This document shows positions 1 to 64,000 of a stretch of DNA of 64,000 nt, one piece after another. Position 1 is the first letter of the stretch. Every line of letters starts with the position of its first letter. This stretch comes from Candidatus Altimarinota bacterium. Lineage in GTDB: Bacteria > Patescibacteriota > Gracilibacteria > BD1-5 > UBA2023. A program made the position numbers and the translations under genes. Under the pieces are notes generated by a model. The model was not told the DNA's origin. It saw only the letters and a list, made by a program, of their open reading frames with translations, and ran no database searches. The stretch is taken from contig JACMPW010000008.1 in the NCBI GenBank assembly GCA_014377305.1, positions 1 to 64,000 on the forward strand, given 5' to 3'.

Positions 1-51
1 AATGATATTTTTCTCATCTCAAATCCAAAGTACGGATACATAGATGACTAA
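1..51 (+). CDS. C-terminal end of an upstream gene (partial)
   Basis: The frame from base 1 reads NDIFLISNPKYGYIDD and stops at TAA 49-51. It is called coding because the next frame starts inside it with the GATGACTAA-type stop/start overlap common in compact operons. Too short to identify a family; the rest lies outside the window. Confidence 0.4.
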   Translation, partial: NDIFLISNPKYGYIDD

Positions 52-223
52 AAAAGGAGAGAAAAATCAAACTGATTCTTTCTCTCCTATACAGCTAAAA
101 ACGATCATTCCAGCCACACACTATTTTCTATTAAGCCGAATTCTACGATATCCTCGAGTTGATACTCTCGAATATATGCACCGAGTTCATCGAAAAGATC
201 ATCCAGTAAAAATGGTTCTATAG
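44..223 (+). CDS. Small protein of unknown function, 59 aa
   Basis: ATG at 44 overlaps the end of the preceding frame by 8 bases and the ORF ends at TAG 221-223. The product begins MTKKGEKNQTDSF, has a hydrophobic stretch (PATHYFLLSRILRYP, about residues 26-40) and a basic C-terminus (HRVHRKDHPVKM). No family is recognised. Translational coupling to the previous gene is the main support; it could be spurious. Confidence 0.4.
   Translation: MTKKGEKNQTDSFSPIQLKTIIPATHYFLLSRILRYPRVDTLEYMHRVHRKDHPVKMVL
56..83 (-). other. No additional feature here; region lies inside the small ORF at 44-223
   Basis: This stretch was inspected as a possible minus-strand control region and holds nothing beyond the small plus-strand frame. 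Confidence 0.1.
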
Positions 224-285
224 CTAGTCAGAGAAAGTGAGAGGTAGGTTGCATGAACACAGTATATCAGAAATAGATGAGAATC

Positions 286-322
286 AAAAAAATCTCTCCC
301 AAATTATGGAAGAGATTTTTTG
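286..322 (-). terminator. Hairpin terminator after the H1-like gene
   Basis: AATCTCT (291-297) pairs with AGAGATT (311-317), with extra C:G pairing inside. Read on the minus strand the stem is followed by a T run. It sits 8 bases beyond the stop codon of the minus-strand gene at 330. Confidence 0.7.
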
Positions 323-329
323 GATTCTA

Positions 330-830
330 TTAAGCTACAACAGTTGCTATTGGAGTTATCTTAGTGACAATTTTTTTAGCGACTAGTTTCTTAGCTGGAG
401 CTTTTTTTGCTACTACTGTGGCCTTGGTAGTGAGAGGTTTTGTAGCTGGATTCTTTGTTGGAGTAGCCTTGCGAACTGGAGTCTTTTTAGCGACTGGAGT
501 AGTTGTTACTGCTTTTTGTGGAGTGACTACGATTTTTTTGGTAGCTACTTTTTTGACTGGAGCTTTTTTTGATTTTTCTATTTTTGCTGACTTCTTGCTC
601 GCGATTTTCTTTGATTTTTGCTCAACTTTTTTTGCTTCTTTAGCTTGAGCTTTTGCTACTTTTTTTGCTTCTTTTTCAGCTTTTTTCATCATTTTCTCGT
701 GCTTTTTTTCGAGTTTTTTTGCTTCTTTAGCTTGGACTTTCGCTACTTTTTTTGCGAATTTTTTATCTTCTTTTTGCTTAGTATCAAGATGAGCTTTTGG
801 AGACTTTTTTTCTGTTTCAGAGTGTGACAT
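330..830 (-). CDS. H1-like Lys/Ala-rich DNA-binding protein
   Basis: 166 aa made almost entirely of Lys, Ala, Thr, Val and Pro. The N-terminal half is a charged KEAKKxEKK-type helix likely to form a coiled coil; the C-terminal half is an extended AKKTPVRKATP tail like histone H1 and bacterial Hc1/AlgP-type proteins. Such proteins bind DNA or RNA nonspecifically and compact the chromosome. The start is the first ATG (828-830). The same AKKxPAKK style ends topoisomerase I nearby. Low complexity precludes a firm family assignment. Confidence 0.75.
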   Translation of the reverse strand: MSHSETEKKSPKAHLDTKQKEDKKFAKKVAKVQAKEAKKLEKKHEKMMKKAEKEAKKVAKAQAKEAKKVEQKSKKIASKKSAKIEKSKKAPVKKVATKKIVVTPQKAVTTTPVAKKTPVRKATPTKNPATKPLTTKATVVAKKAPAKKLVAKKIVTKITPIATVVA

Positions 831-855
831 AGATATAGATTAATATATACTCGTC

Positions 856-883
856 ATAGTATGATATTGAACTCAGAAGTCAA
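856..883 (-). promoter_or_regulatory. Putative promoter of the H1-like gene
   Basis: On the minus strand TTGACT (883-878) and TACTAT (861-856) are separated by 16 bases. The predicted transcription start falls about 20 bases before the ATG at 830. Confidence 0.5.
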
Positions 884-900
884 ATCTTTTATGCAATAAA

Positions 901-915
901 TACCCACTAGGGGTA
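901..915. promoter_or_regulatory. Palindrome TACCC-N5-GGGTA
   Basis: TACCCACTAGGGGTA is an inverted repeat of the kind bound by CsoR-type copper regulators, and lies 18 bases upstream of the putative -35 of the H1-like gene. It also lies 15 bases past the stop of the C39-like peptidase gene, so a weak terminator hairpin is an equally good reading. Confidence 0.35.
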
Positions 916-929
916 TATTTTTATATTTT

Positions 930-1901
930 TTATTGTGAAATGATAAGAGATCGATACTGGAGAAGTGACCACTTTCGCATCAATTCATCATACGGATAAA
1001 CATGTCTCCCAGTATAGGTATCCCACACTACGATATGTGTTGGCTTATTTTTGGATCCTACATATCCGAGTAGGATAAATGCATGTTCTCCAGAGAGTCA
1101 TATTATATTCTTGCCAAGAGGGGTCTGCCACTTGAGTATACGTTCTGATGCAGATCGCCAACATCGATTGCGTGCAGGCACTGGGAAAAATCTGAGTAGA
1201 GACTTGCCTCACTTTGCAAAAAATCAATCGTCTGATACTGGATCGCTACACCAATCTCACCAAAGGATGACATGACTCTTGGGATCATCAAGAATCGAAA
1301 GGAGCTCTCATATATGAGCAGTACTATCAAATCATCCAGTATATGATGCCTGATTGATAATACGAGTATGGAGAGAGTAGATCTGACTATATTGTGCAAG
1401 TGGAAACTCATATACTCCATATCCTGTCTGTTTGGTCTGACCACCAGTATAGTATCCAACAAACTCGGTATCTGGATCTCACCAGATACCTCCTGTACTA
1501 TAGGCCTGTGGGAATTGTGGGATACTCGCAAATATATCCCTCTCAGATACTATGACACCCAGTCGATCGAGAACAATCCGGAGTGCCGCTATCTCACATG
1601 AGAGACTATAGTCCTGTATATGGAGTTGATATGAGAGCGAACGATCGATAGTTGGTCTGAGTACCAGAGACTGGAATACAAGACTATACTTGTGGGTGAA
1701 AATATCAATATCATGAAAATATTTAGCCGAAATAAGTCACACATCTACACCTGATTCGGATCTCATATCTGCCAATTGGGATCATCATTGTAATATATTC
1801 ATGAGATCACGAGAGATCTCCATAGGAGCTATTCTCGGGAGAGCAGACACGAGCGAGAGCGGTACGAATACCGTGAATAAAACTATAAAAAAACGAATCA
1901 T
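930..1901 (-). CDS. Secreted C39-like cysteine peptidase
   Basis: 323 aa with a signal peptide (MIRFFIVLFTVFVPLSLVSA). The middle and C-terminal part matches the peptidase C39-like fold: catalytic Cys in LSCEIAALRIVL (about residue 103), the GDPDTEFVG element, His in GEHAFILLGYVG and Asp in HIVVWDTYTG. UGA is read as Gly many times, including in GGIWGDPD. Family members cleave peptides outside the membrane; bacteriocin-leader processing is known for true C39 enzymes but the substrate here is unknown. It lies 14 bases downstream of an ABC half-transporter, so the two may form an export/processing operon. Confidence 0.75.
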
Positions 1902-1915
1902 ATATAAAAATAATA

Positions 1916-3655
1916 TTAGAATCCACTCTGCAACTCCAACATTCTATTGTATATTCCTCACTTTGCAACGAGCTCAGTATGATTGCCTCGCTCGACAACA
2001 GCACCTCACTCCAATACTATGATATCATCTGCCTTTCGGACGGTCTGGAGACGATGCGCCACTATGACGACTGTTCTATTTTTGAACAGAGTATCGAGAG
2101 CCTCAGTGATCGCCTCTTCTGAGAATGAGTCGAGTGCTGAGGTTGGCTCATCGAGCAATATGATACCCGGATCCTTGAGAAAAATCTTGGCAATAGCAAG
2201 TCGCTGCTTCTGTCCACCTGAGAGCCTCACTCCCCTCTCGCCGATCTCTGTATCGAGTCAGTGTTCGAGGTCAAATACAAAATCACAATGAGCGAGTGTG
2301 AGTGCTTTGATGAGTTTTTGTTCTATCTTTTCTTCATCTCATATTGCAATCAGTGCAGATACCAGATTTTCTCTGATCGTCGCATCGAATACTCCTGGAT
2401 CCTGAGTGAGGTATCCTATGTATGGATAGTATGTCCGAAGTGCTGTCTCATCAAGCTGATTCCCGAGTACCGAGATAGATCCTGATTCTGGATGGAGATA
2501 GCCGGCAATCAGCTTCATGAGAGTCGTCTTACCACCTCCACTCGCTCCTACGAGTGCTGTCTTTTGTCCTCTCTTGATCGTGAGAAAAAAGTTATCGAAT
2601 ACCTTTGTATCATTGTATCCATAGGAAATATTATTGATTTCAATATCCTTAGGTTTTTTGAGAAAAGGAGAGCCAGAATCATATCATTTCATCCTCGGTC
2701 AGTTATCAAACACTTCCCAAAGTTTCTCAATATCTGAGAAGTCTTTTGTAAAATTTTTATAGAAATCTGTAGAATTAAATAGGAAACTCTCAAATACAAT
2801 GATCATTGCCATAATTGTAGCAAATTCTGTAATTGTAATATTTCTAGAAAATACACTACTTCAAACTACTAAAAGTACAATGATCCTCAGCGTAAATGCG
2901 AAGAGTCTCACAAGATTAAAAATAAAATACATAGATCGTTGGAGTCTAAAATTGGCCACATCGATAATATTGACAGAATCGCCTATATTCGATAGTTCCT
3001 TATCTACTGTATTATTTTGAAGAATTTCACTTTTAGACATAACCACACGTACCAGTTTTCGGGTCAATTCTCCTTTTTCCATAGTACGAACTTTGCGATC
3101 TTTATGTGCAAATGTATCAACAAATACGATACCCATATAGAGCATAAGTAGTCACCCAAGTAATCCAACTGCTAATACAGCCTGGAAATTAAATATGAGA
3201 TATAAAAGCATTCCTCACGTAACGAGCATCTTCGCACTCTCTTGAAGAAGATGACATAACTGATCTACCCATACTGTCCGACCATCTCTCAATATCGAGA
3301 TCATCTTCCCAGTACCGATACTCTCGAGGTAATTATTATCGAGTTGTACGATGATAGGAATATATCGGTGATAGATCCACCTCTCGAGATCATGAAAAAG
3401 TCATGGCCAATCAGTATTTCTAAGAAACCAGGTTATTATAAAGTACATTACTATCAATACTATTGACGCTATTATATTGAGATTATACTGCTCAATATTA
3501 TTTCATTCCATAGCCTTTAATGCAAATTTCATTATCAATACTGATCCAATCGCATAAATTCAGTACATACTGAATTTGAGAAAAGAGAGAAGTGCGAGCT
3601 TTTTATTATATTTTAGTGGCTCAAAAAATCGTTTTGTTTTTTCTATGAAGTTCAT
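1916..3655 (-). CDS. ABC transporter, membrane plus ATPase half-transporter (MsbA/LmrA type)
   Basis: 579 aa. The first ~320 residues form six predicted membrane helices. The ATPase domain has Walker A ([10 protein letters not shown]), Q-loop ([10 protein letters not shown]), signature LSGGQKQR, Walker B ([12 protein letters not shown]) and switch His (VIVAHRL). The protein would work as a homodimer or heterodimer exporting lipid, peptide or drug. UGA-Gly occurs in both domains and in the C-terminal stretch before TAA 1916-1918. ATG 3653-3655 was chosen as the first Met before the helices. Possible operon partner: the C39-like peptidase downstream. The membrane domain is noticeably AT-richer than the ATPase domain. 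Confidence 0.9.
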
Positions 3656-3732
3656 GCTGATTTTGTTACTTATAGAGTAAAAATGCTACAGCCCAAAAGA
3701 TATTATCTTATAAAACTGTAGAATTTATGAGG

Positions 3733-6297
3733 CTATTTCTTTTTCGCTGGAGCTTTTTTCGCAGCGGGCTTTTTGACTACTGCTTTTTTCGCTGGTTTCT
3801 TTTTTTCTTTGAATGCATCAGGTATCTGTTCTAATATCATGTCTTTAACTTCATCTATCGTGAGTACCTTGATCTCTTCCATTTCGGTGATTTTCTTCGA
3901 TCCTCGCTTGAGATAGACATTCTCCTTACCGAACTTGATGAACGGACCATATCTCCCATTCTCGACCGAGATCTTCTCCTCTGGCCAGTTGTGGATATAG
4001 CGATTGGCCTCTTTGTCGACCTTGGCGGCTATCAGAGTACTCGCCTCACTCTCAGTAAGATTGTCAAAATCGAACCGAGCTGGAACATTGATATAGAGAC
4101 TTTTCCACTTGAGAAATGGACCAAATCTCCCCTTCCCCTTGGTATATCATTCTCCTTCGTAGGTTCCGACGGGTGCATCTTCGACTTTTTTGGCCTCGAT
4201 AAGCTCGACCGCCCGAGCATGATCGACGGACTGTGGATCCTCTGTCCGAGGGATCGAGATGAACGCTTCTCCCCACTTCACATATGGGCCGAATCTACCT
4301 TGTCCGACGATGAGTGTCAGGTCCTCGTAGGATCCGATATCCTTCGGGAAAGAAAAGAGTCAGAGAGCCTGTTCGAGCGTGACATCTTCGATATAGATAC
4401 CGGGTGAGAGATTCGCGTAGCGAGGCTTCTCATCTTCGGCGAGCTCTGATGGTGCACCGATCTGGATGACAGGACCGAACCTACTCATACGAGTGAGTAC
4501 TGTCCGACCAGTGGCAGGGTCAATTCCGAGTATTCGCTCTCCTGAGAACCTCCCCTCAGCACCGAGTGCCTCCTCGATCGACGCATGAAATGGACTATAG
4601 AATTCTCCGAGCATCTTCGTCCACTCCAGTTTGCCATCAGCAATCTGATCGAATTGTGACTCCACCTCAGCAGTGAAGCTATACTGCATAAATCCTGAGA
4701 ACTCCTGTTCGAGATAGTCCACCACGACAAATGCAATATCGGTTGGAGCAAGCTTCTTGGCTTCGATCACCACATATCCTCGGTCCTGGATCGTCTGGAT
4801 CGTCGGAGCATAGGTCGATGGTCGACCGATCCCCTCGCTTTCGAGTTTTTTCACGAGTGATGCCTCCGTATATCGTGGTGGTGGGAGTGAAAACTTCTGA
4901 TTTCCAGCGAAGTTCTCAGACTTCACTTGCTCTCATTTTTTGATAACTGGGAGCTTCTTGGATTCACTTTCTTCGTCCTGTTCGTCATCTGTACCCTCGA
5001 TATAGAGTTTCATAAAACCTGGGAACTTGATCACCTCACCCTTCACGATCCAGTCTTCACTCGGTGCAGATACAGGAGAGAAGTGATAGGTCGTCGTCTC
5101 GATCTGTGCCTCTTGCATCTGTGATGCAACCGTACGCTCCCAGATGAGCCTATAGAGCTTGGCCTCCATAGAGTCGAGTCCGATCCGATCTGGACTCTTC
5201 GCTATCTCTGTCGGGCGGATTGCCTCATGTGCCTCTTGTGCACTCGCCTGTTTTGTTTTATATTTTCGACCATTTGGTATCGAGTATTCTTTCCCATACT
5301 CTTTTTCTATGAAATCCCGAGCGGCACCGATCGCCAGATCCGATAGATTCACTGAGTCAGTTCGCATATAGGTAATATGACCGTTCTGGTAGAGTCGCTG
5401 AGCGATGTCCATCGTCATCTTGACTCCATATCCGAGCTTGCGAGATGCCTCTTGTTGGAGAGTAGATGTCGTGAATGGAGCCCCTGGAGTACGAGTCCTT
5501 GCTTTTACCTCACTTTCATTCAAGACGAATTGTTCATTCTGAGGAAATGTGAAGATCAGATTTCCTTTTTTGTCCTTCTGTGTATTGGCCACAGAGAAAT
5601 CGATCCCATGACTCTGAAAAAATCCCTGAATATCTGCCTCGGTTTTCATCTTGGCTACTTTGCCACCCACCTTGATGAGCTCGATCATCATCGGAGTTGT
5701 TCCTCCGATTTTGGCCATTATTTTCCAGCTCTCCTCAGGAACGAATGCTCGGATTTCTCGCTCTCGTTCAACAAGGATCTTCACCGCGACTGATTGGACT
5801 CGTCCAGCTGAGAGTCCTGGTCGGACCTTTTTCCACAGAACTGGTGAGACCTCATATCCTACGATACGATCCAGTATACGGCGAGACTGTTGAGCATTGA
5901 CGAGATCGAGATAGATCTTGCGAGGCGTCTCGATAGCATGTTCTATAGCAGTCTTGGTGATCTCATGGAACACGATACGGTCCACACTCGTCGGATCGAG
6001 TCCGAGAGCCATACAGAGATGCCATCCGATCGCTTCGCCCTCACGATCCTCATCGGTCGCTATCCAGATTTTATCAGCTTCTTTGGCGAGTTTTTTGAGC
6101 TCAGTGACTCGTTTCTTTTTCTCAGGGGATATCTCATATGCAGGGACGAATCCACCAGCGATATCGATACCCATATTCTTGGCTGGGAGATCTCGTATAT
6201 GCCCGAACGACGCCTCGACTCGATAGTCGGATCCGAGGAATTTTTCGATAGTTTTTCCCTTTGCTGGAGACTCTACGATCACGAGATTTTTTACCAT
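3733..6297 (-). CDS. topA: DNA topoisomerase I
   Basis: 854 aa type IA topoisomerase that relaxes negative supercoils. It has the Toprim start (VIVESPAKGKTIEKFLG), the acidic DEDREGE motif, the catalytic Tyr region GHITYMRTDSVNLS (about residue 310) and then several C-terminal repeats of the form GRFGPYVKWG. No zinc-finger Cys motifs are present. The protein ends in a basic tail rich in KKPAAKKAPAKK, resembling the H1-like protein at 330-830. Three UGA codons fall inside conserved sequence (VIKK-G-E, EQAL-G-L, GE-G-YTKG). The start ATG fits the family N-terminus exactly. Confidence 0.97.
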
Positions 6298-6383
6298 ATA
6301 TTGATGATTAACTTGTCTAGAGAGTAGTGTGAGTCAAGCGAAAGTCAAAAGATTTTCGAAAAAATAGAAAAATAGAAAAAACA

Positions 6384-6521
6384 CTAAAAAAAAAAATACC
6401 TATACAAGATAAGGATGGTGATATTTGTTTCTATGATTGTGGAGCTGATCCTGACCGATCATATCCGACTCTTCGTGTTTTGTTTGACTGAGGCTATAGC
6501 TCTAACCGAGATCGATTATAG
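6384..6521 (+). other. Possible gene relic or small ORF upstream of topA
   Basis: One plus-strand frame is open without a clear start and ends at TAG 6519-6521. It reads DKDGDICFYDCGADPDRSY then PTLRVLFDGGYSSNRDRL, which looks protein-like. No ATG precedes it in frame, so it may be a decayed fragment or chance. The rest of the 246-base gap between topA and the next gene is A/T-rich with no other feature seen. Confidence 0.2.
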
Positions 6522-6543
6522 GAATTTTATATGAGAATGCAAC

Positions 6544-7080
6544 TTATTTTTTGTTCGCTTGATAGATAAAAGCTGGCCAAAAGTTGCGTAACTCAAATGC
6601 AATATGCGTCACGTCGAAATATCGGCGAACATCTCGTAGGTTCTGGAGTGCATACTGATACTGGATAAATCGCCCTCATGTACGTAGTGATACCTCAGTG
6701 GCTCTAAGGATATGATCGACTCATTCTGGTGATATACTTCCAAGAGGGAGAGTTGATATGATAATATCTACAGAGCCAAGAGGGAGTATTTGCCCAATAT
6801 GAGCTGCACTGATCTCATGGATATCACAGTATTGTCCATACTTACGTCTGAGCTCTATGATGCACTTTGCATTGTTCTCGATAACAATGAGTTTTGTATT
6901 TGGAGACTTGTGACGAATGAGATAGTCTGTGACTGGTCCATATCCAGCACCGAGTTCGACTATAGTATTCGCTGATTCTATATCAGCCAGAGATACGACA
7001 CGTGCAACGAGAAAGCGGGATGATCCGAGTCAATATCCGATATCTGACCAAAATTTGCGAGTCCAGAATATGAAATTCAT
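6544..7080 (-). CDS. SAM-dependent methyltransferase (phospholipid N-methyltransferase / KsgA-like fold)
   Basis: 178 aa. IGYGLGSSRFLVARVV followed by the SAM-binding loop IVELGAGYGPVTDYL (about residues 42-56) and IVIENNAKC resembles PmtA-type phospholipid and rRNA adenine dimethyltransferases. The motif IV position reads IISTLPLGS, as in PmtA-like proteins. ATG 7078-7080 is used. The frame remains open upstream in code 25 (YRYYVGTFLYY precedes it), so a TTG or GTG start further upstream is possible. The substrate cannot be decided from sequence. Confidence 0.7.
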
Positions 7081-7228
7081 ATAGTACAAAAAAGTACCCA
7101 CATAGTATCGATACTTTTTAAAATGCAAATATTTCGGGTAATCTCAAGTATAAAATATCTCAAAATACGAGAAGATCCGGGATCATCTGCAAAAAGTATT
7201 TTTGCTGATAAGACCGTATGCAATGATC

Positions 7229-7300
7229 GAGACAGAAAAAAATTTCCGAAGTGAGCTTACATACGAGTAAGTAACCAAGGAAATTTTTTCTAACGAAGAT
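7229..7300 (+). repeat. Dispersed intergenic repeat, copy A
   Basis: Shares the 5' block ACAGAAA-AAATTTCCG-AGTGAGCTTAC and the 3' block AAATTTTTTCTAACGAAGAT with three other loci (13511-13600, 19800-19920, 61861-61988). The ends are imperfect inverted repeats and the short middle can form a small TTAC/GTAA hairpin. It lies between the 3' end of the CsoR-like gene and the 5' end of the methyltransferase gene. Confidence 0.65.
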
Positions 7301-7321
7301 ATTTGATGTATTTCAGAGAGT

Positions 7322-7588
7322 TTATCTCATAATCTTGAGAAATTCTCGTATCTCTTCCATATCCTTATCAGCGATACCTTCACCTTTCGTAGTGGATTTC
7401 TCAATAGAACAGAGTATCTCTTCATTGATAGCCTGTCCAAGAGCAGATCTCACAGCGGAGAGCTGCTGGATGATCTCACGAACTCACTCCTCATCTTCGA
7501 TCATCTGAATGACACCACGGAGCTGTCCTTCGATACGACGGAGTCTGTTTGTTACTCGTTTTTTTTGGTCTAGATCTTTGATTTTCAT
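7322..7588 (-). CDS. CsoR/FrmR (DUF156) family transcriptional regulator lacking metal ligands
   Basis: 88 aa, full length for the family: RVTNRLRRIEGQLRGVIQMIED followed by IIQQLSAVRSALGQAINEEI. Family members are tetrameric DNA-binding proteins that sense Cu(I), Ni or formaldehyde. By alignment from memory, the three copper ligands Cys-His-Cys of CsoR correspond to Val36, Ser61 and Ser65 here; the only Cys is residue 60. Sensing by the usual site therefore looks impossible. A promoter and an imperfect inverted repeat precede it, suggesting autoregulation. Confidence 0.85.
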
Positions 7589-7591
7589 AAC

Positions 7592-7634
7592 ATTATAGAT
7601 TATAGATATATATGGTCAATACTCCCCCACAGTA
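7592..7634 (-). promoter_or_regulatory. Promoter and operator-like repeat of the csoR-like gene
   Basis: Minus strand: TTGACC (7619-7614), 16 bases, TATAAT (7597-7592), with the ATG only 3 bases further. Directly upstream ATACT-N7-AGTAT (about 7618-7634) is an imperfect palindrome around a C-rich core, placed where a regulator could act. Confidence 0.55.
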
Positions 7635-7755
7635 TACGAGTATTTTTGTACTTTGCAAGTTTTTTATGTGAAGTAATTGTGAACGTAAAAAAAACTTCCA
7701 TTTTCCAATACTTTCCATATACTACAAAGCATACACTATCATATTTTCCCTGGTT

Positions 7756-8289
7756 ATGAATACTATAATACTACCACTCATAACGGAGTTCTGGACTGGA
7801 CTCGGTATAGCGATAACGTCTATCATGGTAGATGTTGTATGAGACGATGTCAGTATCCGTGTCGAGACACTTGATAGTGCTATCTTGATTGGTATGCATG
7901 GCAAAAATATCGCCATATTTCAACACCTTCTCTCCCGCATGATTGAGCGAAAAACAGCAAAGTTTGTCCATGTACATCTTGAGATCAATGACTATATGAA
8001 ACTCAAGGATGAAAAACTCATGCAATTCATAGACTCAAAAATACTACTCATACAATCGAAATGAGGATCTATCCGCATACCGAGTCTCACTCCATACGAA
8101 CGTAAGAAGGCTCATAACTATATAGCGGAACTGGCAATCATCTGATTATGAACACAATCAGAAGGTGAATGAATAGAACGAATTCTCGTACTATCATACA
8201 CTGGAGTAATTCTTCCTATATCACAAACCGATCATATCATTCCAACTAAGATGGAACCAATCATCTCCGATGATGGAGTTGGTATCTAA
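7756..8289 (+). CDS. Jag/KhpB-like RNA-binding protein (KH plus R3H domains)
   Basis: 177 aa. A KH domain with the GxxG-type loop in LIGMHGKNIAIFQHLLSRM (about residues 51-69) is followed by an R3H domain: SLTPYERKKAHNYIAEL and TQSEGEGIERILVL (about residues 110-152). Jag/EloR/KhpB proteins bind RNA and help control cell elongation and division in Gram-positives. The usual N-terminal Jag_N domain is absent. UGA-Gly occurs at several places, including SEGEG. Often it neighbours yidC and rnpA; here neither is next to it, but rnpB is 3 kb away. Confidence 0.85.
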
Positions 8290-8309
8290 AATATATTTGT
8301 TCCTACTTT

Positions 8310-9404
8310 ATGAAATCGCTATTTCTCTCATTCATTGCTGTTACTATTATATCTATTGCTTCATGGGGATTTTTGTCATACGGAACCACTCGAGGATATG
8401 TTGAGTATCTGGCGGGATGAGACTATCGTCGTCTCCACCCAGAGCTCATAGCATCACCAGATATCATCAAATTATTCGATATGTGACATACCACTTCCTA
8501 CGCGAGTTGGGCCTGGTTGGGTTTGATCCAGTATGTTGGAGACAACGTTGGGGGCAATCGATTTTTGAGCTTTTCACATAGCATACTCACTCAGATAACC
8601 GATCTCCATCCCTACTTCAATAGACCATATGAGATAGATCTCATATTCGCACCACTCTCGAGTGGAGAAAATACTACTCTACAAGAAAAAGTAGTAAACA
8701 AACAAATAGCGATCAATGCTATCAATCTCGGTAAAAAATGAATCACTCGACTCTGTGACTCACAAAAAATAGAGAAAATCAAAACTCGAGAAATATCAGA
8801 ACGCCTCTGGAATGATGAAACACTAAAAAATCCATGTGCCAGTGGTATGCTCCCCTACTATCTCGCATTCACAACATACCAGATGGGTGAAAATAGAGCA
8901 AAAGCAGCAGAATACTACAAGATAGCGAGTATGAATGATGATGGACCAAAAGCGAGTCGGATCCTCGGTATCCTCGCACTCTCTGGCGAGGGTGACTATA
9001 TGGCGAGTGCACTCAACTTTGCTCTTGTAGGCTCCACGGGATACGATACTGATCCATATAGTTGTAGAGCTATCGCAGAGGATCTGAGCCACGACCTCCT
9101 AGCAAAAAGAAAACCAGACAGTACATGGATCCACTCACTCGAAAAAATAGATCAAGGACTCAAAGACACGAAAAATGAATCCAATCCCATATCTAACTCG
9201 AGTGACAATTGCTATGATATGACAACCCGTAGCATCAAGACTATCTACCTGAGCTATATAGCAGATCTCGCGAAGTGAACGAATGCTAAAAATGGAGCGG
9301 ACCTCATCCGACTCGGAAAAATAGAAAGTATACCAACATTGTCTATCCATAAATGATACAGTGTCAGAGAAAAAAACGGAATCTGGGAATACCAGGCAAA
9401 ATAA
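8310..9404 (+). CDS. Membrane-anchored or exported helical-repeat protein, unknown function
   Basis: 364 aa starting with an uncleaved or cleavable hydrophobic segment (FIAVTIISIASWGFLSYG). The rest is helical; CASGMLPYYLAFTTYQMG and AAEYYKIASMNDDGPKASR resemble TPR/Sel1-type repeats. It contains several Cys (about residues 150, 176, 256, 304). No catalytic motif was recognised. It starts 20 bases after the Jag-like gene and is followed after 13 bases by an IscA-like gene, so an operon is likely. Confidence 0.7.
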
Positions 9405-9417
9405 TCTACCCAATACT

Positions 9418-9786
9418 ATGCTCAAATTTGATCCTATCACTCTCGCCGATTGGCAATCTCGCCATATAGGCTCTATATCTATAGAGTTCATCCCATCTGG
9501 ATGCGAGGGTACGAGTATAGCTATACACGAGAATATGATTCTCCCATGATACGTGACTCTACCAAATAGTAGCGATATTCTCACCTATACATTGCCTGAT
9601 TCCGTACTCACTCTCCGTGAAGCCTATATCACACATACTGGCAAAAAGTGGATTATGAAAAGTGATTCAGTACTTACTAGATGTGGCTGTGGTCGGAGTT
9701 TTGGGATAGCAACTGGAGATAGCAAGATAGATAAAATCAGGCTTCTCAAATCCAAACTCGCGAAGAGTAAGGGGATAATACACTAA
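9418..9786 (+). CDS. IscA/HesB-like iron-sulfur carrier family protein
   Basis: 122 aa. The A-type pattern is visible: a first Cys in FIPSGCEGTSIAI (about residue 29) and the C-terminal CGCGRSFGI (Cys about 89 and 91), matching the SGCSG ... CGCGxSF signature of IscA/ErpA. These proteins carry or transfer Fe-S clusters. A basic tail (KIRLLKSKLAKSKG) is added after the signature. The spacing between first and second Cys is near normal. No other isc/suf gene is nearby. Confidence 0.7.
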
Positions 9787-9800
9787 GGGATTCTGATAAA

Positions 9801-9826
9801 AAAACGCACTCTACAGTGCGTTTTTC
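9801..9826 (+). terminator. Bidirectional terminator
   Basis: CGCACT (9805-9810), loop CTAC, AGTGCG (9815-9820), with A run before and T run after. It separates the plus-strand IscA-like gene from the convergent gene ending at 9861. Confidence 0.85.
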
Positions 9827-9860
9827 AGGATCTCAGTAGAGAATATATGATTTCTAGATA

Positions 9861-10904
9861 CTATTTCTTACTACATGTCGCCTTGTAGCTGTCGGCAAGA
9901 GATGTATTCTTCGCATAGGTTGCTATCACATACCCCTCACACGCTACTGCCGCAGAGAGCTGATTGATAGATTTGATACGCTCGATCTCAGCGAGAGCCT
10001 CATTGTACTTCGCAATGATGAAATAGGTACGATATCGGATACGCAGTACCTCGAGAGTTGGCGTATTAGCGAGTAACCAACTGTTCGAGAGAGATATTGT
10101 CGAGAGGAATCTCTTAGCAGTATATGCAGCCTCGATATCCGCATAGATCACAGTGGTGGCTCCAGTTGGCGCGATTACGGTCGTACCGCTGGCTGTAGTA
10201 GGAACAACAGGTGTCACGTTACGAGGATCAGCGATCCATGTTCGCTTGACTCCTGGGAATATATTTTTCCCGGTTTTGGTAGCATAGTATCCTGTGGTAC
10301 TATTGTATTCGAAAAATCCTATCAGCTTGCGAGCATAGGTAGTCTTATCGAACTGATAGAGGATCTTCGCATCATATATCCCAGTTCCTGATACTGATCC
10401 AGTATAGACGATATCGACGAATACATGATCGAGTGCTCCAGTAGCGACGAACTCATATCCTCAGATTCGAGCTCATTTTGGCATCGCATAGGCCTGTACT
10501 ATCTTATCCCACTCGGATATAATCCGCTTGATGAATCCAGCATATGTTATTCCATAATTCTTCTCGATACCCACATATGAAACCTCTCCACTCGTAGTCA
10601 CAGGTACCACAGGAGGTGCCACTAAGGCAACTGATCCGGTAGAACTAGCAGATGGCACTGATATCGTTGAGTTCCCATTATTTATTACAGTCTGGATAGC
10701 TCATGAGAAAAGTGCGAGTGGTATTTTGATATTTGCCTTTCGCATCTCCTCTCGGAGTATAGAGTTCTCAGCTTCGAGAGACTTGACACGAGAACCATAC
10801 TGATCAAGGAGGGCTTTGGCCTGAACAATAGGATCGAGATCGGCAGCTACGACACTCGTCAGGGACGATACCAGGATGAGAGCGACGAATATGATTTTTC
10901 GCAT
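9861..10904 (-). CDS. Secreted protein of unknown function
   Basis: 347 aa with a typical signal peptide (MRKIIFVALILVSSLTSVVA-AD). A short coiled-coil (LLDQYGSRVKSLEAENSILREEMRK) precedes a Ser/Thr/Val/Pro linker, a middle domain (IEKNYGITYAGFIKRIISEW ... TGYYATKTGKNIF) and a helical C-terminal domain with two Cys. UGA-Gly occurs near residues 68 and 143-147. No family recognised; it is most likely an envelope protein. The gene stands alone, divergent from rnpB. Confidence 0.7.
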
Positions 10905-11021
10905 ATATTATATGGGGGAAGGAGTAAAACTTGGAATCAGTATAGAGACGAATATCCAAAAATCAATTTTTTCGCCTCGGCAATCACACGATATTCACAG
11001 AAAAAGATTCACGAGCAAATA

Positions 11022-11049
11022 TTGCTTTTCTCTATTTTTTCTCTATACT
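11022..11049 (+). promoter_or_regulatory. Promoter of rnpB
   Basis: TTGCTT (11022-11027), 16 bases, TATACT (11044-11049). The predicted start is about 7-10 bases downstream, just before the P1 stem of RNase P RNA. Confidence 0.7.
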
Positions 11050-11062
11050 CGACGACGACTCT

Positions 11063-11480
11063 CGGGAGGAGGAGACAGGTATACGCGTTCTGAGCAATCA
11101 GGATGAGGAAAGTCTGGACATCACTCCAAGGTGAGAAGAGCTAACGGCTCTGGCTCGGCAATATATATAAAATGTCGAGTACGGATAGTGCCACAGAGAC
11201 AATACTATCCCGAGCAATCGGGAGAAAGGTGAAAAGTCATCTGGTGTCATCGCACTTGATTACCTGGGCCCGCTCAGGTGTAAAGTGAAGTGGCTACAGA
11301 TGAATCCTACGAAAGTGGGAGTGGTAAACCCTCTCTGATGCAAGGAGAATGGTACTCAATATGATAATGTCTTAGAGCAGTCATAGAGAGTATACTCCGC
11401 TGGAGGTCATGGGCGACTGTGATCCTAGATAGATGTATACCGATATACAGAATCCGGCTTATTATCTCCTCCTCCGGGGA
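11063..11480 (+). ncRNA. rnpB: RNase P RNA, bacterial type
   Basis: Catalytic RNA that trims the 5' ends of tRNA precursors. The conserved 5' block GAGGAAAGTCTGGACATCAC (from about 11104) and the 3' block ACAGAATCCGGCTTAT (from about 11446) are both present. The ends pair as P1: GGAGGAGGAGA (11065-11075) with TCTCCTCCTCC (11465-11475). CAGATGAATCCTACG and GGTAAACCC are in the expected internal positions. Exact ends are estimated from P1. adk follows 30 bases later on the same strand. Confidence 0.93.
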
Positions 11481-11511
11481 GTCAACTTTTATCAAAATCT
11501 ACAATCCATAT

Positions 11512-12135
11512 ATGTCCCATATCATGCTCATCGGTATCCAGGGTTCTGGCAAAGGAACACAAGCCCGCAAGATCCTCGAACACTCAGATGTCTATACCCT
11601 ATTTGAAATGGGAACAGAGCTCCGCAAATTCGCAAAATCAGGTACGATAGAGTGAGATGAGACTCGTCGGTGTATCGAGGCAGGACTCAAGGCTCCGACG
11701 AGTGCTGTCGTCGCCATGGCAGAGGCATATGTGGCAACCAACAAGGACAAAAAAATACTCCTCGACGGAGTCATCCGCAGTGCAGAACAAAATACTGCTC
11801 TCGAGCCCATATTCGGTGACTTCATCGTGATCTATCTCGATCTGGATGTAGAGATGGCTGTCGCTCGCCTCGGTGGTCGCCGTATAGACCCGATTACGAG
11901 TGAGACATTCCCATCCAGTTACAAGGGAGAAACCAACCCGAAAACTGGCAACAAGCTCGTAGTTCGAGCTGATGATACGGAGGATGCTATCAGATCTCGT
12001 ATCAGCTGGTCGATCGCAGATACTCTCCCACTCATCGATACATGGGAAGCAAACGGGCACAGGATATACAAAATTGATGCGAGTCAGAGTGAGGAAGAGA
12101 TATTCACTGAGATAGAGAAAGTAATCATGAAATAG
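11512..12135 (+). CDS. adk: Adenylate kinase
   Basis: 207 aa enzyme converting ATP + AMP to 2 ADP. P-loop IGIQGSGKGTQ (residues 8-18), AMP-binding FEMGTELRKFAKSGTIEGDE, substrate-helix motif LLDGVIRSAEQ (canonical DGFPR changed to DGVIR), YLDLDVEMAVARLGGRR and the GETNP/VRADDTEDAIRSR region. The Gly in TIEGDE is encoded by UGA, a clear code-25 diagnostic. The lid has no zinc-binding Cys. ATG 11512 is used; ATG 11524 (MLIGIQG) is an alternative. Confidence 0.95.
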
Positions 12136-12137
12136 TA

Positions 12138-12164
12138 AAAGCGTCCCACAATGGGACGCTTTAT
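12138..12164 (+). terminator. Terminator after adk
   Basis: GCGTCCCA (12141-12148) pairs with TGGGACGC (12152-12159), followed by TTTATTCTTTT. It sits six bases after the adk stop. Confidence 0.85.
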
Positions 12165-12204
12165 TCTTTTGTGTTTTAGCTCATTATCTATATTCTCATA
12201 TCTT

Positions 12205-13470
12205 ATGACGGATCACTACTATATCCATATCCCGTTCTGCCGACAACGATGTCCGTATTGCAAGTTCGCACTTACCCCTGTTTTCAATGAATTCAATAAA
12301 CGGAAATATATCGAGTATCTGAAAAAAGAGATACGAGAATATTTTACTGTTCCCCTTTCATTCTGCGAATTTTGAGGATCTGTCAGTGCAGATTTTCGTG
12401 AAAAATCTCAAATTGTTTGACCCCGTGGCTTCCTAGAACGGGGGGGTTTTTGAGATTTAGAAAATCAAACTGGAAATAGATACCAAAATGAAGTAGAAGA
12501 AAGTAAGACTTTTGATACTTTTGGTCACAAAAGTATGGAAAATAGTATCTGAAAGATACACAAGAAAACCATCTATTTCGGATGATGAACCCCCTCAATC
12601 CTATCTCAGTCTGAGACTCAAGAGATTTTGGAATGTTTCCCTTTTTATAGAGAATCAGATATTGAGATCACCATAGAGATGAATCCTGAGGATATCACAC
12701 CTGAATACATTGCTGGAATTCTCACACTCGGGATTATCAGAATCTCACTTGGCATACAGACACTGAATGAAAAGAGTTTAAAAGAAATTCATAGAAGCGA
12801 TAGAAATATGATTTTCGGTGCACTTGAAAGTATTAATCCTGAAATCAAAAAATCAAATAATAATATCTCTCTCAATCTCGACTTTATCCTCGGTCTTCCT
12901 TTTGTGAAACCTGGAGAGACATTAGCAGGAATCCGCGAACTCCATAAGCGGTTCCCATATATCACTCATACGAGTGTCTATATGCTCGAAGATGAGTCTT
13001 ATCCAAAACACTGGAGAGAAAATTCAATCACAGAAGATGAGATGCAGAGTGATTTCATCGCGATAATGGAATACTTTAAGACTATCTGATGGCACCATTA
13101 TGAGCTCTCGAATTGGGCTCGACCAGAGTATGAGTCAGTGCATAATCAGGCATACTGGGATCACTCAGATACGAGAGGATTCGGACTCTCTGCTGCATCA
13201 TATGAATGAGGACAGCGGTGGAACAACTCGAGTTCATTTACTGGGTACTACGGATCAAGAAGGGACAATGAAGAATCACTGACACCAGAGCAGATAGTTA
13301 TGGAACAGATGATGTTCTGACTCCGTAGAGATGGATGGGACTATGATAAGGGATCAAAAAAACTTGATACACTCATCACGGGTTGACTTCTCGAAATCCA
13401 TGAAAACCGAATAAAACCAACAAAAACTTGAATTTTTGTGATTGATCATATACTGTCGGAGTTGATATAA
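12205..13470 (+). CDS. hemW: HemW-like radical SAM protein (coproporphyrinogen III oxidase-like) with a palindromic insertion
   Basis: 421 aa. Radical SAM cluster motif YIHIPFCRQRCPYCKF near the N-terminus, then KTIYFGGGTPSIL, ITIEMNPEDIT, ISLGIQTLNEKSL, NLDFILGLP and YELSNWARP, all HemW landmarks. HemW is a heme chaperone, and no heme pathway gene is in view. Between EIREYF (about residue 48) and KTIYFGGG (about residue 124) lie about 70 extra residues encoded by DNA with two hairpins; the frame stays open only with UGA as Gly (CEFGG, VGPRG, GFGD). The reduced C-terminus ends HILSELI. Confidence 0.85.
12403..12536. repeat. Two-hairpin palindromic segment inside hemW
   Basis: Outer arms AAATCTCAAA (12403-12412) and TTTGAGATTT (12449-12458) enclose ACCCCGT (12420-12426) / ACGGGG (12438-12443). 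A second perfect hairpin, ATACTTTTG-GTCA-CAAAAGTAT, spans 12515-12536. The segment resembles an inserted palindromic element that stayed in frame. Confidence 0.65.
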
Positions 13471-13510
13471 GATATATAGCTTCTGTACTTCAGACAACAT
13501 AAAAAATATT

Positions 13511-13600
13511 CAAAAACGAGAGTATCGAGGCAGAAAAATTTTTCGCAGTGAGTTTATCGAGATATAAATGAACGAGAAATAAATTTTTCTAACAAAGATA
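13511..13600 (+). repeat. Dispersed intergenic repeat, copy B
   Basis: CAAAAACGAG...GAGGCAGAAAAATTTTTCG...GTGAGTTTATCGA, then GAGAAATAAATTTTTCTAAC at the right end. It matches copies A, C and D. It lies between the end of hemW and tRNA-Thr. Confidence 0.7.
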
Positions 13601-13623
13601 ATCGATGTTTTCCAAATTTTAAT

Positions 13624-13698
13624 GCCGCCATAGCTCAGTGGTAGAGCACTTCATTGGTAATGAAGAGGTCTCGGGTTCAAGTCCCGATGGTGGCTCCA
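13624..13698 (+). tRNA. tRNA-Thr (anticodon GGU) with encoded CCA
   Basis: Acceptor GCCGCCA (13624-13630) pairs with TGGTGGC (13688-13694); D-arm TAGCTCAGTGGTAGAGCA; anticodon stem CTTCA/TGAAG with loop TTGGTAA (anticodon GGT, 13656-13658); T-arm CGGGTTCAAGTCCCG. Discriminator U and genomic CCA at 13696-13698. Confidence 0.95.
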
Positions 13699-13824
13699 GT
13701 ATATTTTCAAACATCGGGTAGTTGAATCCGAATTGTGCTCGAGACCTGACCCAAGTCAGGTCTCTACGATGAGGAGAGGCGGGTCGCGGACGGAGGAGCG
13801 ACCAAGTCCCGATGGTGGCTCCAG
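13678..13824 (+). repeat. Duplicated tRNA-Thr 3' end flanking a 103-base spacer with a perfect hairpin
   Basis: The 22 bases from 13678 to 13699 (CAAGTCCCGATGGTGGCTCC then AG) recur identically at 13803-13824. Between them, GAGACCTGAC (13741-13750), loop CCAA and GTCAGGTCTC (13755-13764) form a perfect 10-bp stem. Direct repeats of a tRNA 3' end are the usual scar of site-specific integration; here the interval is too short to hold a gene. Confidence 0.7.
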
Positions 13825-13832
13825 CTTTTCTT

Positions 13833-13887
13833 TTGACATTTTTGACTTTTCTCTATAATCATCTCCATTAATCCGCTTCGGCGGATT
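13833..13887 (+). promoter_or_regulatory. Promoter and leader hairpin before secE-nusG
   Basis: TTGACA (13833-13838), 15 bases, TATAAT (13854-13859). About 10 bases on, AATCCGC-TTCG-GCGGATT (13870-13887) followed by TTAAAA makes a UUCG tetraloop hairpin at the very 5' end of the predicted mRNA; it could stabilise the leader or attenuate transcription. Confidence 0.6.
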
Positions 13888-13966
13888 TTAAAATGCTTTG
13901 ACGAAAAGAGGAAATTCTATATACTCTTCCCTATTCTATCTCGTCTATTTTTTATTTCACTTTCCT

Positions 13967-14281
13967 ATGTCCAATTTTATCACTGAGGCTAACACCGAGC
14001 TCGAACATGTCGTCTGGCCGACTCCTGCCGAGAACAAAAAATATATGATGTACACGGTCGGTGTCATCGTAGTACTTGGGATTTTTCTCGCGGTACTCGG
14101 ATATAGCATCACCAATGGACTCAAACTCGCCAGAGATCAATTCCCTCATGATGTAGCTCCTACAGCTACTGTAAGTGGTGAGGATACTATGAGTCAGGCT
14201 GACCTCGACAAGCTCCTGAAAAATATCCAAGTCCAAACTGGTGCAACCGCATCAGGATCCAAGACTGGAACCGGCAAATAA
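13967..14281 (+). CDS. secE: Preprotein translocase subunit SecE
   Basis: 104 aa. FITEANTELEHVVWPTPAENKKYMMYTVGVIVVLGIFLAVLGYSI is the conserved amphipathic helix and single membrane segment (about residues 5-48) of SecE, which clamps SecY in the Sec channel. After the membrane helix it carries an unusual ~50-residue Ser/Thr/Gly-rich tail (DVAPTATVSGEDTMSQADL ... GSKTGTGK). The location immediately before nusG is the classic arrangement. The ATG gives the family length N-terminus. Confidence 0.92.
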   Translation: MSNFITEANTELEHVVWPTPAENKKYMMYTVGVIVVLGIFLAVLGYSITNGLKLARDQFPHDVAPTATVSGEDTMSQADLDKLLKNIQVQTGATASGSKTGTGK

Positions 14282-14326
14282 GCTGCCCTATTATTCCAAT
14301 TATTACCTTACCAATCACCAACAACT

Positions 14327-14878
14327 ATGTTCGACCTCCTGACTACAAAAGAAGAATGAGAATGGTATGTGATCCGTGTGATCTCAGGAACTGAGGACAA
14401 TGTCCGATCCTCTCTGATGCAGCGGCGTGAGGCATTTGGCCTCGAGCAATATATCATCGATGTATTCATCCCAACACACGATAGTGTGACCGTCCGCAAA
14501 GGTGGAGAAAAAGTAAAACGCAAAAAAAATATATTTCCAGGATATATCCTCGTACGTATGATAGTGACCAATGAGAGTTGGTATATCGTCCGCAACACTC
14601 CGAATGTGACAGGATTTCTCGGAGCAGGTACTGTCCCAGTTCCAGTCCGTGGAGAGGAGCTCGAGCAGCTCAAGGGTATCCTCGAAGAGAAGAGTGAAGA
14701 GTACAAGACCAATATGCAAGTCGGTGAATTCGTCACTATCGGATCTGGTCCGTTCGAGGGCAGCGAAGGCAAGATCGTCGAGATCAACAAACAAAAAGGT
14801 CTCGTCAAAGTCATGGTCAATCTCCTCGGTCGTGAGACCCCTGTGGAGATCGAGTTCTCGAGTATCGCCAAGAAATAA
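14327..14878 (+). CDS. nusG: Transcription antitermination factor NusG
   Basis: 183 aa. NGN domain (EWYVIRVISGTEDNV ... VFIPTHDSVTVRKGGEKVKRKKNIFPGYILV ... VRNTPNVTGFLG) and C-terminal KOW domain (VGEFVTIGSGPFEGSEGKIVEI). NusG binds RNA polymerase and couples it to Rho or the ribosome. UGA-Gly occurs just before EWYVIR, so the start must be ATG 14327 rather than an internal Met. Confidence 0.96.
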
Positions 14879-14890
14879 TTATCTCTCCTT

Positions 14891-15595
14891 ATGCGTATAG
14901 CACTGATCACTCTTGCTGTTGCGAGTCTTGCCTTTATTGGGAGTATTATTTGGATTTTTGCTCAGCGAAATGGTGTCGATCTCATCCCAACTCAGAATAC
15001 CTCAAGTGTGAAAATCTCAAGTGAAACAGCTGCAATCGAGATACTCAGATCTCAGTGGAAAACAGAGGATCGTATCAAGGAACTAGAGGCAAAAGTAGAT
15101 CTACTCTCAGGGAAAAATCCGATATCAACTCAAGTTTCACTGCCCACCAATACTGGTACCACGAACTCGATCAACTCTGGATCAACAACTCAGTCAGGGA
15201 CAACTCCTATTATCATACCGATATCTGCGAAGTTCCTGACAAAAGTAATCTCTAAGATGAATCTGACGCTCGACAAAAACAATGGCATATACGGTCTCTA
15301 TACATTTGATGCAAGTACTATCTACTCGACCTATACAGATATAAAATCTGGTATCATCATCATAGCAACACGAACTCCATATTCTGCCTGGCTTGCTAAC
15401 TGGAGAGCAATCGATAAGTCACTCTTCATCGTCAACGAGTCAAAAACATTTCCATTTGCAAGTTTCTATCTCAACCCTCCTCGTGAGGATAACATTATCA
15501 GGATAGTGATGCAAGTAGAGACTCAGACGCTCCTTATATCCATACCCAAGTCGAGATTCCCAGAGTTCAAAACCATGATGACTAAAGAAAAGTAA
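14891..15595 (+). CDS. Membrane-anchored protein of unknown function
   Basis: 234 aa. One N-terminal membrane helix (IALITLAVASLAFIGSIIWIF), a short coiled coil (WKTEDRIKELEAKVDLLSG, about residues 55-75), a Thr/Ser-rich linker and a ~120-residue C-terminal domain starting near FLTKVISKMNLTLD. No in-frame UGA and no known motif. It starts 12 bases after nusG, so it may be co-transcribed. The topology suggests a mostly extracytoplasmic domain. Confidence 0.7.
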   Translation: MRIALITLAVASLAFIGSIIWIFAQRNGVDLIPTQNTSSVKISSETAAIEILRSQWKTEDRIKELEAKVDLLSGKNPISTQVSLPTNTGTTNSINSGSTTQSGTTPIIIPISAKFLTKVISKMNLTLDKNNGIYGLYTFDASTIYSTYTDIKSGIIIIATRTPYSAWLANWRAIDKSLFIVNESKTFPFASFYLNPPREDNIIRIVMQVETQTLLISIPKSRFPEFKTMMTKEK

Positions 15596-15644
15596 CTGAA
15601 TAGCAAACACTAGCAAAAACACACTATACCTTCTCTCCTAGAGA

Positions 15645-15667
15645 GATTCTCACCCAAAGTGAGAATC
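15645..15667 (+). terminator. Hairpin between the membrane-anchored gene and greA
   Basis: GATTCTCAC-CCAAA-GTGAGAATC is a perfect 9-bp stem without a T run. It may be a processing or stability element rather than a terminator. Confidence 0.4.
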
Positions 15668-15721
15668 CAACGAACATTCTCTATACGACTCATTCTATCC
15701 CCTCCTAACCCACTCACTCCT

Positions 15722-16198
15722 ATGGCTGATAAATCAATCCTCCTCACCCGCGATGGTCTCACAGAACTCCAGAACGAACTACGAATACTGCGAGAAGTAA
15801 CTCGCGTAGAGATAGCAGCCAAACTCAAAGAGGCTATATCATATGGGGATCTCTCTGAAAATGCTGAGTATCAAGCAGCTCGTGATGACCAAGCCCAAGC
15901 AGAGCTCCGTATTGCTGAACTCGAAGAGATGCTCAAGCCAGGATCATATGAGATCATCGATGAAAAGAAAAAGAAAACTGGCATCAATGTCGGATCAGTC
16001 GTAACCCTAGAGGATACTGAGAAAAAAGAAACTATCACCTATACGATCGTCGGTTCACAAGAAGCAAGTATCCTCGATGGCAAAATCAGTAACGAGTCAC
16101 CTATTGGTAGGTCTCTTATAGGCAAAAATACTGGAGATACTGTGACCGTCATCGCACCATCTGGTAAAACTGAGTATTCTATTATCCGTGTTGCATAA
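15722..16198 (+). CDS. greA: Transcript cleavage factor GreA
   Basis: 158 aa, normal length. The N-terminal coiled coil contains LTRDGLTELQNELRIL and YGDLSENAEYQAARDDQAQ, whose acidic tip enters the RNA polymerase secondary channel; the C-terminal FKBP-like half has NVGSVVTLEDTEKKE, SNESPIGRSLIGKNTGD and VIAPSG. It rescues backtracked polymerase. The next gene starts one base after the stop. Confidence 0.96.
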   Translation: MADKSILLTRDGLTELQNELRILREVTRVEIAAKLKEAISYGDLSENAEYQAARDDQAQAELRIAELEEMLKPGSYEIIDEKKKKTGINVGSVVTLEDTEKKETITYTIVGSQEASILDGKISNESPIGRSLIGKNTGDTVTVIAPSGKTEYSIIRVA

Positions 16199-16199
16199 T

Positions 16200-16628
16200 A
16201 TGTTCACAAGTATTCATACATTTCTCGAGACACATACGATCATCATACCGTTTGTATCACTCATAGTTGCCATAGTAGTGAAGTGAGTTGTTCATGCACT
16301 CAAGGGACGATTCTCATTCGCGAGGATGTTTGGAAGTGGTGGTATGCCATCAGCTCATTCGACATTTGTCATCGCACTTTCTACTGCGATGGGGCTCAAA
16401 TATGGACCATGGAGTGACGAATTCGCAATCTGTCTCGTCATCTCGATCATCATCATATATGATGCAATGAATGTGAGATATCAGGCAGGTCTCCACGCGA
16501 GAGTCCTCAATCGGCTCACTCCAGATGATGGACAGACGCTCAATGAATCTATGGGACATACACCGCTCGAGGCTCTCATCGGTGGTATTATCGGTTTCTT
16601 AACAGCAGTAGTGCTACTCGGTCTATAA
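16200..16628 (+). CDS. Divergent PAP2 family membrane protein (DUF212)
   Basis: 142 aa. FGSGGMPSAHSTFVIALSTAMG, IIIYDAMNVRYQAGLHARVLN and MGHTPLEALIGGIIGF are the DUF212 hallmarks, related to vanadium haloperoxidase/PAP2 phosphatases. Three to four membrane helices are predicted. A lipid-phosphate role is inferred from the fold, not demonstrated for the family. It sits between greA and rlmN with one and three base gaps, so the three are probably one transcript. Confidence 0.85.
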
Positions 16629-16631
16629 AAC

Positions 16632-17726
16632 ATGTTCTCCATCCACGACGAAGAAAAAATCATATCACTCCTCGAAGCCAACGGACACAAAAAATTCCGA
16701 TATGTACAGATAGAAAACGCGATCTACAAAAATCTCGTGACTAATTTTGATATGATCGATACATTGCCACAATCGATCCGCGATTTGCTCAAAGAAAATT
16801 GCTCATATAACTCACTCTCACTCCATAGTGAGAAGACGGATCCGGAGGGACAGACGACGAAGTTCCTCTTCACAACACATGATGGCAAGATGATCGAGGC
16901 GGTGATCATGCGTCATCTTTCAGGTCGCAATACTCTCTGCGTCAGCTCTCAGGCGGGTTGTCCTATGGCCTGTACATTCTGTGCGACGGGCAAGCTCGGA
17001 CTCATCCGCAATCTCACATTCGCGGAGATCATCGACCAGATCATGTGGGCAGTACATCATCTAGCGAAAGAAGATAAAAAGCTCCGAAATATAGTCTATA
17101 TGGGTATGGGTGAGCCACTTCTCAACTATGGTGAAGTGAGTAAATCGATCCATATCGCCTGTTGTCAAAAAAAACTCGATCTCTCCAACCGTCGTATCAC
17201 CGTCTCAACTTGTGGTATTGCTCCGCGTATTATCGACTTCGCTCGGGATTTTCCCCAGGTATCTCTCGCGATCTCACTCCACGCTCCGAACGATGAGGCC
17301 AGGAAGAAAATCATGCCCGTCGAGAATACCTATCCGATCGATGTCCTCTTCTCTGCAATAGACGAGTATGTAGAGATCACGAATAAGAGGATATTCTATG
17401 AATATATCATGATAAACGGCGTCACAGATCGTCTCGAATACGCGAAAGAGCTCGGTGAGCTCCTCAAATGACGACTCGCTCATGTCAACTTCATCCCGTA
17501 CAATCCAGGAGAAGGCACTGATAGCAATGGATACCTCCCGACATCGAAGATGATGATCAAAAAATTCCAGGATACTCTCGACCGCTATGGGATACCATCG
17601 ACTGTCCGTCACACGATGGGCGATGATATCGATGCGGCGTGTGGACAGCTCGCACTCAAAGAAGAGGGCAAGTCACTCGCTACAGAGGTCGGTCGCACTC
17701 TCGGGAAAACAACGAACAAAATATAA
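16632..17726 (+). CDS. rlmN: 23S rRNA (adenine2503-C2)/tRNA methyltransferase RlmN
   Basis: 364 aa radical SAM methylase. The cluster motif CPMACTFCATG (CxxxCxxC, about residues 110-117), the SQAGC lead-in, NIVYMGMGEPLLNY, ITVSTCGIAPRI, SLHAPNDEARKKIMP and the C-terminal IPSTVRHTMGDDIDAACGQL carrying the second catalytic Cys are all visible. UGA-Gly occurs once (ELLK-G-RLAHVNFIPYNP), joining what would be two fragments in the standard code. Confidence 0.96.
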
Positions 17727-17734
17727 TACTCTCT

Positions 17735-18058
17735 ATGGATATATCTGATCTCATATCTCCTACTCTTGTAGCAAAAGAAAAACCATCACGCAAGGCACAA
17801 CAACGAGAGGCTCGTCGAGCCAAGATGATAGAAAAGGCAAAACGAAAGGTCAAAGTCGCCAAAAAAGCGGAACGCAAACTCGTAGTAAAGGCAGAGCGAG
17901 TCAAGGCAAACAAGCGAGAAAATAGCAAACGCAAACTCGTAAAAAAAATCCAAGCGAGAGAAGAAGCCGGTACGCTCAAGCAAAGTGATACTCCAGTCTC
18001 CAAGCCTGAGAAAAAAGTATTCGTCAAAGATAATTTCTGAATACCTCAGAAGAAATAA
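17735..18058 (+). CDS. Small basic coiled-coil protein, unknown function
   Basis: 107 aa, about one third Lys/Arg; residues 20-85 are KAERKLVVKAERVKANKREN-like helix. After DISDLISPTLVAKEKP there is no recognisable motif. The frame crosses one UGA (DNF-G-IPQKK) before TAA. Likely nucleic-acid or ribosome associated by charge only. It closes the greA-rlmN gene string. Confidence 0.6.
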
Positions 18059-18096
18059 AAAAATCCTCATTGCGAATACTCGCAATGAGGATTTTT
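18059..18096 (+). terminator. Strong bidirectional terminator
   Basis: ATCCTCATTGCGA and TCGCAATGAGGAT form a 13-bp perfect stem with A and T runs on either side, between the convergent genes ending at 18058 and 18101. Confidence 0.9.
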
Positions 18097-18100
18097 ACTT

Positions 18101-18708
18101 TTATATCCTAGATCTATTGATAACTGTAGTAGTCATATATTGAGGAATACTAGAATTTATCTTTGTGGTCAAGTCTGTAGCTATATTGCACTGCTTCCAG
18201 AGTCAAAAACTATATTGAGATGCAATTTCTTGCATATGATTATAGTTTTTGCTCATACTTGGCGGTACCATAGAAAAATTCGTCCAACTAAATGCTATTC
18301 ATCTCATAATCATCATCTGCCCCATATCTACACGAGTTTCAGTATCAATGAGCTGTACGAGATTCCTACATCATTTGAAGGAATCTTTACAGAGGTCATT
18401 TCAATAAAAAATCACTTCGTATATCCTCTGTTTCTTTTTTTTATATATGATTTTGCCTCATCATAATAACACTTACCTCACTCTGTATGATAGTTATAAT
18501 CTGGAGTATTAACTCAGATGAGCCGTACATCATGATAGTATCCACTAGAACAATCTATATCAAAAGTATCACCATCATCTATATTACCAATCTTGCATAT
18601 ATCATGCTTTCCTGTTTTTTGTATCTCAATGGGTTTGAGTTGATCGAGTGTTACTCACTGAGAAGTACAATACACAAAACAAAGGAGGGATAAAATGATT
18701 TTTCTCAT
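18101..18708 (-). pseudogene. Secreted micrococcal-nuclease-like (SNase) gene with a -1 frameshift at an A8 run
   Basis: The N-terminal frame encodes a signal peptide (MRKIILSLLCFVYCTSQG) and NIDDGDTFDIDCSS...VRLIGVNTPDYNYH, the SNase active-site start. It runs to EAKSYIKK at an A8 run (minus strand; T8 on plus at 18435-18442). The homologous remainder (CRNLVQLIDTETRVDMGQMM ... SWTNFS ... IASQYSFGLW) continues in the -1 frame to TAA 18101-18103. Uncorrected, the first frame stops about 55 codons later at TAG. Total length 608 bases, one short of a whole number of codons. It may be a decaying gene, a homopolymer error, or a slippage-expressed gene. Confidence 0.75.
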
Positions 18709-18801
18709 ATATTAATATTATTTTTGATATATTATCATTAATATTAATTAATGTCAATTAATAAAATATATATTATATTTTTGTCAATTTCTGAGAATTT
18801 T

Positions 18802-18834
18802 TTGATTTTCTCGAGTATTTCCCTATACTATAAT
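18802..18834 (+). promoter_or_regulatory. Promoter giving a probably leaderless TPR mRNA
   Basis: TTGATT (18802-18807), 16 bases, TATACT (18824-18829), then 7 bases to the ATG at 18837, so the transcript would begin at or next to the start codon. The 100 bases upstream are extremely AT-rich. Confidence 0.6.
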
Positions 18835-18836
18835 TC

Positions 18837-19394
18837 ATGAATCCAACTATCCCAAGTCCACTCGATGACATCATAGCGAACATAGAGGAGCTCAAGGGTC
18901 GCAACCAATATGCTCAGGCGAGGCGTACTGCTCTCCAAGCCCTGAGCAAATATACTGACGACTATCGTATCTATGAGGAGCTCGCTGATATCTATATATT
19001 CGAGGAGAATCTCGATAAGGCAGAAGAAGTCATCAGATACGCTCGTGCTCTCCATCCAGACTCTGGTACTGGGGCATATCTCGAGGGATATATAGCTGCA
19101 GCTCGGGGGGATTTTGATCGAGCAGTTGCGATCCTGACAGTGGCAAATAGGAGGTTTCCAAATAACGCTGAGATCATCCGCAATCTCGGATGGTCGTATG
19201 TGATGCTCGGCGAGATCGCTCGTGGACTCTCGCTCCTCAGGCGTGCCTATGCTCTGGCTCCAACTGATATGATGATCGTCAACGATCTCGGTGTTGCCCT
19301 CATGGCAAGTGGAGCCGAGGAAGAGGCTCGACTCCTCTTCGAACGCAACTGACACACTCTCGGACTCGGTGCGATCGAGGCGATGGATAACTAA
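18837..19394 (+). CDS. TPR protein
   Basis: 185 aa, cytoplasmic (no signal or membrane helix). At least four tetratricopeptide-like helix pairs are visible: AQARRTALQALSKYTDDYRI, YIFEENLDKAEEVIRYARAL, AAARGDFDRAVAILTVANRR and YVMLGEIARGLSLLRRAYAL. Such proteins are protein-interaction scaffolds; the partner is unknown. One UGA-Gly (ERN-G-HTLG) near the C-terminus. Confidence 0.85.
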
Positions 19395-19414
19395 TTTTTT
19401 AATTTATATTTCCC

Positions 19415-19783
19415 TTGTTTACTATTCCTGTCGGGGATCTCATATCGAGCTATACTGGTGACAATCGCGAATTTGCATTTGCAGGTCCTATTTTTGATGG
19501 TTACTACGAAGATATCAGATTCCTCTCGGATCTCGAGTTCGCAGTATCCATCATGACGCTCGATGATGGTATATATATTTCATGGAGCTACCTCAAGACT
19601 ACGGTCGAGTACGAGGGCAAAAAAGAAACTATCGACCTCGCACCATTCGATCGCACCTGGAAAATCAAGCTCGAAAAGTGAGATCCAGATGATATATCTG
19701 AGATCGATATGAGATCGCAGACGATAGATCTGGGGCCGGTGATACGGGAGGAGATAATCATGGAGTGTTGCAATAGTTTTTAG
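19415..19783 (+). CDS. DUF177/YceD-like protein
   Basis: 122 aa. No ATG exists in frame after the upstream TAA at 19400-19402, so TTG 19415 is the likely start (FTIPVGDLISSYTG). The C-terminal MRSQTIDLGPVIREEIIMEC resembles the D-x-IDL-x-x-x-I-x-E end of YceD/DUF177, a factor needed for 23S rRNA accumulation and usually placed before rpmF; no rpmF is here and the usual CxxC is not evident. The family call is tentative. Confidence 0.45.
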
Positions 19784-19799
19784 AGATTTCGGAAAAACT

Positions 19800-19920
19800 T
19801 CGTACTTCATCGTTAAAAAAATATTTTCTCTATGTCCCTTTGCGATTTTATCGCATTGGAAATACCTTGGGGTACATTTCCATACCCGCGAAACTCATAT
19901 CGAAAATATTTTTCTGCATA
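19800..19920 (-). repeat. Dispersed intergenic repeat, copy D (reverse orientation)
   Basis: Read on the minus strand: GCAGAAAAATATTTTCG...TGAGTTTCGCG...GGAAATGTACCCCAAGGTA TTTCC...TGCGAT-AAA-ATCGCA...AAATATTTTTTTAACGATGAA. It shares block order with copy C, with two internal hairpins whose sequences differ from C but keep pairing. Confidence 0.7.
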
Positions 19921-19925
19921 CTATC

Positions 19926-19957
19926 TTATTCGTAAAAACATTCTTTTTTACGAATAA
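19926..19957. repeat. Perfect inverted repeat TTATTCGTAAAAA
   Basis: TTATTCGTAAAAA (19926-19938) and TTTTTACGAATAA (19945-19957) form a 13-bp stem with a short loop, directly next to repeat copy D. It could be a terminator or part of a compound element. Confidence 0.6.
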
Positions 19958-20003
19958 TCTCGGAAATTACTTGTTTTTGAGAAATCTCAAGTAGAATAAA
20001 TAT

Positions 20004-20978
20004 CTATCTCCTCTTCAGGAGATTTTTTATTTTTTGTATTGAGAAAAATATACTATATTTCCATGAGAGTGAGTAGAGTATTTTAGATGGGAGTATTTCT
20101 ATTTTTCAGCCAAATTTTTCCTTGAATTCTGTCACTCATCGGAGCGTATCATCTGGATCTGTAGGGTCAGCTACACCGAGGAAGTCGTAGACTGGAATCT
20201 GTCGACTTTTTGCCTCACAGATCGCCGTCCACTGGAGGAGATAGGGAGCCATCTGCTTGCGATCCTCAACTCGTGATGAACTCGCTCCGTAGTAATAGAT
20301 AGCCCGTGAGGGTGTGAATACAAAAATACCTCCAGCGATCACCCTGCCTTCGAACCGAGCAAAGTAGAGTCATCATTGATTATCTTGCTCCAGTCTATGG
20401 ATAAATGTCTCATAATAGCTCCGACTATTCCCCGCGAATCCATCCCGAGAGAGCGTATCTGAGAGGAGATCCATCCAGATATCGATATTCGCTGTTGTTG
20501 CTGTAACTCGCTCAACTGCTACTCCCCTCTTGGCTGCGAGACGGATATTGTATCTTCACTTCTCGTGCATCTGGGCGAGTATCTCATCTTCCGATAGAGT
20601 GAGATCGAGCACTCGTGTATGTGGCGTGAGGAATTTTTTATATGGTTTTTGTGTAATATTTGATTCGAGTTCTCCATCTATTGGTTCTATTTGGAGAAAG
20701 AGTATATTTCTGGATTTGAGCTCTTTTTGCAATGCGATGATGCAGTCCTCCCAATCTGTTCCCATCTGAGACCGTGATACTCCGAGCGAGAACACTCCAT
20801 ACAATCAGAGTCAGATAGATCGTATCTCGACGAGGAGATAACTCGAGCCAATAGAGCCAAAATAAAAAACCTCACGAGCTTGTCCAGATATTGTCAATAT
20901 CTCAGCCCAGGTTAGCGACTGCCACCAGGAGAGGTCACCAGGAGGAACCTCAGATGCTCAGATAATACCATACTGCAT
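20004..20978 (-). CDS. FemAB-family peptidyltransferase (peptidoglycan interpeptide bridge type)
   Basis: 324 aa. The double-GNAT FemAB layout is visible: VSRSQMGTDWEDCIIAL ... FLTPHTRVLDLTLSEDEILAQM-HEKGRYNIRLAAKRGV (typical M-K-x-R-Y-N-I-R-x-A element), then YFARFEGRVIAGGIFVFTPSRAIYYYGASS and TEFKEKFGG near the end. Family enzymes add amino acids from aminoacyl-tRNA to the peptidoglycan stem peptide. Six UGA-Gly positions include E-K-G-R-Y-N. The stop lies within the terminator hairpin of the opposite strand. Confidence 0.85.
20006..20034 (+). terminator. Terminator for the plus-strand TPR/DUF177 unit
   Basis: ATCTCCT (20006-20012), loop CTTC, AGGAGAT (20017-20023), followed by TTTTTATTTTTT. 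It overlaps the last codons of the minus-strand FemAB gene. Confidence 0.75.
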
Positions 20979-21077
20979 AGAGGTAAGTGTAGCAAAAAAG
21001 TGAGAAAAGCAAGAAAAAAGTTGCAAGAAAAGCCGAAACCTGATATACTGCATGGGTATTTCTTATTCTAAACTACT

Positions 21078-21434
21078 ATGCTCACGCAACTCGAGGTCAA
21101 CAAATCCTCTACCAATACTGGTGTCAAGATATTCGCATTCAAGTGAGAACTCGATGAGACCAATGTAGATACTACATTCCCAAATATCATCTCTGAGATC
21201 GGGGAATTCGCACACTCTCGAACTCTATTCGATATGAGTGGCCTCACGTACCTCAATAGCAAGTCCATCGGATATATTGCTGATATTGCTCAAAGAACTG
21301 AAGATGGGGCTGGTAAGTTCGCCCTCTGTGCGCTCTCGAGCGAGGTACATGATACTCTCGATCTTGTCGGGATCACCTCTATCGTACCAGTATTCGATAC
21401 TCTCGATGCTGCGATCGCAGATCTCTCGAAATAA
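21078..21434 (+). CDS. STAS-domain protein (anti-sigma factor antagonist type)
   Basis: 118 aa single STAS domain: VKIFAFKGELDETNVDT at the first strand, the SRTLFDMSGLTYLNSKSIGYI phosphoacceptor-loop region (Ser in LNSKSIG) and FALCALSSEVHDTLDLVGI later. Stand-alone STAS proteins act in partner-switching control of sigma factors or membrane processes; no kinase or sigma partner is nearby. One UGA-Gly in FK-G-ELDE, the conserved turn of the fold. Confidence 0.8.
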
Positions 21435-21473
21435 ATATATAAACAAGACACCTATACATAAATATACATTGTT

Positions 21474-23057
21474 ATGACAATAAATCCTGAAAAACAATAT
21501 AAAGATACCATAAGTACACGAGTGACTGTTCTTCAGGAAGAACTCGCCAAAAATCCAAAAAATCCTGAGAATGCAAAAATCCGTGGAGAGATTGCAGAGC
21601 TACGTCGAGAACTCAATCGTACCAAGCAATTTACAAATATAGGAAAGGAAGGATCCAAAAAAATTGCTGAAAACAAAAATATGGATTCGCTTTCAGCTGC
21701 CGAGCTCATGAGAATAGATCAAGAGGAGTGAAGTCGTGGAGAATTTTTATCGAAATCATTTCTCTACAAACAAACTACAGATACTGACGGGAATATATTC
21801 CAAGAACCGACAGATGGGAAAAGCCTCAAAGAGTGAGATATACTCTATGTAGACTTCGGTAAAAATAGGAGTGCTGAAGGAAAAATAGGCACCGGTGATA
21901 TGATTCCAATGACCGTTAAAGTGGTTAAAATTATCGATACAGCTTGAAAAATTAGAATGGGAAAAAGAAGTATCCAATGAGGTAAAGTTGGTTACTATGA
22001 TGAACAAGGGTATATAGCTGTATATAATGGATTCAAAATAGAGATACCAAAAAAGAATGAATCCGAAGAATATATAATAAAATCAAATCAAAGTATTAAA
22101 GTCAATAATACTGAAGAACAAGAGAACTCAGCAAAAGATGAATTTATTGAGGTAGCTCAGAAATATGATGCACTTTGATCAGAGTTTACACCTTGGAATA
22201 TCCTAGAGAAGAAACAATTTCAAGAAAAATCCACAGAAGTTGCAAAAGCTATGGAAACAAAATATGGAATTCCTTGGCAAGTAACCTATACTCAGTCAAC
22301 ACTCGAGACATGATACTGAAGAAGTGCACCGAATAATAACTATTTCGGAATCAAGGGTGGATCATCTGGATTAAAAACAAAGGAATTTATTAATGGAAAA
22401 GAAACTGAAGTTATTGCGAGTTTTCGATGATATTCGAGTATGGAAGAATCATTTGATGACTATTGAAAGCTGCTTACTACAAATCCCCGATATCAAAATG
22501 CTTTCAAGTTTAAAAATAATCCAGAATTATTTCTATGAGAAATTATTAGAGCTTGATACGCAACAGACCCAGAATATGTCAGTAAAGCCAAGAGAATTTG
22601 GACTCAATATGATTCCATTCGAGATTTTAATGTAAATACTCCTGAATTAGTTGCAAAAACAACACCAGATGCACTCATCCAACAGGCTAGTAAGTATATC
22701 TGAACAGAATATGTTTGGTGAGGAAATACAGAATATGGAATAGATTGTTCTCATTTAGTATGCAAGTCTTTATCCGATCTATGAGCCTCTAAAAAAAGTT
22801 TTTATAGAGTTGCTGCTGACTTACGTGGAATTACTCCACATAAGCCAATGAAAGATGTGGTGAAATGAGACTTGATTTTCTGGCATAGTGGAAGCAATGG
22901 AGTATCTCATGTGGCTATCGCTCTCAATTCACCAAAGAATTGAAATCTAGAAATTCTCGATGCTTCATGAAAAACCTCATGAGCATGAAAAGTTTCTACA
23001 AGAGAAGTTCCAATATCTACCAAACTCAGTGCATGAACTCCTCCATTTTATTCCTAA
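21474..23057 (+). CDS. Cell-wall hydrolase: glucosaminidase-like plus NlpC/P60 peptidase
   Basis: 527 aa. Residues ~1-90 are Lys/Glu-rich helix; ~240-390 resemble a FlgJ/Auto-type glucosaminidase (AMETKYGIPWQVTYTQST-LETGYG and NNYFGIKGG); ~400-527 are NlpC/P60 with catalytic Cys in WGGNTEYGIDCSHLV and His in GVSHVAIALN. It would cut both glycan and peptide of murein. No signal peptide is evident, so it is either exported by another route, released, or works like an endolysin. Codon use is AT-richer (TTA, ATT, AAA) than in neighbours, hinting at transfer. Over ten UGA-Gly codons. Confidence 0.85.
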
Positions 23058-24229
23058 AACAATCTCCCCTGCCCCTCTGGAACTCAACTCTGGAGGGGTT
23101 TTTGTATCGCATAGAGTCTCTTGATATCTCACTTGAGCTCATATCCTACGAGCTCGATATCTGAGTCGAGGAGAGAGGTGATGAATCCACTACAGTCGAC
23201 CAGAGTGGAGTCGATCACATATATCTCACTGCCATGCCCGATACATATCTTGCCATGTGCATCGGTCGATATGATAACTTGTTTTATAGTGGATGATTCT
23301 ATCTGAGACTTTAGTACTTCGAGTCTTCCTATTGTATCGATATTGATAGTTTCCACTTTGGGTGTTTCCTTTTGCGGAGCGAGGAGACTCTGCGGGATCA
23401 GTGATCGGAACTCATACTGTTGGAGTAATGCGATATATGCAGGAAACGATACCCCAGGAGCAAATGGGCACTCTGGAAGTCGCGAGACATCGAGATCAGT
23501 GATGATACTGGCGAGTTTTTGCGATAGGAATGCGTTTTCTTTTTGAGCTATCAGTACCTCTTGCATCTTGGGAGTCAGCTCTTCGAGATGATCATAGATT
23601 CATTGGAGAGTGTCATACTTCGAGAGGAGATCGACTGCTTTTTTGGGTCAGAATCCTGCAATACCAGGGATATTGTCAGATGAGTCACCCACGATCGCGA
23701 GATAGTCACATACTTGCTGATATGGCACACCGAACTTTTCGATAACATCTTTTTCCTTCAGGAATTTTTGTTTCATCGCATCGAATATATGGACGTGTCA
23801 ATCTCGAACGAACTGACAGAGATCCTTGTCAGAGGAGACAATCACGATCTGGTACTCGTTGTTCTCGTGCTGGTGTGCGATCGATCCGATGATATCATCC
23901 GCCTCATATCACTCACGAGAGAGCGTCTCGATATCTGCAGCCGCAAAGAGTGCAAACACTCCATCAATCTGAGATCTGAGGTTATCAGGCATACGGTCAC
24001 GAGTTCCCTTGTACTTAGTATATATATTAGCTCGGAAGCTCTTGCCTACATCAGTCGTCACGATGAGTGCTGCATCAGGATTATCGATTGCCAGACTCCT
24101 GAGGAACTTCGCGACACCGAATATGGCATTCACAGGATCACCTGATCGAGTCGTCATCTCAGGAATAGCGTAGAACATACGATATATCAGATTATAGGCA
24201 TCGATGACGAAAAGGGTTTTTTTAGGCAT
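23054..24229 (-). CDS. PolA-type 5'-3' exonuclease, lacking the polymerase domain
   Basis: 391 aa. FEN-type motifs: FVIDAYNLIYRMFYAIP, EGYEADDIIG, IVSSDKDLCQFV and GDSSDNIPGIAGFGPKKA (about residues 1-200). This is followed by the beginning of a PolA-style 3'-5' exonuclease-like domain (YVIDSTLVDCSGF, ELVGYELKGDIKRL) and then an abrupt end (LQSGVPEGQGRLF) encoded inside the terminator of the convergent gene. A normal PolA is over 850 aa. It probably removes RNA primers or flaps alone. The start overlaps the end of the NlpC-like gene by 8 bases. Confidence 0.85.
23074..23107 (+). terminator. Terminator after the wall hydrolase
   Basis: CCCCTC and GAGGGG flank a short loop and are followed by TTTTTG. 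The minus-strand exonuclease gene reads through this sequence as its last codons. Confidence 0.65.
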
Positions 24230-24695
24230 GGTGTCGAGGGTCAGAGGCTATAGAGAGATAGGATTCATCGAGGATTATAGACTCATACTCTTGCGTATGA
24301 TATGATGATATCTGTCATCCACGGTGATGGGGTGAGGAGTGAAAAAACTCTGACTCCGATATGATGATGCCAATATGAGCTATCATATAGTGCCCATGAG
24401 TAAATGACATACGCTCAAAAAATATAATATCTCAGGGCTGAGCGGACTGAATTGATACTTCAGTTGCTCCAGCATCGATCATCATCCTCGGCATATCCCC
24501 GATATAGGCTCTTGGCAATATATAGTCACTCGTTTGTGATAGGATATAGCGAATAGCTGTAACACAATCAGTATACTCTGGGGCAATACTCATATCTGCT
24601 CAACTCTTGTAGAGAGTATTGAGTATAGATTTGATGACTATTGGGAGTTTTAGTCTATCAAAAGATGTATACGGTGGACGTATAACTATTTTCAT
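24222..24695 (-). CDS. NlpC/P60-like small hydrolase
   Basis: 157 aa. The catalytic-Cys context YTDCVTAIRYIL (about residue 44), AQPGDIIFFERMS and the His context MIAHIGIIISESEFFHSSP (about residue 114) match NlpC/P60-fold peptidases. No signal peptide. It overlaps the NUDIX gene upstream by 10 bases and the exonuclease gene downstream by 8, so translation is probably coupled. Possible roles are murein peptide cleavage or amidase activity on another substrate. Confidence 0.65.
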
Positions 24696-25240
24696 AACAA
24701 TTTTATTTTTTCTATCATATCGAGCATTCGTTTTTCTCCAACATATTCTCAGATACGATCGATATCGAACCATCTGATATCATCTACCTCAGACTCTTGT
24801 CTAACAAATGGAGTATCTTCAGGAATGACGCCGAGATAGAGGATATCATAGTGCTGATGAGTTGGTCGTCACTTGAGATCTGCGGGAATATCATGGATAT
24901 CTATATCAAAAATACCTGAAAATAGAGTCGGCTCTACGATGATCCCAGATTCTTCATGAAATTCTCGTATAGCGGTTCCAAGGGTATCCATATCTCCATC
25001 TGAGTGTCCCCCGAATTGGAGCCACTTTTGGAGTTTTTTGTGGAACATTAGGAGTACCTTAGTATGCTCTGGATTATTGATAAGCATTGATGCAGTGATA
25101 TGTCAATCCCAGTTATCATTGGCAAAAGCAGATATTGAGTATGTCTGCAAAAGATCCAAAAATGTATCGACGATATCTTTTTTGCCTAGATTATCTATCT
25201 TGTATTGTTCAAGAGATGCAATAAGTGATGGGATTGACAT
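24686..25240 (-). CDS. NUDIX hydrolase
   Basis: 184 aa. NUDIX box GGHSDGDMDTLGTAIREFHEESGI (G-x5-E/D-x7-REFxEESGI, about residues 85-108), preceded by KWLQF. NUDIX enzymes hydrolyse nucleoside diphosphates linked to another moiety; the DIHDIPADLKGRPTHQHYDILYL element resembles a large NUDIX group in CPR genomes. In an operon of nucleotide genes, a housecleaning role is plausible. Confidence 0.85.
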
Positions 25241-25243
25241 AGA

Positions 25244-25861
25244 TTAGATCTTAATATGGAGAAACTGAGCAAAGTAGAGTTGGGCCTTTTTGAGAAGATG
25301 CATCTTACGAAATGTGAGTAAAAAGACGATCCCACAAGTACATACATTGATTACAATAAATAATGAGTCTGATATAGACCATTTTTCAATAGCAAAAATA
25401 TCTATACAGTACATCAACACACTCACTCACCATGCATACGTATCCTCTGTTTCTGGGAATCGGAATAATTTGTATGCTATAGCTGTCATCCCGATAGAAT
25501 CAATGAGAATATTGATCAACAAAGCATAGAGTGGAGAAGCTGTAAATACCCATAAGATGATACCCACTATAGATGATCCAATAAGAATTTTCTCGAAGCG
25601 AGTCATCTGAAATACCCCATATCGCAAAGATAATATTGCCTCTATACTATGTAATATAGCAAGAACTCCAATGAGGTATATAGAGAATCCACCACCAGAA
25701 AAAAATGATGCAAAAAATATCACCCACATGGAGAGGCTGATGATAAACCAACCTGAAAAATTGGGTATTGTGATACCTCGAAGTATAGAATATATATAGC
25801 GTCCTTCGACTGTAATAGCCATAAAGGCAGCCAGTATAGCAAATAGGAGGTGATAGTTCAT
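25244..25861 (-). CDS. Polytopic membrane protein, unknown
   Basis: 205 aa with about six membrane helices (for example LLFAILAAFMAITVEG, WFIISLSMWVIFFASFF, ILIGSSIVGIILWVFTASPL, LFIVINVCTCGIVFLLTF). The spacing and the paired Gly/Pro helices resemble small PQ-loop or SWEET-like transporters, but this is weak. GTG 25867 is an alternative start. It sits three bases from the NUDIX gene and five from tmk. Confidence 0.6.
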
Positions 25862-25866
25862 AAACA

Positions 25867-26508
25867 CTATATTTTAAGTTGTCGAATAATCCGATCGAAT
25901 ATCTCCTCCTCGGGTCCACTTGCATCAATACGGATGAATCTATTTTTCATGATATCCAACTTTTCACACTTATCATACCCACGAGAAATTGACTCAAAAA
26001 ATTCCTTCCCCATTTTTTCCCACTTGTCTCATACAGTATCGAATGTACGAGAGAGTGCGGTCTCCACATCGATATCCATATAGAACACGATATCTGGCAA
26101 TATGCCCTGTATTGCATCTTGATTGACTGATAATATAGTATCAATACCGAGTCACTGTGCCTCACCCTGATACGCACATGATGAGAGAAAACACCTATCC
26201 GAAACCACGATCTGACCAGACTCCAGTGCTGGACGTACCACCGTATGGAGTGTCTGTGCACGAGCTGCCGCATAGAGATAGGCGTTTGTGAGTGGATGCA
26301 TCTGTTCACCCTCCCACTCCTTACCCTGGCAGAGATGCCGGATATCCTCAGCAATCGGAGTTGATCCTGGTTCTCGGACATGGAGGATCTCTGGTCGGGT
26401 TCCCCCTTGATAAAGGGGGCTAGGGGGATTTTGCCTCAAATACTCTACCAGTTTTTTGGACTGAGTAGACTTCCCTGACCCGACAATACCTTCGAATACT
26501 ATGTACAT
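25867..26508 (-). CDS. tmk: Thymidylate kinase with a palindromic in-frame insertion
   Basis: 213 aa; phosphorylates dTMP to dTDP. P-loop FEGIVGSGKSTQ, the DR motif VVSDRCFLSSCAYQGEAQG, REPGSTPIAEDIR and the substrate region are present. Between EYLRQN and EILHVREPG lie about 14 extra residues (PPSPLYQGGTRP) encoded by a G/C-rich palindrome. This SPLYQGG-type peptide is the translation of a small palindromic repeat seen in many bacterial genomes. Directly downstream of thyA. Confidence 0.93.
26402..26430. repeat. Palindromic repeat inside tmk
   Basis: CCCCCTT (26402-26408), loop GATA, AAGGGGG (26413-26419), followed by CTAGGGGGATT. It reads in frame as part of Tmk. Confidence 0.7.
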
Positions 26509-26517
26509 AGATGAAAA

Positions 26518-27456
26518 TTAAACAGCAATAGGAGCCTTGATCGACGGATACGAATCATATCATTCTACAGTGAAATCCTCATACTTGAAACTAAACAAAT
26601 CTTTCACATCAGGATTGATCTGTATAGTTGGAAACGGACGAGGTGTATGCGTGAGCTGCTCACGAACCTGGTCATAGTGATTTTGATAGATATGTACATC
26701 ACCGAATGTATGGATGAACTCACCTGGTTGGAGACCACTCACCTGTGCGATCATCATGGTGAGGAGTGCATATGATGCGATGTTGAACGGTACTCCGAGG
26801 AACACATCAGCTGATCGCTGATAGAGCTGACAAGACAACTTGCCATCAGCAACATAGAACTGAAATAGCGTATGACACGGTGGTGGTGCCGTATCCTTGT
26901 CCTTGATGAGCTCCTCTATCTCACCCACATTCCACCCAGAGATGAGATTGCGACGGCTATAGGGATCACTAGAGAGAGTATTGAGAACATTCTGCATCTG
27001 ATCTATCACATTCCCCTTCTTGGTTTCCCAGGCTCGCCACTGCTTGCCATAGACGGGGCCGAGATCACCCCACTCGAGTGCGAATTCTGCATCATTTTTT
27101 ATTTTTTCGATGAAAGCGACCATCTCAGCATCCCACTCTGGACTATAGCGAGGGAACTCTATATCTTTTCCTGTTTTTTTGAGATATTTAGCAAATGCCC
27201 ACTCATTCCAGATTTTCACATCATTTTGTACAAGCGGTCGGATATTGGTCTCGCCAGAGATGAACCAGAGGAGTTCATGGATGATAGCTCGGATGAATAC
27301 CTTTTTAGTCGTGAGGAGTGGGAATCCGGCCGAGAGATCAAATCGGATCTGATGACCAAAAATCGACCGAGTCCCCACACCAGTGCGATCCATACGATCC
27401 ACACCAGTATCCATGATCTTCTGGAGCAGGTCGAGATATTGTTGTTCTGCGTGCAT
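26518..27456 (-). CDS. thyA: Thymidylate synthase (ThyA type)
   Basis: 312 aa; makes dTMP from dUMP with methylene-THF. [46 protein letters not shown], catalytic Cys in [30 protein letters not shown] and HIYQNH are all conserved. One UGA-Gly near the end ([18 protein letters not shown]). ATG 27456 ([11 protein letters not shown]) is chosen; the frame extends upstream but overlaps folA. Ten bases from tmk and from folA. Confidence 0.97.
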
Positions 27457-27466
27457 AAGAGAAAAA

Positions 27467-27943
27467 TTAGGAATTGCGAACAAGAGTGATGAACCGACCT
27501 TGTGAAAACTCTGTACTCGATATCTCGTGAAAATCAGAGCAGAACTCTGATACTCGGATATCTCACTCATGTTCTCAATCCAGGAGAGTTAGTTCGACTC
27601 GATCGACAAGCCCGCGAGCAAAGAACTGGTCATAGAGAGAGGCTCATCCGATCAGCCATACTTGCTCGACTGTTTTTTTTTGCATAGCTGAGATAAAAAG
27701 CTCGATACTCGAATAGCACTCAACTCCATCTATCTCCGTACGAGTGATGACGATATTTCGACGGTTGGGAAGTGGCCGAAATCTCTCTGGAAGTGAGAGA
27801 TAGGTATTGCGACCCATCACCACAATCCCTCCAGTCGTGAACTCCTTGAATCGCTTCATATCTTCGGGAATGTGCCATGGGAGTCCATTTTTACTTCATA
27901 TCAAAAGTGAACTGTCCATAGCGAGTATTGCTGTAATTTGCAT
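27467..27943 (-). CDS. folA: Dihydrofolate reductase
   Basis: 158 aa; regenerates THF after ThyA. Conserved [51 protein letters not shown] and VWLIGGASLY. Three of the family Gly residues (LIGSKNG, IGGAS, DGEHE) come from UGA. Adjacent thyA supports the assignment. Stop is 10 bases before the thyA start. Confidence 0.96.
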
Positions 27944-27945
27944 AT

Positions 27946-28470
27946 TTATACGAGTCGAGGATCTTCGTAGTGGATTCATTTGAGGATCTTACCAGTACTC
28001 GCATCGAGTATGACATAGTAGTCTCATTTTTTCTGATAGATGACATCCCGACCGAGGCTCGCATACTTCTCGACTGAGAGTTTTGCTTCTGATTCTGTTT
28101 CACAGAACTTGGTAAAATTGGATCGCATCACTTCGTTGAAGTCGGTCTCAGCGACAGAAATCAAACCAGAATATACTGGCATATTGCATGCAGTGACAAA
28201 TGTATCAGCAATAGCGTCTCTCAGGGCTACTATACCAGTATTGAGTTTTTCTCACTTGGAGAGTCGTTCTTTTTGGTGAGTACTCGCATAGATAACAATA
28301 TCAGCAAATGCAGATAATACATCTGCTCCACATGCTTCTGCTTGTTCAAAAAGCTCTTCAAGAGTGACTCTCAGTGACAAAATAGCGTCATCATGGCTCG
28401 GCATACGCATACTAGAATCGATATTTCTCGCCGTATGGATCCATTTCTCTACCAACTGCTCATTGATCAT
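27946..28470 (-). CDS. All-alpha NTP pyrophosphatase-like protein (MazG/PRA-PH fold)
   Basis: 174 aa. SLRVTLEELFEQAEACGADVLSAFADIVIYAST gives the EExxE...D-type metal site of MazG/HisE-like enzymes; EVMRSNFTKFCETESEAKLS resembles the E-x-x-x-SNxxK segment of phosphoribosyl-ATP pyrophosphohydrolase-like proteins common in phage and CPR nucleotide operons. It probably hydrolyses a (d)NTP, fitting its place between folA and dcd. Two bases separate it from folA. Confidence 0.65.
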
Positions 28471-28536
28471 GATAACAAATTTTATAAAAATACCTCCCGA
28501 TTATATGAAAATAGGAGGATTTGGCTAGTGAAAAAG

Positions 28537-29079
28537 TTATTTCTTGATATACCCAACCATATTATCTTCCCCTTCCCCATATCGTCCCACTTTTTTGTAG
28601 TCTTGGTCTGGTGGAGAACTCATCTCAGCAAAGAGGAGCTGGGCAATATCCATACCAGGACGGAGAATAATCGGGACTGAGTTCATATTCGCGAGTTCGA
28701 ATGTGATATTGAGATAGTGTCCCGGATTGATGAGTCCTGCCGTATTGTGGACGATGAGTCCGATACGAGCCAGAGATGACTTGCCAGAGAGCTGGATGAG
28801 ATATTTCTCAGAGCCGAACTTTTCGATACTCGTACCGAGGACTGTCACACCGGGACGGAGGATGAGTCATTGCTCAGCGGTGACGATGATCTCCTCATAC
28901 TCTGGGAGTATATGATTGACAGGATCGATATTGGCGACGGAGTATTCTCGAACCACGAGAAATCTATCTCCGAGACGGATATCGTAGCTCGCAGGCTGGA
29001 GACGAGAGTCATCAAAACCCGAGATAGAAATAGTACCAGACTCAATAGCAGTACGGATATCACGATCAGAGAGATACAT
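28537..29079 (-). CDS. dcd: dCTP deaminase
   Basis: 180 aa; converts dCTP to dUTP (or dUMP if bifunctional), feeding ThyA. MYLSDRDIRTAIESGTI, RLQPASYDIRLGDRFLV, SGKSSLARIGLIVHNTAGLINPG (catalytic E replaced region reads NTAGLINPG) and LRPGMDIAQLLFAEM are diagnostic. The usual catalytic Glu falls near FELANMNSVPI. One UGA-Gly (EQ-G-LILRPG). First of the nucleotide genes in the run. Confidence 0.95.
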
Positions 29080-29108
29080 AGGGTAATTGTTATTTTAGAC
29101 CAGTATAT

Positions 29109-31319
29109 CTATTTTTTCTGGATTTCAACTCACTGGAGGTAGTATTGTATGATTTTCTTGTAATCCCATCCAGAACTCGCCCAATAAGTGGCACCAACAC
29201 CTGAGATTCATACTCCATGTCCAGATCTCACTCGTCAAATTGATCCTGGATCAACAACAGATTGGAGATAGGGTGTATCGACACAGTTCAGCGAGCCATT
29301 TTTCTGACAATACTCGAGAGCCGATAGTGTACGACCATCAGAAGATGAGTGATACCATGGCTTGATAAGCTGACCAGAATAGGTGATCACTTGCCCACGA
29401 GTCATATCGACCACCCGAGCAACACTCGGAGATCTGAGCTCATAGGAATAGCCGAGATATTTCTGGAATACATCAGGATCATCCGATCCATCATAGGATT
29501 CACCCGAAAATTTGCGGTTCTGAGGTGACATATACCACTTCGCATATGAACGAGCAGATACAACTATTGTCTTGATTTTCTCGGTCAGATCACTATTTGA
29601 TACTTCTCCCATTCCCTTGAGATACCACTCGAGTGGCAAATCATTGGTGATGACTAACTTGCCGTTTTTTCACATCACTCGGATCGTGTCACGGAACAGA
29701 TTATCGTTGTACTTGCCACTCTTGTCCCAGTCAGGTACCCGATCCCATGAGTCGATACGTACAACACTATGAGAGAGCCTGAGCACTGATCCAGTATAGT
29801 ATTTTTCTCATATTTTGAGTGATATTGTACTATTTCATACTATTCATACTTGTACTTTTTGAGAGACTTGCATAGGGATCTTCTGTGTATCGAGTGAGAG
29901 TTTTCAGGTCTTGCCATCCGCTGTTGCGAGGACGATGCTCGTCGGATCTGGATATGAGAGCTTGACTCGGAACTTGGGTCATATGTATTTGACTGCTGTT
30001 ATACTCGGAGGGATGACTATTGAAGGATATATAGCTATGGGGGTCACGACTCGCAATACCATATTCATCTCTGTACCGGGGAACTTGGGCTCTATAGTAC
30101 CTCAGACACTATTGTATACTGGAGCATATGGTCGATCAAGACGAGCTATCCAATCAGGGATGCGTGGATAGGTATCTGATCATGGACAATCCGTATGTCC
30201 GATATCTTCATGTCCCATGAGTGATTTGGTGCTTAGTTTTTCAAATAATTCGCAGTTCGCTATAGTACACTTTCTAACTCATTTTTTGTTATCTGAGAGC
30301 GTGATCCCATACTTGCCCGCCATCATAGATATCGCTCGCTCGATACCAGCTATCTGATCACGATTGAGATGATCACGATTGTAGTCACCGAGGATAGATA
30401 TACCAACAGTTCCCATATTGTTATAAGCGGCATGTGATGCTACTGCATAGTCCCCACCAGCCCTCCCCTCATAGATGAGTCATCGCTGACCGATGAGATA
30501 ATTGTATCCGATATCTCCCCACTCTCTCGAGAGCGTATGATATGCGTAGATACCTCGTATCATCTCAGCATCTGTCTTGGTACTATCGAGACTCTGGGCT
30601 GTATGATGGATGACAATACGTGATACTTGTCGTGTGTTTTCGATAGGCCATACGAGTGGATGTCCATTTTCAGTTCGTTTGAGTGAAACTATTTCTGTAG
30701 CAGCTCATCCATTTTTGATAAGATAATCGACTTTTTTATTCTCTATATTGATAGCATCGAGCTGAGCCTGAGTTTTTGGAGACTGCACATACTGGAGATA
30801 TATAGGGTAGCGAGTCTGCCAATAGGAGCTATCTGTATATCTCATTGTCTCATCCGCTCCCCACTCAGCTCGAGATATGATACCGTTCTCTGCCATAGCA
30901 CTAGGCAATGCGAGTGTAAGGCGGGACCCCGAGGCACGAGTATCCATAGAGTATATAGTGATATCATTGGAGTCGATTTGTGATCACAGGATATGCAGTG
31001 ATGCTCTATCGGTCGCATCCACGAGTACTGGGAACGAGAATATTTCATTGCTCGTATTCGCTCCGTCATGATCGATGCACTCTCGCTTGGACTCAGTAGC
31101 AAATTGCCACTCTACACAAATATGTTCATCGGATGTTTTTGGATTTTTGATTCCTATATACCAGATGTTCTTTGGTTTTTGTGTACTGATATGATATGAT
31201 CCATTTCATGCCAATACTACTGGAGATCTCTCTATAGTCATATCATGGATCGGTAGTGGGTGTAGCAGGACCCCTATCATCAGGAGACAAAGAGTAGAAA
31301 TAATGACAAAATAACGCAT
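29109..31319 (-). CDS. Exported amidase_2/PGRP - SpoIID/LytB fusion
   Basis: 736 aa. Signal peptide (MRYFVIISTLCLLMIGVLL). An amidase_2/PGRP domain lies about residues 220-420: VSRIVIHHTAQ (zinc His), GDIGYNYLIG, GTVGISILGDYN and GHEDIGHTDCPG (His and Cys). The C-terminal ~200 residues are SpoIID/LytB-like: PLEWYLKGMGEV, IKTIVVSARSYAKWYM, VITYSGQLIKPWYHSSSDGRT and GHGVGISGVGATYWA. It would remove stem peptides and then cut denuded glycan, as AmiA/B and SpoIID do separately elsewhere. About 15 UGA-Gly codons. Confidence 0.88.
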
Positions 31320-31323
31320 TTTA

Positions 31324-31352
31324 TTTGCAATAATAGGAAATAAACGATACAA
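31324..31352 (+). promoter_or_regulatory. Putative promoter for the coiled-coil/TrbL-like pair
   Basis: TTGCAA (31324-31329), 17 bases, TACAAT (31347-31352), 27 bases before ATG 31379. Confidence 0.5.
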
Positions 31353-31378
31353 TACGAGAAAAGATTACTCCCCAAATT

Positions 31379-32224
31379 ATGGTTTTCTCAAGCGAAGTCA
31401 AGGACTTCATACGAAACACACTCATTCTGACGCTATTCTTCACACTCGTCCTCCATCTGTCATGGGGATATATATGACCGATGCTGGGGCTCAAGATGAG
31501 TGCAGGAGCCAATGATCTCTCATTCTCACAAGCAGATATGACCTATATGGGCAATATAGCAACAGCGATGAGTCTCTCTATAGGACAAAAAGAAACACAG
31601 ATAAAAAATATATGAGTCGATCTCTCAAATAGTACTATCTCTATTGCTGAGGTACTCTCATCTCCGAACATAGGACAACAAAGACTCATAGGGAGTAATA
31701 TGCTGGGAGTATCGAGCTATGCGAATATACTCTCTACAGACATAGTACATCTCCTCGATAGTGCAACAGATAGGGCGATAGCACTCGGTGAACATATCTC
31801 ACTATTGAAGTCATACTACAATCGTACCCTCGAGCGACTCTCTACGATCGGTGAGCAGATCGGAGATCTCCAGGGAATCATAGATAAGTCAACTACTGAG
31901 ACGAGTGGAGCAAAGACAATCATGCAATCATCATATGACGCCTATGACTATAGTGGTGTCGATGGAGCAATCGATAGCTATATCACTGCGAAACATACTG
32001 ATACGAGGGCTCGAGTATACCTGATATATCTGGAGAGATTCAGGCAGAGCTATACAGCACTCCAGGTACGCAATCTCAGACTCATCGATGCTCTCTCGAA
32101 CAACCGAGATGCTCTCATCAAGAGATCGACTGTAGTCATACCTGACTCTGGTACTGATATCATCAAAACGCTGAAACTGATCCAAACTGAGGCAGAGGCG
32201 AATATATCCAAGACTCTCCAATAA
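31379..32224 (+). CDS. Membrane-anchored coiled-coil protein, unknown
   Basis: 281 aa. One N-terminal membrane helix (NTLILTLFFTLVLHLSWGYIG) followed by a long helical region (AIALGEHISLLKSYYNRTLERLSTIGEQIGDLQGIIDKS). No enzyme motif. It precedes a TrbL/VirB6-like gene by 89 bases and is probably co-transcribed, suggesting a secretion-apparatus partner. The gene is flanked by ACTCCCCAAATTAT and its near inverse (see findings). Confidence 0.65.
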
Positions 32225-32313
32225 TTGGGGAGTTTTTTGATAAAAAGGAATCGAATATTTGCAAAAAAATATAAATTGTGGTCTAATGACTCTATATTCA
32301 TCATTGTATCTCT

Positions 32314-34572
32314 ATGCTCATCCGACGACTTCTCACATACTCGCTCCTCTCTCTCGTCGCTCTTGGTGGGTTTTTTGGGAATGTACATATCGAGAACAAG
32401 AAATCGGGTGTAGAGATAGCATCGATCTCATATGAAAGGAATGGAGTATATGCTGCACTATGTGCAGCATGAGCTGCATCAACAGCATCTGCACCATGTG
32501 AATCTACAGCCTCCGCTGATCAGCTCAAGATGTGGAATAGTCTCATCGATGGACTCAATATCATACTCGGCATCATCACCGCTATTGTCTCCCCTGCTAT
32601 CATGTTCGCTGGATGGCTCATGTCCCCAGATTGGACGAGTGGTGATCTATTTTGACTCCGTACTCCGATGTACTCACTCTGGGTGACGGTATCCAATATC
32701 GTATATTTTGTCTATGCGATCCTCCTGATCCTCATAGCACTCGGGACAATGTTCGGGAAAGAGTCGTTCTCCTACAAGGTGATGCTCCCGAAGCTCGCCC
32801 TCGGTATCCTGATGGTACCATTCACCTGGTGGTTCGTCCAGTGGACAATCTCACTCTCAGCGGTAGTGACAGCATCAGTGATAACTATCCCCGCTGAGAC
32901 ACTCGGTTCCAAGGATGGTACATCATGGGCTGATACACCATCTATACCAAAAGATATAACAATCGATGCATCAAATGGAGATAAACCAAAAGATAAACCA
33001 ATAGTACCTTGTAGCGAGGCTACATGTATGACTCCAGCCAAGTTCTTGAGAGACTGATCTGGTATGTATGGATATATGATGGTATACGCATACTCTATAT
33101 TCAAGTTCGATCAAGTCACGCAAATACCACAGTGACTCGATATACTCAAAACTGGTCTCGGTATAGTACATCAAGGCGTGGTTGCGGCTATCATGTTCCT
33201 CGTATTCGGACTCCTCACACTCGCTCTGGTCGCTATGCTCCTCGTGAGAGCGATCAAGCTCTGGGTATATGCTATATTCTCTCCACTCTTCACATTCCAG
33301 TTTGTAGCTGGATCAGCGATGATGGGAGACAATAAGGATACATTCACGATCAAGGAGTTCGTCGGACTCTGCTTCGTCCCTGCGATCGTAGGGCTCTCTC
33401 TCTCATTCTGACTCATACTCATCAATGCTATATCGAGTGCACAACCATGAGCCAATACTTCCACTTGTACTGTACCTAAACTCAAGGAGCCAGCATGATG
33501 TGAGCTTATTAGTATCATGGGTAATACGGCTAATTCTATATCTAGAAAAATAGATGAGACAGATCCAAAAAATCCGAGAACACAAAATATCATCAAATTC
33601 GGTGGTGTAACTACTACGTTCAATGGTAAAGCATGAGCAAGTACTGACGCTGCAACTCTGGATGGCGTACAGGCATTCACTGGTGTTCTCAACTCTGCTG
33701 GTGGTATATTCGGCACGCTCATCATCGATATCATCGCTCTCGTATTCATATGGCTCGCATTCATGGCAGCGAAAAATGTGAGCAAAGCAGTCTCTATGGC
33801 AGTGGAGCCGTTCGAGAAGATCGGTAAACAAGTGGGGTCTCTTGCATCAAGCATACCGAAATATACACCTATTCCTGGACTCGGTATGAGTATGAGTGGT
33901 GTGGAAAAGGGTATAGGAAAAGTAGAGCAAGGTTACAAAGATCATAGAACGAATAAGGATGCTGAGAGTCCACTTGGACAACTTCTGGGATTAGAGGCTG
34001 CAAGAAGAAAAGAAACAGTAAAAGCAATAGAAAATATAGGGGCACAAAACAAAAATATACTCAATGAACGACATGTTAAAGATGCTGTTATACAAGCCTG
34101 ACTAGAAGCATGAAAAGAAAATAAAAAATCTGCTACTACGGATATTGCAAATAGTGTATTAGGTAAATTTGCTACCAATGTAGACTGAAAAATGAAAGTA
34201 ACATCAAGTAATGAATTACTGAATGCGTTAAAAGGTATGAATCTAGATAAGAATGAATCCGATAAATTAATTGCAAGATATAATACAAGTGGATCAATAG
34301 ACAAAAAATTCTGGGAAAATGGAGATTGAGATCGAATATATAAATTAATTCATAAAAATGAAGGTAGTATAGCAGCAACTGCAAGTAGCCCTACAAGCCC
34401 TCTCACTATAAATATAACTGAATATAGTTCAGTTGATAGCATTGCATTAGAACTCAAAGAAAAAAGTGCCACAAAAGAACAAATCACTGAAGCACTAAAA
34501 GGTAATTCCAAATTCAAAGATAAGGCTGATGAGATTATGGAAAAAATTAAAGCATTGAAAGAAAAGAAATAA
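32314..34572 (+). CDS. TrbL/VirB6-like type IV secretion membrane protein
   Basis: 752 aa. A signal-like N-terminus (LLTYSLLSLVALGGFFGN), then about 6-7 membrane helices typical of TrbL/VirB6 (WNSLIDGLNIILGIITAIVSPAIMFAG, IVYFVYAILLILIALGTMFG, VVAAIMFLVFGLLTLALVAMLLVRAIKLWVYAIFSPLF, GTLIIDIIALVFIWLAFMAA). A ~250-residue soluble C-terminus rich in Lys/Asn/Ser follows and is AT-richer. VirB6 forms part of the inner-membrane channel of type IV secretion systems; no VirB4/VirD4 ATPase is in this window. Over 12 UGA-Gly codons join what would be four fragments in the standard code. Confidence 0.7.
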
Positions 34573-34586
34573 TTCTTATTTTTATC

Positions 34587-34620
34587 CAAACAAAAACACC
34601 CTCTCGGGTGTTTTATTTTT
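34587..34620 (+). terminator. Bidirectional terminator
   Basis: AACACCC (34595-34601), loop TCTC, GGGTGTT (34606-34612), with A run before and T run after, between the convergent TrbL-like and protease genes. Confidence 0.85.
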
Positions 34621-35158
34621 ATCTCACGTGTACCACATCTACTATCTCTCGCTCAGTAGTGAATATCGGAGCACCACTATCTCCTGGCTGAAGATCTATA
34701 TCCGTGAGGACTATACCTGAGAGTGATACGACCCTACCCAGAGGATCATAGCCGAGGACTGATCACGCAGGATCTAGCACTTTCCCTGCTATGTGCACGA
34801 TTGATCCAGATCTACTCACCTCAGTGTATATGGGATCTCAGAGTCGCACTCTTTGGAACTGAGGCATCTGAGTATGTTTTTGTGGATGACTAGGTGTCGA
34901 GAGGATAGCCCTATCTCCTCAGCTATCTCGGTAGCTCACTTGGTATATCTGTCATCCTATCTCATAGATCATAGCATCATCGCGGACGACATGAGCACTC
35001 GTGAGGATCTGATCAGTTGATAGCTTGACTCCCATACCACGGACTATTATTTGATTAGTTTGGGTCTCTTTTCATATGATTTCGACCGTCTCATATCTAT
35101 GGCTCGTACACGATACGAGTGTGAGTGTTATAGAGATGGAGAGGAGGATTTTGAGCAT
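34619..35158 (-). CDS. Trypsin-like serine protease lipoprotein
   Basis: 179 aa. Lipobox-like signal ending LTLVSC (Cys 17). Catalytic His in ILTSAHVVRD, candidate Asp in SGGDRAIL, and Ser in DLQPGDSGAPIF. This is the chymotrypsin fold of DegP-type proteases but without a PDZ domain and shorter than usual. It would act at the outer face of the membrane. Divergent from holA with 71 bases between. Confidence 0.8.
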
Positions 35159-35229
35159 ATATCGATATAGTAGTACAAAAAGATAAAAAGAAAAGTTGAA
35201 TTTTGGAGAGATACTCCTAGGATAGGACT

Positions 35230-36210
35230 ATGTACAAAAATATCATCCACATCACTGGCAATGATAGCTACTGAGTAGAGCTCGAGCTCGAGAGATGGCT
35301 CGGGGTATTTCGTGGCAAGTTCGGAGATATCAACATCGATCGATATGATCTCGGGGACAAGGAGAGTATGCGGTGAGTCGGCGAGATGATATTGATGAGT
35401 GGGCTCTTCGCCGAGAAGCGACTATTCATATTCCGTGGTGGACGAGATCGCAAGAGCAAGACCGAATGATTCGAGAAAATATTGAATGAGAAAGTAGGAA
35501 ATATACCAGAAGATCACTATCTCCTCTTCCACAATATCTGAGAAAAAGAAGAGTGACTCACTAGTTGGATAGCCAAAAATGCTGATACGAGAAAAATCGA
35601 TACGATATGGGATAGAAATGCCTGGGAAAAGAGATCAGATATAGATATATCTACGTTGAAACTCATACTATCGACCTACAAATCAGGTGAGGCAACTCGT
35701 GGCAAAGATGAGATCGGCAATCCCCTACTCGGACACAATATTGCCCATACTATCGAGATGGTCTCACTCGCGGGTAGTGGTAACAAACTCGATACAGAGG
35801 ATATCATAGGGCTCTGCCATGGCTATGGGGGAGATACGATGTTCGCTCTCGCAGATGCTGTGGTATCTATGGATATAGCGAGATCTATCAATATACTCCA
35901 TCGCATCACTGCAACAACCAAGGTCGATGAGTGGTTCGGGAGCTGGATGGGGAGTCTACGAAATACTCTCTATATCAGATACCTCAGAGAGCATGGCGAG
36001 AGAGAATCCGATATCATAGATATCACTCGACTCCACTCATATGTAGTACAAAAATGATACAAAAGTAAGATATCATATAGTGAATTGCAAAAACTCTATA
36101 ATAAAATCGCTATGATGAGCGTCGCATACAAGAGAGGAAAATGACTCAAAGATAGTGAATTATGACGAATCCTAGCAATAGAGCTAGCCCTACTGGACTT
36201 GCAAAAATAA
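35230..36210 (+). CDS. holA: DNA polymerase III delta subunit-like (clamp loader)
   Basis: 326 aa. IIHITGNDSYGVELELERWL at the N-terminus, MILMSGLFAEKRLFIFRGG (the typical P-F-F/L-x-x-x-R-L-V-I motif), IMTISL-like middle TIEMVSLAGSGNKLDTEDI, MFALADAVVSMDIARSINIL and a helical C-terminal collar. Delta opens the sliding clamp. Sequence conservation in this family is low, so the call rests on layout. Several UGA-Gly codons. Confidence 0.65.
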
Positions 36211-36290
36211 AAAAATCTATAAAATATCTATCAATTGGTACCGCTATATTGCGATCACCTTTATATGTCTATCCTTTATCACTCTTTCTT

Positions 36291-37187
36291 ATGCGTATTC
36301 TCTTGATATCTGCTCTCCTCCTCTCTCTCGCGAGTTGTACCTTCCCTGGTATGAAGGGTGATGATAAAATGATGCCCCCAGGTAAGGTAGCTCCTACAGA
36401 GATGATGTCTGGTATGGCATCTACTGGATCTGTTCTCACACTCAACTATACTCTCCGTACTGACTCGCCAACTGGGCCTATACAGGAGACAACACTTGAG
36501 TCTGTAGCTATGTCAAACGGGCTCTACAAAACTGGATCTACATATAAACCATTTCAAGTGACACTCGGCCAAGGTCAGGTAATCGTCGGATTCGAGGCTG
36601 GACTCATGGGTCTCCACAAGGGTGAGAAAAAAACTATCAAAGTTATCCCATCAGATGGATATGGTCGTCCAGTAGTGATAGCCAAGGAGCAGATTGCCCC
36701 AGAGTTCTCTATCACTCGTGATAAAAAAATGTTCGATAATGTACTCTCTCAAACCATAGAGAAATCCCAGTTCCCTGCTGATATGAAAGATAAAGTGATG
36801 AATGCAAAAGTCTGAGATACTCTCACTGGAGCAAACAATGCAACAGCAAAAGTATCAGCTATATCGTCAGGATCTATCACTCTCGCCATCGAGAACATAG
36901 GGAATCCATTCTACAAAAAACAAATCAAAGTAGGCGCGGTAGCGACAAGTACTGGTGCAGACTTCAAGATTGTATCTATCGAAGGAAGCAATGTTACCCT
37001 CGAAATCTCAAACAAAGAGAGCCCATTTTATGGTAAATCATTTGCCATAGGTGAATCAGCAACTCCAGCCAATGGATCAAAGATCACAATCAAAGAAATA
37101 GGTGATAAAACAGTGACCATCCTTGCTGATCATCCATTTATGGCAAAGGATCTCTACTTCGATGTTGAAATCGTAGATATCCAATAG
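36291..37187 (+). CDS. FKBP/SlyD-type peptidyl-prolyl isomerase lipoprotein
   Basis: 298 aa. Signal with lipobox LLLSLASC (Cys about 16). FKBP domain: VLTLNYTLR, FQVTLGQGQVIVGFEAGLMGLHKGEKKTIKVIPSDGYGRP. A SlyD-like insert-in-flap follows, and HPFMAKDLYFDVEIVDI matches the HPLAGKxLxFxVxV end. It would assist folding of exported proteins. One UGA-Gly (NAKV-G-DTL). trmD starts one base past its stop. Confidence 0.85.
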
Positions 37188-37188
37188 T

Positions 37189-37839
37189 ATGATCACGATA
37201 CACATCATATCTCTCTTTCCCGAGAGTGTGAGACCGTATCTCGATACGAGCATCATGCAAAGAGCCCAAGATAAGGGGCTCTTTTGCTATATCCTCCACA
37301 ATCTCGCAGATTATAGTGTCCGCAATACGAGACGAGTAGATGATCGTCCATATGGTTGATGAGCTGGAACCCTGATCACTATAGAGCCCATAACGAATTG
37401 TTTGAGATATATAGAGAGTCAATATGGCAAGATGCCGATACTACTGACAAGTCCCCGATGACAGACTCTGTCGCAAGAGCTATCACAAAACCTATCACAA
37501 GAGTCAGAGCAATATACGATCATCTGTGGTCACTATGAGTGAATTGATGAGCGAATACATACCCTATTCGATATACGGGAGCTCTCGATCGGCAACTATA
37601 TACTCTCGAGTGGTGAACTCGCCTCGCTCGTTATCATCGATAGCATTGTGAGGCTGATTCCCGGAGCACTATCAGTCGAATCACTTGCTGAGGAGAGTTT
37701 TTCTCCTGGGCTCAGTGGACAGAGAGAATACCCTCAATATTCGAGACCAGAAGTATTCGAGAATATCACTGTCCCGAGTGTTCTCCTATCAGGTAATCTG
37801 AAAAAAATCCAAGAGTGGAAAATAACACATCTCTCGTAA
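37189..37839 (+). CDS. trmD: tRNA (guanine37-N1)-methyltransferase
   Basis: 216 aa, slightly short for the family. [62 protein letters not shown] (canonical GRYEGxDxR) and [27 protein letters not shown] form the SPOUT knot. Several of the knot glycines are UGA codons (PYGGGAG, SPRGQ, YEGIDE), making it one of the clearest code-25 cases. Confidence 0.95.
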
Positions 37840-37841
37840 AA

Positions 37842-37870
37842 AATTCCCTAAAAGAAGGGAATTTTTATTT
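37842..37870 (+). terminator. Terminator after trmD
   Basis: AATTCCCT and AGGGAATT flank a short loop and are followed by TTTTATTTTAT. Confidence 0.8.
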
Positions 37871-39817
37871 TATAGCATTTATCGAGAGTATGGTTGTACC
37901 TGAGGCAACTGGTATGAGTCAACCTGATCACAATGGAATGAGTCAACCTGATCACATGAGTATAACAGGAGGAGTTCCAAATATCGTGATATCTCCATCG
38001 GATGAGATGGCTGGAGTTGGGATACCTCAAATATCGATACCAGAATATGGAGCCAGTTGATATTCTCTATATTTACCTTCTTTTACCATCTTTAGGAATC
38101 CACCTATTCGTACTATAGAATCTCTGAGTGCAATGAGCGTGTATCGTTGTTCCCCGGTATCGTAGAGTGGTGCCACTCGTTCATAGGATGCAAGCATCAT
38201 GGCATATGTAGACTCTAGATTATCTCGCATCTTCACATCGAACTTGACGAAGTCACCATCGAGATATTGGCGATCGATATATATCTTACCATCAGAATAT
38301 GATGCATATGTACTATAGAGGGAGCGATTGAGCGTAGCGGCAATGGGTGCATAGAACTGGATGACGAGTGTTTGATACGCGGATTTCTGGAGCTCTGGGG
38401 TAGCGAGTCAATCGATATACTTGGTAGTAGCTCCAAAAAGTGTATCTATGAGTTCATAGGTAGCACGAGAGGTGATAGACTCATAGGTAAACATCTGTTT
38501 ATCTTGCGTCTTCTGGAGGAGCTGATATGTATAGAGTGCTATGTCAAAATAGTCTTTGGACTCTATATTACTATTTTCGAGAGTTTCCTTGAGTCCATCA
38601 GCTGTCGGTGTATAGGTATCAATACCTGAGAATGTAGGATCTTTACGCTGTAGGACAACATTGCGAGAGTAGATATCAGAGAGGTATTGAAAAAATTTGC
38701 CCTTACCAGTACCGGGAATAATTCCAAGAATATTGGCAGTCTCCGTATAAATAGAATCGAACTGACTATTGCTCACATTACCATATATAGCAAATCTGGC
38801 ATCTGTGAGAAATCCTTCGAGCATTTTCTGGACACTATTGCCTTGAACCAGTTGTGTAGAGGCTACATGGATCTTATCGATCTTTGTACGAAAATCAGAT
38901 GCCACCATCTGAGACTGTACCGCTCGAGAGAGAACTGATTTGAGGTAATCAAGAAGGTAGTGATTTTTTTTGCTGGGATTATAGACAAGCGTATTGATAT
39001 CCTCAGTAATATATCATCGACTACTTGCATAACTCTTGAGATCCTCAACCTGCTTGATACGATCACGGAATAAGAGATGGAGCATCTGAAATAGTGGACG
39101 AGTCGGTGTCGGCAGTTGGTACATAAAAAATATATCTTCTCACTTGCCACCATCAACTCTCGGATTGACAAACTCGAGACCAGTACGCTTGTCACTATGT
39201 TCATCTCAAAGTACGAGCATGATACGAAATAAATCAGCTCATTTGAGATCTTTATTTGCTTTTGGATCAAATCTAATATACATACCAGGAAACAATATCA
39301 TATTTGTCATCTGCTCTCATTGGTCATAGAATGCGAGTTCTGCGACAACATCGATAGAGTAGATAGATATCGTGCCATCGCTTTCGGATGAGAGATAATA
39401 ACTCCCGTTGGTTATCTGGGTCACTCGGTAGCTCGCATCACTCGGATAAAGAGTATATGAGACAAATGGATCATAGAGTGATACAATACCCTGAAATCCA
39501 TGAAATATAAGATCATGAGTTCCTGAAAATGTGATATCAAGAGCCGAATTGTTCATCACAAAAGCAGTCGATAAGCGTCCGAGATCAAGTGATAGTATTC
39601 CAGAAGCAGTCGAACCAGTTTGATATGGACTATATTCGACACTCTGGAGTCATTTACTATCTGTGAGGATACTTGCAACTGATTTTTTTATCTGATGATC
39701 ACCGATTGCATCTTTATTTTGAGTTTTTGGCATACCGAATACAAACGACGCATACACAAAAAATGCAGCAAATCCAATGGAGAGAAGGGTGATGAGACTG
39801 TTTTTCCAGATATTCAT
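37865..39817 (-). CDS. Large membrane-anchored protein, unknown
   Basis: 650 aa. N-terminal membrane helix (LITLLSIGFAAFFVYASFVFG), then a domain of beta character (LDITFSGTHDLIFHG, GTISIYSIDVVAELAFYDQG), then a long helical region (FRTKIDKIHVASTQLVQG ... RATYELIDTLFGATTKYIDG). It ends in a Gly-rich tail with two copies of GSGGLIP. No known family recognised. Alternative upstream start at 39844. Probably faces the outside of the membrane. Confidence 0.7.
37914..37961 (-). repeat. 24-base tandem repeat encoding GSGGLIPx twice
   Basis: ATGAGTCAACCTGATCACA recurs at 37914 and 37938. It encodes the C-terminal GSGGLIP repeats of the anchored protein. Confidence 0.7.
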
Positions 39818-39861
39818 ACTATGATAGTAGCACATCTCATCCAAAAAAGCAAAAAATCACA

Positions 39862-40875
39862 CTACCTACAGCCATCTCGGATAAAATCACTCTGGATCTG
39901 CCCTACTATATCATCTCTATGATCGAGCAATATTCCTATCTCGCGATTGTTCTCGATAGCATTGGTCGTGAGATTGTGACTCCCGATGAATACTCGAGTA
40001 CGATCGACGATGATCACCTTGGCATGGAGATACGGCTTGCGAATCATTTTCCAATGCCAAGATGGGAACTCGAGCTGCCTGACATGATTCGACTCATTAT
40101 CTGCTGTACAGATTTCGACTTTTTTACCTGATGCTATAATCCCAGTGATGAGTGCTAGTATATGATCATCATCAAGGGTCTGGACATAAATAGTGAGATC
40201 TTTTTGGGTGGATGATATCAGGGTCTCGATCTGAGACCTCGCATTGAGTGGAGACATCACGATATGACTCGGGATCTGCGATATATCCTTGTACCCCATA
40301 TGAGTCGAGTCAGCTGTGAATATATCTTCGAGAAAATGGAGCGTCACCATATCAGTAGCACTATAAATATACTCTCGATTCTTGGTATAAAACGATGCCG
40401 TCCAATTGCCTGTCGAGATCGAGTAGGTATCATCGATGATCCAGAACTTTGCATGAGTAAACGAGTACCGATGATTATCCGCATATATGACTGGGATACC
40501 GGCTTCTTTGAGTTTTTTAGCGATTGGCATATTGATCCGAGGAGTACCGAACACATTACCTTCGAGGACTACTCGAATATCTACTCATCTTTTTTTGGCT
40601 CGGAGGATAGGATCAGTTAGTTTCGCTGCATCAGTCCAGGTATATATCTCGATCCAGACCCTATGAGTAGCACCATCGATACGAGAAATCAGGTCTCTCT
40701 GGGTATGAATATTTGGGAGTGACTCTAGTCGACCATCCGAGACGAACACTTCTCCTGATACTGCTGTTTTGGAACTTGCGAGTTCGATATTTTCCCTAAA
40801 AAAATGCTCATGATACGGGCTCGTACAGCCAGATATGAGAGAGATTATGATGAGAAAAGAGAACCTCTGTATCAT
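39862..40875 (-). CDS. Phospholipase D-like lipoprotein (two HKD motifs)
   Basis: 337 aa. Lipobox LIISLISGC near residue 15. Two PLD half-sites: HAKFWIIDDTYSISTGNWT (about residue 140) and HAKVIIVDRTRVFIGSHNLT (about residue 290). Family members include phospholipases, cardiolipin synthases and nucleases. As an exported lipoprotein it could act on lipids or on DNA outside the cell. It starts 4 bases after the bPH-domain gene. Confidence 0.85.
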
Positions 40876-40879
40876 AAGG

Positions 40880-41434
40880 CTAGAGGGGCGATGAGAACTC
40901 GGACCGTTGGTGGTGCTCATGGAGTGCCTCGATACTATTGATCCCGGCTCGTTCATCGTCTGAGTATCTTGAGAGTGCATTGATGAGTGCATATATTTTA
41001 CCTACTTTTGGTACATAATGTGCCCGGAAGTCACCCTCTGCAACGGATGATCTGACGAAGAGTGATCCATATTTGAAGAGATATCCCCATATACTATTTT
41101 TACTCACGGCAGAGTCTCGGATATTGCGATAGCGTATATTCATTGCGTATTGTGACCAGAGTCCATTGCGGATCGAGAGAGTGATCTTCTGATTGCCGAT
41201 CATGAGCCATGAGTGATGCCAGAGATAATGATCATAGGCGACGAGAATCGTCGATACTATGAGAAAAACTAGACTCGTCATCAGCCATGAATAGCCAGAG
41301 AGAAAGTAGGTGATAATGGCAAGCGGGATGGAAACAATGATGATGAGTTTGAGTGAATTTATCACTGGGATGATCCAATGTTGATGACACTTATAGAGGA
41401 TTTTTTCTTCGAATGTAGGTTTTTGGGTAGCCAT
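40880..41434 (-). CDS. Bacterial PH-domain membrane protein (YdbT-like)
   Basis: 184 aa. Two membrane helices (LIIIVSIPLAIITYFLSGY, WLMTSLVFLIVSTILVAYDHYLW) followed by a bPH_2-type domain (LMIGNQKITLSIRNGLWSQYAMNIRYRNIRD). Often paired with envelope proteins; function is not established. It overlaps nothing and is tightly linked to the PLD-like gene. Confidence 0.75.
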   Translation of the reverse strand: MATQKPTFEEKILYKCHQHWIIPVINSLKLIIIVSIPLAIITYFLSGYSWLMTSLVFLIVSTILVAYDHYLWHHSWLMIGNQKITLSIRNGLWSQYAMNIRYRNIRDSAVSKNSIWGYLFKYGSLFVRSSVAEGDFRAHYVPKVGKIYALINALSRYSDDERAGINSIEALHEHHQRSEFSSPL

Positions 41435-41451
41435 AGTATATTGCTAGAGTA

Positions 41452-42219
41452 TTAGTGATGTCAGTGATCATCGTGAGCAGGAGCAGTGACTCCATGTGGA
41501 TCTGGAGCATGTCCATGTCCATCGCCACCACCGACCTCATGGAACTCGACACGATAGGCAGATGCCTCGTCCTTGGCTCGATAGAATCCTATATGAGATA
41601 AGTTATACCAGATAGATAGGGCTATAGCACTGACAACATTGGAGAGGAGGAGCTTGTAAAGCATAAGGAGAACACCAAGTGGGATGATCACATCTCGATG
41701 TACCATGATATAACCGAATACGGCCGATGGATGGATAATATTTTGGTAATACCAACTATCACGAAACCAGACGAATATAGTACCTACCTGAAATATATAC
41801 ACTTGTTCTATCATATACACGAGGACTGCAGCTCATGAGAATATGAGAAACATACCAACAAAAATATACTGAATGATATAGATACCTTGATGAGTAGTCT
41901 CAGCAATAACCAGTCAACCATGTAGAGGGAATAATACAGCCAGAGCAAATACAGCATAGACAGCGATTGATATGATGAGTACTGCAAAAGGAAATGGAAA
42001 GAGTCCACCTGTAGTTCCCATCGGACCATTACCGAGGAGGAGTACCGAGAGGAGAATATAGATACCGAGTCCTACAATAGCACCGAACGCGATCTCATAG
42101 AGTGTATGAAGTGTCCAATAGTAGTACATGATCAGTGTCGCGAAAAAACTGAAACCAAAAAATATGATATCGAATTCACTCACTTGGAATGTCTGTGCAA
42201 ATGCAGCAACAAGACCCAT
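41452..42219 (-). CDS. Polytopic membrane protein with a His-rich tail
   Basis: 255 aa. About six membrane helices (IIFFGFSFFATLIMYYYW, IAFGAIVGLGIYILLSVLLLG, FPFAVLIISIAVYAVFALAV). The C-terminal ~30 residues contain GGGDGHGHAPDPHG and APAHDDHGHH, a likely metal-binding stretch. The last HGHH is reached only by reading UGA as Gly. No family recognised; a metal-related role is inferred only from the tail. Confidence 0.65.
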
Positions 42220-42298
42220 ATTTTGATATATAAAACTATAACTGCTATGAATTGTATAGAAGAGAGAGCCGAAAGCAAGGGATTTTTCTCATCATCTT

Positions 42299-42769
42299 TT
42301 ATTTTATTTTGAGGCTCGTCAGATATGCGATCGCAAGTGCGTCGGCTGCATCATCAGGTTTCGGGATCTCAGTGAGTCCGAGGAGCATCTTGAGTGCTTT
42401 TTGGACTTGGGGTTTTTTGGCGAATCAGTTCCCCGCTATCCCTGCCTTCACCTGCAATGGCGTATACTCGATGAGTGGGATACCACGAGTGGCGAGTATG
42501 TAGATCATGACCCCCTTCGCCTGTGCGACATCGATACCGTTGGTCACATTGCGAAGAAAAAATAAACGCTCCATCCCACATATCGTCGGACGATAGGTAT
42601 CGATTATCTCACTGAGATCTGTACCAATCTGCACGAGACGGTCAGAGAAGTCGACTCCAGCACGAGTTGTGATGACTCCATACTCGAGTATCGTCACTCG
42701 CTTCCCTTCTTTTTCAAGGACAGCGAATCAGGTGGTCGCGGTTCATGGATCTATTCCGAGGATTATCAT
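42299..42769 (-). CDS. ruvC: Holliday junction endonuclease RuvC
   Basis: 156 aa. Catalytic acidic residues are in context: Asp in ILGIDPGTATTGFAV (residue 7), Glu in [10 protein letters not shown] (about 65), and Asp in [12 protein letters not shown] near the end. The substrate motif QAKGVMIY is present. UGA encodes the Gly of IDPGT and of TTGFAV, and of GNGFAKKP. Resolves four-way junctions. Confidence 0.95.
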
Positions 42770-42776
42770 GATGGAA

Positions 42777-43529
42777 TTATACTGAGAAAATCATTTCGAG
42801 GAAACTTTTTGTACTCGTCGCATCGACCATCACAGCCCTGATCTTCTCTGCATCACTATAATTCACCTTGCCCTCATGACGCTTGCGAGAGAAAACCTCG
42901 AGTTCTATGAGATCTGAGAATGGCACAAAACACTCATCAGAGATCAGCACTGCTAGTGTATTCGGGATTTCTTTTTGCCAATAGGCGATCAGGGACTCCG
43001 TCATCGGAGAGATATCGACACCATCACAGATGAGAGAGAGGAGCTGATAGAGACGACCGATAGAGAGAGTATATCACTTCTGGATGATATTGGTAATATC
43101 TGCATCCGTACTATGGATAGCGTGTCCGATTTTGATATGTTGCATCTTGGTGCGATATGGAGCAATCAGCCTCTCCTCGATCCAGGCATCGAGGATCTTC
43201 TGATAAGCGAGCATGATCGGGAGTGCATCCATCTGAGGATATCGCTGGAGTGTCTGCCAGTAGATCTCCGCATCAATGAGTCGTTCGATGGTATATTTGG
43301 GAGCATTGGATAGCGAGTCATCAAACTGAGCGAGGATACGCTTGGTCAATATATCGAGTCATTCAGATTCGAACATATTAGTGAGAGACTTGCGAGTCGA
43401 TCTAGTAAATTTTTCTCGATCGATACGGTCGATAGAATTCGCCACTTCGCGACGCATCCACTTCTCAGCGAGATCGAGCCTTGCTTTAAGTTCTATATTT
43501 TCTTGGATGAGGTCGTCCTTTTTGATCAT
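42777..43529 (-). CDS. Helical protein of unknown function
   Basis: 250 aa, cytoplasmic and predicted mostly alpha-helical, with an N-terminal coil (DDLIQENIELKARLDLAEKWM). No motif recognised. Two UGA-Gly codons. It ends 8 bases before the ruvC start and begins 42 bases after the PMM gene, so it belongs to the same minus-strand run. Confidence 0.65.
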
Positions 43530-43570
43530 AGGAGGAGTATATCATATATCTCTCATGAGGGCAAATCGAA

Positions 43571-44317
43571 CTATCCGAGTGCGACGATCTCCTCGATGAG
43601 CCTATGTGTCATCTCTGGTCAGGTAGTTTTCTCATAGTCGATACCCACCTCGACCGCTGCATAGTCATTGCCACCTGGGAATATTGCATCTCCGATGAAG
43701 AGCATATCTGCGAGTGGGACTCCGAGATATTTCTCCATCTGATATATACCGTATTTCTTATCCACACCCTTGCGAGTGACATCGATCGTCGTTGCTCATC
43801 CAACTCGAGACTCATACTCTGGGATACTAATACCGAGAAAAGGAAGCATAGAGAGTCGTTTTTGTTGATCTGGATCCCATATGACCTTGAGAGCTGGTGG
43901 ACACTGCTGTCCGAGCGCTGACCATGATACCTGTGTACCACGATCCTCGATCTGCTCACCGTAGAGTGGTCACTCAGTGATGACTCCTGCGAACGCCTGA
44001 GCATCTCTGAGTGCCTGGAATATTTTCTTAACATCATCAGGAGAGAGTCGCTCCTCATAGACATTGATCCAATGTCAATCAATAAAATGATAGTACGAGG
44101 CTCCACAAGTAGGAAAGAGATAGAGATTGGATAGATTGGCATCTGTAGGGAGATTGGATACCACTTGTTTGATGATCTGTTCATACTTCCCTCCTGTGAT
44201 GATAGCTACTTTTTTGATCGCAAGAAGATCCTTGAGGGCTATGGCCATATCAGGCAATATAGCAGATTTGCTCTCAGCAAGGGTATCATCGAGGTCGAAT
44301 ATGATGAGTGATTTCAT
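43571..44317 (-). CDS. HAD-type phosphomannomutase-like enzyme
   Basis: 248 aa. DxDxT motif in IIFDLDDTLAESK, VAIITGGKYEQII, LFPTCGASYY, TTIDVTRKGVDKKYGI and MLFIGDAIFPGGNDYAAVEVG match the eukaryote-like alpha-PMM branch of HAD-IIB. It would interconvert mannose-6-P and mannose-1-P for GDP-mannose and glycan synthesis. Several UGA-Gly codons, including ESRVGGATTID. Other HAD-IIB phosphatases cannot be excluded. Confidence 0.8.
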
Positions 44318-44354
44318 AAGTATGAAAAGTTATAATAGTAAGTTATGGCGAATT

Positions 44355-45221
44355 TTAGAATATACGAATCCACATATCGTGGAAATAGACATCATGATCT
44401 GCTAAGCCCGACTTGAACTGAGTATATCCAGCATATGATCTCGATTGCCCACTATCTCGCATATGATCGAGGTCACAGTATTGTATAGATAATTCGTATG
44501 AGTCAAGCATCCATCGATCTATGAGGGCGATTCCGAGATGATATGGATGACTATCAGCATGATAAAAAGATACCCAGTACTCACTCGTCACCCCCTCATC
44601 GATAAATATTGCTCCTGCGAGCACTCGTCCACCCACGCTTGCTGTGTAGATCCGATACCCTAATTCATGATCAGATAGCAATTTGCGGGTCATACGGATA
44701 CGAGAGGATTTTTCTCCATCATGGACAGGGGTATCTTGATATAATATAAGAAAATCATCAAGTGAACAATTTGTTGATATCTCGATAGTTCCATTTTCTA
44801 TATTCTCTATCACCTTGCGACGGTGTGCTCTCGCAGGAGCTATCCACTTATTCCAATAGTCGGGATGATCGAAGATAGAGAATGCTGACCTGGAAGAATG
44901 AATATTTTTTTTGGTAAACCAAGTCGGAACTTTCCACCATCATGCAGGCTTATCCAATCTCCGCATCGGTGTCCACCAGATTATCCCATGTGATATTCCA
45001 GCTTTTTTGAGGTCTATTCTCGTGAGTTCGGTATCATTCTTTTCCACTATGATACTCCAGCATCCAGGGAAAATATGCCACGCTGTCCAGAACTCATATC
45101 ACTTCCCTATTCGCTCTACGATATTGTTGGTATACTTGCGATAGTAGTCAAAAAATACTCTGGATCCAGAGCGATAGTAGATAAAATCATTAGGGATGAG
45201 TGAGCGAGAGAGGGTTTTCAT
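44355..45221 (-). CDS. GNAT/FemAB-fold acyltransferase-like protein
   Basis: 288 aa. An N-terminal domain ends near HRRKVIENIEN; the C-terminal half carries GNAT-like strands YRIYTASVGGRVLAGAIFIDEG and SFYHADSHPYHLGIALIDRWM, as in FemAB/peptidoglycan-bridge or lipid-linked acyltransferases. The specific substrate is unknown. Two UGA-Gly codons. It is the second such fold in the window after 20004-20978. Confidence 0.6.
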
Positions 45222-45237
45222 GGTAATTCTTCAAAAT

Positions 45238-45984
45238 TTATTCAATAATTGTTCCTCACCACTCGACTACAGAAAATCATTTACGCTCAAATTTCTGGAG
45301 TTTTTGTTCTGGAAGATCCCTATATTGTGTGAGAGGCCTGGCAATCATGAAGACCCTGAGAAGTGAATCTGGTTTTGGATTGATATCGAGTTTCGCGAGA
45401 TCAGTATAATCCTTTCCAGCAAAGGTAATTTGGACATACGGATACCCTTGGAGTTTTGGATACCAGAACATGATGAAGTCGCTCTTTTCCTTGGTATTGA
45501 GTCCGATTTCTGTGAGCTTATTATAGAGAAACCCCCGAACATCAGTTCCTCGTACAATGAATCATTTCGAGAGATCAAATACTGAAGTATCTACTCAGTT
45601 TCATTCCCAAAAGAGTCCATAGGTATCTTGATTGGTTCTAGAATCTTTGAGCGTTCCGTCTGGATGTGCGAGAACTGACCATCATTTTTTGGGAGTATAG
45701 TACTCTGGAAATGTGGCAGAGAATCAAGGAATATACGAGAGAGAAATATCGACATGAGTATCAGAAGTGGGATAGAGAAGGATAAGAGGTTTTTTGAGCA
45801 TTCAAGCACCAGAATGATCAATAAAATACGGGGAATTCTTTATTTTTGAAGTACACGCAATAAATGGCACTGTAGATATTGATTTGAATTCACAATTATT
45901 AGAATTCTCATAATAATTTATTCCAAAGAAAGTAATTGCTCCAATTGAAAGAATAATTCCCGAAATAATAAGTCCTATTCTCAT
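45238..45984 (-). CDS. Exported protein of unknown function
   Basis: 248 aa. N-terminal membrane or signal segment (IGLIISGIILSIGAITFFGI). The body has beta-rich segments KKPLILLYPTSDTHVDISL, KKWSVLAHPDGTLKD and DTYGLFWEGN, a mixture seen in some predicted extracellular CPR proteins. Six UGA-Gly codons, most of them in KxG or GxG positions. No known family named with confidence. Confidence 0.65.
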
Positions 45985-46002
45985 AATTTGGAAAGTTAAA
46001 AA

Positions 46003-47784
46003 TTACACCATCTTCTCAAACTCCTCCACCATCTTCTCCACCTCGCGTAGTCCTGACTGATAGAACTCTGGCGAGGCGATATCGATACCATATCGAGCTA
46101 GGAGGTATCGTGGCCGCTCTGATCCTCCTGATCTGAGGATATCTTTGTAGTCTTCTTTTGATAGTGAGCCATCTTGCACCTTGTTGTAGAGGGCAAATGT
46201 GAGCAGATTGCCAAATGCGTAGGCATAGCAATAGAACGGTGTATGATAGATATGTGGAATCATCGACCATCCACTCTCACTCTCTGCATTGATATCATAG
46301 GCGACTACTCCTCCATAGAGCTTGTCTTGATGTGATCTCCAGAGAATATTGAGATCTTTGTAGGAGAGCTCTTCTCCGCTGTGAATCTGGGTATGTACTT
46401 CTCGCTCGAATGCGACATACTGTACCTGTCGGAATATAGTAGCAAATATATCTCCGAGTCGCTCATTGAGATATTCTTTGTATTCTTCTGCTGTGACGAG
46501 AGACTTGACTTTCTCACCGAGGAGCATCTCAGCAAATATCGAGGCAGTCTCAGCCATAGAGAGAGCCGAATCATAGACCGGAGCCTCTTGTCACTGAGAA
46601 AGATAACCATGGATAGCATGTCCGAGCTCGTGTGAGATCGTCGAAACATCTCGGAGCTTGCCCGTGAAGTTGAGGAGGACAAAAGACTCCTCTCACTTGC
46701 GATATGAGGCATATGCACCGCCTCGTTTGCCTGCCTGTGGAAGAGCATCGATACGCTCCTCCTCGATCATACGCATTGAGTAGTCGTAGAACTCCGAATC
46801 AAAATCTCGCATCACAGAGAGATGCAGATCATACGCTTCATCGAATGTGAAGTTTTTATCGACTATCCCAAGTGGTGCCCCGATATCATATACCGAAAAA
46901 TCATCCTGAAGTCAGATCATCTTAGCTTTGGCTCTGAGAAATCTCTGATACAGTGGATAGGCTCACTCTACCTCTGTGAGGAGCATATCCACAACCTCAT
47001 CATCCATCTCTTCAGAGATATTGCGTCCAGCCATGACATTGTCTGGGTATCCACGCATAGTGATCTCCGAACTCCAGTCTTTCACGATACTTGTATAGAT
47101 ATTACCAAGAGTGATCTGAGTTTGTTTTGAGTTATATACTCGACGTAGCGACTCATACGATTCTCGTCTGATATTGCGATCAGTATGCTGACGGTAGCTC
47201 CTGACTTCTTCTTCGGTGAGATTTTTCTCTACTCCATCGATCTTCATCGTATATTCGTATGAGCCAGTGAGCTCATCATGGAGGGAGTTCGCGAGAGAGA
47301 GGGGTCGAGATTTGAGATTGAGAACTTTTTCCTCAGCCTCTCCGAGGATATACTTGATACCATCTGCCGTCGAGAGGAGATCATTTTTATATCGAGCCAT
47401 CTTGGGATCACGAGACCATTCCATGATACGATCGTAGCCGATAATTTTCCATCATTGAGCTATCCAGAGCATCTGATTTGACGCGAGAGTATAGATATAA
47501 TCTACTTCTCACATTTTTTTAGTCACAGCGAGATCCTGAGTATCGAGAGATGATCGGTAAAAGAGATAGTAACTCGGAGTCACCATACTATGTGACATAG
47601 TAGTATAATCCGAGTAAAATCCTAGTATTTGCTCTGGAGTAGAAAAAGTATGAAAAGTGTGTTCATACTTTTTTGAGAAATTCTCAGTTACTGGTAGAAT
47701 ATTGGCAATATCAGTGGCTAATTTTGGATCATCGAGCCCAGTATAAAAGTAGCGGGAAAGATTCCACTTGATTGGATAAGTCAT
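46003..47784 (-). CDS. pepF: Oligoendopeptidase F-like M3 metallopeptidase
   Basis: 593 aa. Zinc motif HExxH in DVSTISHELGHAIHGYLSQ, the third-ligand Glu region ETASIFAEMLLGE, FRQVQYVAFEREVH, and YHTPFYCYAYAFGNLLTFALY near the C-terminus. Cleaves short peptides in the cytoplasm, useful to a peptide-scavenging cell. Seven or so UGA-Gly codons connect four standard-code fragments. No signal peptide. Confidence 0.93.
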
Positions 47785-47790
47785 AGTATA

Positions 47791-48393
47791 TTATTTTTTG
47801 AAATGTAGAAACTTGAGGAGTACCTCGCGAGTAGCGAGCATATCACCCTTGGCAGTATGAGCCTCGTATCCAGAAATATGGAATACATCAGCAAGTCATC
47901 CAGGCTTCGAGAGACTCGTACTCTTGAATGGAAGTGGGATATTGTTGTATCTCGCTATAGCATTGGCCTGATTGGCTATAGACTTGGTATCGATGATATC
48001 GTTACCGAGGGAATCCATGAGAACACTACGACGAGACCTATCAAACACACTCGAAAGAAATACGATATCAGCAGTGATATACTGTCCTACGATAATAGGC
48101 TTGTGTTCTGGAGAAAAATAGGTCTCAAAAAATCCTGTAAATATATCACAAAACTCCTCATATGATCTCCCAGCTGCAATACGATCCAAAGTGAATCCAT
48201 TGTAGTCCAATGCTGATCTATCAATTGCAATATCTTCTGGAGGACAGAGATCCATGAGGAGCTCACCAATGATCTCGAATTGAGCATCGAGTACTATCAT
48301 GCCGATCTCAATGACCCCATGTTGGAATGGATTGAGCCCTGTCATCTCAAGATCCATGAGGAGATAGGTTCATTTTTTTGGTTGATTTTCCAT
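47791..48393 (-). CDS. DEDDh 3'-5' exonuclease (DnaQ/oligoribonuclease family)
   Basis: 200 aa. ExoI YLLMDLEMTGLNP, ExoII GQYITADIVFL and ExoIII HTAKGDMLAT with His-x4-Asp. It could be a DNA Pol III epsilon-like proofreader or an RNase T/oligoribonuclease; the MDLEMTGL motif slightly favours oligoribonuclease. Two UGA-Gly codons. Lies downstream of nothing obvious, six bases before pepF. Confidence 0.85.
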
Positions 48394-48469
48394 ACAAAAA
48401 GACTAGGATAGCAAAGTAATACAATATTGATCCTTAGTGTATCGAGATTTATCCATCTGTCAACCACTC

Positions 48470-49075
48470 ATGACCAAACAATTCATCGTCCAAGATCCCT
48501 ACTTCGAAAAAGCAAAAAAACTCGGATATCGAGCGAGAAGTGCATTCAAATTGCTCGAGATCCAAGAGAAATATAGCGTCATACAACCCAAGATGAATGT
48601 CCTCGATGTAGCAGCTGCACCAGGCAGTTTCCTACAAGTGATATCAAAGATCATCGACCTCGATCACAAGGCAGTCGGCATCGATATCACGAAGATCGAT
48701 CCCAACTTCGGACGTCCTAACATCTACCTCCTTCAGGAGAGTATATTCGAATATGAGAAAATCCGAATCTACCTCGATTCCCTCTCTATCGGACAATTCG
48801 ACCTCATCACCTCAGATATCGCCCCATCAACCACTGGGATGAGCGGTGTAGATCAGTATAGATCAGTAGAGCTCAATCTGGCGATCCTCGATGTCGCAAA
48901 GGTATTCCTCAAGAAGTGAGGGAATCTGGTACTCAAGGTGTTCGTCGGTGAGGATGTCAATGACCTCATGTGAGCCCTCAAAGAGAATTTCATCAAAGTG
49001 AACCGATTCAAGCCAAAAGCCTGTCGAGAACGGAGTTTTGAGGAATATTTTATCTGTATGGGAAAGAAAGACTAA
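48470..49075 (+). CDS. rlmE: 23S rRNA 2'-O-methyltransferase RlmE (FtsJ/RrmJ)
   Basis: 201 aa. DPYFEKAKKLGYRARSAFKLLEI, SAM motif NVLDVAAAPGSFLQVI, GIDITKIDP, LITSDIAPSTTGMSGVDQYRSVEL and VLKVF give the K-D-K-E type FtsJ site (Lys, Asp, Lys, Glu). ATG 48470 is used; the frame is open slightly upstream. Two UGA-Gly codons. It is the only plus-strand gene in this stretch. Confidence 0.93.
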
Positions 49076-49084
49076 TCGTTCTGT

Positions 49085-50383
49085 TTATTTGAGATTTTCG
49101 AGTGAGTTTTTACAAATAATGCTATCAGTTTTTAGTTGACTGCAAAATATCACTAAGTCCTTTTTGGCTACAGAGGAAAGGAGTGCATAACTATGTATTC
49201 ATTCATAGTATGAATATTTCTGAGATTCGGTGAGTTTTTTGACGAGTGATTCCGATTTTTCGAGATGATTGCTCGTAAAATGTTTCATCATTGTAATTCC
49301 GATTCATTTGAGACAGAATCTGCTATCATAACTCGATAAATCACTCTGAGTACAGAACTGGATAACTCAAGAGAAATCTCATAGATGATTCCGCAAATAT
49401 CCAAGATGAGCATAGAGAAAGCAAGTTGGCTTCTCATCTCCTTTGGCTATTTTGCAACGAGCGAATGGATCGCTTGGATCCCAGCCCAGAGAATCAGCTC
49501 CTGCATGTCCCGTATCTCACCAGAACATCTCCATCCAAACTCACTCAAAACAACGATATACAAACGTACTATTTGACATGGTACGACATGCAAGCAGTGA
49601 TTTTTCGACATTCCGTTTCGTAGAAAACATGATACCGTGACCAACTCCATGATAACAACTTCCCTGATGCTTACTCGGGATTCCGGAACACACCGACTCG
49701 GGGTTTTCTTGGAGTTCGCTATGATGCAAAAATAGCTCCTCAAGGATTCCATGCATATATCATCAAGCACAGACATCATCTACAGATGTATTCTCTATAT
49801 TCCCATTGGACCAAGTCATCGCACGAGAAAATCCAAAGAGCTCATACGCTCGATGTCCGAGATCATGGGACATATCATGACAATTGCGGGAGAGTTTGGT
49901 ATCTGATTCGAGTGTTTTGATCATGTGTGAGATGCTCGTATCATCATGTGGATCGAGGATAGCGAGGAACTTATCCCGAGTTTTTTTGAGATTTTCTTGA
50001 GTCTTATCGATAGGAATAAATGGTTTATTTGGATCAATCACCCAAATTATACCACGATGATTGGATTTTTCATGATTGTGATAGGCATAGGTTCCAGTTG
50101 TTTTGAATACATATACAAATACCCCACCAGGTACATACGCCCTACGGGCATCAAAAGGTGAAAAATCTGTATGAAGTGGGTGCGGATCTGATGCTGTCCA
50201 CATAGGAATCTCTGATTGATTCCAGAAAAATAAAGGCTTTCCAATAGGAATCTCTACAAAGTCTAAAGTATATCCAGAATTGGTATAGATAATATTTTGG
50301 ATCGGGGAATCAATTCTGCTCATCAAGTCTGTCGACTGAACGAATGGAAAAAAAGCAACTAATAATCAAATAAAGCAATACAT
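49085..50383 (-). CDS. Exported cupredoxin-like protein fused to a Cys/His-rich domain
   Basis: 432 aa. Signal peptide (MYCFIGLLVAFFPFVQS). Residues ~20-105 are cupredoxin-like: PLFFWNQSEIPMWTASDPHPLHT and GTYAYHNHEKSNHRGIIWVID, but the type-1 copper Cys and Met positions are not canonical (HNHxxxNHRG). Residues ~170-330 hold NCHDMSHDLGHRAYELFG, CAGYMHGILEELFLHH and GSCYHGVGHGIMF, then several Cys pairs (CRTM, RCFEG, ARCKIAKGDEKPTC). The repeated CHxxxHxxGH and CYHGVGHG look like metal or heme ligation. UGA-Gly codons are essential to link the parts. Function unknown; likely redox or metal handling at the surface. Confidence 0.7.
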
Positions 50384-50410
50384 AAAAAAAGCAACTATAT
50401 CATATAAAAG

Positions 50411-51037
50411 TTATAACCACACCACGATATCAGCGATCTCATCTCTCGAAATAGTATGCCCTATCGGATAGTATCTCAGCGTCGGTTCGAGTCCGATATC
50501 TCAGACGAACTTGCTCGTCAGTTCACTCGCACTCACAGGCATTACTCGATCCTCAGTCCCATGTCCGATGAAGACTCGTTTTTCGCTATATTTATTCTGA
50601 TCTCTATCTGAAACATCGATCTCGGAGAGGAGACGACCAGAGAGAGCGATGATCCCACCGATGAGCTCAGGTGATCTCCAGAGTGTATAGTAGGACATGA
50701 TCGCTCCCTGGCTGAATCCCATCAGATAGATCTGCTCTGAATCGATAGCATATTGCTCTGTCACTTCTCTGATATATGCTACGATACTCTCATATCCTCG
50801 CTCGACATCAGCACTACGATACACGGGTGCACCAGTAGAGAAATCCACTGGAAACCAAGCATACCTGCCTCCTCCGAGATCGAACGGTCATCTCAGAGAG
50901 AATATAGAGTATTCCTCTGGGAAATTCGCCTCCAAAGCAAATAAGTCTACCTCATTGGATCATACACCATGGAGCATGATGATACATTTAGATTTTTCAG
51001 ATTTTACGGGTGGGATACGAGAGAGAGAATTGGTCAT
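50411..51037 (-). CDS. Alpha/beta hydrolase (carboxylesterase/phospholipase type)
   Basis: 208 aa. Oxyanion region IMLHGVGSNEVDLF, nucleophile Ser in YLMGFSQGAIMSYYTLW, acid in IGHGTEDRVMP and His in YPIGHTIS, the order of the YpfH/EstB carboxylesterase group. Acts on small ester substrates; no signal peptide. Three UGA-Gly codons. Confidence 0.88.
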
Positions 51038-51044
51038 AATAGTG

Positions 51045-51302
51045 TTAGTCAATCTGGGTGAATCTCTGAACTTGTTTCCCGACATGCTCTACTATGTCAT
51101 ACCAGAGTGAGAGCGGACGAGTAACGAACTCATATCCATAAGCCCAGCTCTCAGGTGGGACTCTATAGAGCGGACGATATATAACCATATCTTCCTGAGT
51201 CTCTGAGTGACGAGCAATCCCGATCACCTCATAGGTATGATTGTCTCATCCAGTAGACTTGTAGTGACGCCAGTACGTCTGTGGAAGGGGTTTATTTTGC
51301 AT
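51045..51302 (-). CDS. DUF1653 protein
   Basis: 85 aa. YWRHYKSTGGDNHTYEVIGIARHSETQEDMVIYRPLY followed by FVTRPLSLWYDIVEHVG and QRFTQID matches DUF1653 end to end (YRHYKGxxYEVLG ... ARHSET ... RPxxMF). Function of the family is unknown. The start overlaps the NUDIX gene stop by 11 bases. Confidence 0.9.
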
Positions 51303-51753
51303 ATAAGAAAGCATTTTTCACAATAGAGTCAAATCATCATCTCCATCACTCTATGCTTGATATCTCGTTCTCAGTGATCCAACGAAACTCAGTATGCTCA
51401 TGACTTAAGTTCAAAGAGAAATCACCAGAAATCTCATGCAAGTAACAGAGGAATATAAAAGGTACTTTTTTATCGGAAAAAGTAGTATTTTCATAGGATT
51501 TATAAACCATAAATAACTGAGGATCTGATGGGATGATATCGTAATCACTTCAGAGTTCCTCCTTGAGTTCTCGTGCCAGAGACTCTATTGGTAAGAGATC
51601 ATGATCTGCCTTGCTGATTTTACCGCCAGGAAGTTCCCACCATAGAAGCTTACCTGGACGATGTTCTCACAAGATGAGCATTTTTCCATCTCTAAAAAGA
51701 CAACATTTTGTAGCAACAAGAAAGGATTCTTCAGTTAAAAATGGATTATACAT
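51292..51753 (-). CDS. NUDIX hydrolase (MutT type)
   Basis: 153 aa. Nudix box WELPGGKISKADHDLLPIESLARELKEELG (about residues 47-76), with a two-residue-longer spacing than canonical. MLILGEHRPGKLLWWELPGG is typical of MutT-like housecleaning enzymes. Three UGA-Gly codons. Directly downstream of alaS by 12 bases. Confidence 0.85.
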
Positions 51754-51765
51754 AGAAAAATATTA

Positions 51766-53577
51766 TTACCTCTCCAATATCGCCTTAATACGCCTCACTC
51801 CTGAACTGCTCGACTCTTCTTTGATTATACGGAACTTGCCCATACCCTGAGAGTTCTCGACATGAGGACCGCCACAGAGCTCCTGGGAGTATACTACCTG
51901 ATCCACTCCCACCATAGAGTAGACCTTCACGATATCTGGATACTTCTCCCAGAACGATCCTGATACGCCTGTGTCTTGGGCGATCTTTTTGTCCATGTTG
52001 GATATCGTCACGGTGAGTCCTGACTCGATCGCTCGATTCACATACGCCTCGACAGCCGATATCTGTTCTGGGGTCATCTTCTCAGAGTGGGTGAAGTCGA
52101 ATCTGAGTCGCTCAGCTGTGATATTGGATCCTGCCTGCGATACATGAGTCCCGAGTACCTCTCTGAGGCCTGCGAGCATGAGGTGACACGCAGAGTGGAG
52201 TGCTGTAGTCTCAGGAGAGGTATCCCCGAGTCCACCGACGAACTTGCCCGCTGAGGCAGTACGAGAGAGCTCTTGGTGTTTCTCGAACGCGAGCTTGAAT
52301 CCATCTACATCGACTGTCAAGTTGTTCTCATTTGCGAGTTCTACTGTCATCTCGAGTGGGAATCCGTAGGTATCGAACAGGGTGAATGCCTTGGATCCTG
52401 CAATCTGAGTCAGCTTCGTCCCACTGCGTTCAAATGCGATCTTGAATCCGTTCGCGATCTTCTCGAACTCTCTCACTCCATCCTTGAGAGTCTTTGAGAA
52501 CTTCCCTTCTTCAGTCGAGAGCTCAGTTCGGATCTTCTCGGCGTTATTCGCGACACTGTCATATATTCCTGAGAATTGCTCGATATAGATATCTGCGATA
52601 ATCGTCGTGAATGGGAGTTCGTATCCCATCTTGTATGCCTCACGGATCGCTCTACGGATGAGACGACGAAGGATATATCCTTGGTCTACATTTTTCGGAG
52701 TGACACCGTCAGAGATCATATGTATCGCGGTACGCAGATGGTCTGCGATGATACGAGCAGAGCGCTCGATATAGTTCGATTCCCCGACGATTTCTTTGAT
52801 TTTCTGGAGCACTGGAGCGAACGAATCCGTCTCGTAGACACTCGCATATTGGTTCAGTGTGACAGCACATCTCTCTATACCCATACCAGTATCTACACAC
52901 TGTGCTGGGAGCGTATTGAGTGTATTCGCATCGACACGATTGTACTGCATGAATACATTATTCCAGATCTCCATCCACTTCTTCGGATCGGTTCCAACAT
53001 TGGATCCATCTGGTGGCTTGCCCTCACCCATCCAGTAGAATATCTCGGTATCAGGACCACATGGACCAGTCGGACCTGCCGCCCACCAGTTATCCTCCGC
53101 TGGGAGATACGCGATTCGATCTCCGGGCATACCGATAGACTTCCAGATCGCTGCTGACTCCTCGTCTCGTGGAGCATTGGCATCTCATTCGAACACCGTC
53201 ACTGATATCATCTCTGGATCGAGAGCGAGCCATTTTTTATCTGTGAGGAATTCCCAACTCATCTCGATGGATTCCTTTTTGAAATAATCCCCGAGAGACC
53301 AGTTCCCAAGCATCTCGAAAAATGTCAGATGTGTGTTGTCACCGACATCGTCGATATCACCCGTTCGTACACACTTCTGTACATCGGCGAGTCTCTTCCC
53401 CGATGGATGTCGCTCTCCGAGGAGGTATGGGATGAGTGGCTGCATACCAGCAGTATTGAAGAGGACTGATGGATCGTTCTCAGGCACGAGTGGTGCAGAT
53501 GGGATGATCGCATGTCCATGTGAACGGAAAAAATCGAGATACTTCTGGCGGATATCAGATACAAGGATAAGAGACAT
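51766..53577 (-). CDS. alaS: Alanyl-tRNA synthetase lacking the C-Ala domain
   Basis: 603 aa; charges tRNA-Ala. Catalytic core motifs [66 protein letters not shown]-like [14 protein letters not shown] and GMGIERCA. The editing domain has [24 protein letters not shown] and the metal Cys/His region ELCGGPHV (family CGGTHV). The usual ~250-residue C-terminal DHHA1/C-Ala part is missing, common for CPR. One UGA-Gly ([14 protein letters not shown]). Start ATG 53577 gives the family N-terminus. Confidence 0.95.
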
Positions 53578-53621
53578 AGATAGAGAGATGAAAATAATGA
53601 ACCAATTATACACAAAAACCA

Positions 53622-53655
53622 AAAAAATCCACTCGAAATTCGAGTGGATTTTTGA
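53622..53655 (-). terminator. Terminator of the rplJ-rplL operon
   Basis: ATCCACTCGAA and TTCGAGTGGAT form an 11-bp perfect stem with A and T runs, in the gap between rplL and alaS; it ends the rplL transcript. Confidence 0.88.
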
Positions 53656-53670
53656 GATAGAAGAAATCAA

Positions 53671-54045
53671 TTATTTGATCTCGACAGTCGCACCAGCCTC
53701 AGTGAGTTGAGTCTTGATTTTCTCAGCCTCATCTTTCTTGACACCTGTCTTGATGTTTCCACCATTGTCAGCGAGTCCCTTTGCCTCAGCGAGTCCGAGA
53801 CCAGTGATTTCACGGATTACCTTGATAACCGCGATCTTCGCAGCACCTGCAGATGTCATGACAACATCGAATGCTGTCTTCTCATCATCACCAGGAGCGA
53901 CAGCAGCACCTGCAGCAGCTACAGGAGCAGCAGCAGACACTCCGAACTTCGTCTCCATAGCAGATACGAGATCAGCGAGCTCGACGATCGTGAGAGCCTC
54001 TACGAGTTCCATGATCTTTTCTGCGTTCTTTGATAGGTCAGCCAT
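53671..54045 (-). CDS. rplL: Ribosomal protein bL12 (L7/L12)
   Basis: 124 aa. N-terminal dimer domain ([31 protein letters not shown]), Ala/Pro hinge and C-terminal globular domain with [21 protein letters not shown] and [22 protein letters not shown], which recruits translation factors. Second gene of the rplJ-rplL operon. No UGA needed. Confidence 0.98.
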
Positions 54046-54063
54046 AATAGAAAAAAATTACTA

Positions 54064-54078
54064 TACCCCTTGAGGGTA
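54064..54078. promoter_or_regulatory. Palindrome TACCC-N5-GGGTA upstream of rplL
   Basis: TACCCCTTGAGGGTA lies 19 bases before the rplL start on the minus strand, the same symmetry as at 901-915. Most likely an mRNA hairpin in the rplJ-rplL spacer. Confidence 0.4.
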
Positions 54079-54116
54079 ACAAAAATAAATAAGTTTGCCG
54101 AGATTTTCATCTCGTG

Positions 54117-54138
54117 ACTGCCTCCCGAAGGAGGCAGT
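54117..54138 (-). other. Hairpin in the rplJ-rplL spacer
   Basis: ACTGCCTCC, loop CGAA, GGAGGCAGT: a perfect 9-bp stem with no T run, 15 bases after the rplJ stop. Likely a processing or partial-attenuation site that lets rplL be made in excess of rplJ. Confidence 0.55.
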
Positions 54139-54152
54139 ATACGAAACGACAA

Positions 54153-54818
54153 TTATGCAGCTGGAGCCTCGACGGCTACCTCTGCAACAACTGGAGTTGC
54201 TTCTCCTGGTACTTCGGAAACAGCGACTGCAGCTGGAGCCTCGACGGCTACCTCTGCAACAACTGGAGCTGGTGCAGCACCAGATCCGATGAGATCACCC
54301 ACCTTGGTGAGAGACTTCGCAGTGAGATCCTTGCCTGCAGCGTCAAAGAATCGAGCCAGTCCAGAGAGAGGAGACATCATAGATCCGAGGAGCTTCGCGA
54401 GAAGTACCTCTCGAGATGGGAGAGTTGCGAGTTTCGCAGTCTCTGTAGCGTCCATTAGACGACCTTCCATATATCCAGCAACAAATGTCATCTTCTGTTC
54501 CTTTTTCCACTCTGTTGCATACTTGTTGGCAACTGAGAATGGAGTGAGTGCATCACCCTTACTGATAACGAGACCAACCTGACCTGGGAGAGTTGCGAGA
54601 TCGACATCAACACCGTATACCGTCTTGAACGCGATACGGATGAGAGTCTTCTTCGCAGTGAGATAGATGGCATTCTCAGCACGGAGATCCTTCTTGAGAG
54701 CGGAGATCTCGAGAACAGTTACCTTGGTATTAGAGGTGAATGCGACACTCGTAGCAGTCTTGAGATGAGCCTCGAGAACAAGGAGTTGTTCTGCTTTTTT
54801 TGCTTTTGTAACAGCCAT
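54153..54818 (-). CDS. rplJ: Ribosomal protein uL10 with a duplicated C-terminal tail
   Basis: 221 aa, longer than the usual ~165-175. The core (LLVLEAHLKTATSVAF ... VTVLEISALKKDLRAENA ... TLIRIAFKTV ... GQVGLVISKGDALTPFSVANKY ... SGLARFFDAAG) is normal L10, which anchors the L12 stalk. The tail has APVVAEVAVEAPAA twice, separated by VAVSEVPGEAT; the DNA repeat is 41 bp. Preceded by an L10 leader. Confidence 0.96.
   Translation of the reverse strand: MAVTKAKKAEQLLVLEAHLKTATSVAFTSNTKVTVLEISALKKDLRAENAIYLTAKKTLIRIAFKTVYGVDVDLATLPGQVGLVISKGDALTPFSVANKYATEWKKEQKMTFVAGYMEGRLMDATETAKLATLPSREVLLAKLLGSMMSPLSGLARFFDAAGKDLTAKSLTKVGDLIGSGAAPAPVVAEVAVEAPAAVAVSEVPGEATPVVAEVAVEAPAA
54156..54268 (-). repeat. 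41-bp direct repeat inside rplJ
   Basis: The 41 bases at 54156-54196 recur identically at 54228-54268 (offset 72 bases, 24 codons), encoding the two VVAEVAVEAPAA tails. Confidence 0.9.
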
Positions 54819-54883
54819 ATTGGGATGATGATTAGAGAGATAATACGACTGACAATATTTGGGATAAAAAAAATCCGCACATA

Positions 54884-55030
54884 TCGTACGAACAACTTGA
54901 GCTGAAGACTAAGAAGTGAAGGTTGCGGAAGGTTTCCGAACATTGAATTCTGAGCTTTGAGCTAAACTGTCCATCTCGGTAGGCTATTTTTACTTCGCAT
55001 GATGCGAAACCTACTGTCTCCGATAGAAGT
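54884..55030 (-). ncRNA. L10 ribosomal protein leader RNA
   Basis: Upstream of rplJ the minus strand reads CTATCGGAGACAGTAGG ... hairpin TTCGCAT/ATGCGAA ... GCCTACCGAGATGGACAG (about 54967-55026), the conserved kink-turn core bound by the L10-L12 complex for autoregulation. A second A/T-rich hairpin region closer to the gene may be the regulatory stem. Confidence 0.75.
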
Positions 55031-55079
55031 GAGTGGATTATAGCGAAATATTGTATTTGTCAAAAGATTTTTTGTGGAT

Positions 55080-56963
55080 ATGATACTTCTCGTGAAAAAA
55101 ATCCTACTATTCATCTCTCTTGTCATCTTTGTACTCGTAGCTTTTTTTGTGATAGATATATATAAAACAGTATCGGGAAATCCGAATACAACCTATGGAC
55201 ACCTCATGCTCAGAGATAGATCGTGAAAAATAATAACAGATAAGTGAAGATCTGGAGGCTACGCACTTCCCTACTCTGGAGCTCTCGATACAGATCTCGT
55301 GACGAATATACTAGAAATCGAAGATGCGAGATACTACGAGCATAGTGGAATCAACCTGAGTGCCAAGGTCGCGAGTATCTACCAGAATATATCGGCAGGT
55401 GCTGTGGTACGTGGTGGATCGACGATCACAGAACAATATATCAAAAATGCATACTATAGTAATAGCTCTCGAACTATCACTCAAAAAATCCGAGAAGCTA
55501 TCGGAGCAATCACCATAGAGGGACAATATAGCAAAGATGATATCCTACGCAAATATCTCTCGACTGTATATATGGGCAATTGACTCTATGGAATTGCTAC
55601 TGTGATTGAAGATCATCCAGACAATGATACGATATTGGACATCATAACCCGACTCAAATACCCAAACATATCACAATCCAATAGAGAGGTAGTACTCGCA
55701 TATCGATCCCGAGTCAGTGACCGAATAGGCAAAAAATGAGAAATAACACATCTCGAAGAGAAGTCCCGAAAGCCATCGATCGATATATTCCCGATGATAA
55801 CCAATCGAGTAGATAATGAGATATCATCATACTGTAGTGGGTATAAAAATACTCTGAAAAAATGGACCACAAAAATCCCAAATAATATCTGTGAATCCGG
55901 TAAGATCAGTCTCACTATCACTATAGACTCCAGTCTGATGAATGAGTCAATGCATATAGCGAGATGAATACTCGACTCTCTCAGGTGAAAAAATGTCACC
56001 AATGCTCAGATCTATATCACAGATCCCATGTCGGATACTATCCTCGCCTATATCGGGAATACGAACATAAGTGAGCAAATCGATATGATCACTCGTCGTC
56101 GCTCTGTTGGCTCACTCCTGAAACCATTTATCTACCTCCTCGCACTAGAGAAATGAGCCGATACAGAGGACTATCTCCTCGATGATCGCACAGCATATGA
56201 GACGAATACTGAGGGGAAATATTTCGTTCCTGAGAACTACAATCCAAAATCATACGGCCCAATCAGGCTTCGCGAAGCACTCGGCAACTCGCTAAACTCA
56301 GCAACAGTCAGACTCACAGATACCCTCTCTATTCCTGTGGTATATGATTTTCTCCGGAGTGTAGGGCTCGATCTCGATCATGATGTTGGATACTATGGAT
56401 ATGGTATATCTCTCGGGATGGTCGAGCTCACTATGGAGAATATCGTAGACTCCTATAGATCGCTCATCGATACGACAGATCTGAACAAGTGGCAGATTGC
56501 ACAGGTACTCTCTGACTCGAGGAATCGGGCTCGGACTTTCGGTATATCGAGTATCCTCAACACAAGTATACCCCTACCAGTAAAAACGGGGACAAGTACC
56601 GACTTCCGAGATAACTGGACGATATCATATTCGAGAGATGCTATCATAGGAGTCTGGGTAGGCAATAGTGATGGATCATCGATGGGGGATATATCAGGCG
56701 TGAGCTGAGCGGGACCGATCTGGCATGGGATCGCTGAGTATATGATAGCAGTTGGATATATAAAACCTCAAAAATCTCTCCCATCAAATTGACTCCATCA
56801 GATTGCTATCTGTCTCGATACTGCTTGTCTACGTAGAGAGCTCCTCTATAGTACCAAATCCGAAAGTCCGAAAAGTCGACCGAGTGAGTGACTCTATTTT
56901 CGCTCTGATTTTTTCGGGAATATATCAACAGATGAGATGAAAAAGTGGAAGATACAACAATAG
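55080..56963 (+). CDS. Bifunctional penicillin-binding protein (PBP1A/1C type)
   Basis: 627 aa. One N-terminal membrane helix (LLFISLVIFVLVAFFVIDIY). Glycosyltransferase motifs EIEDARYYEHSGIN (catalytic Glu), RGGSTITEQYIKN and LRKYLSTVYMGNGLYG. Transpeptidase motifs SxxK in SVGSLLKPFIYLLA, SxN in EALGNSLNSATV and KTG in LPVKTGTSTDFRDNW. Compact for the family, with a short glycosyltransferase part. It builds peptidoglycan at the outer face. About fifteen UGA-Gly codons. Confidence 0.9.
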
Positions 56964-56990
56964 TTGCAAAATATATATTTTCTCTATAAT
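56964..56990 (+). promoter_or_regulatory. Promoter giving a probably leaderless gmk mRNA
   Basis: TTGCAA (56964-56969), 15 bases, TATAAT (56985-56990), then TCACCT and ATG 56997. Confidence 0.6.
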
Positions 56991-56996
56991 TCACCT

Positions 56997-57584
56997 ATGC
57001 AGAAAAATACCGTCTTCATACTCTCTGGTCCAGCATGAGCTGGGAAAAATACCATCTGGAACCTTATTCGTCCTCTTTGCTCTGATTATATCGAGGAAAG
57101 TACTAGTACAACAACTCGAACACCTATACGGGAATGAGAGATACACTGAGTGGATTACTACTTTGTTTCCAAGAATGAATTTGAACAAAAAATCCATAAA
57201 GGAGAATTCCTGGAATATGCTGTTGTGCATACATTCTATTATGGATCAACAAAAGATGAACTCGCAAGAATAACATCACTCGGAAAATGTCCTATCTATA
57301 TTATTGAGCCTCAGGGAATGACCCATCTCAAGCCACTCCTTGAAGATGCAGGATATAGAGTTGTTACGATATTTCTATTACCTCCATCGATCGATGAGAT
57401 GAAGAAGCGGCTTCATAATAGATGAACCGAAACTCCTGAACAATTCGAGATTCGTCTTGCTACTGCAATGACCGAACTAGAGCAACAAGACTTCTATGAT
57501 ATCAAGATCGTGAATGATGATATAGAAAAAGCAAAAGAAGAACTCCTTATTGTTCTAGATAAAAACAATGCACTACGCAAATAA
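56997..57584 (+). CDS. gmk: Guanylate kinase
   Basis: 195 aa; GMP + ATP to GDP + ADP. The P-loop reads FILSGPAGAGKNTIWN, with its first inner Gly (PA-G-AG) encoded by UGA. Also ESTSTTTRTPIREGEIHGVDYYFVSKNEFE and GEFLEYAVVHTFYYGS of the GMP site, and VVTIFLLPPS. One further Gly codon is UGA (IHGVDYY). The next gene starts inside its last codons. Confidence 0.94.
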
Positions 57585-58296
57585 ACAAATTCTCAATCAA
57601 AATCTCGGCAACAATGCATTCGCTTGGGATGAGAGAACTGCAGAATATGGGCAATCCCCTATTCTCACGATCCCAGCACTCATAGATGGAACTCTCGATG
57701 ATGTGAAGATAGGATCTCAGATAGTTTTCGAAGAGATAGAAAATGGGATATTAAGATCTTGTGTCGGACTCGAGAATTTCGTACAACTCAGTGAGAATAT
57801 GATCGTATTTGATAACCACAATCATGCCATTTATTTCTGGATAGATGCAGTGAGAGAGTGAATCATACAACCAGGATTCGAGCTCATACATATCGACGAG
57901 CACTCCGATCTCTGGAACAATGACAATCATCTCGATCTCGAAAAAGCAATAACCAATCCTGAATATGCTTGGGATTTTACCAATCTGTCCTGCAATGTCG
58001 GGAACTATATCCTCCCGGCGATAGAGTCTGGCCTCGTCGGGAATATGATCCGCATCGAGAACGAGTACCAGATCGATGCCTATATAGACTATATCCCGAG
58101 CTCGATGAGTGTACTCAATATCGATCTGGATATATTTGCTCCAGAGCTCGATCATATTCCGAATGAGAAGAAGATCAAAATCATCAAAAATTTGCTCGAA
58201 AAGGTACAATATGTTACAATAGCTACATCACCTTATTTCATTGAGCAATGTCGAGCAATAAACTACTTAAAGAATATTCTTGAAAAGATAGGATAA
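57568..58296 (+). CDS. UPF0489-family protein
   Basis: 242 aa. VFDNHNHAIYFWIDAV, IHIDEHSDLWN and NIDLDIFAPEL carry the D-N-H-N-H, HIDxHSD and DLDxF metal-site-like motifs of UPF0489 (C5orf22 family), predicted hydrolases related in pattern to arginase/deacetylase folds. Activity is unknown. It overlaps gmk by 17 bases, implying coupled translation. Confidence 0.8.
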
Positions 58297-58640
58297 AGCC
58301 TGAGGACTACACAAAAGAAATGTATAAATATATACGTATACTCTTTACATCAAATCTTGGTGATATCGAGGATAACTGAAAGTCCCTAAAGACTGATCTA
58401 TTCTTCGATCTCTGTATTGGTAATATAGATAATTCTCAGTGGGCTATGCCTGAGATGAAAACTTGGCTAGAGAGGAGGAGAGAAAAGATAAGAACAGCAA
58501 AAACATACAAGAAAAAGAAAGAACTACTTAGGATATTTTTTGAAGACTACAGTATATTCTTTGAGCTACCAAAAACTACCTTATCAGGATCTGTACAAGC
58601 TATGGTTATCAAAATATTAGCGAAAAATCCCACTCTCTAG
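58248..58640 (+). CDS. Small protein of unknown function
   Basis: 130 aa, basic and helical. The frame opens at ATG 58248 inside the preceding gene (49-base overlap); ATG 58320 is the alternative start without overlap. It contains SNLGDIEDNGKSLKTDLFF and KTWLERRREKIRTAKTYKKK. No family recognised. Confidence 0.5.
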
Positions 58641-58650
58641 TGGGATTTTT
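58624..58650 (+). terminator. Bidirectional terminator
   Basis: AATCCCACT (58626-58634), loop CTCT, AGTGGGATT (58639-58647), A and T runs on both sides, between convergent genes. Confidence 0.85.
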
Positions 58651-58852
58651 ATTCATCTTCTCGCTTACGCCTCATACTCTCATCGAGTTTTTTGATATGA
58701 TCCGTCTCGTGATGATCATGGGGAGGATGCTGTGTCGTATGCATTTGTCAGGTTTCTCACGCTTCTGATTTTTGTTCACTCGCATAGCTCGTCCCTAGAG
58801 AGCTGATGATCAATCAGAAGATCATAGTTATGTATATTTGTATTAGTATCAT
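58649..58852 (-). CDS. Small exported His-rich protein
   Basis: 67 aa. Signal peptide (MILIQIYITMIFGLIISSLGTSYA) then SEQKSEAGETGQMHTTQHPPHDHHETDHIKKLDESMRRKR; eight His in about 20 residues suggest metal binding. It spans three UGA-Gly codons, so it is invisible in the standard code. Compare the His-rich tail at 41452-42219. Confidence 0.6.
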
Positions 58853-58914
58853 GATGCCATTATAGCATATATTTTTATATTGACAAGTATTTTTAATAGT
58901 TTTTTATCAAAAAA

Positions 58915-58942
58915 TAGACTTTTAGCAAGTTTCCCATATAAT
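58915..58942 (+). promoter_or_regulatory. Promoter giving a probably leaderless smpB mRNA
   Basis: TAGACT (58915-58920), 16 bases, TATAAT (58937-58942), then 7 bases (CCGCCCC) to ATG 58950. Confidence 0.6.
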
Positions 58943-58949
58943 CCGCCCC

Positions 58950-59399
58950 ATGTGAACCGTAGCAAACCAAGTCATCATCGAGAACAAAAAAGTACTCTTC
59001 GACTATGAAGTCATCGAAGAGTTCGAGGCTGGGATCGTACTGATGGGAAGTGAGGTCAAGAGTGTACGCAACGGGAGTGCCAATCTCAAGTGAGCCTACA
59101 TCACCCTCCACTCAGGTCGTCCGGTACTCGTCGGATCGCATATATCAGAATACAAGGGCAGCACTGGAGTCATCATAGATCCCAAGAGAGAACGCCTCAT
59201 CCTCATGTCAAAGAAGGAAATCCTGAGAATCTGACAAAAAGTCAAAGAAACAAGTGCAACACTCGTCCCTGTGAGCATCTATTCAAAATGAAATATATTC
59301 AAAATTCGAGTCGCTCTCGCCAAATGACGCAAAAAATGGGAAAAGAAAAACCTCCTCAAAGAACGAGATCTCGATCGAGAATCTCGAAAAATATACTAA
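58950..59399 (+). CDS. smpB: SsrA-binding protein SmpB
   Basis: 149 aa; delivers tmRNA to stalled ribosomes. [65 protein letters not shown] and VALAKGRKKWEKK are canonical. The second codon is UGA (Met-Gly), and six more Gly codons are UGA, e.g. in LKGAYI and RIGQKV. The A-rich tail [11 protein letters not shown] ends normally. Confidence 0.95.
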
Positions 59400-59403
59400 A
59401 ATT

Positions 59404-60780
59404 ATGATCAACGACCGATTCATCACCTACTTCAGAGAAAACTGTTTTCAGAATAACGAAATAGAACTCCAACAATTCCTAACAGAGATACAAAAACCGA
59501 TACTCCGCACTATCCGTATCAAACCAGAGAAAGTGGAACAAGTACGCAAAAATCTCGAATCAGATGGGTGGATACTTACACCAACTCCTATTGATAGAGT
59601 TTTTGCGATGGATCGTCGGGCAGACTTCGATCCTCTCGAGCGCCGACTCGGATTTTCGAGTGATCATCTCGTTGGCAACTTCTATATCCAGGAACTCGCA
59701 GCGGCTCATCCTGTCGATATACTGGCGAACTCTCAGATCAGTGAAGATCATTTCCTCATACTGGATATGGCAGCAAGTCCAGGTGGCAAGACGACTCAGC
59801 TCGCTGAATACTATCCAAATAGTTTCATCATCGCGAATGATCCGACTCGAGAACGACTCCCACAACTATTGCAAAATCTGGAACGCATGGGGAGCGCCAA
59901 TACCTGAATCACCCTCTATCCAGGACAACTCTATCGTCATCACTCAGAAATATTCGACCGAGTACTCCTCGACGCTCCATGCAGTGGTGAGGGGACGTTA
60001 TTCAAGGGTACTGATGCTGTAAAACACTGGCATCTGAAAAATATCAAAGAAATTGCCAGACTCCAGACAAAGTTGCTCGATGCAGCACTCCATACGCTCA
60101 AGGTCGGAGGCGAGATGATATACTCGACTTGTTCGCTCAACCTCATCGAGAATGAGTGAGTATTGCAAGCGATGACAGAGAAATATGGAGATGCATTCGA
60201 GATCATTTTTCAGAAAAAATTCTGGCCGCATATCGATGGAACAGGTGGATTTTTTGTAGCAAAAATCAGGAAGCTCAGGTCTCTATGAATCAAAAATGAA
60301 TCAAATGAAAATGATGAAACAGGAGAGAAATCATGGAAAAAATCAGAACCAAAATTCCAGATAACCAATAACAAAGATCTCAAGTTATGGCGTGGCAATA
60401 TCTCTCCATGGCAGCCACAATCAGGAGTCACGCTCTACGAACATACGGGTAAGATACTCTCAGTACAGAGTGATGAAACAGGATCTCGGGTACGAGATAG
60501 CGTATTCCTAATGCGATATGGAGAGCAAATCGGTGTGGTCGATCATGGTCGATTCATAGCGAGCAATCGGGCCTGGAGATATCTCGATATGACTGATATA
60601 CCTATCTATATACTCTCAGATGAAAAGGAACTCGATGGATACCTGAGAGGTGAACCAATATCATCATCAGGATCAGATGAATATATACTGATCTCTTATG
60701 ATGAACAAGTACTCGGACTCGAGTATAGGAAATCAGATATTGTATCGAATACATTCTCTCATGAATGGAGACGAAAATAA
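59404..60780 (+). CDS. rRNA cytosine-C5 methyltransferase (NSUN/RsmF type)
   Basis: 458 aa. RTIRIKPEKVEQV (N-terminal), motif I ILDMAASPGGKTTQLAEYY, motif IV with catalytic Cys LLDAPCSGEGTLFKG and motif VI IYSTCSLNLIENEG carrying the second Cys, then the linker and a PUA-like C-terminal domain (ISPWQPQSGVTLYEHTG). The position of methylation cannot be told from sequence. Three UGA-Gly codons. Confidence 0.9.
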
Positions 60781-60815
60781 AAAATTCTATCCGAATATTC
60801 GGATAGAATTTTTTA
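60781..60815 (+). terminator. Bidirectional terminator
   Basis: AATTCTATCCGAA (60783-60795) and TTCGGATAGAATT (60798-60810) form a 13-bp perfect stem with flanking A and T runs, between convergent genes. Confidence 0.9.
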
Positions 60816-60821
60816 TGAGTA

Positions 60822-61739
60822 TTATTGGATAGAGGTGATCTTATCCGTAAATGATGAGAATGGGTAGGCTCCTTCAACCGTTGTATATTTTCCTGTTTTG
60901 ACGTTAAGAAGGAGTGTCCCTGGAGTACCTCCCATGCCATATTTGTTCGCCTCAGCTGTCTCTGCGGTGAATATGGCCAGTGTATCTTTATTATCTACAC
61001 AAGACTGCCATTTTGTTGCATCGAGAGAGATTTTTTTGGCAATATCTCCGAGCTTGGATACTGGATATGGACTCCCCTGTTGCGTACCATCCATCACTGC
61101 ATGATAGAATCCAGTATATGCTGTATCTCCACCGAGCTTCTTCGCACACAGAGCACCGAGAGCCTTCGCCTCTGTACCAGGATGATTGACTCAACGATTA
61201 TTTTTGAATGCGAATGCTACCTTATTTCCATATTGAGCCTTGAGTGACTCTTGTATCTTGGTATCGTGGTACTGCTTGATACAAAATGGACACTCCATAT
61301 CAGAGTATTCGATAGCTATGATATCTGCAGTCTTACTCCCTTCGATAGATGCTCCGGAGAGAATAGTGGCCACATCAGTTGGAGTGAGAGTTGCACCTAC
61401 TGCAGGAGTCGTAGGAGTAGCAATAGGAGCCTTGGCTCCACTCGTAAATGTTGAGATATACTTTTTCATCGCCTCGATATTGGATGGATTCTGTGGATCA
61501 TTGACAGAGAGATTCTGTGCCTGCGTCATGATATCGTAGTTTGCCTTGCCTCCGACTTTTGAGTATTCGATTTCGAGGAGTGCCTTTTTAACTCCTATTG
61601 GATCAAATGAGATACTTGATGGAAGAGAGAATGAGTTCCCGATGAGGAGAAAGAGTCCAAATACATTGAGGACAATGAGAACACCGAGGAGGATAGGGGT
61701 GATACAGCTGGTTGTGCAAGATTCTGATTTACCGAACAT
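60822..61739 (-). CDS. Membrane-anchored DsbA-like thioredoxin-fold protein
   Basis: 305 aa. N-terminal membrane helix (ITPILLGVLIVLNVFGLFLLIG), an Ala/Thr/Pro linker, then the DsbA/Bdb fold: IEYSDMECPFCIKQYHDTKI with the CPFC redox pair, and GGTPGTLLLNVKTG with the cis-Pro. It would oxidise or isomerise disulfides in exported proteins. One UGA-Gly (NNR-G-VNHPG). Many exported proteins here are Cys-poor, so its main substrates may be few. Confidence 0.88.
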
Positions 61740-61860
61740 AGGAGATAATAATAAAAAATAGACGTCTCCATAATATGGGAACGTCTAGTAAAAGCAAAAC
61801 GAGATAGAGAAAACCCTTTGACAATAACCAATAGAAATATATGAAATATGCAAGATTTCT

Positions 61861-61988
61861 CAAAAACAAGAAGTTCAAGGCAGAAAGATTTTTTCGAAAG
61901 GAGCTTACGAACCTGTAAATGTACCCCAAGGGTATTTCCTCAGCTCCGCTTCGGGGCACTGAGAAATAAATTTTTATAACGATGAAAT
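61861..61988 (+). repeat. Dispersed intergenic repeat, copy C
   Basis: CAAAAACAAG ... AAGGCAGAAAGATTTTTTCG ... GGAGCTTACGA ... AAATGTACCC-CAA-GGGTATTT ... AGCTCCGC-TTC-GGGGCA ... GAGAAATAAATTTTTATAAC. Longest copy; two internal hairpins. The last bases (about 61974-61988) are read as the final codons and stop of tsaD on the other strand. Confidence 0.75.
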
Positions 61989-62972
61989 TCATAGTTTTTC
62001 AGAAATCGCTCTATACTCATAATATGCTCGAATACCTACCATCGCGGCATTATCCATCGAGTATATCGTCCGAGTGGGTGCGAGGAATGGTATATGAGAT
62101 TCATCGGCATATTTTTGGATCTTATTTTTGATTTTAGTATTGGCACTCACACCGCCAGCAAGGAGGATCATTTTGGCATTTTTTTGTTCAGCAGCCCTCA
62201 GGAGTTTTTTGAATAATATATCCGTCACCACTTCTTCGAATTCATAGGCAATCTGTATTTTTTTGTCCTCGGTGAGTCACTCGGGTGTAGATATCTGGAT
62301 ATCGATATATCGCTTCACCGCGCTCTTGAGTCCAGAGAACGAGAAGTCGAGGGACTCTTTTTCGAGCAAAACAAGTGGAAAAATTCCCTCATATTCTCAA
62401 CCATACTGGGTTGCAAGATCGGCAATTTTCTTTCACCCTGGGAAACCCATACCGAGCATCTTCGAGACCTTGTCGAAACACTCCCCTGCAGCATCATCAT
62501 GCGTCTGTCCGATCATCTCGAGATCGAATAGTGAGTTCCACTGGTAGAGCTCAGTATGTCAGCCAGAAACCGTCAGAGTCACTGCAGGAAATATGATATC
62601 TGACTCCTTTCTCTCGAGGAGATTCGCGAATATATGGCTCTCGATATGGTCGATCCTGAGTATCGGTTTGTTCATCGAGAGGGCGAGAGTCTCGGCAACC
62701 ACGAGACCCGTGAGGAGTGATGGAGCAAGACCAGGACGATCAGTACAAGCGATCAGATCGATATCTGTGAGCTCTATCCCTGCATCATGCAGTGAATCAT
62801 CGATACATGGGAATATCGCATTCGCATGGCTACGAGCCGCTACCTCAGGAACAACACCACCTGTAACATCATGCTCGAGCTGAGTCCGAGTCGAGAGGGA
62901 TATGCACTCGTCGTCACGCATCACAGCGACAGAGGTATCATCACAGGATGTTTCGAAAGCGAGGATATACAT
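61974..62972 (-). CDS. tsaD: tRNA threonylcarbamoyladenosine transferase TsaD
   Basis: 332 aa; catalyses t6A37 formation with TsaB/TsaC/TsaE. ETSCDDTSVAVMRD, VVPEVAARSHANAI (metal His), LLTGLVVAETLALS, THDDAAGECFDKVSKMLGMGFPG and LLAGGVSANTKI are conserved. Five UGA-Gly codons. The reading frame continues through UGA after AISEKL and ends at TAA in the repeat (GISSL), a few residues beyond where the family normally ends. Confidence 0.95.
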
Positions 62973-62979
62973 GAGCGTG

Positions 62980-63007
62980 AGTATATAGAGAAATGTATTT
63001 TTGTGAA
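62980..63007 (-). promoter_or_regulatory. Promoter giving a probably leaderless tsaD mRNA
   Basis: Minus strand TTCACA (63007-63002), 16 bases, TATACT (62985-62980), then 7 bases to the ATG at 62972. Confidence 0.6.
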
Positions 63008-63023
63008 AAATATTATATCTTTT

Positions 63024-64000
63024 CTACGCTGCCTCTTTCATTCCTGTCAGTTTTTTGAATTGAACTATAAGTGGATTTTCTTGAAGGAAAGTACGAATGT
63101 CAATATATGGATCTTTACCTTCTGTTAATTTTCTTCAATTTTTTGCAATATATTCTGGAACTTGGCTCAAATATTCTGCAGGTTTCGCTGTAAGAAGTCA
63201 TCCATTGAATACAACTTGTGGTATACCGAATGAATCAACAGGACAGTCTTTTATTAAAATATTTTCTATCCATATAAGGTCAGGTCTATCCTTCGTCCAT
63301 GCAAAAATCACATCTATTGGCTGTCCGTTATATGTTGTCATTCAGATTTTTGATTCTAATGGTCACAGATATTTATGTGGAGAAAGTTTTGGGCCTTCTT
63401 TAAATCATAAATGAAATGATATATTCATTTTTGGATCAATTTGCATATGCTTTAGATCATCTAATCTTAGATGATTACTCATTCATTGAGGATCTGAAAT
63501 ATCATAAGTATAACGCTCATGAAATTCATTGAATTTTGAATGGTCTTTGAGTCCATTTTCATCCAAAGCTCAGAGTTTCTTGCCCCAAATACCAGAAAAA
63601 GACTTAGGACCCATAGGATTGATTCAAACTGAATTAAAGGCTTCTTGTAATTCATTACTTACAACAGTTCATTTTGCATAACCAGCATCATTCCACTGCT
63701 CTCATTTAGATAATCGAGCTCAATCTTGTGTTACATTATCCACTCCAGGAGCACAATGCCAATTTGCACCACTATCTGAAAAATAAAAATATCGTGGCTC
63801 TAATTTTCCATTCACAGATACATATCATAAAATAGTTTTTTTATTTCAAAAAGCATCTGTTAAATAGAATTCTTTTCAATTCACTGTGACTTTATGTATT
63901 GGTTTTGGAATTTCGGGATCATAGAAGAACTTATTTGCATCACCAGAAAGGTCATTGAACTTAATCTCATTATAATCAAATGCCCGCAATCATTTTTCCT
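63024..64000 (-). CDS. Partial gene for a large protein of unknown function
   Basis: At least 325 residues; the start lies beyond the window. Open through many UGA-Gly codons and ends at TAG 63024-63026. Segments: EPRYFYFSDSGANWHCAPGVD, SFSGIWGKKLGALDENGLKD, IGMTTYNGQPIDVIFAWTKDR, WIENILIKDCPVDSFGIP. No domain recognised. Codon use is more AT-rich than the neighbours, as in the wall hydrolase at 21474. Confidence 0.6.

Follow-up and report, generated by a model that had tools for sequence, protein, structure and literature searches.

A five-histidine, disulfide-stapled domain linked to Cys-less cupredoxins in a candidate metal-handling protein of Gracilibacteria

A gene on the minus strand of the window, the 64,000-nucleotide stretch of Candidatus Altimarinota bacterium DNA analyzed here, encodes a protein in which a cupredoxin is joined to a second domain, termed the CHH domain, that carries five highly conserved histidines. 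We give even chances to the interpretation that this protein is exported and handles a metal, most likely copper, by means of a disulfide-stapled solenoid and a cupredoxin with a histidine site. A broader proposal, which we advance only tentatively, is that the protein houses a metal site of a new extracytoplasmic class. In this class, five histidines would be arrayed on successive stapled hairpins and would operate jointly with a four-histidine, Cys-less cupredoxin as a copper relay or enzyme. Such genes would have been amplified in tandem in a number of Patescibacteria and exchanged among lineages whose genetic codes differ.

The gene spans positions 49085-50383 (minus strand), stop codon included, and encodes 432 amino acids. 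All 432 codons are open under genetic code 25, with nine in-frame TGA codons read as glycine, and translation with table 11 yields fragments. The orthologue from another member of the same Gracilibacteria genus (L031/L126) is 79-81% identical, keeps the reading frame, and uses TGA at partly different glycine positions. The neighbors of the two genes also match: an Abhydrolase_2 carboxylesterase gene and a gene, named from its sequence, that resembles rRNA methyltransferases. A relative from Doudnabacteria (L032) is 55-59% identical, is encoded in the standard code, and has glycine codons at seven of the eight alignable TGA positions. Comparison of the window gene with its nearest relative, L031, gives a dN of 0.14 and a dS of 1.77 (NG86). 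The resulting dN/dS, about 0.08 although dS is close to saturation, shows strong purifying selection on the protein, and the orthologues together with this ratio rule out a sequencing or frame artefact.

Two of the 77 genomes of the order carry the gene, both in one genus, and its nearest relative outside that genus is the standard-code Doudnabacteria gene (tree support 100). The simplest reading of this distribution is horizontal transfer. The gene looks to have been acquired, with TGA codons spreading through it afterwards.

Residues 1-18 (50330-50383, minus strand) form a hydrophobic stretch that reads as a signal peptide or membrane anchor, and the Doudnabacteria relative also begins with a long hydrophobic stretch. 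The protein is thus predicted to be exported via this segment and to consist of a cupredoxin followed by the CHH domain. The initial annotation had described an exported two-domain protein with four named motifs, and this description holds in the frame opened by code 25. The motifs are YHNHEKSNHRG (residues 101-111), CHDMSHDLGH (168-177), CAGGYMHGILEELFLHH (205-221, which that annotation printed one glycine short), and CYHGVGHGIMF (243-253). The 'six further Cys' said to follow them are in fact eight, at positions 266, 278, 310, 321, 344, 357, 414, and 424. An extra cysteine, C232, lies between the second and third motifs of the CHH domain.

The CHH domain extends from about residue 127 to residue 432 (49088-50005, minus strand). 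It had been left unrecognized, with a Pfam HMM search of the C-terminal region recommended. This search finds no family in Pfam-A or NCBIfam that scores above chance with the window protein or with any of 22 related C-terminal domains. PHROGs and PADLOC hold no family for the domain, and a sequence search of the PDB returns a chance PPR match only. Relatives were not found among viral contigs and phage records, nor was a description of the family found in the open-access literature.

A profile built from alignment A1 was run on sampled genomes of the phylum and of the class. The CHH domain is detected in 24 of 380 Patescibacteria genomes, two of these weakly, and in 16 of 242 genomes of the class. 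Most of these domains are just 17-27% identical to that of the window protein. Outside the phylum, where the search covered a collection of plasmids and a single pattern scan over genome contigs, relatives reside on a Kitasatospora plasmid (E 5e-18) and on a Gemmatirosa plasmid (E 1e-23, with another family member as the query).

Several genomes carry multiple CHH copies in tandem, with up to eight on one contig. Such arrays are present at L034, L035, L084, and L087, and TPR genes are found inside two of them. At L090:6031-7017, a CHH gene is located between genes resembling pheS and pheT. A diverged branch of the family comprises L047, L093, L123, and L124. The first histidine is replaced by serine in L047 and L093, and the CHH gene of L047 adjoins that of an SLH-domain protein.

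Conservation was counted over 53 distinct CHH domains in window protein numbering, with related sequences counted as they are and not as independent events. The initial annotation had made its reading depend on conservation of the cysteines and histidines in homologues, and those of the motifs are the most conserved positions in this 53-member family. Invariant throughout are H173, H211, H245, H249, C232, C243, C266, C278, C310, C321, G248, and G281, and H169 is kept in 51 domains.

Several of the cysteines are retained or lost in pairs. C168 and C205 are both present in 35 domains and both missing from 18; the corresponding numbers are 45 and 8 for C344 and C357, and 46 and 5 for a pair at positions 381 and 392. 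Mixed cases number zero for each of these pairs. The 381/392 pair is missing from the window protein, which has V and Y at these positions. C414 and C424 are kept wherever their alignment columns are filled. Because the paired losses occur without a mixed case, the cysteines at 168/205, 344/357, and 381/392 behave as disulfides and not as residues that jointly ligate a metal or heme. Disulfide pairing is predicted from spacing for 414/424 and for the three pairs that never vary (232/243, 266/278, and 310/321). The putative stapled hairpins C232-C243, C266-C278, C310-C321, C344-C357, and C414-C424 are encoded within 49112-49690 (minus strand).

Co-loss of the cysteine pairs speaks against a multiheme or Cys-ligated metal domain, and the c-type cytochrome motif CxxCH does not occur in the 432 residues of the window protein. 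Of the multi-metal or heme ligation by paired Cys and His envisaged in the initial annotation, the cysteine part thus falls away, while the conserved histidines do suggest a metal site. All fully invariant positions other than Cys and Gly are histidines (173, 211, 245, and 249), and nearly all remaining non-Cys, non-Gly positions are variable.

These histidines are distributed over three of four segments defined by family conservation, all on the minus strand. The first, CHDMSH (residues 168-173; 49865-49882), provides H169 and H173 as putative ligands, with C168 paired to C205. The second, CAGGYMHGILE (205-215; 49739-49771), contains C205, H211, and E215, and the third, CYHGVGHG (243-250; 49634-49657), contains C243, H245, and H249. 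The fourth, CFEGVWME (278-285; 49529-49552), contains C278, the invariant G281, and E285, which is kept in 41 of the 53 domains.

An AlphaFold2 model of the CHH domain, computed from a five-sequence input with a mean pLDDT of 75, predicts an alpha-hairpin solenoid with a helix period of about 35 residues. Four helices that follow one another in this model (43-58, 77-95, 112-129, and 147-162; adding 125 gives protein numbering) carry H169/H173, H211, H245/H249, and E285, respectively. Foldseek and VIA-align 2 retrieve generic alpha-repeats only, namely designed helical repeats (Z 7.5 over 113 residues) and HEAT, ARM, and TPR-like folds, at a level that the tool calls common. No known metalloenzyme is listed among these matches, a result that excludes none.

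Alpha-solenoids mostly bind proteins, and a fold resembling HEAT, ARM, and TPR-like repeats could be a protein-protein interaction scaffold only, serving adhesion or surface assembly, with histidines that are structural. The TPR genes inside two CHH arrays would fit such a function. However, five near-invariant histidines would be unusual for a scaffold in domains that mostly share just 17-27% identity with that of the window protein and in which almost all other non-Cys, non-Gly positions vary, and a pure scaffold is rather unlikely.

The cupredoxin domain (residues 30-117; 50033-50296, minus strand) is assigned by profile homology to a Cys-less family. The window protein alone has no match in Pfam. 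Searched against the PDB, a profile of 15 such domains detects amicyanin at 1.8e-7 and copper nitrite reductase (CuNIR) at 4.2e-8, and the Pfam model Cupredoxin_1 matches 13 of the 15 members (best 1.2e-7). By these profile matches, the domain can be placed in the cupredoxin superfamily, in agreement with its earlier description as cupredoxin-like. An earlier full-length structure model from three sequences left the cupredoxin unfolded and was set aside for that domain.

Type-1 (blue) copper sites are formed by one Cys and two His, usually with Met. The homology of the present family to amicyanin, plastocyanin, and the C-terminal cupredoxin of CuNIR runs over the whole domain, and the first ligand His is kept. 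Unlike in those proteins, N or D occupies the position of the Cys ligand, and conservation among the relatives extends to neither the second His nor the Met. HPxH and HxH are instead invariant in the cupredoxin alignment (A6). The window protein has HPLH (68-71; 50171-50182, minus strand) as the first half of this histidine set and HNH (102-104; 50072-50080, minus strand) as the second, with its N at the site of amicyanin's Cys ligand. Among 46 distinct relatives, HPxH is present in all 46 and H[ND]H in 45. The copper ligands had been called degenerate, but the type-1 set is absent from every relative. Since an alternative histidine set is conserved across them, the site is different and not decayed, which rules out a decayed blue copper domain. 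Cys-less cupredoxins with HPxH and H[ND]H are also widespread in Patescibacteria as stand-alone, exported-looking proteins (L005-L030).

Multicopper oxidases use two or more cupredoxin domains to complete a trinuclear copper site. The 'YHxH' of their N-terminal domain (HxH...HxH) aligns with the 'YH[ND]H' of the present family, which has HPxH instead of their HWH. The window protein has a single cupredoxin domain, the rest being helical, and so would not form a complete trinuclear site.

Cupredoxins and CHH domains are joined in several ways. Besides the window type, cupredoxin-first fusions are found in G181, G178, G318, G363, G355, G291, G301, G520, and G579. The order is reversed in G092 and G582, and a C-terminal cupredoxin is present in L042 and L122. 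The two domains are encoded by adjoining genes at L034, L043, L095, and L117. In a tree whose deep nodes are weak, fused proteins are scattered over five or more distinct positions. This recurrent fusion and adjacency is the strongest functional hint, and it points to copper. Many CHH genes of other genomes, on the other hand, have no adjoining cupredoxin. In two genera (L042:2483-3883 and L122:7881-9293), the gene directly upstream of the CHH-cupredoxin fusion encodes a membrane protein that is conserved ('AHGFGE[QR]IDLP[VI]PF'), measures about 470 amino acids, and has no Pfam match. The Gemmatirosa relative (L080:4668-5915) begins with a His/Met-rich segment (HNTPHDMPHAAAGGHASHEMH), and segments of this kind are typical of copper binding.

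The repeated fusion to cupredoxin could also be explained if the protein were a redox enzyme. Catalysis would then take place at the five-histidine site, on copper or non-heme iron and perhaps at a dinuclear center, while the cupredoxin would serve as an electron relay or second copper site. With two HxxxH elements, each on its own helix, and a single further His, the ligand set is reminiscent of coupled binuclear sites, and the glycines beside the histidines (HGxGHG, GxxHG) would leave space for a substrate or cofactor. Yet the model has no structural match to a known oxidase fold, a weak objection given its moderate quality, and E285, kept in 41 of 53 domains, is the only conserved candidate for a catalytic partner. 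The many tandem-array copies suit a binding role better, and catalysis appears unlikely.

The CHH relative from Kitasatospora belongs to the same starred clade of the tree as the window protein. In what is a single case, the gene immediately downstream of it encodes Caa3_CtaG (E 7e-74), and BlaI/CopY, M56, CcsB, and CopC genes are nearby. Although a neighbor there, Caa3_CtaG (PF09678) is an unrelated membrane protein, and it was not found in the 380 Patescibacteria genomes. COX1 is present in 5 of the 24 genomes with CHH domains versus 24 of the 356 others (p 0.03 with kinship ignored, and two families only). The overlap of COX1 with cupredoxin is 9 of 63 (p 0.01, kinship ignored) and is also weak. 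Neither COX1 nor a P-type ATPase was found in the window's own genome (G000, 93% complete), which leaves no obvious copper enzyme for the protein to serve.

By analogy with COA7, which binds heme, the CHH domain might bind heme rather than copper, or might act in delivering heme or copper to an oxidase. The CtaG and CcsB genes near the Kitasatospora gene would fit such a function. COA7 is an oxidized, Cys-rich Sel1-repeat protein of complex I and IV assembly whose disulfides join cysteines 9 or 11 residues apart (PMC6505684), close to the 9-12 residues seen here. Judged from co-loss and the model, the CHH domain may resemble COA7 and Helicobacter HcpB and HcpC, which have disulfide-locked Sel1-like repeats, in forming an alpha-hairpin solenoid outside the cytoplasm whose hairpins are each closed by a disulfide between cysteines about 10 residues apart. 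It differs in that the Sel1 model (PF08238) matches none of 22 CHH members at E<=1, so the family is not filed with Sel1-like repeats, and in that no Hcp or COA7 chain is among its PDB profile matches. When TPR, HEAT, and ARM repeat HMMs are applied to the same 22 members, TPR models match one member each, no better than chance (E 0.13-0.24). We know of no five-histidine motif or cupredoxin fusion in Hcp proteins or COA7. With CxxCH and Sel1 matches lacking, COX1 missing from the window's own genome, and a cupredoxin as the fusion partner, a heme-binding or COA7-like function is rather improbable.

In the favored reading of an exported metal-handling protein, the N-terminal hydrophobic segment would direct export, and oxidative folding outside the cell would staple the hairpins. 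The solenoid would comprise about eight repeats of about 35 residues, most with a disulfide that ties the end of helix A to the beginning of helix B. The proposed ligands are situated on B helices that follow one another: H169 and H173 in repeat 1, H211 in repeat 2, H245 and H249 in repeat 3, and perhaps E285 in repeat 4. Together they could coordinate a single metal ion or a pair of them. Homology and motif suggest that HPxH and H[N/D]H of the cupredoxin hold copper by four histidines, as in a multicopper oxidase half-site and not as in blue copper proteins. More speculatively, copper may pass from the cupredoxin to the solenoid or be taken from it. The protein could contribute to copper uptake, storage, or detoxification. 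The heme scavenging and action on host redox partners raised in the initial annotation are speculative.

CHH domains constitute a family, absent from all curated libraries checked, in which a putative metal site is clearly discernible, and the Cys-less cupredoxins to which they are linked are themselves widespread in Patescibacteria. The five histidine positions and seven cysteine pairs found across the family make the proposal directly testable. If copper is bound, the CHH domain would provide structural and bioinorganic chemists with a new kind of metal site, and it would show how host-dependent bacteria with reduced genomes manage copper at the cell surface when they lack P-type copper pumps.
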